The translations under genes and the position numbers were made by a program. A stretch of DNA of 36,180 nucleotides. Source: Bacteroidota bacterium. GTDB lineage: Bacteria; Bacteroidota; Ignavibacteria; UBA10030; BY39. Of this stretch, positions 1-36,180 are shown in pieces. The notes beneath the pieces are model-generated. The model was not told the origin of the DNA. It saw only the letters and a program-made list of their open reading frames with translations, and ran no database searches. The stretch is taken from assembly GCA_030017895.1 (NCBI GenBank), contig JASEGV010000029.1, positions 1 through 36,180 on the forward strand. Direction: 5' to 3'. Position 1 is the first letter of the stretch. Every line of letters begins with the position of its first letter.

Positions 1-96
1 CTTACTTGCATGCTCAAGGAGATATAAAATGACCCACTCGAGTACGCGAAGACCCAAATTAATAATAATGTAAACAACTGAAATTGCAATATGCAT
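1..96 (-). CDS. N-terminal part of a membrane protein, runs off the left edge
   Basis: An ATG at 94-96 on the minus strand opens 32 codons to the window edge without a stop. It is preceded by AGGAG (complement of 102-106) five bases upstream, one of the clearest ribosome binding sites here, so the start is well supported. The visible peptide begins MHIAISVVYIIINLGLRV and then continues hydrophobic, consistent with one or two membrane helices at the N-terminus. It is divergent from uvrA with about 200 bp between the two starts. Too little is visible to name the family; small YggT-like or other short membrane proteins are possible. The gene product is unknown. Confidence 0.6.
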   Translation of the reverse strand, partial: MHIAISVVYIIINLGLRVLEWVILYLLEHASK

Positions 97-166
97 AATT
101 ACTCCTGTACGTATGGCTAAATTATTTTAATACTTAATTCAAATGTTAAATAATATTCTAAAATCC

Positions 167-194
167 TTTGCTATTAACCGCACGTAAATATAAT
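167..194 (+). promoter_or_regulatory. Possible uvrA promoter
   Basis: TTTG at 167-170 and TATAAT at 189-194 are separated by 18 bases, just upstream of uvrA in the divergent intergenic region. The upstream box fits the TTTG form seen at other gene starts in this window, while the downstream box is a plain TATAAT. In AT-rich DNA such matches arise by chance, so this is tentative. Confidence 0.35.
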
Positions 195-292
195 AGCAAT
201 TTTTCATTAAAGCAACTAAATTTACATTATTGCTTTTCCCCATACCTTTTAATATCTTAAAAAATAAAAACTCCCTAATTTTTACTAACATC

Positions 293-3169
293 TTGAACAA
301 CAATAAACTCATAGTCAAAGGTGCACGCGTACACAATCTGAAGAATATCGATGTGGAGATGCCGCGAGATAAACTTATCGTTATAACCGGATTATCCGGT
401 TCCGGTAAATCGAGCTTGGCTTTTGATACAATATATGCTGAAGGTCAGCGCCGGTACATCGAGAGTCTATCGGCTTACGCCCGCCAGTTCCTTGGTGTAA
501 TGGAACGTCCCGATGTTGATAACATCGATGGGTTAAGCCCCGCAATTTCGATAGAACAAAAATCGGTTTCGCAAAATCCGCGTTCGACTGTCGGGACTGT
601 TACCGAAATTTACGATTATCTCCGCTTACTTTTTGCGCGCGTCGGCGTTCAGCATTGCAGCCAGTGCGGGTTGAAAGTAGAGAAACAAAATATTGATGCC
701 ATCATCGACAGTGTGATGAGTTTACCTGAAAACACGCGGGTTCAAATACTGGCGCCTGTCGTGCGGGGAAGGAAAGGACATTATCGCGAATTGTTCGAAG
801 AAATAGTCCGCGATGGCTTTCTTCGTGTTCGTATCGACGGCGAAGGGAAAGAAATTTACAAGGGTATGCAAGCTGATCGCTACAAAATTCACAACATCGA
901 AATTGTTATTGACCGAATTGTTTTGCAAAATCAGATACGAAGTCGTGTTGCCGATTCTATCGAGACCGCATTAAATTTTGGTTCCGGTGTTGTAATTGTA
1001 AATACAGAAAACGGTGATTCGCTTTACAGCATTCACTTCGCTTGCAGCTTATGTGGTATCAGCTACGAAGACCCGGCGCCGAATTCATTCTCCTTCAATT
1101 CTCCTTATGGGTATTGCCCCACCTGTTCAGGACTCGGCGAAAACCGTAAGTTGGACGTTAATCTTATTATTCCCGACGAATCTAAAACTATAAACGATGA
1201 AGGCATAGCAGCGCTCGGCAAACCAAGGCAAACCTGGTTATGGAGTCAGATACGTTCGGTGGCTAAGAAAAATAAGTATAATTTCGATACACCGATAAAC
1301 GAAATTCCTAAAAAGTTCATAAACATTTTACTCAACGGTGCCGGGGATGAAAAATTCGAAGTAGAATACACATATAATAGTGGTAGAAAAGTTGTTTATA
1401 AACATCGCTATAACGGAATTTTGCATTCGCTTCAGCATTATTATGACGAAACATCATCGAACCATATCCGCCAATGGGTCGAGGCATATATGTCGGTTAA
1501 TCCGTGCGGCGATTGTAATGGCGGGCGACTCCGCAAAGAAAGTCTTGCTGTTAAAATCACCGACCTAAAAACGAACAGGTTAGTGAACATCGCGGATGTT
1601 GTTCGTCTCTCAATAAAAGATGCAAAAATATTTTTCCAAAATCTAAAACTTTCGGAAAGGCAAAGTATAATTGCCAATCAGATTTCAGGCGAAATAAATA
1701 AGCGGCTTGAATTTTTGTTAAATGTTGGATTAGATTATTTAACACTCGATCGACCGGCACGCACACTTTCAGGCGGCGAGGGGCAGCGCATCCGGCTTGC
1801 TACACAAATCGGTTCACAGTTAGTGGGCGTGCTCTACGTTCTTGATGAACCGAGTATCGGTTTACATCAACGCGATAATATAAAACTGATCAATTCGCTT
1901 AAAAAACTTCGCGATTTGGGAAATACTATAATTGTTGTCGAGCACGATAAAGAAATGATTCAAAGTGCCGACTTCGTTGTAGATTTAGGACCGGGCGCCG
2001 GTGAACACGGCGGTTACCTGGTAACATCGGGAAAACCAAAACAACTGAAATTACGGAATGATGAACTAATAATTTCAGGAAACGGTATTGAACCGATATC
2101 ATACACAGCCCACTATCTTGCCAATGAACGTAAAATCGATATTCCAAAAATCCGCAGAGAAGGAAACGGACTGTTTATTACTTTGCGTGGATGTAGTGGA
2201 AACAATTTGAAAAATATCGATGCAAAAATTCCGCTTGGAAAACTTATTTGTGTAACCGGAGTTAGTGGTTCGGGTAAATCCACTTTGATAATCGAAACGC
2301 TCTATCGCATTCTTTCCAGAAAATTTTATCGCTCAAACGATGTCCCTCTTAAGTATAAAAAAATCGAAGGTTTACAAAATATTGATAAAGTTATTGATAT
2401 AGACCAGAATCCGATTGGACGCACACCACGTTCGAATCCTGCAACTTATACAGGGTTGTTCACGCTCATCCGCGATTTATTTACGCAACTGCCTGAAGCA
2501 AAAATTCGCGGTTACAAGGCGGGAAGATTTAGCTTCAACGTGAAGGGGGGCAGATGTGAAGAGTGCGAGGGCGACGGCGTGCGTAAAATTGAAATGAATT
2601 TCTTACCCGGTGTTTATGTTCAATGCGAGGTTTGCAAAGGAAAGCGGTATAGTAAAGAAACTCTCGAAGTTTTATACAAAGGGAAATCGATTGCCGATAT
2701 TTTAAATATGACTGTTGAGGAAGCTCTTAGTTTCTTCAGTGAAATCCCCAAAATAGTTCGCAAGCTTCAAACCCTTTTTGATGTAGGAATGAGCTACATC
2801 AGGCTTGGTCAGCAGGCGACAACACTTTCGGGGGGCGAGGCGCAACGGGTTAAATTATCAACTGAACTTTCAAAAATCGGAACGGGTAATACACTTTACA
2901 TATTGGACGAACCGACAACGGGACTTCATTTCGAAGATATCAGGATGTTGCTTTCGGTCTTGAATAAATTGGTTGAAAAAGGAAATACCGTTGTTATTAT
3001 CGAACATAATATGGATGTAATAAAATGTGCCGATTGGATAATGGATTTAGGACCGGGCGGCGGTGATGAAGGGGGTGAAATAGTAGCACAAGGAAGCCCA
3101 GAAGAAATTGTAAAAATTAAAAGAAGTTACACAGGGATGTATCTCAAAGATGAGTTGTTTGGAATTTGA
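293..3169 (+). CDS. uvrA: Excinuclease ABC subunit A (UvrA)
   Basis: UvrA is the ATP-dependent DNA damage-recognition subunit of nucleotide excision repair; it loads UvrB at lesions. Two ABC modules are visible. The first has Walker A GLSGSGKSS shortly after the start, a zinc-binding CxxC...CxxC module (CSLCG ... CPTC), signature LSGGEGQR and Walker B VLYVLDEPSIGLH. The second has Walker A GVSGSGKST, zinc module CEECEGDG ... CEVCKGKR, signature LSGGEAQR and LYILDEPTTGLH. The open frame extends back to a TTG at 230, but the first 21 residues would be low-complexity and unlike UvrA. TTG 293 gives NNNKLIVKGARVHNLKN, the normal distance from start to the conserved IVKGA, and a 958-residue protein, usual for the family. 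Neither start has a clear Shine-Dalgarno. It seems monocistronic. Confidence 0.97.
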   Translation: MNNNKLIVKGARVHNLKNIDVEMPRDKLIVITGLSGSGKSSLAFDTIYAEGQRRYIESLSAYARQFLGVMERPDVDNIDGLSPAISIEQKSVSQNPRSTVGTVTEIYDYLRLLFARVGVQHCSQCGLKVEKQNIDAIIDSVMSLPENTRVQILAPVVRGRKGHYRELFEEIVRDGFLRVRIDGEGKEIYKGMQADRYKIHNIEIVIDRIVLQNQIRSRVADSIETALNFGSGVVIVNTENGDSLYSIHFACSLCGISYEDPAPNSFSFNSPYGYCPTCSGLGENRKLDVNLIIPDESKTINDEGIAALGKPRQTWLWSQIRSVAKKNKYNFDTPINEIPKKFINILLNGAGDEKFEVEYTYNSGRKVVYKHRYNGILHSLQHYYDETSSNHIRQWVEAYMSVNPCGDCNGGRLRKESLAVKITDLKTNRLVNIADVVRLSIKDAKIFFQNLKLSERQSIIANQISGEINKRLEFLLNVGLDYLTLDRPARTLSGGEGQRIRLATQIGSQLVGVLYVLDEPSIGLHQRDNIKLINSLKKLRDLGNTIIVVEHDKEMIQSADFVVDLGPGAGEHGGYLVTSGKPKQLKLRNDELIISGNGIEPISYTAHYLANERKIDIPKIRREGNGLFITLRGCSGNNLKNIDAKIPLGKLICVTGVSGSGKSTLIIETLYRILSRKFYRSNDVPLKYKKIEGLQNIDKVIDIDQNPIGRTPRSNPATYTGLFTLIRDLFTQLPEAKIRGYKAGRFSFNVKGGRCEECEGDGVRKIEMNFLPGVYVQCEVCKGKRYSKETLEVLYKGKSIADILNMTVEEALSFFSEIPKIVRKLQTLFDVGMSYIRLGQQATTLSGGEAQRVKLSTELSKIGTGNTLYILDEPTTGLHFEDIRMLLSVLNKLVEKGNTVVIIEHNMDVIKCADWIMDLGPGGGDEGGEIVAQGSPEEIVKIKRSYTGMYLKDELFGI

Positions 3170-3244
3170 GAATTTATAAAATATATTTATCTGGTATCAT
3201 TACTTTTTTTATGAAAAACATCTGATTATTTGTCCGTACAAATG

Positions 3245-3275
3245 TTTGTTTCGGTCTCGAATCGGTCTATCTTTT
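3245..3275 (+). promoter_or_regulatory. Candidate Bacteroidota-type promoter for the TSUP gene
   Basis: TTTG at 3245-3248, a 19-base spacer and TATCTTTT at 3268-3275 match the Bacteroidota -33/-7 consensus (TTTG, TAnnTTTG) with one mismatch in the downstream box. It lies about 70 bases before the TSUP start, in a gap otherwise without genes. Same geometry as the sites before the hydantoinase, the FAD subunit and the nucleoside kinase. Confidence 0.45.
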
Positions 3276-3278
3276 AAA

Positions 3279-3317
3279 CCACGACTTACCCGTCCGCCCG
3301 TTTGGCAGGATTCGTGG
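3279..3317 (+). repeat. GC-rich imperfect palindrome
   Basis: CCACGA at 3279-3284 is the inverse complement of TCGTGG at 3312-3317, and the 27 bases between are unusually GC-rich for this window (CGTCCGCCCGTTTGGC). It sits between the candidate -7 box and the TSUP start. It could be a small dispersed palindromic repeat or an operator-like hairpin in the 5' leader; the sequence alone does not decide. Confidence 0.35.
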
Positions 3318-3342
3318 ATTCAAATTAATTCAAATTAACATT

Positions 3343-4116
3343 ATGGAATATATTATCATTTCATTAGCTGCATTTTTAACTTCAGGTTTAACTTTATTCT
3401 CCGGATTCGGTCTCGGCACTTTACTGATGCCTGTGTTTGCAATATTTTTTCCAATCCATATTGCTGTAGGTATGACGGCGCTTGTTCACTTTGCGAATAA
3501 TATTTTCAAACTCGCCCTCGTCGGGAGGGAAGCCGATATATCTACAGTTATACGTTTTGGATTGCCTGCTATTCTCGCCGCCTTTGTAGGTGCGTTCCTT
3601 CTCCAATGGCTGTCCGATTTACAGCCGCTATTTGGTTATTCGCTTTTTGGAAATAATTTCCAAATAATGCCGGTCAAACTTATTATCGCAATCTTGATGT
3701 TATGTTTTGCATTGTTCGAACTGTTGCCGCACTTCGAAAAATTATCTTTCCCCAAAAAATATTTGCCAATCGGTGGTGTGTTGAGTGGCTTCTTCGGCGG
3801 ACTTTCAGGTCATCAAGGTGCCCTTCGGAGTGCATTTCTCATAAAAACCGGTATGTCAAAAGAAAGCTTCATCGGAACAGGTGTCGTGATCGCCTGCCTG
3901 ATTGATGCAACCCGCCTCTCAGTTTATTCGGGTCATTTTGCTGTCGCAGGTATCGCAGATAACTCGATTTTACTCGCTTGTGCCACTTTGGCAGCGTTTT
4001 TAGGCGCCTTTATAGGTAATCGACTGATAAAAAAAATCACTTTATCCATAGTTAAAATTATTGTAGCGATTATGCTTTTTGTAATTGCACTCGGATTAGG
4101 AACAGGATTAATTTAG
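3343..4116 (+). CDS. TSUP-family (TauE/SafE) membrane transporter
   Basis: A 257-residue, highly hydrophobic protein with about eight predicted membrane segments in two halves. It has the glycine-rich start SGLTLFSGFGLGTLLMP and the second-half repeat GGVLSGFFGGLSGHQGALRS that mark TauE/SafE (TSUP) permeases. Family members export or import sulfite, sulfoacetate, sulfonates or other small organic anions across the inner membrane; the substrate here cannot be read from sequence. Length is usual for the family. It starts with ATG and sits alone between uvrA and the trp leader. The trp promoter begins only six bases after its stop, and I see no separate terminator after it, so readthrough into the trp leader is possible. 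Confidence 0.85.
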   Translation: MEYIIISLAAFLTSGLTLFSGFGLGTLLMPVFAIFFPIHIAVGMTALVHFANNIFKLALVGREADISTVIRFGLPAILAAFVGAFLLQWLSDLQPLFGYSLFGNNFQIMPVKLIIAILMLCFALFELLPHFEKLSFPKKYLPIGGVLSGFFGGLSGHQGALRSAFLIKTGMSKESFIGTGVVIACLIDATRLSVYSGHFAVAGIADNSILLACATLAAFLGAFIGNRLIKKITLSIVKIIVAIMLFVIALGLGTGLI

Positions 4117-4121
4117 AAAAC

Positions 4122-4150
4122 TTGACACATACAAATTATTTTTGTATAAT
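4122..4150 (+). promoter_or_regulatory. Consensus-like promoter of the aromatic operon
   Basis: TTGACA at 4122-4127 and TATAAT at 4145-4150 with a 17-base spacer, both boxes identical to the sigma-70 consensus. Transcription would start near 4157, about 11 bases before the leader ORF. The same bases also read as TTG-N20-TAnn, the spacing of the other promoters in the window. A strong constitutive promoter is what a termination-controlled operon needs. Confidence 0.8.
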
Positions 4151-4167
4151 GTAAAAGAATTTTTACT

Positions 4168-4260
4168 ATGCAAAAAATAAACACCATATATTATACTTAT
4201 TACCGTCAGGCATTTTACTACCCTTATTGGTGGTGCGTATCATTTCGTAAATGGTGTTGA
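4168..4260 (+). CDS. trpL: Aromatic-rich leader peptide of the trp/tyr operon
   Basis: A 30-codon ORF starting at ATG 4168 and ending with TGA 4258-4260, about 11 bases after the predicted transcription start. Twelve of 30 codons are aromatic: seven Tyr, two Phe and three Trp. Its core reads RQAFYYPYWWC, with a tandem Trp pair at 4228-4233 and a third Trp codon at 4252-4254, and two Tyr pairs sit near the start. This composition is far from chance and is the hallmark of a ribosome-mediated attenuation leader. Unlike the enterobacterial TrpL it also carries many Tyr codons, which fits an operon that includes tyrA and DAHP synthase. No strong Shine-Dalgarno is seen, only a purine run (AAAAGAA, 4153-4159). 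I infer the function from composition and position; translation is not shown. Confidence 0.82.
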   Translation: MQKINTIYYTYYRQAFYYPYWWCVSFRKWC

Positions 4261-4335
4261 TAGATTAATTGCAGAATAATTTTAATAAATTATTAAACAA
4301 TAGAAAGCCCGTCTTGAAACACCAAGATGGGCTTT
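4180..4335 (+). promoter_or_regulatory. Candidate attenuator RNA with competing pairings
   Basis: Complementary segments lie around the leader ORF. AACACCAT (4180-4187) can pair over 8 bp with ATGGTGTT (4251-4258). The last seven bases of that second segment can also pair with AACACCA (4318-4324), in the loop and 3' arm of the terminator. A local hairpin, ATCATTT (4239-4245) with AAATGGT (4249-4255, one G-U pair), overlaps the second segment, and its 5' arm would be covered by a ribosome stalled at the Trp pair. An AT-only hairpin (AATAATTT/AAATTATT, 4275-4294) follows. This resembles a 1:2 / 2:3 / 3:4 switch, but the 2:3 helix is short and does not fully exclude the terminator, so the exact fold is uncertain. 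Confidence 0.5.
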
Positions 4336-4344
4336 TTAGTTTTT
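4304..4344 (+). terminator. Intrinsic terminator (attenuator) before trpE
   Basis: AAAGCCCGTCTTG (4304-4316) pairs with CAAGATGGGCTTT (4323-4335): 13 bp with a single G-U pair and a 6-base loop. It is followed by TTTTT, AG, TTTTT. The end lies about 15 bases before the trpE start and 44 bases after the leader stop codon, the standard place for an attenuator rather than an end-of-operon terminator. trpE has its own AAAAGG ribosome binding site at 4345-4350, immediately after the U-tract. Confidence 0.88.
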
Positions 4345-4358
4345 AAAAGGCAACAAAT

Positions 4359-5819
4359 ATGAAATTTGATGAATTTAAATCGCTTGCACACACACATAAA
4401 ATTGTTACAATCACTGAAACGATGTTAGCCGATATGTTAACTCCTGTTTCAGCTTATATGCGATTACGACGGAATGCGGAAACGTCATTCTTATTCGAAA
4501 GCGTTGAAGGTGATGAAAAGATTGCCCGCTATTCATTTCTTGGACGCAGCCCGACTTTTACAATCCGTAATAAAAATTTTGAAACCCGGATATCAAATCA
4601 TAACAACGAAAGAATATTGTACGATAATTATTTTGATATCTTAACGAACTTGATTGCGCAATATAACATCAGCCGAACCCCAAACACTTCCCGTTTTGCA
4701 GGCGGGTTTGTCGGCTATTTCGGTTACGATATTATCAGGAATATCGAGAAGGTTCCAAACAAAAATCCAAACGATATCACCGCTGACGAAACAATCTTAG
4801 GCTTTTTCCCAACCGTCCTGATTTTCGATCATCTCAAACATCAAATAATTTTTCTATCGAATATATTCATTGATGATAATCTTTCCCTTGAGTTACAATA
4901 TGATACAGCTATGAACGAAATCGCAATGTTAAAAAATGATTTAATACAGAGTGAATTCAGATTGGGAAATTTTTCCGCAAACATATCCGATTTAAAATCC
5001 AATACTACGCAGACAGAATTTGAAGCAAATGTTTTAAGAGCAAAATCTTACATTGGTGCGGGGGATATTTTTCAGGTTGTCTTATCTCAACGTTTTGAAA
5101 TTCCTTACAGCGGTGATGATTTTAATGTTTATCGTGCATTAAGAGTTGTGAACCCTTCGCCGTATCTTTACTATTTGGATTTTGGAGATTGTAGAGTAAT
5201 TGGTTCATCGCCGGAAATTCTTGTCAGAAAAGAAAATGATTACGCCGAAGTTTATCCGATAGCCGGCACCCGGAAGCGTGGCACCAACGAACAAGAAGAT
5301 AAGCAACTTGAAAACGATCTCTTGAAAGATGAAAAAGAATTAGCTGAACACATTATGCTCGTAGATTTAGGAAGGAACGATTTAGGCAGAATCTGCAAAC
5401 CGGGAACTGTAAAAGTTGATGAGTTGATGAAGATCGTTCGATACTCTCATGTTATGCACATCGCCTCGCGGGTTTCAGGTATTATCGAAGAGAATAAAAC
5501 AGCGATTGATGTTTTGAAAGCAGCTTTTCCGGCAGGAACAGTTTCGGGTGCGCCTAAAATCCGGGCAATGGAAATTATCGATGAATTGGAAAACGTTCAG
5601 CGTGGAATTTATGCTGGCGGCATCGGTTACATCGACCTTTCCGGAAATTTAGATACTTGCATTGCTATCCGGACAATCTTTGCAAAAAATGGCGTCCTGT
5701 ATTTTCAAAGCGGTGCCGGCATTGTCGCTGATTCAATTCCGGTAAATGAATATCAAGAAACACTTCACAAATCAGAAGCAATTGTTGAAGCAATTAAATT
5801 AGCGAAAGGATTAAAATGA
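4359..5819 (+). CDS. trpE: Anthranilate synthase component I
   Basis: Converts chorismate and ammonia or glutamine to anthranilate, the first step of the Trp branch, with TrpG as glutaminase partner. The 486-residue protein has the chorismate-binding C-terminal domain: SPEILV, IAGTRKRG, and the diagnostic AFPAGTVSGAPKIRAMEII. The N-terminal FLFESVEG (residues 44-51) corresponds to the Trp feedback site (LLESxxG) of TrpE, so allosteric inhibition by Trp is likely. The FPAGTVSGAPK signature and the neighbouring genes favour TrpE over PabB. ATG at 4359 follows AAAAGG with 8-base spacing, directly after the attenuator. Its TGA overlaps the trpG ATG (ATGA), indicating translational coupling and matched amounts of the two subunits. 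Confidence 0.97.
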   Translation: MKFDEFKSLAHTHKIVTITETMLADMLTPVSAYMRLRRNAETSFLFESVEGDEKIARYSFLGRSPTFTIRNKNFETRISNHNNERILYDNYFDILTNLIAQYNISRTPNTSRFAGGFVGYFGYDIIRNIEKVPNKNPNDITADETILGFFPTVLIFDHLKHQIIFLSNIFIDDNLSLELQYDTAMNEIAMLKNDLIQSEFRLGNFSANISDLKSNTTQTEFEANVLRAKSYIGAGDIFQVVLSQRFEIPYSGDDFNVYRALRVVNPSPYLYYLDFGDCRVIGSSPEILVRKENDYAEVYPIAGTRKRGTNEQEDKQLENDLLKDEKELAEHIMLVDLGRNDLGRICKPGTVKVDELMKIVRYSHVMHIASRVSGIIEENKTAIDVLKAAFPAGTVSGAPKIRAMEIIDELENVQRGIYAGGIGYIDLSGNLDTCIAIRTIFAKNGVLYFQSGAGIVADSIPVNEYQETLHKSEAIVEAIKLAKGLK

Positions 5820-6385
5820 TACTCGTGATAGATAACTACGATTCTTTTACTTACAACCTTGTTCAGCTTGTAGCGGCAGTTAATGACGATTTCCGTGTTG
5901 TTCGCAACGATAAAATTACACTTGACGAAATCAAACAATTAATGCCAACGCATATTCTTATTTCTCCGGGACCAGGCAGACCGGAAAATGCAGGAATTTG
6001 TATTGATGTTATCAAACAATTCGCCGCCGATATTCCGATATTCGGCGTTTGTCTTGGGCATCAGGCAATAGGATACGCTTTCGGTTGCAAGATTGTTCGA
6101 GCACCTGTTTTGATGCACGGCAAAACTTCGATGATTTATCACGATGCAAAGTCCATCTTCCAAAATATTGAAAATCCATTTGAAGCAACACGGTATCATT
6201 CGCTCGTAATCGAACGTGAATCCATCACGCCAGACTTGGTTATAACCTCTGAAACAAAAGACGGTATTATTATGGGTGTGCGACACAATAAATATCCAAT
6301 CGAAGGAATTCAATTCCATCCCGAATCAATATTAACAAAAGTTGGTGATAAATTAATTAACAACTGGCTGCTTATAAATAAATAA
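5816..6385 (+). CDS. trpG: Anthranilate synthase component II (glutamine amidotransferase)
   Basis: Class I glutamine amidotransferase that supplies ammonia to TrpE. The 189-residue protein shows NYDSFTYNLVQ at the N-terminus, the oxyanion loop SPGPGRPENAG, nucleophile Cys79 in GVCLGHQAIG, and the His168/Glu170 pair in GIQFHPES, so the triad is complete. The length is that of a free-standing subunit; there is no fusion to TrpD as in E. coli. The start overlaps the trpE stop by four bases. Such subunits may also serve PabB in folate synthesis; no pabB is in the window, so that cannot be judged here. Confidence 0.96.
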   Translation: MILVIDNYDSFTYNLVQLVAAVNDDFRVVRNDKITLDEIKQLMPTHILISPGPGRPENAGICIDVIKQFAADIPIFGVCLGHQAIGYAFGCKIVRAPVLMHGKTSMIYHDAKSIFQNIENPFEATRYHSLVIERESITPDLVITSETKDGIIMGVRHNKYPIEGIQFHPESILTKVGDKLINNWLLINK

Positions 6386-6386
6386 T

Positions 6387-7400
6387 ATGAAAGAAATACT
6401 TAAAAAAATTTTAGAGGGAAATGATTTAGATTTCAACGATGCCTCCGACGTAATGAATTCCATTATGGCAGGTTCTGTTACTGATTCTCAAATCGGTGCT
6501 TTTCTCGCCGCAGAAAAAATAAAAGGCGAGACAGTTGAGGAGCTAACAGCTTTTGCGAAAGTTATGCGTGAAAAATCAGTAAAAATAAATTTGGCGGATA
6601 AAAATGCAATTGATATGTGCGGAACTGGGGGCGACGGACGAGGAACATTTAATATTTCGACAGTAGCTTCATTTGTTGCTGCCGGAGCCGGCGTTACAGT
6701 TGCCAAGCACGGAAATAAATCTGTTTCGAGTAGTTGCGGCAGCGCCGATTTATTGAAAGAACTTGGCGTAGATATTTCGATTGAACCTTTCAAAGTCGAA
6801 AAATGTATTAACGAAATCGGTATTGGTTTTATGTTCGCTCCAATTTTTCACCCTGCGATGAAGTTGGTCAGTAAACTACGATCCGAATTAGGAGTTAAAA
6901 CTTTTTTTAACATTATGGGTCCGCTAACTAATCCCGCAGAAGTTAATTACCAAATGATAGGTGCATACAATCTCGACGTTGCCAAAAAAATAATAGAAAT
7001 ATTGAAGCGGTTATGCACGAAGAAATCTGCCGCCTTACATTCTTCTGATGGATTAGATGAAATATCCTTGAGCGGAAAGACATGCATTTTTGAAATTGCT
7101 GAAAACGAAGACTTAAAATCGTTTGAAATTCACCCGAAAGATTTTGGACTTGAACTTTGCGATATATCCGATTTAACAGGTGGAACGCCGGAACAGAATG
7201 CAAGTATCTGTCTTGAAGTTTTGAACAATAAAAAAAATCCGAAACGCGATATAGTTTTACTAAATGCCGCTTATGCGATTTACATAAGTGGAAAAGCCGA
7301 AACGCCGCGCGATGGATTTCAAAAAGCTGTTGATTCACTCGAAAACGGGCGTGCTTGGCAAAAATTAAATCAATTAATCGAGTTCACAAAAAGTATATGA
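6387..7400 (+). CDS. trpD: Anthranilate phosphoribosyltransferase
   Basis: Transfers the phosphoribosyl group of PRPP to anthranilate. The 337-residue protein has the family's small N-terminal helical domain and then the PRPP-binding stretch MCGTGGDGRGTFNISTVAS, followed by VAKHGNKSVSSSCGSADLLKELGV (motif split across strands of the nucleoside-phosphorylase-like fold) and the Mg-binding region near DEIS. Length and motif order are standard. It starts with ATG one base after the trpG stop, and its TGA overlaps the start of trpC in an ATGA. A purine-rich stretch within the trpG end may act as its ribosome site, but no strong Shine-Dalgarno is seen. Confidence 0.96.
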   Translation: MKEILKKILEGNDLDFNDASDVMNSIMAGSVTDSQIGAFLAAEKIKGETVEELTAFAKVMREKSVKINLADKNAIDMCGTGGDGRGTFNISTVASFVAAGAGVTVAKHGNKSVSSSCGSADLLKELGVDISIEPFKVEKCINEIGIGFMFAPIFHPAMKLVSKLRSELGVKTFFNIMGPLTNPAEVNYQMIGAYNLDVAKKIIEILKRLCTKKSAALHSSDGLDEISLSGKTCIFEIAENEDLKSFEIHPKDFGLELCDISDLTGGTPEQNASICLEVLNNKKNPKRDIVLLNAAYAIYISGKAETPRDGFQKAVDSLENGRAWQKLNQLIEFTKSI

Positions 7401-8179
7401 ATGTTTTAGAAAATATTATCTCCACAAAAATTGAAGAAGTAAAGAAAAAAAAGAAAGCTATTCCCATTGCTTCTCTCGAAGCGATGGAATATTTCAAACG
7501 AAATACTTTTTCTCTTTCGGCAGCTTTAAAATATAAAAACGGAATCGGGATAATTGCTGAAATAAAAAGGAGGTCACCTTCAGCGGGTATTCTTCGAAAA
7601 GAAGTAGATATTAAAAATATGGCAGTTTCGTATCAACAAAACGGGGCTGCGGCAATTTCAGTTTTAACCGAAGAATATTATTTTAACGGTTCGTTAAATG
7701 ACCTGAAAGATGTCCGTTCTGTCGTGGATATACCAATTTTACGAAAAGATTTTATTGTAGATGAGTATGAAATCTATGAAGCCAAAGCATTTGGCGCTGA
7801 TGCTGTTTTACTAATCGCAGATTTGCTTTCGAAAGAACAATTATACCAACTCTTTTGTGCTTCGAAAAGTTTGGGCTTGGAATGTTTAGTTGAAATTCAC
7901 TCAACCGAATCAGTCGATAAACTCGATTTTAGTTTGATGAAACTTATTGGAATTAATAATCGAGACCTGATTACTTTCAGTTGCAACCTCGATACTTTTC
8001 AAAAAATAGCTAAATTATTGCCGGAAGATACAGTATTGGTCAGCGAAAGCGGAATTAAAAATGTAGATGACTTAATAAAATTACAAAACGATGGCGCCAA
8101 GGGGGCGCTCATTGGTGAGTATTTTATGACTTCCGAAAATCCCGGCTCAGCACTATCAGAATTTATTTCATCAATATGA
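7397..8179 (+). CDS. trpC: Indole-3-glycerol phosphate synthase
   Basis: Closes the indole ring from carboxyphenylamino-deoxyribulose phosphate, a TIM-barrel reaction. Visible motifs are IIAEIKRRSPSAG (catalytic Lys and substrate loop), ILRKDFIVDEYEIYEAKAFGADAVLLI, LVEIHS, IGINNRDL and VSESGI. The open frame could begin at a TTG at 7355, which would overlap trpD by 46 bases. ATG 7397 gives the usual start MNVLENIISTKIEEV, a 260-residue protein of normal length and an ATGA overlap with trpD, so I chose it. It is a free-standing enzyme, not fused to TrpF as in E. coli. Its stop again overlaps the next start by four bases. Confidence 0.95.
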   Translation: MNVLENIISTKIEEVKKKKKAIPIASLEAMEYFKRNTFSLSAALKYKNGIGIIAEIKRRSPSAGILRKEVDIKNMAVSYQQNGAAAISVLTEEYYFNGSLNDLKDVRSVVDIPILRKDFIVDEYEIYEAKAFGADAVLLIADLLSKEQLYQLFCASKSLGLECLVEIHSTESVDKLDFSLMKLIGINNRDLITFSCNLDTFQKIAKLLPEDTVLVSESGIKNVDDLIKLQNDGAKGALIGEYFMTSENPGSALSEFISSI

Positions 8180-8808
8180 AGTGTCTCGTAAAAATATGTG
8201 GTATCACAAATTTAAAGGATGCTGTAGCATCCATCGAATCGGGTGCAGATGCGATTGGATTTATTTTTTACAAAAAAAGTAAACGCTGCGTATCACCTTC
8301 AATCGTCGCAGATATTATTAAAAATATTCCTTCCAATATTTTTAAGGTCGGTGTTTTTGTGAATGAGTCGGCATCGAACATCAATACAATTGTTGAACAG
8401 ACAGGTATCAATATTGCCCAACTTCACGGCGACGAAGAACCGAAAGATTGTTCTCAATATAAATTATGTGTTTGGAAAGGTGTTCGCCTGAAAGACGAAA
8501 CCGAAATTGAACAATTAAATTTATTCACTCAGTTTTCGGTTTGTGCGTTCGTGTTTGATGCACATTTCAACGGAGAGTATGGTGGAACTGGTGTTTTAAG
8601 TGATTGGAATTTAGCAAAACTTGCTGCCAGTAAATATCGAATTATACTTTCAGGCGGGTTGAAACCTGATAACATTCAAGCGGCAATCAATGCTGTTCGA
8701 CCATACGGAGTAGATATTAATAGCGGAGTTGAAACTTCGCCCGGTAAAAAAAATTTGTTTAAAATAAAAACTTTTATAAATGCAGTCAGGAGTATCGAAT
8801 TATGTTAG
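8176..8808 (+). CDS. trpF: Phosphoribosylanthranilate isomerase
   Basis: Amadori isomerization of phosphoribosylanthranilate, a small TIM barrel. The 210-residue protein opens with [12 protein letters not shown] (the catalytic Cys in KICG), followed by [29 protein letters not shown], and a C-terminal phosphate-binding [10 protein letters not shown] and GVDINSGVE. Asp in FDAH (around residue 125-133) is the expected general acid. The ATG overlaps the trpC stop by four bases. Its TAG overlaps the start of the DAHP synthase gene by seven bases, so translation from trpE through to the DAHP synthase is likely coupled. Chemically it precedes TrpC, though the gene follows it. Confidence 0.95.
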
Positions 8809-9830
8809 TAGTAATGAAAATTGATGCATCAAAATTTGAAATAGATGCAGTAAAAACAAAGATTGCATCGCTCGGATATTCGGCTCACGAAATTCCGGGG
8901 GCTGAACGTGTTGCAATAGGTATCACCGGTAACAAGGGAAAACTCGACAAAAATCTTTTTATGGTAATGCCGGGAGTTATTGATGCAATTTCGGTTTCCA
9001 AACCATACAAACTTGTAAGCCGAGAAGTAAAACCTGATAATACTGAAATCCGTTTGGGCGATGAAATTATTGGCGGGAAAGAATTATCAATAATTGCGGG
9101 ACCTTGCTCGGTTGAAAGCCGTGAACAGATTTTAGAAATGGCTGAAATGCTGTCGTCGGTTGGTATAAAGTTTTTACGCGGCGGCGCCTACAAACCACGA
9201 ACTTCACCTTATGCGTTTCAAGGATTAAAAGAAGAAGCATTAACTTTCTTGAGTGAAGTCCGCCGGAAAACAGGAATGAAAATAGTAACGGAAGTAAAAG
9301 ATGTTGCAACGCTTCCTTATGTAGCCGAGGTAGCCGATGTTCTTCAAATTGGTGCGCGCAATATGCAAAATTTTTCTTTGTTAGAAGCTGTTGGCCGTCT
9401 AAAACATCCGGTTCTTTTGAAGCGGGGGATTTCTTCAACCATCGAAGAATTTCTGATGGCAGCCGAATATATTGTTAATCAAGGAAATTATAATGTGATT
9501 TTGTGTGAAAGAGGAATCAGAACGTTTGAAACAGCAACACGTTTTACACTCGACTTAAATGCAGTCCCGGTTGTAAAACATCTTTCGCACCTTCCAATCA
9601 TAGTCGATCCGAGCCACGGTATCGGTTTGTGGGACGGAGTTTCTTCGATGTCGATGGCGAGTATTGCAGCAGGCGCCGACGGCTTGATAATTGAAGTTCA
9701 TAAAAATCCGGAGGCTGCACTGTCCGACGGTTATCAATCGCTCAAACCTGAAAAATTCAAAGTGTTAATAAATAAACTAAAACAAATTGCCGAAGTAATG
9801 GACCGGTCACTATCATTAACAAAAAATTAG
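8802..9830 (+). CDS. aroF: 3-deoxy-7-phosphoheptulonate (DAHP) synthase with N-terminal regulatory domain
   Basis: First step of the shikimate pathway: condensation of phosphoenolpyruvate and erythrose 4-phosphate. The catalytic domain of this 342-residue protein shows [10 protein letters not shown], the substrate motif [19 protein letters not shown], and VDPSHGIG (metal-binding His). The first 80 or so residues ([20 protein letters not shown] ...) form a ferredoxin-like/ACT-type domain like that of the Thermotoga-type I-beta enzymes, where Tyr and Phe inhibit; feedback control here is an inference from that. ATG 8802 gives the family-like start MLVVMK; ATG 8814 is an alternative. Placing the pathway entry enzyme between trpF and trpB, under the trp leader, ties shikimate flux to Trp/Tyr need. 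Confidence 0.93.
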
Positions 9831-9832
9831 TT

Positions 9833-11041
9833 ATGACGAATACAGAATATAATTACCCAGACAACCGCGGATACTTTGGTGAATTTGGCGGCAAATTTGT
9901 GCCCGAGACTTTGATTTACGCACTCGAAGAATTGGAAACCAAATATCTTGAATTAAAAAATGATCCGGCATTTCAAAAAAAGTTTTATCAATTATTAAAG
10001 CATTTTGCAGGCAGACCTACTCCCCTTTATTTTGCAGAACGCCTGACTGAAAAATATCAAGGTGCAAAAGTATATTTGAAACGTGAAGATTTGTGTCATA
10101 CGGGGGCACATAAAATAAATAACGCAATCGGGCAAATCTTACTCGCAAAACAATTAGGAAAAAACCGGATCATTGCTGAAACAGGCGCAGGTCAGCACGG
10201 AGTAGCTACAGCGACAGTTGCGGCAAAATTGGGTTTAGAATGTATTGTGTATATGGGCGCCGAAGATATTGTTCGTCAGAAAACCAATGTGGGGCGGATG
10301 AAATTGTTAGGTGCTGAAGTTCGCTCGGTGGAATCCGGTTCAAAAACTTTGAAGGATGCAGCAAACGAAGCAATCCGCGATTGGGTTACAAATATTCGCA
10401 GCACACATTATATTATCGGTTCAGTAATCGGTCCGCATCCGTATCCGATGCTTGTGCGAGATTTTCAAACTGTAATTGGCAGCGAAGCGAAATCTCAAAT
10501 TCTTGAAATCGAAAACCGTCTTCCTGATTATTTGCTTGCAAGTGTCGGCGGCGGCAGCAACTCAATCGGTTTGTTCCATAATTTTTTGGATGACGGAGTG
10601 AAAATGATTGGAGTGGAAGCGGGTGGGTTGGGTATTACAACCAATCAACACGCGGCAACTTTAACATTGGGTAAACCCGGAGTTCTCCACGGCAATTTAA
10701 GTTACCTCTTACAGGATGAAAATGGACAGATACTTCCTGCTCATTCCGTCTCCGCCGGACTCGATTATCCCGGTGTAGGTCCCGAACACAGCTTTTTAAA
10801 AGATATGGGGAGAGTTCAATATGTTTCAGTAACAGATAATGAAGCACTTGAAGCTGCAATCGAACTGACTCAAACCGAAGGTATCATCCCGGCTCTCGAA
10901 TCGGCGCACGCTCTGGCTTATTTAAAAACACTGCTGCCTGATACATCGAAAGATGTGATCGTAATTTTGAATTTGTCGGGCAGAGGTGATAAAGATATGG
11001 ATACGATATTAAAATATTTTGAAGACCGGAGGACTCGATGA
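9833..11041 (+). CDS. trpB: Tryptophan synthase beta subunit
   Basis: PLP enzyme that condenses indole with serine. The 402-residue protein contains [15 protein letters not shown] at the N-terminus, PLP Lys94 in [26 protein letters not shown], the phosphate-binding GGGSNSIG, and [12 protein letters not shown]. The last, together with length and the N-terminal motif, indicates the canonical TrpB1 class that pairs with TrpA rather than the TrpB2 type. It starts two bases after the DAHP synthase stop and overlaps trpA by four bases (ATGA), consistent with a 1:1 complex with TrpA. Confidence 0.97.
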
Positions 11042-11868
11042 ATCGACTCCCTCAGAAAATGTCTGAACTCATTAAAAATAAAAGAAAAGCGTTAGCAATG
11101 TTCGTTACGGCGGGATATCCAACTATAGACTTAACGCCACAAATAGTTTTCGAACTTGAAAAAGCTGGAGCCGATATCATCGAATTGGGAATTCCCTTTT
11201 CCGACCCGATAGCCGATGGTCCGGTAATTCAAATTGCCTCTCAAGTCGCTTTAAATAATGGAGTTACGATAACCAAAATTTGTGAAATTGTTCGCGATAT
11301 CCGTTTATTCAGTAATATTCCGATTGTTCTTATGGGTTATTACAATCCGATTTACTGTTATGGAGTTGAAAAATTTCTCGACGCTGCTGCCAATGCGGGG
11401 GTGGATGGATTAGTTGTAGCAGATTTGCCTTTAGAAGAAGCTGATAATTTTCGTAGATCGGCGTCTGCAAAAAACATATCACATATATTTTTAGCAGCAC
11501 CTACAACATCCGACATAAGATTAGTTGAGTTGGATAACGCAACTTCAGGATTTCTTTATTGTGTTTCGACTACAGGAACTACAGGGATTAGAAATAATGT
11601 AACGGCAGAAGCTGTCGAATATTTATTGAGATGCAAACAATTTGTAAAGAATAATCCCATACTTGTTGGTTTCGGAATATCATCGGGTGCAGATGTAAGA
11701 AATATTTCGAGATACGCCGACGGTGTTATTGTGGGAAGCTCTTTAATTGAAATTATTAAAAATAATTACGGCGATGGGCAAAATAATATTATGCTTGAGG
11801 AAGTTCGTAATTTCGTTATTAAGTTAAGAATAAGTTTAAATGATGGTGCAAACAATGAAGCCGGATAA
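11038..11868 (+). CDS. trpA: Tryptophan synthase alpha subunit
   Basis: Cleaves indole-3-glycerol phosphate to indole and glyceraldehyde 3-phosphate; indole is channelled to TrpB. The 276-residue TIM barrel has catalytic Glu49 in [16 protein letters not shown] and Asp60 in the same stretch, the same numbering as the Salmonella enzyme. It also has [28 protein letters not shown] and the phosphate-binding GFGISSG and GVIVGSSL. The start overlaps the trpB stop by four bases. At its 3' end it overlaps the chorismate mutase ORF by 14 to 29 bases depending on the start used there. Confidence 0.97.
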
Positions 11869-12151
11869 GAAGAAAACAACAGCTATCAACCAACTGAAAT
11901 CTATGCGAAAACTTATCGATCGTATAGATAGTCAACTTGTAAACTTAATCGCCGTACGTCAGCACTTAGCTGAAGAAATTGGAAAAATTAAAAAACAAAA
12001 TAATCTTACGATTACAAATCCGGAGCGAGAACAGCTGATACTTGAGAGGACATCGTCAATCGCTCGTAAAAAAAAGTTAGATAATAAATTTGTAAAAAAG
12101 GTTTTTCAATTAATTTTAAAACAATCACGAATAATTCAGAGAAAAGCATGA
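11855..12151 (+). CDS. aroQ: Chorismate mutase, AroQ class
   Basis: Rearranges chorismate to prephenate, the branch point to Tyr and Phe. The small all-helical protein lines up with the E. coli P-protein mutase domain: MRKLIDRIDSQLVNLIAVRQ (first active-site Arg and the Arg of the first helix), EIGKIK (Lys), PEREQLILER (Arg-Glu pair) and FQLILKQSRIIQ (C-terminal Gln). I placed the start at ATG 11855, giving 98 residues and a 14-base overlap with trpA. ATG 11840 or 11843 would add up to five residues and overlap more; no Shine-Dalgarno decides. It is a free-standing mutase whose stop overlaps the following tyrA by four bases, a split version of the fused T-protein of enterobacteria. Confidence 0.9.
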   Translation: MKPDKKKTTAINQLKSMRKLIDRIDSQLVNLIAVRQHLAEEIGKIKKQNNLTITNPEREQLILERTSSIARKKKLDNKFVKKVFQLILKQSRIIQRKA

Positions 12152-12855
12152 CAATAGGAATAATTGGTTTAGGCAGGTTTGGCAAATTAACTGCAGAGTA
12201 TTTGTCTGAATACTTTAATGTCGTAACATACGATATTAAAAAAGTTCCGTTACCTAAAAATTTAACCCGAGTTAGTTTAAAGGAAGCCGCATCTCAGCTC
12301 GTGGTTGTATTAGCGGTTCCGATTCGCCAAATGGAATCAACGCTGCAACGAATCGCGTCTTATATAAACGAGGGTGCATTGGTTTGCGATGTCAGTTCAG
12401 TAAAGGAAAAACCTGTTGAATGGATGAAAAAGTATTTGCCAAAAACTACTATGATATTAGGGACACATCCTATGTTCGGACCGGATACTGTTTTAAATGG
12501 TTTGAAAGGAAACAGTATAGTTTTGTCTCCTGTTCGCATCAAATCGAAAATTTTTGGGCACATCAAAAGAGAATTAAGAAAATTAGGACTTATAATTTAT
12601 GAGATGTTGCCGACTCAGCATGATAGACTTATGGCGGAAACACAAGCTCTAATTCATTTTATTTCAAGGGGTTATCAGTGGAGGAAAACTCAGCGACCAG
12701 CCACAAGAAGCTACATTCAGGTATCGGAAATATTCGACTATTTACTAAACGATTCAAAAGAATTATTTGAGGATATTAATAAATTCAATAGGTATGCTCG
12801 TCCGGTTCGACAGAAATTTATTAACAGTCTTTCACTGTTCGATAAAAAATTCTGA
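12148..12855 (+). CDS. tyrA: Prephenate/arogenate dehydrogenase (TyrA family), short form
   Basis: Oxidative decarboxylation of prephenate (or arogenate) on the way to tyrosine. The N-terminal Rossmann motif GIIGLGRFG, the segment VCDVSSVKEKP, GTHPMFGPD (active-site His) and the helical-domain ETQALIHFISRG are all TyrA features. At 235 residues it is shorter than the 270-370 usual for the family, having only a short helical C-terminal domain and no ACT domain, so Tyr feedback by a domain in this protein is unlikely. Cofactor (NAD or NADP) and true substrate are not settled by sequence. ATG overlaps the chorismate mutase stop (ATGA). It is the last gene of the run: a 131-base gap follows, with only a weak hairpin and no convincing U-tract. 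Confidence 0.88.
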   Translation: MTIGIIGLGRFGKLTAEYLSEYFNVVTYDIKKVPLPKNLTRVSLKEAASQLVVVLAVPIRQMESTLQRIASYINEGALVCDVSSVKEKPVEWMKKYLPKTTMILGTHPMFGPDTVLNGLKGNSIVLSPVRIKSKIFGHIKRELRKLGLIIYEMLPTQHDRLMAETQALIHFISRGYQWRKTQRPATRSYIQVSEIFDYLLNDSKELFEDINKFNRYARPVRQKFINSLSLFDKKF

Positions 12856-12986
12856 AAGCTACTACATATTCAGGAGAGATTAATCGCTAATCGTCATTCA
12901 ATAAGTTGATATCTTCAACTGTGTTTGCTGTTTGAAATTGTGATTAAAATTTCTTAAAATAAACATAGAATTGTGCAAGGTTTCAG

Positions 12987-14150
12987 ATGGACCGAAGAAA
13001 ATTTATATGGCTCTGTTTTGGAACAGGAACCGCATGTACGTCAGTGTGGTTATTGGATAAGTTTTTTTTAGAAAACAGCATCGAAAATATTTTAAATGAG
13101 ATGCCTGCTGAAAACTCCAATTTATCAAGTGTTGCTGTAGAAAAGTTAAAGGAAGCGATGTTTTATGATAAATTAGAAAACAAACGAATCAAATGCACAA
13201 CTTGTTTTCGAAAATGTGTAGTATCAAATGGAGGTAAAGGCTTCTGCCGTGTTCGCCTTAACAAAGATGGTCGCTACTATTCAGCCGTTTATGCACAACC
13301 TTCGGCTGTTCACATTGATCCTGTCGAGAAAGAACCGCAGCATCATTTTCTTCCCGGAACAGAAATCTTATGCTTGGGCACAACTGGTTGTAACTTCACT
13401 TGCCGGCATTGCCACAACTGGCATTTGTCGCAAGCAAATCCCGGCGATTTACAGACTTATGATTTACCTCCCGACAAAGTTGTGGAACTTGCAATAAAGA
13501 AGAAAATTCCTACGATATCTTTTACATACAACGAACCAACCGTTTTCTACGAGTATGTGTACGACATCGCTAATTTAGGAAAATCAAAAGGTGTGCGGAT
13601 TCTCTGGCATTCAAACGGCGGTATGGAAGCCAATGCTTTAAAAACTTTGCTGAAATATACAGATGGAGTTACAATCGACTTAAAAGGATTTACCAAAAAA
13701 GCATACGACAACTCTTCGGCAAAGTTAGAACCCGTACTAGAAACAATCAAAACAATAAAACAAGAAGGGGTGTGGCTCGAAATTGTGAACCTTGTTATTC
13801 CAACAATTAATGATGAGCCGGAAAACATCAGGCGCATGTGCGAATGGATAAAAGAAAATGTCGGAGTTGAAACTCCTCTTCACTTTTCACGCTTCTTCCC
13901 GAATTATAAACTTACAAACGTTGCAGCAACACCAATAAGCAAACTTGAAACTGCCTACAAGATTGCGCGTGATGTTGGCATCCACTACATAACGATTGGT
14001 AATGTTCCCGGTCACGAAAATAATTCTACTTTTTGTCCAGGCTGTAACAAACGGATAATCCATCGAAAACATTTTCAAGTTCTTAACAACGGTATCGAAG
14101 AAGGTAAGTGTAAGTTTTGCCAGCATAAAATTCCGGGAGTCTGGAGTTAA
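12987..14150 (+). CDS. amrS: AmmeMemoRadiSam-type radical SAM protein (AmrS) with Tat-like N-terminus
   Basis: A 387-residue radical SAM protein of the PflA-like AmrS family. The 4Fe-4S CxxxCxxC motif is C135-C139-C142 in TTGCNFTCRHCHNW. Before it lies a Cys-rich region (C70, C73, C77, C87), and a CPGC ... CKFC pair sits near the C-terminus, possibly a zinc ribbon. The N-terminus MDRRKFIWLCFGTGTA has a twin Arg followed by a hydrophobic stretch, as in a Tat signal or signal anchor; export of a radical SAM enzyme would be unexpected, so membrane anchoring is another reading. AmrS often neighbours Memo and AMMECR1 genes; neither is here. The reaction is not known to me. The next gene starts two bases after its stop. 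Confidence 0.85.
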   Translation: MDRRKFIWLCFGTGTACTSVWLLDKFFLENSIENILNEMPAENSNLSSVAVEKLKEAMFYDKLENKRIKCTTCFRKCVVSNGGKGFCRVRLNKDGRYYSAVYAQPSAVHIDPVEKEPQHHFLPGTEILCLGTTGCNFTCRHCHNWHLSQANPGDLQTYDLPPDKVVELAIKKKIPTISFTYNEPTVFYEYVYDIANLGKSKGVRILWHSNGGMEANALKTLLKYTDGVTIDLKGFTKKAYDNSSAKLEPVLETIKTIKQEGVWLEIVNLVIPTINDEPENIRRMCEWIKENVGVETPLHFSRFFPNYKLTNVAATPISKLETAYKIARDVGIHYITIGNVPGHENNSTFCPGCNKRIIHRKHFQVLNNGIEEGKCKFCQHKIPGVWS

Positions 14151-14152
14151 TT

Positions 14153-16471
14153 TTGATATCGCTGATTATAGCCATAATAGTTATGGGTTTCAGCGGTATA
14201 GTGGCGCAAATATTAATTCTGCGGGAATTGCTCGTGACTTTCAAAGGCAACGAATTATCAATAGGGATGATACTCGCTAACGGATTGATTACCGAGGCGT
14301 TCGGTTCCTATTTCATCGGCAAGCAAATTGAAAAAATCAAAAACAAAACTACTGCATTTGTATTGTTTACAATTCTATTCTCAATTTTTTTTATTGTTAC
14401 TATTTGGTTGATAAGAATCTGGAAAAATCTAATCGGATTTCAATTCGGCGAGGGATTCGGACTGTTCGAAATATTTTACACCTCATTTATTATCATACTA
14501 CCTGTTAATATTGTTCATGGAGCTTTGTTCACATTCGGATGCAGATTGTTTCCGGTTTATCTTAAATCAGAGCAGCCATTATCCATCGCCGATAATAATG
14601 GGGCACTACAAATCGGAAAAGTATATATTTACGAAACTATCGGAACTGGTATCGGCGGAATTATTTTTACTTACTTACTCGTTACGCAATTCAATTCGGT
14701 TCAAATAAGTTTGATAATTGGATTGATAAACGGTGTTGTTTGTCTTTATCTAATCTTCCCTGTTTTAAGAAAGCTAAAAAATTTTCAAAATGTTTTTCTC
14801 TTTGGGCTATCAGTAGTTCTTACGTTATTTTTTTTGATTGCTGGTTTCAGTCGAATTGGTAACGACTTGCATTTGCAATTTGTTCGCAGCCAATGGTATC
14901 CGCAAACTGTAACTTATTATCAGAATTCGATTTACGGGAATGTAGTCGTAACGCAAAACGCCGAACAGTTCACCTTTTTCTCTGATGGAATTCCGATAAT
15001 CACAGTTCCAACTCCCGATATTGTGCATACCGAAGAGTTTGCTCACATTCCGATGTTGTTCCATCACAACCCAAAAGATGTTTTAATAATCAGCGGAGGT
15101 GCAGGAGGAATAATTAATGAAATCTTGAAACATAAAACGGTGAACAAAATTGATTATGCAGAAATCGATCCACTTTTACTGAAAGCTGTCCGAAAATTTC
15201 CAACCCCTTTAACCGAATCCGAAATGAACCATCCAAAAGTCAGTATCGAATTTTTAGACGGACGGCTATTCCTAAAACAAACTTTGAAAAAATATGATAT
15301 GATATTTGTTGGATTTTCGGAGCCTTCCGATCTACAAGTTAACCGGCTTTTTACTAAAGAGTTTTTCAATGAAGTTTCTACCAAGTTAAATGAATACGGA
15401 ATATTAATGATCACCTTGCCCGGTTCGCTTGTTTATGTTGGAAATGAATTGAAGAATCTTAATAAATGTATTTATAACACTCTTGCTGAAATATTTCTAA
15501 GCACAAAAATAATTCCTGGTGATGCTATTACTATCTATTTAGCTACGAATGACGAAAATATTTTATTAACTCCAACAGAACAAATTGTTGAACGTCTGCA
15601 AACGCTAAATTTAAGTTTAATAACATCCGATTATATCGAATATAAACTTCACGAGCGTTGGATTGATTGGTTTTCGAATTCGATAGCGGATGGGACGAAA
15701 AACATAAACCAAGATTTTAAGCCATTAGCTGTATTTTACAGTTTAGCTTATTGGAATATCCAATTTGCACCGTATTTAAAAAAAATGTTCGACCTTTTTG
15801 AAAAACTTGATTTTCGTCTTTTTGTAGTAATCATTCTTGTTGTAACCTTGTTGTTTATGATTCTCAGGTTGAAAATCAAAACGTTAAATGCAGCAAGTAT
15901 CCCGATTGTAATACTAACTTCAGGATTCGCTGGTATGATTTTCGATCTCGCTTTGATTTTTAGTTTCCAAACTCTGTATGGTTATGTCTATTATTGGATT
16001 GGCTTGCTTGTTACAGCGTTTATGGCAGGTAGTGCTGTTGGAGCTATGATAATGAATAAAAATCTGAATCGCAATACAAATGATATTGTAACATTTGTAA
16101 AACTTGAGGCGACAATTGTTATTTTTGCTGCTATTTTTCCTTTCGTGTTCATTCTATTTCATTCTTATATTCAGTACGAGTTTGTTTCAGGAGTTTTGCA
16201 TTTAGTCTTTTTGGTTTTATCGTTTGTTTCGGGAATGCTGGTTGGGGCGCAATTTCCGTTGGCAAACAAAATATGTTTGGATAAGAAAATAAAGAGTGAT
16301 TCAATTGGAAAGACTGCCGGACTATTATACAGTGCCGATTTGGTCGGTGGTTGGTTCGGTGGAATTTTGGGGGGAGTTGTTCTATTGCCGCTATTGGGGT
16401 TGGTTGAAACTTTTTTAATTTTGGTGATATTGAAAATTTGTAGTTTGATGATAATTGCAACTTCAAAATAA
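14153..16471 (+). CDS. Membrane protein with spermidine-synthase-like domain
   Basis: A 772-residue protein in three parts. First, six or seven membrane segments (residues 1-235) beginning GFSGIVAQILILRELL. Second, a soluble spermidine-synthase-like methyltransferase fold (about 240-520) with YGNVVVTQ, FFSDGIPI and the nucleotide-type loop ISGGAGGIINE near residue 314. Third, a C-terminal membrane bundle. This is the layout of fused aminopropyltransferase-like membrane proteins. Where classical spermidine synthases carry the catalytic Asp (an LPDP-like motif) this protein reads FSEPSD near residues 387-392, so polyamine synthesis cannot be assumed. The start is TTG 14153, two bases after amrS; ATG 14183 would remove part of the first helix. 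Tight coupling with amrS suggests related work at the membrane. Confidence 0.8.
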   Translation: MISLIIAIIVMGFSGIVAQILILRELLVTFKGNELSIGMILANGLITEAFGSYFIGKQIEKIKNKTTAFVLFTILFSIFFIVTIWLIRIWKNLIGFQFGEGFGLFEIFYTSFIIILPVNIVHGALFTFGCRLFPVYLKSEQPLSIADNNGALQIGKVYIYETIGTGIGGIIFTYLLVTQFNSVQISLIIGLINGVVCLYLIFPVLRKLKNFQNVFLFGLSVVLTLFFLIAGFSRIGNDLHLQFVRSQWYPQTVTYYQNSIYGNVVVTQNAEQFTFFSDGIPIITVPTPDIVHTEEFAHIPMLFHHNPKDVLIISGGAGGIINEILKHKTVNKIDYAEIDPLLLKAVRKFPTPLTESEMNHPKVSIEFLDGRLFLKQTLKKYDMIFVGFSEPSDLQVNRLFTKEFFNEVSTKLNEYGILMITLPGSLVYVGNELKNLNKCIYNTLAEIFLSTKIIPGDAITIYLATNDENILLTPTEQIVERLQTLNLSLITSDYIEYKLHERWIDWFSNSIADGTKNINQDFKPLAVFYSLAYWNIQFAPYLKKMFDLFEKLDFRLFVVIILVVTLLFMILRLKIKTLNAASIPIVILTSGFAGMIFDLALIFSFQTLYGYVYYWIGLLVTAFMAGSAVGAMIMNKNLNRNTNDIVTFVKLEATIVIFAAIFPFVFILFHSYIQYEFVSGVLHLVFLVLSFVSGMLVGAQFPLANKICLDKKIKSDSIGKTAGLLYSADLVGGWFGGILGGVVLLPLLGLVETFLILVILKICSLMIIATSK

Positions 16472-16532
16472 TTTTTCGCATATTCTATTGATTTTACTTA
16501 TATTTAATCAGCTTTAACATCTTGTTGCAAAT

Positions 16533-17186
16533 TTGTATCTAAAATCTATAAATAAAAATCTTGATCCTTTATCAATCGCCGACTTGAAGCGGAAGTATTC
16601 AGAGTTGAAATTCAAAATTCAACTGCGTTTGGATGATTTTCTCAAAATAAAACAATCGGATTACTTTTACGAGTTAGTTTATTGTTTGCTTACACCACAG
16701 TCGAGTGCGCGGAATGCTGATAAAGCTGTAAAACTTTTACAATCAAATAAATTTCATAAACAAGCAATCAATCCTCAGCCAATTTTATCTCACAAAAAAT
16801 CTTACATCCGTTTCCATAATAATAAATCGAAATATCTGCTTGAGGTTAAAAACCAATTCCCTTTAATCGAACAACAATTGCAGAATGGTAGATCATCTAT
16901 CGAACTGCGCGACTGGTTGGTTAAGAGTGTAAAAGGATTTGGTTACAAAGAGGCATCTCACTTTTTACGTAACATCGGGCATCGTAATCTTGCAATACTC
17001 GACCGTCATATCTTAAAAAATTTAGTGAGGGTTGGAGTTCTTAATGAATTACCAAAATCGTTATCGAAAAATAATTATTTAGAAATAGAAAAAATATTTA
17101 AAATATTTTCAAAAAAAATTAACATACCTTTGGATGAATTAGATTTACTTTTCTGGAGTATGGAAACAGGAGAAATACTAAAATGA
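16533..17186 (+). CDS. ogg: N-glycosylase/DNA lyase, Ogg2 (archaeal-type 8-oxoguanine glycosylase)
   Basis: Bifunctional repair enzyme that removes 8-oxoguanine and cleaves the abasic site. The 217-residue protein has the helix-hairpin-helix and catalytic segment SVKGFGYKEASHFLRNIG with Lys139 as the likely Schiff-base nucleophile. Asp157 in AILDRHILK lies exactly 18 residues later, the same spacing as Lys129/Asp147 of the Methanocaldococcus enzyme. CLLTPQSSARNA near residue 51 is also typical of the family. The start used is TTG 16533, 61 bases after the previous gene and without a good Shine-Dalgarno, so a slightly later start is possible. The stop overlaps the next gene by four bases (ATGA). 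Confidence 0.88.
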   Translation: MYLKSINKNLDPLSIADLKRKYSELKFKIQLRLDDFLKIKQSDYFYELVYCLLTPQSSARNADKAVKLLQSNKFHKQAINPQPILSHKKSYIRFHNNKSKYLLEVKNQFPLIEQQLQNGRSSIELRDWLVKSVKGFGYKEASHFLRNIGHRNLAILDRHILKNLVRVGVLNELPKSLSKNNYLEIEKIFKIFSKKINIPLDELDLLFWSMETGEILK

Positions 17187-18334
17187 AGGCAGTTGTAATA
17201 GGTGCTGGAATGATGGGAAGCGCCCTGGCTTACGACCTTGCACAAGCAATCGACATCGAAGAAATATTGTTGGCAGATATAAATTTTGAACGTGCGTCGA
17301 ATGCTGCTAAAAATATTAATAATAAAGTTAAGCCGGAAAAAATCGATGCAAATTCTTATGAAGATATTGTTGAATTGATGACCGGTGCTGATGCAGTAAT
17401 CAGCGCAACGTCGTACTCGCTGAATTATATTTTGACAACGGCAGCAATTGAAGCAGGAGTTCACTTCCTTGACCTCGGCGGTAATAACGATGTTGTAAAA
17501 AAACAGCTTCTACTTAACAGGCAGGCACGCGAGGCTCAGGTTTGTGTGCTGCCGAATTGTGGCTTGGCTCCCGGACTTGTAAATATTTTAGCAATAGCTG
17601 GGGCGAAAAAGTTCGATACTGTTGACGAAATCAATCTGCGTGTTGGCGGTTTACCGCAGCATCCGCAGCCGCCTTTGAATTATCAGCTCGTTTTTTCTGC
17701 AGAAGGACTGCTAAATGAGTACACCGAACCGGCTGAAGTTGTACGAAATGGCAACATCATATCTGTGAATTCTTTGGACGACGTGGAGGAAATAATTTTT
17801 CCACAACCTTTTGGAGCACTGGAAGCTTTTAATACTTCGGGCGGAATATCTACCTTGTGTAATTACTTTCGTGGAAAAGTCCGCGAACTCGATTATAAAA
17901 CAATCCGGTATAAAGGACATTGCAATAAGTTTAAATTATTAATCGATTTAGGATTTGCCAGTTCCGAAGCGTTGATGATCGGAAATACAGTTAAAACAGC
18001 CCGCGAGTTGTTCATCGAAATGCTAACCAATAAATTGGATTACAAAGATGAAGATTGTATCTTGTTGCGTGCAACTATTCAAGGGCATATTAACGGGGAA
18101 AAAAAATCGCTCGTGTATGAGATGATAGATTACTTTGATAAGCCGACCCGTATATCGGCAATGATGCGGACGACTTCGTTCCCAACCTCAATCATCGCGC
18201 TGATGCTGATGCGTGGTGAAATAAAAGCTCACGGTGTGATGCCCCCCGAAGAATGTGTCCCCGCAGATAAACTTTTAGAAGAATTAAAAATGCGAAACAT
18301 TAATATATCACAAACGTTTGTTGAAGGTGAATAA
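17183..18334 (+). CDS. Saccharopine dehydrogenase family oxidoreductase
   Basis: A 383-residue NAD(P)-dependent enzyme with an N-terminal Rossmann motif VIGAGMMGSALAYDL and acidic strand end LLADINFERA, then the family features ATSYSLNYILTTAAIEAGVHFLDLGG and LPNCGLAPGLVNILA. The C-terminal catalytic domain includes VGGLPQHPQPPLNYQLVFS. It belongs with saccharopine dehydrogenase / lysine 6-dehydrogenase-like enzymes, which act on lysine-derived imino acids or in carboxynorspermidine synthesis; sequence alone does not choose between these. The nearby spermidine-synthase-like gene makes a polyamine role worth considering but is only context. ATG overlaps the ogg stop by four bases. Its TAA shares one base with the next small ORF's ATG. 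Confidence 0.83.
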   Translation: MKAVVIGAGMMGSALAYDLAQAIDIEEILLADINFERASNAAKNINNKVKPEKIDANSYEDIVELMTGADAVISATSYSLNYILTTAAIEAGVHFLDLGGNNDVVKKQLLLNRQAREAQVCVLPNCGLAPGLVNILAIAGAKKFDTVDEINLRVGGLPQHPQPPLNYQLVFSAEGLLNEYTEPAEVVRNGNIISVNSLDDVEEIIFPQPFGALEAFNTSGGISTLCNYFRGKVRELDYKTIRYKGHCNKFKLLIDLGFASSEALMIGNTVKTARELFIEMLTNKLDYKDEDCILLRATIQGHINGEKKSLVYEMIDYFDKPTRISAMMRTTSFPTSIIALMLMRGEIKAHGVMPPEECVPADKLLEELKMRNINISQTFVEGE

Positions 18335-18489
18335 TGAAGAAACCTTTATCTGTAATTATTATAACAAAAAATCAGAAATCTGAAAAGGAAATTCACAACC
18401 GTTACGATTCGGTAACTTCATTTCCGCGACTTGAAATTATTAAAATATTGTTCAAATCGTTATTTACGGTAGGCAAAAAAGAAAAATAG
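18334..18489 (+). CDS. 51-residue ORF, possible glycosyltransferase remnant
   Basis: An ATG overlapping the preceding stop (TAATG) opens 51 codons to TAG at 18487-18489, eight bases before the likely start of the next gene, so it fills the operon gap exactly. The N-terminus KKPLSVIIITKNQKSEKEI looks like the first strand of a family 2 glycosyltransferase (SVIIITKNE). Its second half, FPRLEIIKILFKSLFTVGKK, is basic and hydrophobic, like the membrane-proximal tail of some such enzymes, but the whole catalytic core (DxD etc.) is absent. It may be an internally deleted remnant or an unrelated small protein. Its tight spacing argues it is translated. No function is assigned. Confidence 0.5.
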   Translation: MKKPLSVIIITKNQKSEKEIHNRYDSVTSFPRLEIIKILFKSLFTVGKKEK

Positions 18490-18497
18490 CTTTGCGA

Positions 18498-20099
18498 ATG
18501 TCCTGTAAAAATATAATATATATATTGGCGTTACTTATTTTTCTGAGCTTAAAAGCATTCGGACAGTACACAACTCCGATAGAATTTTCTCAATCGCCAT
18601 CCTTAAATACGGTAGTCGGAAGTTTCGTTCGAAACGATCTCCTCTACGTGTCATTAAACGATTTGGCGTATGTTTTAAATTTAAAAACATACGTTAACAA
18701 CGAAGCAAAGAAAATCGAAATTAAAACCAAATCGTACAAAATAATATTGAGTGCCGAAAATTCTTACGTTGTAATAACCGATACAAACGAGAAAGTCAGC
18801 GTTCTTCAACTCCAACAAAGAATATATTTTGCAGCCAATGCTTTTTTTATTCCTATCAAAAGCTTCTTCCAGATATTTAATAAATTTTTGGATGAAGAAG
18901 TTATATTCGATTCAAAAAGAAAGATAATTGTAGTCGGTAAACCAATCATAACGCCGAAACATGATATTGTAAATATATCATACGAACAAAAAGTTAACGG
19001 GACATTAATTCGTTTACATTCGAAGCTAAATTTAACTGATTACGATAGCTGGATAAAGTACGAACAAAACGATACAGAAAAAAAACGCGGCTGGTTATAC
19101 ATTACTGTTGCCAATGCGAAAGTAAATCTTGATGCTCTGAAAAAAGTTAAACCATCGGGCATTATTAAAGAACTGCTGATGTTTCCTTCGCCGACATCAG
19201 TTCAATTTACATTTAAGTTAAACGGTGCAGTATCAAATACGGAAATTCTTAAAGCCGACGAAAATAACGATTTACTGATTACAATCTATACACCTACCGA
19301 GCAACAGTTAGCCGAAAAAAAAGAAAGGCATTACGAAAAAAGTTTACAGAAACAGCGCGACCGTTGGAAGTTAGATGTTGTTGTAATTGATCCGGGACAC
19401 GGAGGTAAAGACCCGGGCGCAATCGGTGTTACCAGAACTAAAGAAAAAGATATTACATTGGCAGTTGCTTTAAAATTAGGAAAGCTTTTGGAAAAAAATA
19501 TACCCGATGTGAAAGTAGTTTATACAAGAAAATCGGATGAATTTGTAGAGCTTTTCAAAAGAGGACAAATTGCCAATCAGGCGAACGGGAAGCTCTTTAT
19601 TAGTTTGCATTGCAACGCGGCGGCGCGCAAGCTGCATACTGTAAAAGGTTTTGAAGTATATTTATTGCGTAAGGGAAAAACAGAGCACGCACTTAAAATT
19701 GCTGAACGGGAAAATGCGGTTATTCAATACGAAGAAGGTTACGAAAACCGGTATCAGGAATTAACAGAAGAAAATTTTATTCTGTTGACGATGGCTCAAA
19801 GCGCCTACTTAAAATACAGCGAGCGATTTGCCGAAATTTCTACGCAACAAGTAGAGCGATATACTAATTTAGAAATTCAAGGTGTGAAGCAGGCAGGTTT
19901 TTTTGTTCTCGTTGGCGCATCTATGCCGAATGTGCTGGTCGAAATGGGTTATCTCTCGAATCGGAGCGATGAAAAATTTTTGAAGTCATCCGTTGGACAA
20001 AACAAAATTGCAGAATCTCTGTTTCATGCAATTCAAATTTACAAGACGGAATACGAACAATCGTTGGACGAAGGTAAAACTATGGGGGCGAAGGAGTGA
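18498..20099 (+). CDS. N-acetylmuramoyl-L-alanine amidase with AMIN-like N-terminal part
   Basis: Exported zinc hydrolase that cuts the lactoyl-peptide bond of peptidoglycan, usually in daughter-cell separation. From ATG 18498 the protein has 533 residues; TTG 18492 would add two. A signal peptide (MSCKNIIYILALLIFLSLKAFG) is followed by a copper-amine-oxidase-N-like/beta region to about 150 and an AMIN-like domain to about 265. A charged linker rich in Glu and Lys comes next, and then the Amidase_3 domain. Zinc ligands are His301 (DPGHGGKDPGA), Glu316 (KEKDI) and His371 (ISLHCNAA); the catalytic Glu482 is in VLVEMGYLSN. All expected residues are present. The AMIN-like part likely directs it to the septum or wall. 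It sits tightly between the 51-codon ORF and the lipoprotein gene. Confidence 0.92.
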   Translation: MSCKNIIYILALLIFLSLKAFGQYTTPIEFSQSPSLNTVVGSFVRNDLLYVSLNDLAYVLNLKTYVNNEAKKIEIKTKSYKIILSAENSYVVITDTNEKVSVLQLQQRIYFAANAFFIPIKSFFQIFNKFLDEEVIFDSKRKIIVVGKPIITPKHDIVNISYEQKVNGTLIRLHSKLNLTDYDSWIKYEQNDTEKKRGWLYITVANAKVNLDALKKVKPSGIIKELLMFPSPTSVQFTFKLNGAVSNTEILKADENNDLLITIYTPTEQQLAEKKERHYEKSLQKQRDRWKLDVVVIDPGHGGKDPGAIGVTRTKEKDITLAVALKLGKLLEKNIPDVKVVYTRKSDEFVELFKRGQIANQANGKLFISLHCNAAARKLHTVKGFEVYLLRKGKTEHALKIAERENAVIQYEEGYENRYQELTEENFILLTMAQSAYLKYSERFAEISTQQVERYTNLEIQGVKQAGFFVLVGASMPNVLVEMGYLSNRSDEKFLKSSVGQNKIAESLFHAIQIYKTEYEQSLDEGKTMGAKE

Positions 20100-20101
20100 G
20101 A

Positions 20102-20980
20102 GTGCAAATTTATTTTTTCTTACTCTTATTCACACTAATCGGGTGCAGATCAGACCGATCAAAGTATGTTGAAGCGTTTCTCAAAGTAAAGGATGATTTA
20201 GGACGTGAAGTAATTATTAAAGAGAAGCCAAGCCGAATTATTTCACTGGCACCTAACATTACAGAAATTTTGTTTGCACTCGATAGCGGAAAAACTTTAG
20301 CAGCGGTTACCGATTATTGTGATTATCCACAGGCAGCGAGTACGAAACCGAGTGTCGGCGGAATGATAGCTCCAAATTTTGAAAAAATCTCGGAAATAAA
20401 ACCCGACTTGATTTTAATGACAGTTGAGGGAAATAACCAAACTGATTTTAACAAACTTTTAAATCTAAATTATACAGTTTATGTTTTAAAACCCAAAAAT
20501 ATAGAAGGAATTTTTAAATCGATTTTAGATTTAGGTAGAATTATTTCTGCTGAAGGTTCTGCCAATCAATTAATTATTGAGATGAGAAGAAAGCAGGGCA
20601 TAATCATGAATGAAAGGCGCACGCAAACACTGCCAAAAGTGTTTATCGTAATTTCGCTTCAGCCCTTGATAAGTGCCGGTAAAGAAACATTCATAAATGA
20701 ACTTGTAACTTCTGCAGGCGGCATCAATATAGCAGCCGAATCGCTGCTGCAATATCCGATTATCAACAGAGAGGAAGTCCTGAAACAAAATCCCGATGTA
20801 ATCATCGTGATGAGCGATGGTGCAAAAAGTATAGAAGATGTTGTAAATCGATTTCCTGAATGGAAGAAAACAGAGGCATTTAAGAAACACAAAATAAAAA
20901 TAGTAGATGCAGATATACTGTCCCGACCCGGACCCAGAATTATAGATGGGTTAAAGTTTATTGCATCAGTAATTTTTTAA
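20102..20980 (+). CDS. Periplasmic-binding lipoprotein, BtuF/FepB-like
   Basis: Helical-backbone metal-receptor type binding protein of ABC uptake systems for cobalamin, heme or ferric siderophores. The lipobox LIGC ends a short signal peptide, so it is probably anchored to a membrane. Family features are PSRIISLAPNITEILFAL, VTDYCDYPQAA, VGGMIAPNFEKISEIKPDLIL, and SAGKETFINELVTSAGGINI. GTG 20102 follows AAGGAG (20091-20096) with five-base spacing; GTG 20096, which overlaps the previous stop, is the alternative. No permease or ATPase gene is nearby, so the partner must lie elsewhere. A ferritin gene follows, which may hint at iron, but the WxxP/CDYP pattern also fits cobalamin binders. Confidence 0.85.
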   Translation: MQIYFFLLLFTLIGCRSDRSKYVEAFLKVKDDLGREVIIKEKPSRIISLAPNITEILFALDSGKTLAAVTDYCDYPQAASTKPSVGGMIAPNFEKISEIKPDLILMTVEGNNQTDFNKLLNLNYTVYVLKPKNIEGIFKSILDLGRIISAEGSANQLIIEMRRKQGIIMNERRTQTLPKVFIVISLQPLISAGKETFINELVTSAGGINIAAESLLQYPIINREEVLKQNPDVIIVMSDGAKSIEDVVNRFPEWKKTEAFKKHKIKIVDADILSRPGPRIIDGLKFIASVIF

Positions 20981-21022
20981 AAGTATATTAACATACAATA
21001 AAAACAATAAAGGAGAAAAACG

Positions 21023-21517
21023 ATGTTAAGCAAAACTTTACAAAACACGATTAATAATCAAATACAAGCCGAAATGTTCTCATCATATCTTTACCTGTCG
21101 ATGTCGGCATATTGTGAAATGAACAATTTTTTAGGTGCCGCTAAATGGTTTAAAATGCAATCCGAAGAGGAGTGGGGTCACGCGATGAAGTTCTATGGCT
21201 TCATAATAGAACGTGGCGGCAAGATTACACTAAAAGCAATTGACGAACCGCAGCTCGACTTTAAGTCGCTGTTAGGCGCATTCGAAGAAACGTTAACACA
21301 CGAGAAGAAAGTTACTGCCCTGATCAATAAACTTTATGAACAATCCTTAAAGGAATCCGATTATGCTACACAAATATTTTTACAGTGGTTCATAACCGAG
21401 CAAGTAGAAGAAGAGGCAAATGCTATCGCGATCATTGAGCGTATTAAAATGGTGGGTGAAAAAGCAAGCTCATTATTATGGATAGATAAAGAATTAGGCA
21501 AGCGTGCAAAAGAATAA
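21023..21517 (+). CDS. ftnA: Bacterial ferritin (FtnA type)
   Basis: Cytoplasmic 24-mer iron store that oxidizes Fe(II). The 164-residue protein has all ferroxidase-centre ligands at the positions of E. coli FtnA: Glu17 and Tyr24 (helix A), Glu50 and His53 (EEEWGH), Glu94 (LTHEKK) and Gln127 (FITEQVEEE), plus Glu130. There is no heme-binding Met arrangement as in bacterioferritin. AAAGGAG about seven bases before ATG 21023 is one of the strongest ribosome sites in the window, suggesting high expression. It lies 42 bases after the binding-lipoprotein gene and may share its transcript or have its own promoter in the AT-rich gap. No Fur box was recognized. Confidence 0.95.
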   Translation: MLSKTLQNTINNQIQAEMFSSYLYLSMSAYCEMNNFLGAAKWFKMQSEEEWGHAMKFYGFIIERGGKITLKAIDEPQLDFKSLLGAFEETLTHEKKVTALINKLYEQSLKESDYATQIFLQWFITEQVEEEANAIAIIERIKMVGEKASSLLWIDKELGKRAKE

Positions 21518-21568
21518 ATACTGTGAAGGTATTACTGATCTTACAGGAACTGACCAAAAAGTAATATT

Positions 21569-21683
21569 TCTTAGTGCTTCTCAGTGAACTTCATGGTCTT
21601 AGTGGTAAAAATATTAGTTTTATTAAAGAGAATAAAACATTCACCACAAAAGACACAAAGGGCACAAAGGTTCACAAAGACTT
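21569..21683 (+). repeat. CACAAAG-rich imperfect inverted repeat
   Basis: The right arm (about 21641-21681) is built from short CACAAAG-type units (CACCACAAAAGACACAAAG, then GGCACAAAGGTTCACAAAG). The left arm (about 21569-21607, TTAGTGCTTCTCAGTGAAC ... CTTAGTGGTA) is a degenerate inverse complement of it. The two flank an AT-rich centre and could form a long imperfect hairpin. A chance ORF through it (FTTKDTKGTKVHKD) is low-complexity and not a gene. Similar accACAAAGacACAAAG strings are familiar from intergenic DNA of many environmental bacteria, which suggests a small dispersed, non-autonomous element. Confidence 0.5.
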
Positions 21684-21735
21684 TCAAGACAACCCCTCGA
21701 TCAGTGATTCATTTTCAAATAGTTCAGTTAATCTA

Positions 21736-22518
21736 AATAGTTACCCCTTAAAAAGTCGTTCTTAGAGCTAAACTTGACTTTGATGATCCAAAAAGCACCC
21801 GCAAGACGTAAAGGCGATGATTATTTTTCAAATGACTAATTCGTTGTCGCTTTTTTCTTGGGAGTGATTACTTCCGTTTCTCCAATTGCTTTACGTGGTT
21901 CGTTTTCATAAAAGCGTTTGTATTGTTCAAGCGCTGGTTGCAACGTATGACCGTCATAATCGTTTTTCTCTCTAATTCTCGCACTAATCGCCCAGCAATG
22001 GTCTTGATTTTTCGTTCCGCTTTCTGTCCGTGTTTTTGCTGCTTTATCGTGCGACTATACAATTTATTATCTGTCGGAAAGGTAATGTTCTTTTCTTGTA
22101 CTGCCGTATCAACGCATACCTCTTTTTCCTTTCCATCTTTACCATTTAAACGTACACTCTTTTTCAATATCAACTCCATACCTGTTGTCCCTATGCGATT
22201 GCGAAAGTGCACTAACTCACTCGGATCACAAGGCTTGACTGTTACGAAACTTGTCATACCACAAAAATATTGATAGTATGAATAATCCAATCACTAATCG
22301 AATTGGTTTAGCAGGGCGTCACTGATCTGGCCTGTAGTGTTTAGAGAACTCGGCTTCAAATATTTGCCAGTCGATTTTATCCGCTAAAACGTATAGACAG
22401 AAAGTTATTTGTGTAGAATCGGCTTCTTTAGGTATCATATTTTCTGCAAGTTTTTTTGACATTTGTTTAGTTTTCTCGGTAAATTAAAACGTTTTGGCGT
22501 TTTTAAGGGGTAACTATT
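21736..22518 (-). mobile_element. Decayed IS5-family insertion sequence with 19-bp terminal inverted repeats
   Basis: AATAGTTACCCCTTAAAAA at 21736-21754 reappears as its exact inverse complement at 22500-22518. The 783 bp between hold only fragments of one transposase on the minus strand. A full element of this type would be roughly twice as long, so internal deletions have removed about half while both ends stay perfect. The right end lies inside the 3' part of a small ORF, which it truncates. No convincing target-site duplication is visible (left flank TAAATA, right flank TATTGC share only TA). The surrounding 1.3 kb (21518-22821) contains no intact gene. Confidence 0.8.
21755..22462 (-). 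pseudogene. IS5-family transposase, fragmented
   Basis: Reading the minus strand from ATG 22462 gives MSKKLAENMIPKEADSTQ and then WQIFEAEFSKHYRPDQ, an in-frame stop, then RPAKPIRLVIGLF, the normal N-terminal order of IS5-type transposases. After a deletion and frame change comes YYQYFCGMTSF, CDPSELVHFRNRIGTTGMEL and VCVDTAVQEKNITFPTDNKLYSRTI. Another gap leads to ERKIKTIAGRLVRELERK. A further frame change gives YDGHTLQPALEQYKRFYENE and GETEVITPKKK, and last HLKNNHRL from the C-terminal region. The VDRGY-type catalytic block is missing. The gene cannot be active. An open stretch (140 codons, 21868-22290) is only one fragment of it. Confidence 0.85.
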
Positions 22519-22676
22519 GCAAGCCATTCGGTTTCGCTCATTTCTGTCTCTTCCGGTAAAAGAATAAGTACCCGCACTTTTGTCGGAAAAGCTATCGCTA
22601 CTGCTTCGTCTAAGTGAACATTGTTTGGCGAATCAATTGTTCCTGTAGTTTCAATGATTTTTGTTGAGATTTCCAT
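22503..22676 (-). pseudogene. Small antitoxin-like gene truncated by the insertion sequence
   Basis: On the minus strand a GGAG lies nine bases before ATG 22676, opening MEISTKIIETTGTIDSPNNV, then HLDEAVAIAFPTKVRVLILLP and SETEWLA. The last four residues and the stop (IVTP then TAA) are encoded by the terminal repeat of the insertion sequence, so the original 3' end has been replaced. An upstream in-frame ATG at 22691 would add five residues. The pattern resembles short proteins found as antitoxins beside PIN-type toxins in cyanobacteria and related soil and sediment bacteria, but I recognize this only loosely. No toxin gene is adjacent, and the sequence on the far side of the element does not convincingly continue the frame. 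Confidence 0.45.
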
Positions 22677-22779
22677 CTCTTTTTGCTCCATTAAGTTTAA
22701 TATTGTATTCTATTTCAATTTACCAATTCATTTTGTGAATTTCAAGAAAATTTGATGGGGTTTATTCCTTTTTAGTGTT

Positions 22780-22811
22780 TTTGTTTAAATCTCTCAATTT
22801 GTCTATATTTA
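22780..22811 (+). promoter_or_regulatory. Candidate Bacteroidota-type promoter of the catabolic cluster
   Basis: TTTG at 22780-22783, exactly 20 bases, then TATATTTA at 22804-22811, matching TTTG/TAnnTTTG with one mismatch in the last base. It ends 11 bases before the hydantoinase start, so transcription would begin close to or just before the ATG, leaving a very short leader. Confidence 0.5.
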
Positions 22812-22821
22812 CCACATCTTT

Positions 22822-24204
22822 ATGTCTATCTTAATTAAAAACGGTCGTGTTGTTACTGCTTCGGAAAATTTTCTTGCCGATGTATTTATCGAGGACGAGA
22901 AGATTACGAAAATCGGTACTAATCTAAATCTCTCAGCTGCCACAGTAATTAACGCAACGAATAAGTATGTAATCCCTGGTGGTATAGATGTTCACACACA
23001 CATCGATATGCCGTATGGCGATATAAAATCGACAGACGATTTTGAAACTGGAACCATTGCCGCTGTCTTTGGCGGAACAACGACGATCATAGATTTCGCA
23101 GTTCAATCTAAAGGACAATCGCTTTTAGAAGCATTAAATATCTGGAAACAAAAAGCAAGCGGTAAAGCTCTTATCGATTATGGCTTTCACATCATCATAA
23201 CAGATGTGAACGAAAAAATTCTCGCTGAACTTGATGAAGTTGTTACCGAAGGTGTTACAAGTTTTAAATTGTTCACAGCGTATCCCGGCAGATTGATGCT
23301 GAATGATTCAGAAATATTCAGAGTAATGCAGCGAGCGAAGAACAACGGTGCTTTGATAATGATGCACGCAGAGAGTGGTTACGTAATAGACAGTTTAATT
23401 CAACAAGCCCTCGCTCAAGGAAACACTGATCCGATTTATCACGCTCTTACTCGTCCCCCTGCGCTTGAAGGCGAAGCTACAAACCGAACCATCGCACTTG
23501 CAAAAGTTGCCGATGTGCCGGTCTATATTGTGCACGTAACGTGTAGCGAAGCTATTGATGCTATCAAGAAGGCACGAGCGCAAGGACAAAAAGTATTCGG
23601 TGAAACTTGTCCGCATTACTTATTGCTTAGCGAGGATGATTTAAGAAAACCTAACTTTGAAGGTGCGAAATATGTTCTTTCGCCGCCGTTGCGCGAACAC
23701 AAACATCAGCGGATACTTTGGGATTCGCTTAGTGATAATATTTTACAAACAATTGCAACTGACCACTGCCCCTTTAACTTCAAGAAACACAAAGAGTTAG
23801 GGCGGAATGATTTTACAAAAATACCAAACGGTGCACCCGGAATCGAGAACCGACTACAACTAATGTTTGAATACGGTGTTAAACAAAACAGAATCTCTAT
23901 AAACAGATGGGTGGAATTAGTATCAACAAATCCTGCAAAAATATTCGGAATGTATCCGCAGAAGGGAGCGATTGCTGTCGGCAGCGATGCCGATATTGTA
24001 ATCTGGAATCCTAACACTGAACACACAATCTCAGCACAAACTCATCACATGCGTGTCGATTACAATATGTTTGAAGGTTTCAGAGTTAAAGGCAACACCG
24101 AAACAGTTATCTCAAGAGGTGAAGTGATAATCGAAAAAGAAAAATTTCTCGGTAAGCCGGGCCGAGGAAGGTTTATTAAACGCAATCCGTTTGGTAGCTT
24201 ATAG
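22822..24204 (+). CDS. hydA: Dihydropyrimidinase / hydantoinase
   Basis: Zinc amidohydrolase that opens cyclic diamides such as dihydrouracil or hydantoins to N-carbamoyl amino acids. The 460-residue protein has the metal motif GGIDVHTHID (His58, His60), the probably carboxylated Lys149 in TSFKLFTAYPG, MMHAESG, IVHVTCSEA and the metal Asp in ATDHCPF. The YPG following the Lys and the DFETGTIAAVFGGTTTIIDF segment point to dihydropyrimidinase/hydantoinase rather than allantoinase or dihydroorotase. ATG 22822 has no Shine-Dalgarno, in line with the short leader expected from the promoter directly upstream. It is the first gene of a same-strand cluster with a molybdenum hydroxylase and carbamoyltransferase genes, so its substrate is probably an oxidized heterocycle. 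Confidence 0.92.
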   Translation: MSILIKNGRVVTASENFLADVFIEDEKITKIGTNLNLSAATVINATNKYVIPGGIDVHTHIDMPYGDIKSTDDFETGTIAAVFGGTTTIIDFAVQSKGQSLLEALNIWKQKASGKALIDYGFHIIITDVNEKILAELDEVVTEGVTSFKLFTAYPGRLMLNDSEIFRVMQRAKNNGALIMMHAESGYVIDSLIQQALAQGNTDPIYHALTRPPALEGEATNRTIALAKVADVPVYIVHVTCSEAIDAIKKARAQGQKVFGETCPHYLLLSEDDLRKPNFEGAKYVLSPPLREHKHQRILWDSLSDNILQTIATDHCPFNFKKHKELGRNDFTKIPNGAPGIENRLQLMFEYGVKQNRISINRWVELVSTNPAKIFGMYPQKGAIAVGSDADIVIWNPNTEHTISAQTHHMRVDYNMFEGFRVKGNTETVISRGEVIIEKEKFLGKPGRGRFIKRNPFGSL

Positions 24205-24230
24205 CATGTGGAATTACTTATTTGAAATCC

Positions 24231-24268
24231 AACTCATCCCCCCACCAGGATTTGATAGGGGATGAGTT
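24231..24268 (+). repeat. 11-bp perfect hairpin between hydantoinase and CoA-transferase genes
   Basis: AACTCATCCCC (24231-24241) is the exact inverse complement of GGGGATGAGTT (24258-24268), with a 16-base loop. No U-run follows on either strand, so it is not a standard intrinsic terminator. It may stabilize an mRNA end, attenuate partially, or be a dispersed repeat. Confidence 0.5.
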
Positions 24269-24296
24269 CGAAATATGAAAAGATCAAAATAAATCC

Positions 24297-24323
24297 AAAA
24301 TCTAAAATCTAAAATCTAAAATC
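24297..24323 (+). repeat. Tandem heptamer AAAATCT, 3.9 copies, before a start codon
   Basis: Three full copies of AAAATCT and a fourth lacking its last base run from 24297 to 24323, five bases upstream of the CoA-transferase ATG at 24329. The tract occupies the place of the ribosome binding site and leader, and no Shine-Dalgarno is present there. Tandem repeats of this size can change copy number by slippage, which would shift spacing without altering any protein. Confidence 0.8.
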
Positions 24324-24328
24324 CCAAT

Positions 24329-25516
24329 ATGTCTCTACCATTATCCAAAATCCGTGTTCTTGATTTTACAAGAATCTTATCCGGTCCTTATTGCACAATG
24401 AAGTTAGGCGATATGGGGGCTGAAATTATTAAAATAGAAGCGCGCGGTTCGGGCGACGATACCCGCTACTGGGCTCCGCCTTATGTCGGCGATGAGAGCG
24501 TTTACTTTTTGAGTGTCAACAGAAACAAACAAAGTATTACACTCGACCTGAAATCTAAGGAAGGCAAAGAAATCGTTAAGAAGCTTATTCGGAAGAGCGA
24601 TATAGTTGTAGAGAATTTCCGGGCCGGTGTAATGGAGAAATTGGGATTCGATTTTAAGTCGGTTAAAAAGCTAAACCCTAAAATTATTTACTGCTCAATT
24701 TCCGGTTACGGACAAACAAGCGAGCAAAGCAATCAACCGAGTTTCGATTTGGTTGTTCAGGGAGAATCCGGTTTTATGGATATAACAGGATTTCCGGACG
24801 GCAGTCCGACAAAAGCAGGAGTTTCACTTGCTGACATTGCAGCAGGACATGCAGCGTTTGAAGGAATACTACTCGCATTGTACCAAAGGCAAAACACCGG
24901 GAAAGGGCAATGCATTGATATTAGTTTGTTGGACAGTTTGATCTCAATGTTTACGTTTCAATCACAGATTGCGTTATCAACAGAGATAACACCTAAACGA
25001 AAAGGAAATTTGCATCCGACAATAACTCCTTACGAAACATTCGAGACGAAGGACGGTTACATAAACATAGCAGCGGGTAACGAAGGGCTTTGGAAAAATT
25101 TCTGCAAAGCGATAAACCGGACTGACTTGTTAACTGTCGAAAAATTTATTGTTAACCCAAAGAGGGTTGAAAATCGAGTAGAGTTACAGAAGGAATTGAT
25201 ACCAATTCTAAAGCAGAAAACAAGCGATGAATGGTTCAAAATTTTTGCTGAATATGATGTGCCCGTTGGAAAAATTAACACGGTGAAGGAAGCTCTAAAC
25301 TTACCAACTGTAATCGGCAGGGAAATGGTAATAGAGTTAAATCACTCAACAGTTGGTAAGATGAAGACGGTAGGAAACCCCATAAAGCTTAGCAGCGTAA
25401 AGAGTTATAATTATAAACCTGCCCCCACATTAGGTGAACATAGTGATAAAATATTAAAACAAATTGGTTATTCAAAAAAAGAAATCGAAAAATTAAAATC
25501 ACAGAAAGTTGTTTAG
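24329..25516 (+). CDS. Class III CoA-transferase (CaiB/BaiF/Frc family)
   Basis: Moves CoA between carboxylic acids through an aspartyl-CoA thioester. The 395-residue protein has the family start LSKIRVLDFTRILSGPYCTMKLGDMGAEIIKIE, then VNRNKQSITLDLKSKEG, and the nucleophile Asp140 in QPSFDLVVQGESGFM. Length and motif order match formyl-CoA:oxalate CoA-transferase-like enzymes, but this family takes many acids (oxalate, carnitine, succinate derivatives, arylacetates), so the substrate is open. It starts with ATG after a heptamer repeat and lies 124 bases after hydA and 88 before the FAD subunit gene. In the cluster it could activate the acid left after heterocycle breakdown, for example oxalate; this is an inference. 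Confidence 0.88.
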   Translation: MSLPLSKIRVLDFTRILSGPYCTMKLGDMGAEIIKIEARGSGDDTRYWAPPYVGDESVYFLSVNRNKQSITLDLKSKEGKEIVKKLIRKSDIVVENFRAGVMEKLGFDFKSVKKLNPKIIYCSISGYGQTSEQSNQPSFDLVVQGESGFMDITGFPDGSPTKAGVSLADIAAGHAAFEGILLALYQRQNTGKGQCIDISLLDSLISMFTFQSQIALSTEITPKRKGNLHPTITPYETFETKDGYINIAAGNEGLWKNFCKAINRTDLLTVEKFIVNPKRVENRVELQKELIPILKQKTSDEWFKIFAEYDVPVGKINTVKEALNLPTVIGREMVIELNHSTVGKMKTVGNPIKLSSVKSYNYKPAPTLGEHSDKILKQIGYSKKEIEKLKSQKVV

Positions 25517-25542
25517 GGAACAAAATCAGATATTATCTTCAG

Positions 25543-25573
25543 TTGTTTTAGATACCGAAGTTTTGTAATTTTA
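25543..25573 (+). promoter_or_regulatory. Candidate internal promoter before the molybdenum hydroxylase genes
   Basis: TTG at 25543-25545 (in GTTG), 20 bases, then TAATTTTA at 25566-25573: the same geometry as the hydantoinase promoter. It lies 32 bases before the FAD-subunit start and may give the hydroxylase-AllFGH part its own transcript. Confidence 0.42.
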
Positions 25574-25604
25574 CACACATTTTTAATAAAAACAAGGTTC
25601 AAAA

Positions 25605-26435
25605 TTGCTATATAGTTTTTCATATTATAAACCGAAATCCGAAATTGAAATTATTGAGACTTTAAAATCTTTTGGAGACGATGCCAAAATATTAGCCGGC
25701 GGAACTGATTTGTTAGTTTATATGAAGCAACAAATTGCAGATCCGAAAGTATTGGTCGACATTAAAGGTGTACCTGATTTTTCTAAAATTGAGATCGACA
25801 GTTCAGGCAATCTCATTATCGGGGCTGCTGTAACTTGCAACGACGTAGTAGAGAATCAATACATCCGAAATCATTATCCGATATTAGCGACTGCTGCAAA
25901 AACAATCGGGTCGTATCAAATTCGCAATCGCGCAACAGTTGTCGGAAATATTTGTAATGCCTCGCCCGCGGCTGATATGGCGGGTGCACTTCTCGTCTTG
26001 GATTCATCAGTTATTATTGCAACCGAAAAAGGAAACCGCGAAATCCCCATCAAACAATTTTTTGTTGGTGTTAAAAAAACATCGCTGCAACAAAATGAAT
26101 TCGTGAAAGCAATCAGAGTGCGTGCTGAATACAAAGATGCCGAAGCAGGTTACTTAAAAGCAAGCCGCATCAAAGGGCACGACCTTGGTACTTGCAACGT
26201 AGCCCTTAGTCGCGGCAAAAATGGAACAGTCAAAATTGCAATTGGCTCGTGCAACATTACACCGGTTTTGCTCCCCGATTTCGACAGCACAAATATTGAT
26301 TTGGCAAACATATTAACGACAGCGATGAAAAATATAAAGCCGATCGATGATTTAAGAGGTTCAAAAGAATATCGAAAACATCTCGTCCAAGTTTTTATCA
26401 AACGATTATTAAACGGAAAGGGACATAGCCATTAA
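25605..26435 (+). CDS. Molybdenum hydroxylase, FAD-binding subunit (XdhB/CoxM type)
   Basis: Medium subunit of a xanthine-dehydrogenase-family enzyme; passes electrons from the 2Fe-2S clusters to its FAD and on to the acceptor. The 276-residue protein has FSYYKPKSEIEIIETL, the FAD-phosphate motif AKILAGGTDLLVYMKQ, and the second FAD motif GSYQIRNRATVVGNICNASPAADM. The start is TTG 25605, supported by AAGG at 25594-25597 with seven-base spacing; no ATG fits near the conserved N-terminus. It has the short C-terminal domain typical of three-subunit enzymes. Its TAA (26433-26435) overlaps the probable ATT start of the iron-sulfur subunit. Confidence 0.92.
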   Translation: MLYSFSYYKPKSEIEIIETLKSFGDDAKILAGGTDLLVYMKQQIADPKVLVDIKGVPDFSKIEIDSSGNLIIGAAVTCNDVVENQYIRNHYPILATAAKTIGSYQIRNRATVVGNICNASPAADMAGALLVLDSSVIIATEKGNREIPIKQFFVGVKKTSLQQNEFVKAIRVRAEYKDAEAGYLKASRIKGHDLGTCNVALSRGKNGTVKIAIGSCNITPVLLPDFDSTNIDLANILTTAMKNIKPIDDLRGSKEYRKHLVQVFIKRLLNGKGHSH

Positions 26436-26910
26436 GACGATAGCAGTAACAATCAATGATAGAAAATACAGTAAAAGTGTTTCAGAAAATAGAACATTAT
26501 TAGAATTTCTTCGCGAGGATTTATATTTATTAGGTGTAAAAGAAGGATGCGGAGAAGGCGAGTGCGGCGCTTGCACAGTTCTAATGAATGGAAAAACGGT
26601 AAACTCCTGCTTGGTTTTAGCAGTTGAAGCCGACAGAACAGTGATTCGCACAATCGAGGGAGAATCGAAGGACGGGAAATTAAATCCACTCCAGGAATCT
26701 TTTAAAAAACATCACGCTACGCAATGCGGATTTTGCACTCCGGGTGTTATAATGTCTGCAACATCACTTTTAGAACGGAATCAAAACCCGGCTGAAGCGG
26801 AAATCAAAGAAGCGATTGAAGGAAACTTTTGCAGATGCACCGGTTACCGGCAAATTATTGATGCTATAGCTGAAGCCGCAACGCTTCTTGAGAGCGAGGT
26901 AAAAAAATGA
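26431..26910 (+). CDS. Molybdenum hydroxylase, [2Fe-2S] subunit, probable AUU start
   Basis: Small subunit carrying two 2Fe-2S clusters. Read from ATT 26431 it has 159 residues, the normal size, starting KTIAVTINDRKYSKSVSEN. The plant-type cluster ligands are Cys40, Cys45, Cys48 and Cys60 (GCGEGECGACTV ... NSC), and the second cluster has Cys99, Cys102, Cys134 and Cys136 (QCGFC ... FCRCTGYRQ). From the in-frame stop at 26410 to the first ATG at 26584 the frame has no ATG, GTG or TTG. That ATG lies after three essential Cys, so it cannot be the functional start. ATT 26431 sits seven bases after GGAAAGGGA and overlaps the previous stop (ATTAA). A sequencing error changing ATG to ATT is the main alternative. 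Confidence 0.85.
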   Translation: MKTIAVTINDRKYSKSVSENRTLLEFLREDLYLLGVKEGCGEGECGACTVLMNGKTVNSCLVLAVEADRTVIRTIEGESKDGKLNPLQESFKKHHATQCGFCTPGVIMSATSLLERNQNPAEAEIKEAIEGNFCRCTGYRQIIDAIAEAATLLESEVKK

Positions 26911-29276
26911 GTTCGAAAAAAGAATTTAAATATATCGGGAAAGGTGTTCCCCGGATTGATGCGGATGAAAAAGTAACCGGACAAGCACGCTATGTTTCTG
27001 ATATTTCGATGCCCGGGATGCTTCATGCAAAAATGTTAACATCATCAGTGGCTCACGCAAAAATAAAAAAGATTGATACATCGAAAGCGAAAGCGTTGGA
27101 TGGCGTGGTTGCAGTTCTTACTGGTGAAGAGTTAGATTATAATGTGGGATTGTATCTTGTAGATAAACGGATTCTTGCCCGCGACAAAGTCCGTTATCAA
27201 GGCGAACCGGTTGCTGCGGTTGCAGCCGAAACTTTAGAAATAGCAGAAAAAGCCATCAAGTTAATCGAGGTGGAATATGAACTATTCAAACCACTCCTCG
27301 ATGTTGAAGAATCGTTTAATGAAAAAGAAAATTTAATTCATCCTGATTTAGGAAATTACAGCCATTTAAAAGCAGCCTTCTTTCCGCAACCCGGAACTAA
27401 CATCTGCCACGTTTCAAAAATCCGTAAGGGTGATATTGAAAAAGGTTTTGCAGAAGCTGATGTTGTAGTAGAGCGTGAATACAATAATCCTTCGGTTCAA
27501 CATGTTCCCATGGAAACTCACGGCGCAATTGTTCAGTGGGGTGTTAGCGATAAAGTAATGATTTATACAAGTGCACAATCGCCGTTCACCGTCCGAAATC
27601 TTTTTTGCTATACTTTTAAACTGCCGCATCAAAAAGTTCGCGTAGTAGTTCCGTACGTAGGCGGCGGCTTTGGCGGCAAAGCAGGAATACATTTCGAGCC
27701 GTTAGTCGGATGTCTTTCGCGTGCAGCGGGGGGCAGACCTGTAAAGTTGATTGCCACAAGAGAAGAAGAATACAATACACTTCCGTGTCGCTGCGGACTT
27801 AAATTTAAAATCAAAACAGGTTTGAAGAAAGACGGAAAAATTACAGCACAGAAATTAGTCCTGCTTTGGAGCGCCGGCGCTTATGCCGATTACGCTGTGA
27901 ATGTTACGCGGGCTTCGGGATATTCTGCCGGCGGTCCCTACTATTACGAAAATCTTTACACTGATTCATACACAGTTTATACAAATCAGGTTTTCGGAAC
28001 TGCCTATCGTGGTTTCGGGCACGTCGAATTATTTTGGGGTTTAGAACGCCACATGGATTTCTGTGCCGGTAAACTTGGCATCGACCCGTACGAGTTCAAA
28101 AAAATAAATTTACTCCGCCCTGATAACACAACTGCTACCGGAGAAATTGTAACCGATTCATCGGGCAGTGTACGCAAATGTTTGGATGCTGTTGTTAAAG
28201 AGATTGGTTGGAACGGTATTAAAACGAAACAGGAAAGAGACCAAGAAATTAAAACCGGAAAAGTTCGCGGAAAAGGATTTGCAGTTTTACACAAAGCCCC
28301 CGCGATGCCTTCAAATACATCAAGTTCATGTATAATTAAGATGAACGAGAATGGTTCGGTAATTTTAAATGTGTCCGCAACTGATTACGGCAATGGAACT
28401 TACACGCCATTAACTCAAATTATAGCAGAGGAAATGGATATTCCTTTATCGAAAATACATGTAGCATTTGAAACCGATACCGACCGGGACCCATACGATT
28501 GGCAGACAGTCGCTTCTCGCTTTATGCCGATGGGAGGCAGAGCTGTTATTAATGCTTGTAATGAATTGAAGAAAAAGATGTCTGAAGTTGCAGCAAAAGT
28601 TTTTGAGTGTTCGCAGGATGATTTTATTTTTGGAGATGAAAAAATAATTCTTAAAAATAATACAGATAAATTTATTCAATACGAAAAATTAGCAACCGGC
28701 TATGTCTTCCCGAATGGTAACGCAATTGGCGGTCCGCTGATTGGAGTTGGAGTTTACATCGCTGAAGGTTTGACGAATCTTGATAAAGAAACTGGACAGG
28801 GTTTGCCGGCTTTCAATTGGACTTTCGGCGCTCACGGTGTTGAAGTGGAAGTCGATGTTGAGACGGGCGAATTCACTGTTTTGAAAATTGCTTCTGCACT
28901 GGATGTCGGAAAGGTGATGAACGAAGCTTCGTTGAAAGGACAACTTATCGGCGGTGTTGTTCAAGGTTTAGGTACTGCAATTTGCGAGAGATACGTTTAC
29001 AGCAACGACGGACGCTTATTAAACAAATCTTTTACTGACAATAAAATACCCACAGCGAAAGATATTCCAAATGTCTTTGTTCCGATTTTTATTGAAACTC
29101 CACACGATAAAGGAGCTTACGGTTCACGGGGAGCCGCAGAACATCCGATGATCTCTGTCGCGCCGGCTATCGGTAACGCTTTGAATGACGCTTTAGGAAT
29201 TGAACTCACTGAAATGCCGATTCGCTCCGAAGATGTTTGGTTGGCATTAAATAAAGAGAAGGCTCTTGTTGGTTAA
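26907..29276 (+). CDS. Molybdenum hydroxylase, molybdopterin-binding large subunit (xanthine dehydrogenase family)
   Basis: Catalytic subunit that hydroxylates a heterocycle or aldehyde at the Mo centre with water as oxygen donor. The 789-residue protein begins with the aldehyde-oxidase-type domain (KGVPRIDADEKVTGQARYVSDI). It has VPYVGGGFGGKAG, the substrate-side TAYRGFGHVE, and near the C-terminus RGAAEHPMISVAPAIGNA with Glu745 at the place of the essential active-site Glu. RGFG resembles purine-type enzymes rather than the carbon monoxide dehydrogenases, whose selenium/copper Cys loop is absent. The exact substrate is not determined. ATG overlaps the stop of the iron-sulfur gene by four bases, and the stop overlaps the allH-like gene, so all are probably one translational unit. 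Confidence 0.92.
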   Translation: MSSKKEFKYIGKGVPRIDADEKVTGQARYVSDISMPGMLHAKMLTSSVAHAKIKKIDTSKAKALDGVVAVLTGEELDYNVGLYLVDKRILARDKVRYQGEPVAAVAAETLEIAEKAIKLIEVEYELFKPLLDVEESFNEKENLIHPDLGNYSHLKAAFFPQPGTNICHVSKIRKGDIEKGFAEADVVVEREYNNPSVQHVPMETHGAIVQWGVSDKVMIYTSAQSPFTVRNLFCYTFKLPHQKVRVVVPYVGGGFGGKAGIHFEPLVGCLSRAAGGRPVKLIATREEEYNTLPCRCGLKFKIKTGLKKDGKITAQKLVLLWSAGAYADYAVNVTRASGYSAGGPYYYENLYTDSYTVYTNQVFGTAYRGFGHVELFWGLERHMDFCAGKLGIDPYEFKKINLLRPDNTTATGEIVTDSSGSVRKCLDAVVKEIGWNGIKTKQERDQEIKTGKVRGKGFAVLHKAPAMPSNTSSSCIIKMNENGSVILNVSATDYGNGTYTPLTQIIAEEMDIPLSKIHVAFETDTDRDPYDWQTVASRFMPMGGRAVINACNELKKKMSEVAAKVFECSQDDFIFGDEKIILKNNTDKFIQYEKLATGYVFPNGNAIGGPLIGVGVYIAEGLTNLDKETGQGLPAFNWTFGAHGVEVEVDVETGEFTVLKIASALDVGKVMNEASLKGQLIGGVVQGLGTAICERYVYSNDGRLLNKSFTDNKIPTAKDIPNVFVPIFIETPHDKGAYGSRGAAEHPMISVAPAIGNALNDALGIELTEMPIRSEDVWLALNKEKALVG

Positions 29277-30147
29277 TAATCAAATAGAAATAACTTCATA
29301 TTTAAATTCAATTCTTTCGAAAACCAATAATAGATTCTTTAACATACATTCTGTTTTTAATAAAACTGTAAATTTTTATGACGGAGAAATTTTATTAACT
29401 TTTACTTCGCCCGGTGTGCAGCTTTCACCAACGAATATCGTTATCAACGAGAGTTGGTTGTTTAATTCGGTTCATAATTTGTCACAAAATTCCGTCTGTG
29501 AATTAAATTATCCGTTATTGAGTTTCAATTCCGCCTACGACCGATTTAGTGTGTCGCTTGAAACGTGCTATGTTGTGAAGACTGAAATCGAAACACACCA
29601 TAAACTTTCGGAAAAAGATATTGAACTATTCAAGTCGAACGTTTTCAAAGTAATCGATAATCGTAACAGCATACTGAATATTTTTAATAATCATCCAACA
29701 GAAGATCCTTTGATGGAGAGGTTTAGAATTATCACACTCTCAATTCAGAAAAGCATAACTGCAAACGACTCAACTAATTTACGGAAGGAAGTGACGAAAC
29801 TTCTCGGGCTCGGAACAGGATTGACTCCTGCAGGCGATGATTTCTTGTATGGACTTTTAGCGGTCTGGAAAACTTTGGGCGGGAGAGAAAATTTTGTAGT
29901 AGAATTAGAAACATTAATAATTGAAAATAAAAATGAAATAGGAATAATCAGTTACAATATGTTAAATGCACTTATTAAAAATCATATCTACCTTCCGCTT
30001 AAATATTTGTTTCGACAAATCAACAGCGGGAAGGAATATACGAGGGAACTATCAGAGATTGCAACGTTCGGTTCATCTTCAGGGGCAGATATGATTGCAG
30101 GTCTATTGTTCGGATTAGAAAATCAGGGATATAAAATTGAAGCATAA
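29269..30147 (+). CDS. allH: DUF2877 protein, AllH (YlbF)-like oxamate carbamoyltransferase subunit
   Basis: In E. coli, AllF (FdrA), AllG (YlbE) and AllH (YlbF) together form the oxamate carbamoyltransferase of anaerobic allantoin use, which phosphorolyses oxalurate to oxamate and carbamoyl phosphate. This roughly 292-residue protein shows the DUF2877 core TKLLGLGTGLTPAGDDFLYGLLAVW and a C-terminal FGSSSGADMIAGLLFGL. It stands directly beside AllF- and AllG-like genes, which supports the assignment. The start is either TTG 29266 or TTG 29269; AAGG ending at 29262 favours 29269 (six-base spacing). It overlaps the large-subunit stop and in turn overlaps the allF-like start by 11 bases. The acceptor substrate here may differ from oxamate. 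Confidence 0.8.
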   Translation: MVNNQIEITSYLNSILSKTNNRFFNIHSVFNKTVNFYDGEILLTFTSPGVQLSPTNIVINESWLFNSVHNLSQNSVCELNYPLLSFNSAYDRFSVSLETCYVVKTEIETHHKLSEKDIELFKSNVFKVIDNRNSILNIFNNHPTEDPLMERFRIITLSIQKSITANDSTNLRKEVTKLLGLGTGLTPAGDDFLYGLLAVWKTLGGRENFVVELETLIIENKNEIGIISYNMLNALIKNHIYLPLKYLFRQINSGKEYTRELSEIATFGSSSGADMIAGLLFGLENQGYKIEA

Positions 30148-31702
30148 AATTATAATCAAAAAAAATTCTTACTACGATTCAATCAGCTTGATGCAATTGT
30201 CTGATAAAGCAAAGTTGTTGCCAAACGTTCTTGATGCTGTGATATCAATGGGCACCGAGACGAATAAAAATTTTTTGAAAGAAATAAATTTGTTCGACCA
30301 GCAGTTGGACGCAGCGGGACCGAACGATTTAGTAATAGCAATTCGGATTCAAGACGAACAAGCACTTGAGAGTGTCTCGGAGTTAATCGAAAAATTATTA
30401 AATTCAAAAGAATCTTCTGAACAAAAATCAACTGATGATAAACCGGTTTCGTTTGATTACACACTGCGAAAAAATCCGGATGCGAATATAGTGCTGGTAT
30501 CAATTCCGGGTGAATATGCTTATTACGAGTCGAAAAAGGGGCTTATTGCTGATAAACACGTGATGATTTTCAGCGATAATGTTAGTATCGAACAGGAAAT
30601 TCAACTAAAAGAGATGGCAGTTTCAAAAGGTTTGCTGCTGATGGGACCTGATTGCGGAACAGCGATAATAAATGGAGTACCGCTGGCTTTTGCAAACGTT
30701 GTTCCAGAAGGTCCGATTGGAATCGTCGGAGCTTCCGGAACTGGCAGTCAACAAGTTAGCAGTTTAATCGCAAGGATGGGTTCGGGAATTACACAACTTA
30801 TCGGAACTGGCGGTAGAGATTTATCGGAAGCTGGCGGCGGAAAAATGATGCTGCTTGGAATGAAAGCGTTGAATGAAGATCCAAAAACAAAAGTAATAGT
30901 GTTGCTATCGAAACCGCCCGCAGAAGTTGTGATGGAAAAAGTTTTAACGTCAGCATCTAAATGCACCAAGCCGGTTGTTGTTTGTTTTTTAAGTGGAAGA
31001 AAAGATGTAATTGAAAAATATAAATTAATCGCTGCCGATAATCTTGAAGAGGCAGCAACAAAAGCTGTTCAGCTTGCAACAGATAAAACCATCAACGTAT
31101 CGATTCCTGAAGACGAATTATCTGCCACAGGCGGATTAGCCGAAATTGAAACAGCGAAAATGAATTCAAACCAAAAATACATACGTGGTTTGTATGCCGG
31201 CGGAACGCTTTGCGATGAATCCATAATTTATCTTCGTAAAATATTCGGAACGATTTATTCCAACACAACAATCGACACTGAGAGAAAACTTGCAGACAGC
31301 CGGATTTCGGTGATGGATACAATTATCGACCTCGGTGATGACGAATTTACAAAAGGCAAAGCTCATCCGATGATTGACCCGTCGTACAGAAAATTGCGTT
31401 TGCTAAACGAAGCAAAAGATTTTGAAGTTGCTGTTATTTTGCTGGATATAGTTTTAGGATACGGTTCTCACGAAGACCCAGCCGGTGCGATGCTTGAAAG
31501 TATAAAACAAGCAAAAGCAGAATTTGAAAATCGAGGCGGTTACCTTTCGGTGGTTGCTTCAGTTTGCGGAACTGAAGAAGACCCGCAAGTATTATCCGCA
31601 CAAGAAGCAAAACTTAAACAAGTTGGTGTAATCTGTATGCCGAGTAATTTTCAGGCAGTTAAGTTAGCGGCAAAGATCAAGGAAATAGTTTTAAAAAAAT
31701 AA
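30137..31702 (+). CDS. allF: FdrA/AllF family protein, carbamoyltransferase subunit
   Basis: FdrA proteins have a succinyl-CoA-synthetase-alpha-like build and form part of the oxamate carbamoyltransferase with AllG and AllH. The 521-residue sequence shows the FdrA N-terminus KKNSYYDSISLMQLSDKA, then LMGPDCGTAIINGVPLAFANV and the nucleotide/CoA-type loop GPIGIVGASGTGSQQVSSLI. GTGGRDLSEAGGGKM follows, and the second domain has IRGLYAGGTLCDES and GKAHPMIDPSYR. The order and length match the family (E. coli FdrA is about 555 residues). The start is TTG 30137, with AGGGA at 30125-30129 seven bases upstream. It lies between AllH-like and AllG-like genes with overlap or near-zero spacing, as expected for a complex. 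Confidence 0.88.
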   Translation: MKHKIIIKKNSYYDSISLMQLSDKAKLLPNVLDAVISMGTETNKNFLKEINLFDQQLDAAGPNDLVIAIRIQDEQALESVSELIEKLLNSKESSEQKSTDDKPVSFDYTLRKNPDANIVLVSIPGEYAYYESKKGLIADKHVMIFSDNVSIEQEIQLKEMAVSKGLLLMGPDCGTAIINGVPLAFANVVPEGPIGIVGASGTGSQQVSSLIARMGSGITQLIGTGGRDLSEAGGGKMMLLGMKALNEDPKTKVIVLLSKPPAEVVMEKVLTSASKCTKPVVVCFLSGRKDVIEKYKLIAADNLEEAATKAVQLATDKTINVSIPEDELSATGGLAEIETAKMNSNQKYIRGLYAGGTLCDESIIYLRKIFGTIYSNTTIDTERKLADSRISVMDTIIDLGDDEFTKGKAHPMIDPSYRKLRLLNEAKDFEVAVILLDIVLGYGSHEDPAGAMLESIKQAKAEFENRGGYLSVVASVCGTEEDPQVLSAQEAKLKQVGVICMPSNFQAVKLAAKIKEIVLKK

Positions 31703-31707
31703 AAATA

Positions 31708-33108
31708 ATGTTACAAAAAATTAAAGAATTATTCTCAAATAATATATCTGTAATAAATCTGGGAATCGAGTCATTCTCTACCGATTTACAATCGCAGAAT
31801 GTAAAATCGATACACGTTCGATGGAAACCGCCGGCATCAGGAAATCAGGAGCTGATAAATCTATTATCGGCACTTTATACTGATGAAGTAGAATCTGCAA
31901 ACCTTAAAGTTCTTGAAATTATAGCAAACGGTCATCCGAAACTTATTGGGTTAGGAATTGCTAAAGAAGTGATTCCAAATTTTACTGAGAAAACAATTTT
32001 GCATGCCGGCCCACCGGTAACTTGGAAAAATATGTGCGGACCTATGCGCGGCGCCGTGATTGGGGGTTTGATATACGAAGGTTTAGCCAAAGAGGTTAAT
32101 GATGCAGAAAAGATTGCATCGACTGAAATTACATTTTCACCCTGCCATCATTTCCGTACAGTCGGGCCGATGGCAGGAATTGTTACCGCCTCAATGCCGG
32201 TTTGGATTGTAAAGAACGATGCTTATGGAAATTTTGCTTATGCAACGATGAACGAAGGACTTGGAAAAGTTCTGAGATTCGGGGCTTACGGTGCAGAAGT
32301 TATCCAACGACTCAACTGGATGCGAGATGAATTGTATCCAATTTTAAAACAGTCATTAGACATAAAGGGTGAAATAGATTTGCGAATATTAATTTCACAA
32401 GCCCTTCAGATGGGAGATGAATGTCATAACCGGAACAAAGCATTCACATCACTTTTCCTTCGCGAAATCGCTCCAGCAATTGCACGGACTGATTTTTCAA
32501 ACGAACAAAAGGCAAAAGTTCTTGAATTCATACATACGAACGACCATTTCGGCTTAAATCTATCCATGCCCGCGAGCAAATCTATTATGGAAGCGGCTGA
32601 GGGGATCGAAAATTCTACTATTGTTACAACGATGGCACGCAATGGAACTGAATTCGGAATTCGTGTTGCCGGATCAAAAGGCAAATGGTTTACTGCTAAA
32701 TCGCCAAAAGTGCGAGGATTATATTTCCCCGGTTACACAGAAAACGATGCTGCGCTTGACCTTGGCGATTCGGTGATTACCGAGACGACAGGAATCGGCG
32801 GGTTTGCTATGGCTTGTGCACCAGCGATTGTTGGTTTCGTCGGTGGCAAAGCTTCGGATGCTCTTGATTATTCAGAACAAATGTATCAAATAACATTATC
32901 GGAGAGTAAACATTTTCAAATTCCTGCTTTGAATTTTCGAGGAACAGCTACGGGCATCGACATACGCAAGGTAATCGAAACCGGAATCTTACCGATAATT
33001 AACACAGGCATTGCTCACAAAAACGCGGGTGTCGGGCAAGTCGGTGCCGGACTTGTTAATCCTCCAATGGAGTGTTTCGAAAAAGCATTACAAAATTTTA
33101 AAAAATAA
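31708..33108 (+). CDS. allG: DUF1116 protein, AllG (YlbE)-like carbamoyltransferase subunit
   Basis: A 466-residue DUF1116 protein, the third partner of the AllFGH carbamoyltransferase in E. coli. Diagnostic stretches are VRWKPPASGNQELI, AGPPVTWKNMCGPMRGAVIGG, FSPCHHFRTVGPMAGIVTAS, ATMNEGLGKVLRFGAYGAEV, MARNGTEFGIRV and a C-terminal INTGIAHKNAGVGQVGAG. Several conserved His, Cys and Arg (CHHFR) could form the active site. It starts at ATG 31708, five bases after the allF-like stop, and is followed after 29 bases by the cyclase-family gene. No carbamate kinase (arcC), the usual next step from carbamoyl phosphate, is in the window. Confidence 0.88.
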   Translation: MLQKIKELFSNNISVINLGIESFSTDLQSQNVKSIHVRWKPPASGNQELINLLSALYTDEVESANLKVLEIIANGHPKLIGLGIAKEVIPNFTEKTILHAGPPVTWKNMCGPMRGAVIGGLIYEGLAKEVNDAEKIASTEITFSPCHHFRTVGPMAGIVTASMPVWIVKNDAYGNFAYATMNEGLGKVLRFGAYGAEVIQRLNWMRDELYPILKQSLDIKGEIDLRILISQALQMGDECHNRNKAFTSLFLREIAPAIARTDFSNEQKAKVLEFIHTNDHFGLNLSMPASKSIMEAAEGIENSTIVTTMARNGTEFGIRVAGSKGKWFTAKSPKVRGLYFPGYTENDAALDLGDSVITETTGIGGFAMACAPAIVGFVGGKASDALDYSEQMYQITLSESKHFQIPALNFRGTATGIDIRKVIETGILPIINTGIAHKNAGVGQVGAGLVNPPMECFEKALQNFKK

Positions 33109-33137
33109 AAAACCTAAAACGAACTAAAGGAAACAAA

Positions 33138-33917
33138 ATGAAAATAATTGATTTAACACAACGACTATCAATATTAACACCGGCTTGGCCCACTTATGAG
33201 CCATTGAAAGTTCATTTCTTTAAACGACTTTCATCTAACGGTGCGAACGGACAAATCATCAGCACAAGTAATCACATCGGAACGCACATGGATGGCGAAA
33301 TCCATTTTCACACTGCCGGCAGAACTATCGGTAATCAGCCGATTGAGGACTTTGTCGGTGCCGGGGTAGTCGTTGACATTTCCGACATAATGGGAGATTA
33401 CGATATTTACACATCGAAGATGCTGATGGAGCGGGCTGATATTCGCAAAGGCGATATCTTGATCATAAATACAGGCTACCATAAATATTCGTGGGACCAG
33501 CCAGAAGCAAACGAGATACGATATTTCTGTAAACATCCTGGTCCTGCAAGCGAGTTTGTTGAGTGGTGCGAAAAAATGCAATTCAAATGGATTGGTGTTG
33601 ACTGCGGAAGCGCCGACCATCCGATGAATACGATTATCAGAAAATGGTCGGAAGATTTATACGGATTAGCTACTGAAGCTTCGGAACACATGAAGAAAAA
33701 ATATGGTAAAACCCTTGAAGAACTTTTTCCGAAAAAAGATTATCAGCAGATGCACTTTAAACTTTTTCCTAAAAAAATAATTCATGCCGAAAATGTTGGA
33801 GGCGATATTAATAAATTATCCAATCAAAGAACTCACATCGGTGCGTTTCCGTGGCGGGCAATTGAACTCGAATCCTGCATCTGCCGGATCGTGGCTTTCC
33901 CGGATATAAAAGAATAA
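33138..33917 (+). CDS. Cyclase-family (KynB/isatin-hydrolase-like) metal-dependent hydrolase
   Basis: Members hydrolyse cyclic or formyl amides (kynurenine formamidase KynB, isatin hydrolase) or related substrates with Mn or Zn. The 259-residue protein has the metal motif His46-x-Gly-Thr-His50-x-Asp52 followed by His56 (HIGTHMDGEIHF). The usual Pro of the HxGTHxDxPxH pattern is replaced by Glu54. Further matches are IKGDILIINTGYHKY and the Asp/His-containing WIGVDCGSADHPMN. AAAGGAAAC before ATG 33138 is a clear ribosome site. Its place between the carbamoyltransferase genes and the amidase suggests hydrolysis of an amide or lactam intermediate; the substrate is not known. Confidence 0.87.
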   Translation: MKIIDLTQRLSILTPAWPTYEPLKVHFFKRLSSNGANGQIISTSNHIGTHMDGEIHFHTAGRTIGNQPIEDFVGAGVVVDISDIMGDYDIYTSKMLMERADIRKGDILIINTGYHKYSWDQPEANEIRYFCKHPGPASEFVEWCEKMQFKWIGVDCGSADHPMNTIIRKWSEDLYGLATEASEHMKKKYGKTLEELFPKKDYQQMHFKLFPKKIIHAENVGGDINKLSNQRTHIGAFPWRAIELESCICRIVAFPDIKE

Positions 33918-33922
33918 AATCA

Positions 33923-35287
33923 TTGGTCGAAAATATTTCTACAAAAAGTTTTGTTGCCGAACCTGAAACTAATTCTCTGAAACGAATTACCGGAAAGATT
34001 CGTAACGGTGAGCTATCTTTAAAATCATACATCGCACAGATTCGAAAAAGATTTGAACTTGTTGAACCGCACATCAAAGCTTTTCTTGATGAGCCAAATC
34101 GTTTCGAAAGATTGCACCGAGAAGCCAAACAACTTGAAGCGCAATATGATAAGAAGAATAAACTTCCACTACTGTATGGGATTCCCGTCGGTATAAAAGA
34201 TTTATTTAATGTGGATGGATTCGAGACTAAAGCCGGAAGTAATTTACCGTCAGATATTTTTAAAGCGCCCGAAGGACAAGCTGTAAAAGCGATCAAGTCC
34301 GCCGGTGCTTTAATTTTAGGAAAAACTGTAACAACTGAGTTTGCATATTTTACACCGGGGCCAACTTGCAATCCGCATAACCTCAATCATACACCGGGTG
34401 GTTCATCGAGCGGCTCTGCTGCTGCTGTTGCATCAGGACTAACGCCGTTTGCGTTGGGAACACAAACAATCGGTTCGATAATCCGGCCGGCAGCTTTTTG
34501 CGGAATTGTCGGCTTCAAGCCAAGCCAAAACCGCATTGCTACAAACGGAATTGTGCCGTTTTCACCAAATATTGACCAAATTGGCTTCTTTACTTCTGAT
34601 GTTGAAAGTGCTGAACTTGCCGCTTCGGTGCTGTGCGAAAAATGGAGCGCACTACAAGAAACGAATGAAGTTAATCCTGCTTTTTCAAAAAAACGTTCAG
34701 CAGGTACGTTGTGTGTTCCCGAAGGAGTGTATCTTCAAAAATCTCAACCGGAAGCATTGGCACATTTTGAAAAAGCTGTAGAAAGATTGAAAAATATCGG
34801 ATTCGAAATTATTCGAATAGATATGATGAAAAATTTTGAAGCAATAGTGCATAACCATAACACATTGATAGCAGCAGAAGCGGCAATTGTTCATAAAAAT
34901 TGGTTTGAAAAATATTCGCATCTGTATAATCCGAAAACTATCGAGTTGATATTAAAAGGACGAAGTGTAAATGAAAACGAGATAGGAGATTGTAAAAACA
35001 GTCGCACACTTTTTCGTTCAGAGCTAATTGAGATGATGGTGCGGCACCAGCTTACTGCTTTCATTACACCTTCGACGGTTGGTCATGCACCGCACGGATT
35101 GGATTCCACAGGTGATCCGATTATGAATTTGCCGTGGACGTTTTCAGGATTGCCTGCGATAAATTTACCAGTTGGTAAGTTTGCAAACGGACTTCCATTC
35201 GGCTTGCAGGTAGTAGGAAATTATTGGAAAGATGAAGAGTTGTTGAAAATTGCATCTGTAATTGAAAGCAGTTTGCGAGATTCATAG
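33923..35287 (+). CDS. Amidase signature family hydrolase
   Basis: Ser-cisSer-Lys amidase that releases ammonia from a carboxamide. In the 454-residue protein the catalytic Lys is K92 (GIPVGIKDLFNV). The Gly/Ser-rich signature GGSSSGSAAAVASGL carries the cis-Ser (about S161), and the nucleophile is S185 in GTQTIGSIIRPAAFCG. Spacing follows the family. GatA is unlikely, since no gatB or gatC is adjacent and the cluster is catabolic. The start is TTG 33923, five bases after the cyclase-family stop, with no good Shine-Dalgarno, so translation may depend on coupling. In the cluster it could cleave the amide left after carbamoyl removal, for example oxamate to oxalate; this is an inference. Confidence 0.9.
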   Translation: MVENISTKSFVAEPETNSLKRITGKIRNGELSLKSYIAQIRKRFELVEPHIKAFLDEPNRFERLHREAKQLEAQYDKKNKLPLLYGIPVGIKDLFNVDGFETKAGSNLPSDIFKAPEGQAVKAIKSAGALILGKTVTTEFAYFTPGPTCNPHNLNHTPGGSSSGSAAAVASGLTPFALGTQTIGSIIRPAAFCGIVGFKPSQNRIATNGIVPFSPNIDQIGFFTSDVESAELAASVLCEKWSALQETNEVNPAFSKKRSAGTLCVPEGVYLQKSQPEALAHFEKAVERLKNIGFEIIRIDMMKNFEAIVHNHNTLIAAEAAIVHKNWFEKYSHLYNPKTIELILKGRSVNENEIGDCKNSRTLFRSELIEMMVRHQLTAFITPSTVGHAPHGLDSTGDPIMNLPWTFSGLPAINLPVGKFANGLPFGLQVVGNYWKDEELLKIASVIESSLRDS

Positions 35288-35300
35288 ATCTCTGCTTTAT

Positions 35301-35332
35301 TTTGCAATTCATAAATAAAACAATTATCTTGA
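35301..35332 (+). promoter_or_regulatory. Candidate Bacteroidota-type promoter before the nucleoside kinase
   Basis: TTTG at 35301-35304, exactly 20 bases, then TATCTTGA at 35325-35332, close to TAnnTTTG. It lies in the 84-base gap after the amidase and 40 bases before the kinase ATG, suggesting that the kinase is transcribed separately from the catabolic cluster. Confidence 0.45.
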
Positions 35333-35371
35333 ACACGAAATAATTGAATTACTAACCAAATTTTTCCCCTT

Positions 35372-36007
35372 ATGAAAACAAAAATCTTTGCAGCGGTAGC
35401 TGGTAATATTGGATCGGGCAAATCGTCATTAACACGACTTCTTGCAAAAGAATATGGCTGGGATGCTTATTATGAATCGGTTGATGATAATCCGTATTTG
35501 AGCGATTTCTACGGTGATATGGGACGTTGGTCGTTTAATCTGCAAGTTTATTTTTTATCCAAACGTTTCCGCGACCATAAATCCATCGTTGAAGGTGATA
35601 GGTCTGTAATACAGGACAGATCGATTTACGAGGACGCTGAGATATTTGCAAAGAATCTCAACAAGATAGGAAAAATTGATGACCGCGACTATAAAAATTA
35701 CGTCGAGCTTTACAAAGTAATGATGGAATACCTTCAGCCACCCGGATTGTTAATCTACCTTGAAGCGAAGATTGATACACTTATAAAGCAAATCGCAAAA
35801 CGAGGGCGGGAATATGAACAAAGTATCCCCCGTGCTTATTTAGAACAATTAGATGAGAACTACAAAGAATGGATCGGTAACTACAAACTGGGTCCTTTGC
35901 TTGTAATTCCCTCCGATGAAGTCGATTTTGTGCACGAGAAAGGTGATTTCAACCGTGTGCTGATGTTGATACAGGCAAAGTTAATGGAGATTGGATATAC
36001 CGGTTAG
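35372..36007 (+). CDS. Deoxynucleoside kinase (dGK/dAK type)
   Basis: Phosphorylates deoxynucleosides in the salvage pathway. The 211-residue protein has the P-loop GNIGSGKSS (residues 11-19) and an Glu-Ser-Val-Asp-Asp-Asn segment with ESVDDNPYL for nucleoside binding. FNLQVYFLSKRF, the DRS motif at 82-84 (VIQDRSIYED) and the Arg-rich lid KRGREYEQS also match deoxyguanosine/deoxyadenosine kinases. The exact base preference cannot be read. It starts with ATG 35372 after a candidate promoter, and no strong ribosome site is seen. It could assist purine salvage beside a heterocycle-degrading cluster, but such kinases are common as single genes. Confidence 0.93.
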   Translation: MKTKIFAAVAGNIGSGKSSLTRLLAKEYGWDAYYESVDDNPYLSDFYGDMGRWSFNLQVYFLSKRFRDHKSIVEGDRSVIQDRSIYEDAEIFAKNLNKIGKIDDRDYKNYVELYKVMMEYLQPPGLLIYLEAKIDTLIKQIAKRGREYEQSIPRAYLEQLDENYKEWIGNYKLGPLLVIPSDEVDFVHEKGDFNRVLMLIQAKLMEIGYTG

Positions 36008-36038
36008 TTATGGTTGATTTGTTAAGGAATCTTTGTAG

Positions 36039-36155
36039 GTGACTATCATAAAATCAATATCGGAATTACAGAAAAGAAGAAAACAAATTGGAAAAATCTG
36101 CCGTGAGCAAAGCGAACCGATTTATTTAAGGGCAGTTCCAAAAATTCAAATATAA
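36039..36155 (+). CDS. Truncated Phd/YefM antitoxin-like ORF
   Basis: GTG 36039, with AAGGA ten bases upstream (36024-36028), opens 38 codons to TAA 36153-36155. The sequence TIIKSISELQKRRKQI then GKICREQSEPIYL follows the start of Phd/YefM antitoxins (IxxISELxxN...I...EPVYLTKNG). After EPIYL, however, the TKNG...VVM part is missing and the frame ends within nine codons (RAVPKIQI). It is probably a decayed or prematurely stopped antitoxin gene; a functional short DNA-binding fragment is less likely. The toxin could lie beyond the right edge. Base composition is like the surroundings. Confidence 0.45.
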   Translation: MTIIKSISELQKRRKQIGKICREQSEPIYLRAVPKIQI

Positions 36156-36180
36156 GTTTAGTGTTATAGATTTTATCGTC

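Follow-up and report, generated by a model that had tools for sequence, protein, structure and literature searches.

How is an operon regulated when it makes both Trp and the last enzymes on the way to Tyr? A 36,180-nucleotide stretch of contig JASEGV010000029.1 from a Bacteroidota bacterium, which was analyzed whole and is called the window here, raises this question because a short open reading frame (ORF) crowded with Tyr and Trp codons lies just ahead of trpE. Pfam and NCBIfam matches gave the following operon.

4359 to 12855, plus strand: controlled operon, trpE to tyrA
4359 to 5819, plus strand: trpE
5816 to 6385, plus strand: trpG
6387 to 7400, plus strand: trpD
about 7391 to 8179, plus strand: trpC
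8176 to 8808, plus strand: trpF
8802 to 9830, plus strand: DAHP synthase
9833 to 11041, plus strand: trpB
11038 to 11868, plus strand: trpA
11840 to 12151, plus strand: chorismate mutase
12148 to 12855, plus strand: tyrA

The order is trpEGDCF-DAHP synthase-trpBA-chorismate mutase-tyrA, with neighboring genes never more than 6 bases apart. Its tyrA is the sole prephenate dehydrogenase found in the genome. The pheA gene is on a different contig, where it overlaps the preceding gene, and neither a terminator nor an aromatic leader was found in the 300 bases upstream of it. A leader was also looked for at a second DAHP synthase gene elsewhere in the genome, and none was found. Elsewhere in the window (29266 to 33105), Pfam matches to AllH and AllG, subunits of oxamate carbamoyltransferase, flank a CoA-ligase-type protein at the AllF position; reading of the ORFs placed a cyclase and an amidase after them and xanthine-dehydrogenase-like and hydantoinase-like genes before them, which is likely a purine or allantoin degradation cluster.

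Upstream of trpE, the window holds these elements.

4122 to 4150, plus strand: promoter, TTGACA-17-TATAAT, 12 of 12 consensus positions matched
4168 to 4260, plus strand: leader peptide ORF, MQKINTIYYTYYRQAFYYPYWWCVSFRKWC, supported by identity in a sister species and by related leaders in the order and phylum
4180 to 4187, plus strand: segment 1, AACACCAT, codons 5 to 7, complementary to segment 2 (minimum-energy fold; putative role)
4251 to 4265, plus strand: segment 2, AUGGUGUUGAUAGAU, end of the leader ORF, stop codon, and 5 further bases (ribosome-position folding)
4301 to 4345, plus strand: intrinsic terminator, stem 4301-4316/4323-4338, loop 4317-4322, T-rich tail
4311 to 4314 and 4318 to 4324, plus strand: segment 3, pairing with segment 2 in the antiterminator (ribosome-position folding)

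The promoter sequence occurs only once in the window, against a shuffling expectation of 0.05. The leader has 30 codons, with 7 Tyr, 3 Trp, and 2 Phe. In a draw of 29 codons at the local base composition, at least 12 aromatic residues are expected with a probability of 0.00025, and at least 12 aromatic residues including at least 3 Trp with a probability of about 5e-6. The terminator stem comprises 16 pairs, the inner 13 of which (4304-4316 with 4323-4335) include one G-U, and the leader region folds much more stably than its shuffles (z of -4.3). The trpE start codon is only 20 bases past the stem, which leaves no room for a second promoter, so transcription of the operon from 4122-4150 must cross the terminator. 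A short ORF with codons for an operon product thus lies between promoter and terminator, and between the terminator and the first structural gene, which follows it, there is no further promoter. A preliminary description of this DNA had proposed a consensus-like promoter, a leader of 30 codons with 12 aromatic ones, and a 13-bp terminator in this order before trpE, as well as DAHP synthase, chorismate mutase, and tyrA in the operon; coordinates, codon counts, and domain matches agree with it on each of these points.

The comparison with leaders upstream of trpE in related genomes, which the same description had suggested, was run, and leader ORF, aromatic codons, and terminator recur. In a sister species, the leader peptide is identical with a single synonymous change in 93 bases (98.9% DNA identity), and all 46 bases of the terminator region (4300-4345) are the same, while the operon genes, at 88 to 96% identity, are less conserved than both. 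Elsewhere in the order, both elements are again present but differ in sequence, the leaders being of the WYWSYWY type in family f2, SYWW or SYWR in f3, and WWW in f5; family f6 also has WWW leaders, with the terminator undetected. A TTGAC-type (sigma-70-type) promoter is found 34 to 46 bases 5' of the leader ATG in 15 of the 19 leaders of the order, a spacing that would put the start of several leader ORFs only a few bases from where the transcript is expected to begin. The leaders have tandem Trp codons as their constant feature. Across the phylum, most complete trp operons sampled have a Trp-tandem leader upstream, and similar leaders are present in records named as an Ignavibacteria MAG, a Balneolaceae MAG, and an uncultured Bacteroidetes MAG. 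There are also precedents in the literature. Bacteroid-trp is listed as a candidate cis-regulatory, non-riboswitch RNA of Bacteroidetes (PMC2864571), and leader-peptide attenuation has been inferred for amino acid operons of Flavobacterium (PMC9723704). Because of these precedents and the wide distribution of Trp-tandem leaders, the idea that an FCB-type genome is an unusual place for such an attenuator does not hold.

Several further observations were made in these families. In f2 (L116, 9041 to 14673; also L117, L118, L120, L121, and L123), the trp operon extends with aroB, an aroD/aroE fusion, aroA, a chorismate synthase-chorismate mutase fusion, and tyrA, bringing nearly the whole pathway from shikimate to Trp and Tyr into a single operon. 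In leaders L116, L117, L118, L119, L120, L122, and L123, the promoter spacer and -10 region are strikingly conserved as CTTCGTATCCT or close to it; this stretch is 34 to 40 bases before the leader ATG and ends 5 to 11 bases before it, which suggests a near-leaderless leader ORF or an additional regulatory site. Family f4 and part of f6 (L146-L150; L135, L137, L138, L140, L142, L144, and L145) have a trpE-trpG pair alone, with neither the rest of the trp operon nor a leader or terminator. In related families, leaders L151, L158, L166, L167, L169, L172, and L174 carry a TYY or SYY motif near codons 6 to 9 that resembles IYYTYY of the window, and most, not all, of their operons contain aroF. Family f34 (L182-L190) has WWWP leaders ahead of trp-only operons, where a simple scan for intrinsic terminators mostly finds none; another mode of termination, or a terminator missed by the scan, is possible.

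With the elements and their conservation in hand, two readings without a leader-peptide attenuator can be weighed. A TauE/SafE-type gene (3343 to 4116) runs in the same direction as trpE and ends shortly before the promoter, and RNA reading through from it would also meet the terminator. The terminator might therefore serve this gene, with trpE transcribed from its own promoter and the ORF present by chance. This we regard as scarcely credible: the gap between stem and trpE is too short for a promoter, and the recurrence of leader ORF and terminator before trpE in relatives, together with the identical peptide in the sister species, speaks against chance. Another regulator could act at the terminator instead, be it TRAP, a T-box, a riboswitch, or a protein. 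Gram-positive trp operons are indeed controlled by TRAP and T-box systems. However, TRAP, TrpR, and T-box were searched for in the genome and not found, while the controls were positive, and in an Rfam search of the window no family, known leader families included, scored at threshold. Such a regulator would also leave the conserved translated leader unexplained, and we consider it very unlikely. Ribosome-mediated attenuation through a translated leader, as put forward in the preliminary description, is almost certain in our assessment, given the anatomy, the leaders of relatives, and the modeled switch described below.

We modeled the switch by placing a ribosome at each codon of the leader in turn and folding the RNA downstream of it, with the transcript exposed to a point shortly beyond the center of the terminator hairpin. 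For the window, a ribosome at codons 6 to 24 leaves the terminator 5' arm and loop paired with upstream RNA at a level of about 0.5; with the ribosome at codon 26 this pairing is down to 0.32, at codon 29 to 0.06, and at the stop codon to 0.02. The antiterminator consists of UGGUGUU (4252-4258) paired with AACACCA (4318-4324) and AGAU (4262-4265) paired with GUCU (4311-4314). The modeled control zone runs from Tyr8 to Trp22 and contains all seven Tyr codons. Of the three Trp codons counted in the preliminary description, the tandem Trp21-Trp22 is inside this zone, but Trp29 is outside, its codon being part of segment 2 and thus of the RNA switch. A similar drop from the Trp codons to the stop codon was seen in the 15 relatives of the order that were modeled. 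Averaged over 54 leaders, upstream pairing was 0.54 for a stalled ribosome and 0.16 for one at the stop codon, and shuffling the upstream sequence gave 0.36. The leader class of the window shows the strongest effect, which is weak or absent in several distant families. An antiterminator dependent on ribosome position is therefore found in the folding model, weakly significant for the window alone, where 20 of 200 shuffles gave an equally strong antiterminator, and strongly so for the set of relatives. In family f2, 94% of antiterminator cells are paired compared with 33 to 58% when the pairing is slid, and two pairs have changed on both sides, with a borderline shuffle control for this covariation (27/500).

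The model suggests the following course of events in the cell. RNA polymerase would initiate just past 4122-4150, and a ribosome would translate the leader. When Trp or Tyr is short, the ribosome would stall between Tyr8 and Trp22, so that 4251-4265 would be available for pairing with 4311-4314 and 4318-4324 in the 5' arm and loop of the terminator; the terminator would be blocked and trpE-tyrA transcribed. With an ample supply of both, the ribosome would run on to the stop codon and cover 4251-4258, the terminator would form, and transcription would end near 4345. If the leader is not translated, segment 1 could pair with segment 2 and favor termination. This is the weakest step: the two segments pair in the full-length fold, and shorter nascent RNA without a ribosome retains an upstream pairing of 0.31, which makes termination without translation the least certain part of the scheme.

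Which amino acids the leader senses was addressed by sorting leaders by operon content. The sorting covered 75 distinct leaders from operons of clear content. In L192, the presumed leader was discarded as false. The mean number of Tyr codons per leader is 0.36 for trp-only operons, 1.37 with DAHP synthase, and 2.78 with tyrA, and the effect of tyrA on the Tyr count holds after GC content and length are taken into account (t = 5.2). The increase depends on position. Before the last Trp of the core, Tyr per residue is 0.025 in trp-only, 0.077 in trp+aroF, and 0.154 in trp+aroF+tyrA leaders, whereas after it the density is flat (0.026, 0.030, and 0.017, respectively). Excluding the window's leader, the tyrA class still differs (19/144 versus 2/119, p = 0.0004), p-values on Tyr counts treating related leaders as independent. 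This position dependence fits the switch model, because only stalls before segment 2 can antiterminate. Asn, whose codons are similarly AT-rich, does not track the operon-content series. In a quick TrpE tree, the f1, f2, and f3 leaders with tyrA in the operon group together as a single clade with an SH-aLRT support of 98%, apart from one long-branch f2 row that falls outside, so the association between Tyr and tyrA, the strongest contrast, amounts to one evolutionary event. The window's leader has Tyr codons in the control zone, matched to the Tyr gene of its operon, a pairing with a single origin. A Rhodothermota-like family (f25) is a counter-example, with two or three Tyr codons despite a trp-only operon.

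The Asn counts, the flat density downstream of the core, and the Tyr enrichment in GC-rich f2 leaders speak against an origin of the Tyr codons in AT bias. A role in sensing Phe was rejected as well, as Phe codons in the tyrA class are not enriched ahead of the Trp core and pheA, at its separate location, has no aromatic leader. Of the earlier proposal that the leader is a single sensor of several aromatic amino acids, the Phe part is consequently dropped, while combined sensing of Trp and Tyr is plausible and matched to operon content, the comparison among leaders making Tyr sensing probable.

It could still be that the tandem Trp21-Trp22 alone regulates, with the Tyr codons carried along as passengers because the leader is AT-rich or because of lineage history. 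Tandem Trp codons are, after all, what stays constant across leaders, the tyrA class is a single clade, and in Corynebacterium glutamicum the AroR leader before aroF, with Phe-Tyr-Phe codons, is reported to respond to Phe and not to Tyr (PMC11802643). Against this, the Tyr enrichment stays upstream of the Trp core and follows the gene content of the operon, it is seen in GC-rich f2 leaders too and is not followed by Asn codons, and seven of seven Tyr codons are inside the modeled control zone. The only tyrA found in the genome would, moreover, be deaf to Tyr shortage. On balance, control by Trp alone appears unlikely, though it deserves to be kept in mind, and the element is likely a ribosome-mediated transcription attenuator sensitive to the charging of both tRNA-Trp and tRNA-Tyr. 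The fuller reading joins an either/or Trp-Tyr sensor with a phylum-wide retuning of trp-leader control codons in step with recruited genes, from Trp only, through some Tyr with DAHP synthase, to Tyr-rich with tyrA; we judge it to have a reasonably better than even chance of being right.

The E. coli trpL attenuator (RF00513) has a leader peptide with tandem Trp, alternative RNA pairings, and a terminator before trpE, and the element described here is alike in all three. The differences are that the window's leader has more Tyr than Trp, that its segment 1 precedes the Trp codons whereas segment 1 of trpL overlaps them, and that its operon adds DAHP synthase, chorismate mutase, and tyrA; the Trp_leader covariance model scored 17.5 bits on the window against a gathering threshold of 41. 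In the E. coli ilvGMEDA and thr leaders, the control codons of a single leader likewise correspond to two or more of the amino acids that the operon makes, but these are branched-chain amino acids or Thr and Ile rather than aromatic ones, and the phylum is different. Attenuation of both operons is mentioned in PMC1183508. The AroR leader similarly puts aromatic codons, Tyr included, ahead of a DAHP synthase operon, for which, unlike here, no trp genes are named in the review (PMC11802643). Bacteroid-trp (RF01692) resembles our element as a Bacteroidetes cis-regulatory candidate whose name points to trp genes; its model, however, matched neither the window, where a search at threshold and a sensitive scan of the region were run, nor the genome, while a Bacteroides control genome was positive.

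The mechanism is thus classical, whereas the version with two aromatic amino acids and the matching to operon content look new: no report of a combined Trp-Tyr leader was found in the open-access literature, outside which most subscription papers lie. What the same literature offered for the FCB group was no more than a single RNA motif from Bacteroidetes and an inference of a general kind for Flavobacterium. If the proposed reading is true, trp leader-peptide attenuation would extend over a large FCB group, the phylum would offer a natural series of control codons following operon content, and one 30-residue peptide would integrate demand from two branches of a pathway, each with its own end product.

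Follow-up and report, generated by a model that had tools for sequence, protein, structure and literature searches.

A ten-gene Ignavibacteria operon probably encodes oxygen-free uracil breakdown with part of the energy kept as ATP

Results

Ten genes on the + strand (22822-35287) of the window, the whole stretch of DNA analysed here (36,180 nucleotides, a complete contig ending at 36180), probably form an operon for oxygen-free uracil breakdown in which part of the energy is kept as ATP, and the core of this gene set recurs in many unrelated bacteria. All ten genes lie where the original prediction had placed them, and the families that it named were matched far above chance. We favour, at a probability slightly above one half (~0.53), an oxygen-independent oxidative pyrimidine pathway that would keep the energy of the ureido bond.

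In this pathway, the substrates and step order of which are all inferred from sequence, the molybdenum (Mo) hydroxylase would place water-derived oxygen on C6 of uracil, or of a close pyrimidine, to give barbiturate, which the PF04199 cyclase would hydrolyse to ureidomalonate. This acylurea, 3-oxo-3-ureidopropanoate, has one carbon more than oxalurate. Its carbamoyl group would pass to phosphate on the AllF/AllG/AllH-type complex, yielding malonamate and carbamoyl phosphate. The amidase would split malonamate into malonate and ammonia, the class III CoA-transferase would convert malonate to malonyl-CoA, and a carbamate kinase encoded elsewhere in the genome would use carbamoyl phosphate to make ATP, with release of CO2 and ammonia. 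The broader claim of the original prediction is supported: a conserved gene set would degrade a cyclic ureide through oxidation by the Mo hydroxylase, opening of the ring, transfer of the carbamoyl group to phosphate, hydrolysis of the amide and activation with CoA.

From the Mo FAD subunit through the amidase, intergenic gaps range from −11 to +29 bp, and the hydantoinase and CoA-transferase genes lie upstream on the same strand with gaps of 124 and 88 bp. Scans for promoter-like motifs returned 39 against 37.4 expected by chance, and those for terminator-like motifs 9 against 12.8, which is below chance. The same ten-gene set was found in identical order in two related Ignavibacteria genomes, G001 (L009/L015) and G002 (L010/L016). 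AllG, a single-copy gene in the own genome, was carried by 7 of the 60 genomes in a search of relatives (own genome counted) and by 3 of 395 genomes sampled over the phylum. For locus comparison we used 85 AllG loci picked by closeness to the window, comprising the 80 closest named loci, four relatives and the window itself.

The Mo hydroxylase comprises a FAD subunit (25605..26435; PF00941, FAD_binding_5 174 bits, and PF03450), a [2Fe-2S] subunit (26431..26910; Fer2_2 114 bits) and a catalytic subunit (26907..29276; PF01315, PF02738 and PF20256, with MoCoBD_1/2 at 245/262 bits). The gene of the [2Fe-2S] subunit is not the 108-aa open reading frame: coding starts further upstream, at 26431, with the Fer2 half in frame. 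The start codon, an ATT overlapping the TAA stop of the preceding FAD gene, is kept in two relatives (L015 and L016). The catalytic subunit is a candidate uracil-type pyrimidine hydroxylase. Its shared active-site signature is unlike that of three xanthine dehydrogenase-type comparators; the signature is no proof of uracil as the substrate, which counts against the uracil reading. The best xanthine dehydrogenase model scored 515.8 bits on this subunit, below its cut-off of 780.

With a purine as substrate, the Mo enzyme would act on xanthine or urate and the cyclase would open xanthine at its pyrimidine ring; a ureido-imidazole would then lose its carbamoyl group through AllFGH, in the form of carbamoyl phosphate. 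Although the catalytic subunit belongs to the xanthine dehydrogenase superfamily and PucR-type regulators occur in 27 of the 85 AllG loci, we consider this quite unlikely. After GGGFGGK the subunit has Ala where xanthine dehydrogenase has Glu, a residue with a role in that enzyme, and a separate xanthine dehydrogenase/SsnA cluster lies on contig C27 of the same genome; on this signature and this cluster we rejected xanthine dehydrogenase as the identity of the Mo enzyme. In addition, the clostridial purine route is not known to include an ending with amidase and CoA-transferase.

Permeases also bear on the substrate. Among the 30 permease loci, the permease fell on the UraA/RutG side in 18 of 20 loci with Mo genes versus 3 of 10 without (Fisher p 0.0017, a value that ignores kinship among loci), and the gene usually stands directly after the Mo subunit gene; this preponderance favours uracil and speaks against a purine. 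The permeases of L027, L047, L053 and L078 group with E. coli UraA in a clade with good support. Two Mo loci (L028 and L071) have permeases on the xanthine/urate side, which favours a purine and counts against uracil. Neither an NCS2 nor an NCS1 permease was found in the own genome, leaving uracil uptake unexplained and likewise counting against the uracil reading. A link between AllG and NCS2 was sought among the 60 relatives and not seen (NCS2 was present in 1 of the 7 genomes with AllG and in 7 of the 53 without).

The original prediction had the hydantoinase open the ring. Its gene is indeed present (22822..24204; TIGR02033 651.7 bits, cut-off 393.25), with dihydropyrimidinase and D-hydantoinase as the nearest PDB chains and no other copy above the cut-off in the genome, but the role would better fit the PF04199 cyclase (33138..33917; 113 bits), which accompanies the Mo catalytic subunit in all 41 of the 85 AllG loci that carry the latter, whereas a hydantoinase occurs in 4 of the 85, once on the opposite strand. 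The cyclase passes the Pfam gathering score, contains the motif H-x-G-T-H-x-D-x-x-x-H and is nearest in fold to Mn hydrolases, isatin hydrolase and kynurenine formamidase, and we propose that it is a barbiturase-like metal-dependent ring opener. Its identity is 91% with the counterpart in G002 and 54-67% with 22 of 23 relatives from several phyla; conservation of this degree suggests that the substrate is the same throughout.

The known barbiturase is of the AtzD type, a family that holds barbiturase and cyanuric acid hydrolase. No AtzD (PF09663) match was found among the scanned window genes, and in the 5 AllG loci that have AtzD the orthologous cyclase is absent, a distant cyclase copy being present in only one. 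To our knowledge there is no PF04199 barbiturase, a point against the uracil reading, as is the fact that the uracil route needs no hydantoinase step.

The hydantoinase may be a lineage-specific accessory ring-opening hydrolase. Alternatively, it could open another imide or lactam (hydantoin, a dihydropyrimidine or a succinimide-type imide), with the amidase and CoA-transferase processing the half-amide and AllFGH acting on an N-carbamoyl acid. This is unlikely: the hydantoinase sits in the operon in all three Ignavibacteria carriers of the ten-gene set, the CoA-transferase resembles dicarboxylate enzymes and the genome lacks the base permeases named above, but nearly all other Mo loci have the Mo-cyclase-AllFGH core without a hydantoinase, and the conservation of the cyclase across phyla speaks for a common substrate. 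A dihydropyrimidine dehydrogenase feeding the hydantoinase was rejected, as the best PreA-like protein, of 858 aa and encoded beside SsnA and xanthine dehydrogenase, scored only 198 bits where the cut-off is 335.

Downstream of the Mo genes, the window encodes together the AllH (DUF2877; 29266..30147; PF11392 67.7 bits), FdrA/AllF (30137..31702; PRK06091 505 bits, cut-off 433) and AllG (DUF1116; 31708..33108; PF06545 325 bits) subunits, which we predict to transfer a carbamoyl group from an acylurea to phosphate. The E. coli AllFGH enzyme has been proven to be a transcarbamylase acting on oxalurate/oxamate (PMC11326118), despite its CoA domains. FdrA here likewise has CoA-ligase and CoA-binding domains, and identity to the proven E. 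coli subunits is only 38% for FdrA and 47% for AllG (AllG/YlbE), against 46% and 53% to the yahEFG homologue and YahG. That the set is instead an acyl-CoA-forming or other ligase, as in older annotation, is nonetheless highly improbable, given that a carbamate kinase scored above the cut-off in 33 of the 37 genomes with a Mo locus versus 2 of 14 control genomes and lies within 23 of the 85 AllG loci themselves. The absence of allC, allD and a carbamate kinase noted in the original prediction holds for the window, where none of allC, allD, allE and allK was found among the scanned genes, but not for the genome, which has a carbamate kinase on contig C51.

The amidase-signature enzyme (33923..35287; PF01425 254 bits) has malonamidase E2 as its best PDB match, at a modest 171 bits, with a shared GTQTxGSxxRPAA motif, and is a putative malonamate amidohydrolase. 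Malonamidase E2 is also the best solved match of the L085 amidase, and all seven members of that amidase family carry GTQTxxSxxRPAAxC. Several CoA-transferase loci have amidases of another family; the one compared, that of L023, is nearest to peptide amidase rather than malonamidase E2, which counts against the uracil reading. The class III (CaiB/Frc-type) CoA-transferase (24329..25516; PF02515 CoA_transf_3 432 bits), a possible malonate CoA-transferase, is nearest among PDB chains to succinate--hydroxymethylglutarate CoA-transferase, with YfdE and formyl-CoA transferase also among the matches. CoA-transferases occur in 15 of the 85 AllG loci, each with an amidase-signature or nitrilase-type amidase. 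A thiolase module is found in none of these 15 and in 21 other AllG loci; the u230 protein of this alternative module has a predicted GNAT-like fold.

The ending proposed originally ran from oxalurate through oxamate and oxalate to oxalyl-CoA: hydantoin or parabanate, cyclic ureides with five-membered rings, would be opened to oxalurate, from which AllFGH would yield oxamate plus carbamoyl phosphate; the amidase would then hydrolyse oxamate to oxalate, and the CoA-transferase would convert this to oxalyl-CoA. It draws on the oxalurate/oxamate activity of E. coli AllFGH (PMC11326118), on the oxalate enzymes among class III CoA-transferases (YfdE and formyl-CoA transferase) and on the hydantoinase. 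However, oxalyl-CoA decarboxylase had no match above the cut-off in the own genome or in the 14 other CoA-transferase genomes (0 of 15), which rules this ending out as the leading reading. The best CoA-transferase match is, moreover, a longer-chain dicarboxylate enzyme, and AllG is nearer YahG than E. coli AllG. We therefore regard the oxalurate route as very unlikely; the malonamidase-like amidase together with linked permeases mostly of UraA/RutG type would instead indicate malonamate and malonyl-CoA.

Discussion

Taking a wider view, we tentatively suggest, at close to even odds, a widespread oxygen-independent, ATP-yielding pyrimidine pathway that combines a new family of uracil-to-barbiturate Mo hydroxylases, PF04199 proteins as a second, unrelated barbiturase, and AllFGH-type enzymes as general acylurea phosphorolases (of oxalurate and ureidomalonate, and of allophanate or biuret in cyanurate clusters), conserving the ureido bond in carbamoyl phosphate, on which carbamate kinase would act. 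If true, this would provide candidate genes for the long-known uracil-to-barbiturate enzyme, which has no sequence as far as our literature search shows, add a second barbiturase family, extend the recent assignment of AllFGH beyond oxalurate to a class of acylureas and explain how anaerobes of several phyla might gain ATP from nucleobases. That search, outside which most subscription papers lay, found no gene for uracil dehydrogenase at the level of listings and no paper that linked AllFGH to barbiturate, uracil or malonamate; the cluster gene names had no match in PMC11448449.

The E. coli allantoin pathway (AllFGH with AllK) shares the three homologous subunits (FdrA, DUF1116 and DUF2877), with a carbamate kinase expected in both, whereas the window lacks the allC/allD/allE context, has the order H-F-G with the carbamate kinase outside the operon, and pairs the subunits with a Mo hydroxylase and a PF04199 cyclase. 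The uncharacterised E. coli yahEFG-yahI-yahJ cluster holds the closest E. coli homologues in the same order (DUF2877-FdrA-DUF1116) and, unlike the window, is without Mo hydroxylase, cyclase, amidase and CoA-transferase. In the available portion of PMC12625717, the nitrifier biuH/allFGHK clusters place AllFGH and carbamate kinase beside ring-derived urea compounds, in a biuret/triuret context with no Mo hydroxylase or cyclase reported, which differs from the window. Malonamidase E2, the solved enzyme closest to the window amidase, shares its catalytic-region motif, although the overall match is modest.

The Rut pathway of E. coli also serves uracil catabolism and has an NCS2 permease, as do many relatives; no catabolic enzyme is common to it and the window operon. 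It begins with a monooxygenase and requires O2. The oxidative pyrimidine route passes through barbiturate and ends in malonate and urea (PMC3758960). Its sequence of uracil, barbiturate, ureidomalonate, and malonate plus urea would share its intermediates and malonate with the pathway proposed here. The two would differ in the barbiturase, of AtzD type there and proposed to be PF04199 here, and in the fate of the ureido group, which leaves as urea there and is proposed to leave as carbamoyl phosphate here.

Organization and occurrence of the ten-gene operon

Pfam and NCBIfam confirmed the original naming of the ten + strand genes at 22822-35287, which encode a dihydropyrimidinase-type hydantoinase, a class III CoA-transferase, three Mo hydroxylase subunits, AllH, FdrA, AllG, a PF04199 cyclase and an amidase. 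Intergenic spacing from the FAD subunit gene to the amidase gene was −11 to +29 bp, with the first two genes, hydantoinase and CoA-transferase, lying 124 and 88 bp upstream. The [2Fe-2S] gene started at a non-canonical ATT at window position 26431, which overlaps the stop codon TAA ending the FAD gene (ATTAA, 26431-26436), and this start was kept in three genomes (window; L015, ~4572; L016, ~4768), while gene calling restricted to ATG, GTG and TTG truncated the protein in the ORF listing here, dropping its Fer2 half. The window, one complete 36180-bp contig of a 3.2 Mb genome in 176 contigs, flanked the operon with a trp/aro operon, uvrA, radical SAM and ferritin genes, and a downstream deoxynucleoside kinase gene. 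In the same-genus relative, too, this kinase gene adjoined the operon; it was left out of the system because it was not found in the locus of the other-genus relative.

AllG was present in 7 of 60 genomes in a search of relatives (own genome counted) and in 3 of 395 drawn over the phylum. The ten-gene set recurred, complete and in unchanged order, in two related Ignavibacteria genomes, G001 (L015) and G002 (L016), so that hydantoinase lay within the operon in all three Ignavibacteria carriers. The FdrA frame of G001, the same-genus relative, seems broken into two ORFs (L015, 8300-10000), which appears to reflect assembly error or decay. The relatives L011-L014 carried another version, in which AllH, FdrA, AllG, cyclase and Mo genes were accompanied by genes for GNAT-like, thiolase-like and zinc-ribbon proteins, standing where CoA-transferase, amidase and hydantoinase would be.

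A candidate route from uracil to malonyl-CoA

Taken together, the permease, cyclase, Mo enzyme, amidase, CoA-transferase and carbamate kinase results fit a sequence-predicted route in which the Mo hydroxylase would oxidize uracil to barbiturate, the cyclase would open barbiturate to ureidomalonate, AllFGH would convert ureidomalonate to malonamate and carbamoyl phosphate, and the amidase and CoA-transferase would yield malonate and then malonyl-CoA, with carbamate kinase being required for use of the carbamoyl phosphate. Ureidomalonate is an analogue of oxalurate, longer by one carbon. Oxalurate is the substrate of Escherichia coli AllFGH according to one report (PMC11326118), and barbiturate and 3-oxo-3-ureidopropanoate are given as intermediates of an oxidative pyrimidine route in another (PMC3758960). 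It counts against this scheme that the hydantoinase is given no needed role in it, and in the open-access literature we found no paper tying these genes to barbiturate or uracil, an absence that is not proof.

Gene content of 85 AllG loci

An AllG alignment scanned against 84,980 species genomes retrieved at least 575 relatives, the best 80 of which were compared with four relatives and the window (n = 85 loci, many ending at contig edges), and a gene counted as present where tblastn matched it at E 1e-12 and 40% coverage. Species that carry such loci and are in culture include Clostridium rhizosphaerae, C. thailandense and Acididesulfobacillus acetoxydans. In this set, picked by closeness to the window and with p values that ignore kinship, cyclase was found in 67 loci, the Mo catalytic subunit in 41, NCS2 permease in 30, PucR in 27, carbamate kinase in 23, thiolase in 21, CoA-transferase in 15, AtzD and biuret hydrolase in 5 each, and hydantoinase in 4. 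Within the same best 80 of at least 575 plus five, every Mo subunit locus also had cyclase (41/41), and all 15 CoA-transferase loci had an amidase-signature or nitrilase-type amidase alongside, two families that cross-detect each other in this scoring. The thiolase module was found in none of those 15 loci, and the thiolase was accompanied by zinc-ribbon and GNAT partners in 21/21. This trio, with a ChsH2-type zinc ribbon, replaced CoA-transferase and amidase in L011-L014, L018, L019, L027, L041, L046, L049, L051, L057, L066, L078 and L086.

Eight loci (L061, L065, L069, L072, L073, L074, L081 and L082) had AllFGH adjoining AtzD (cyanuric acid hydrolase) and/or biuret hydrolase, mostly with carbamate kinase and without Mo genes, which looks like cyanurate or biuret use with energy saved via carbamoyl phosphate. 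Orthologous cyclase was absent from the AtzD and biuret hydrolase loci among the 85 (best 80 of at least 575 plus five), the sole cyclase-type match in L074 being a distant copy (26%). Five gut Firmicutes loci (L020, L026, L033, L037 and L038) held AllFGH, cyclase, NCS2, carbamate kinase and nitroreductase-like genes, together with amidohydrolase or 8-oxoguanine-deaminase-like genes, and no Mo hydroxylase was seen in the fetched stretch of each.

Substrate of the Mo hydroxylase and cyclase

A tree that included seven E. coli transporters was used to place the NCS2 permeases of these loci (best 80 of at least 575 plus five), and sides were assigned by tree and best hit. Permeases fell on the UraA/RutG side in 18 of 20 loci with Mo genes, the other two (L028 and L071) lying on the xanthine/urate side, and were UraA/RutG-like in 3 of 10 loci without Mo genes; a strongly supported UraA clade included those of L027, L047, L053 and L078. 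Counting against the uracil route, a search for an uptake gene found neither NCS2 nor NCS1 permease in the window genome, and across the 60 relatives NCS2 was not linked to AllG (1/7 carriers versus 7/53 others).

Across phyla, the window cyclase shared 54-67% identity with 22 of 23 relatives, a level that suggests one shared substrate; with the near relative L016 the identity was 91%. The closest structural matches of its predicted model (mean pLDDT 79) were Mn-dependent hydrolases, isatin hydrolase and kynurenine formamidase.

All compared Mo subunits had a GGGFGGKAG-like, an RGFG and a GARG-like motif in common, varying slightly in L024, L036, L043, L055 and L063 and reading GSRG in the window; the bovine XDH residues tied to these motifs are Glu802 and Arg880. 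These motifs are unlike those of E. coli XdhA and XdhD and of a second, xanthine dehydrogenase-like Mo enzyme of the window genome, encoded on contig C27 (L116:2079-12955) with two SsnA proteins, an 858-aa PreT/PreA-like protein and a threonine-synthase-like protein; purine oxidation is therefore probably served by separate genes.

End product and carbamoyl phosphate

The original prediction gave oxalyl-CoA as the end of one consistent reading, an ending that was not supported: oxalyl-CoA decarboxylase was not found in the window genome and exceeded the cut-off in 0 of 14 other CoA-transferase genomes, seven of which gave weak matches below it. The best solved relative of the window amidase was malonamidase E2 (170.8 bits; next GatA, 162.2), as it was for the L085 amidase, and the stretch GTQTxxSxxRPAAxC occurred in 7/7 members of the window-type family. 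Other CoA-transferase loci carried a different amidase family, the one member tested (L023) being closer to peptide amidase. The nearest relative of the CoA-transferase was a dicarboxylate CoA-transferase.

A carbamate kinase gene, sought outside the window, was located on contig C51 between the ornithine and aspartate carbamoyltransferase genes. Of 37 Mo-locus genomes, 33 had a carbamate kinase over the cut-off, compared with 2 of 14 controls; matches in the remaining four were below it, the strongest lying close to it and the weakest being a fragment of 36 positions.

Relationship to E. coli AllFGH and Yah proteins

In the AllG tree, the cyanurate-type loci formed a separate supported clade, which fits the idea that AllFGH complexes differ in their acylurea substrate. 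The E. coli genes yahEFG, yahI and yahJ (L101:5926-12508) comprise an uncharacterised AllFGH paralogue with carbamate-kinase-like and amidohydrolase genes. E. coli AllFGH is related but not close to the window set (AllG 47% and FdrA 38% identity), whereas YahG and YahF, at 53% and 46% identity to the window AllG and FdrA, are closer than the allFGH products.
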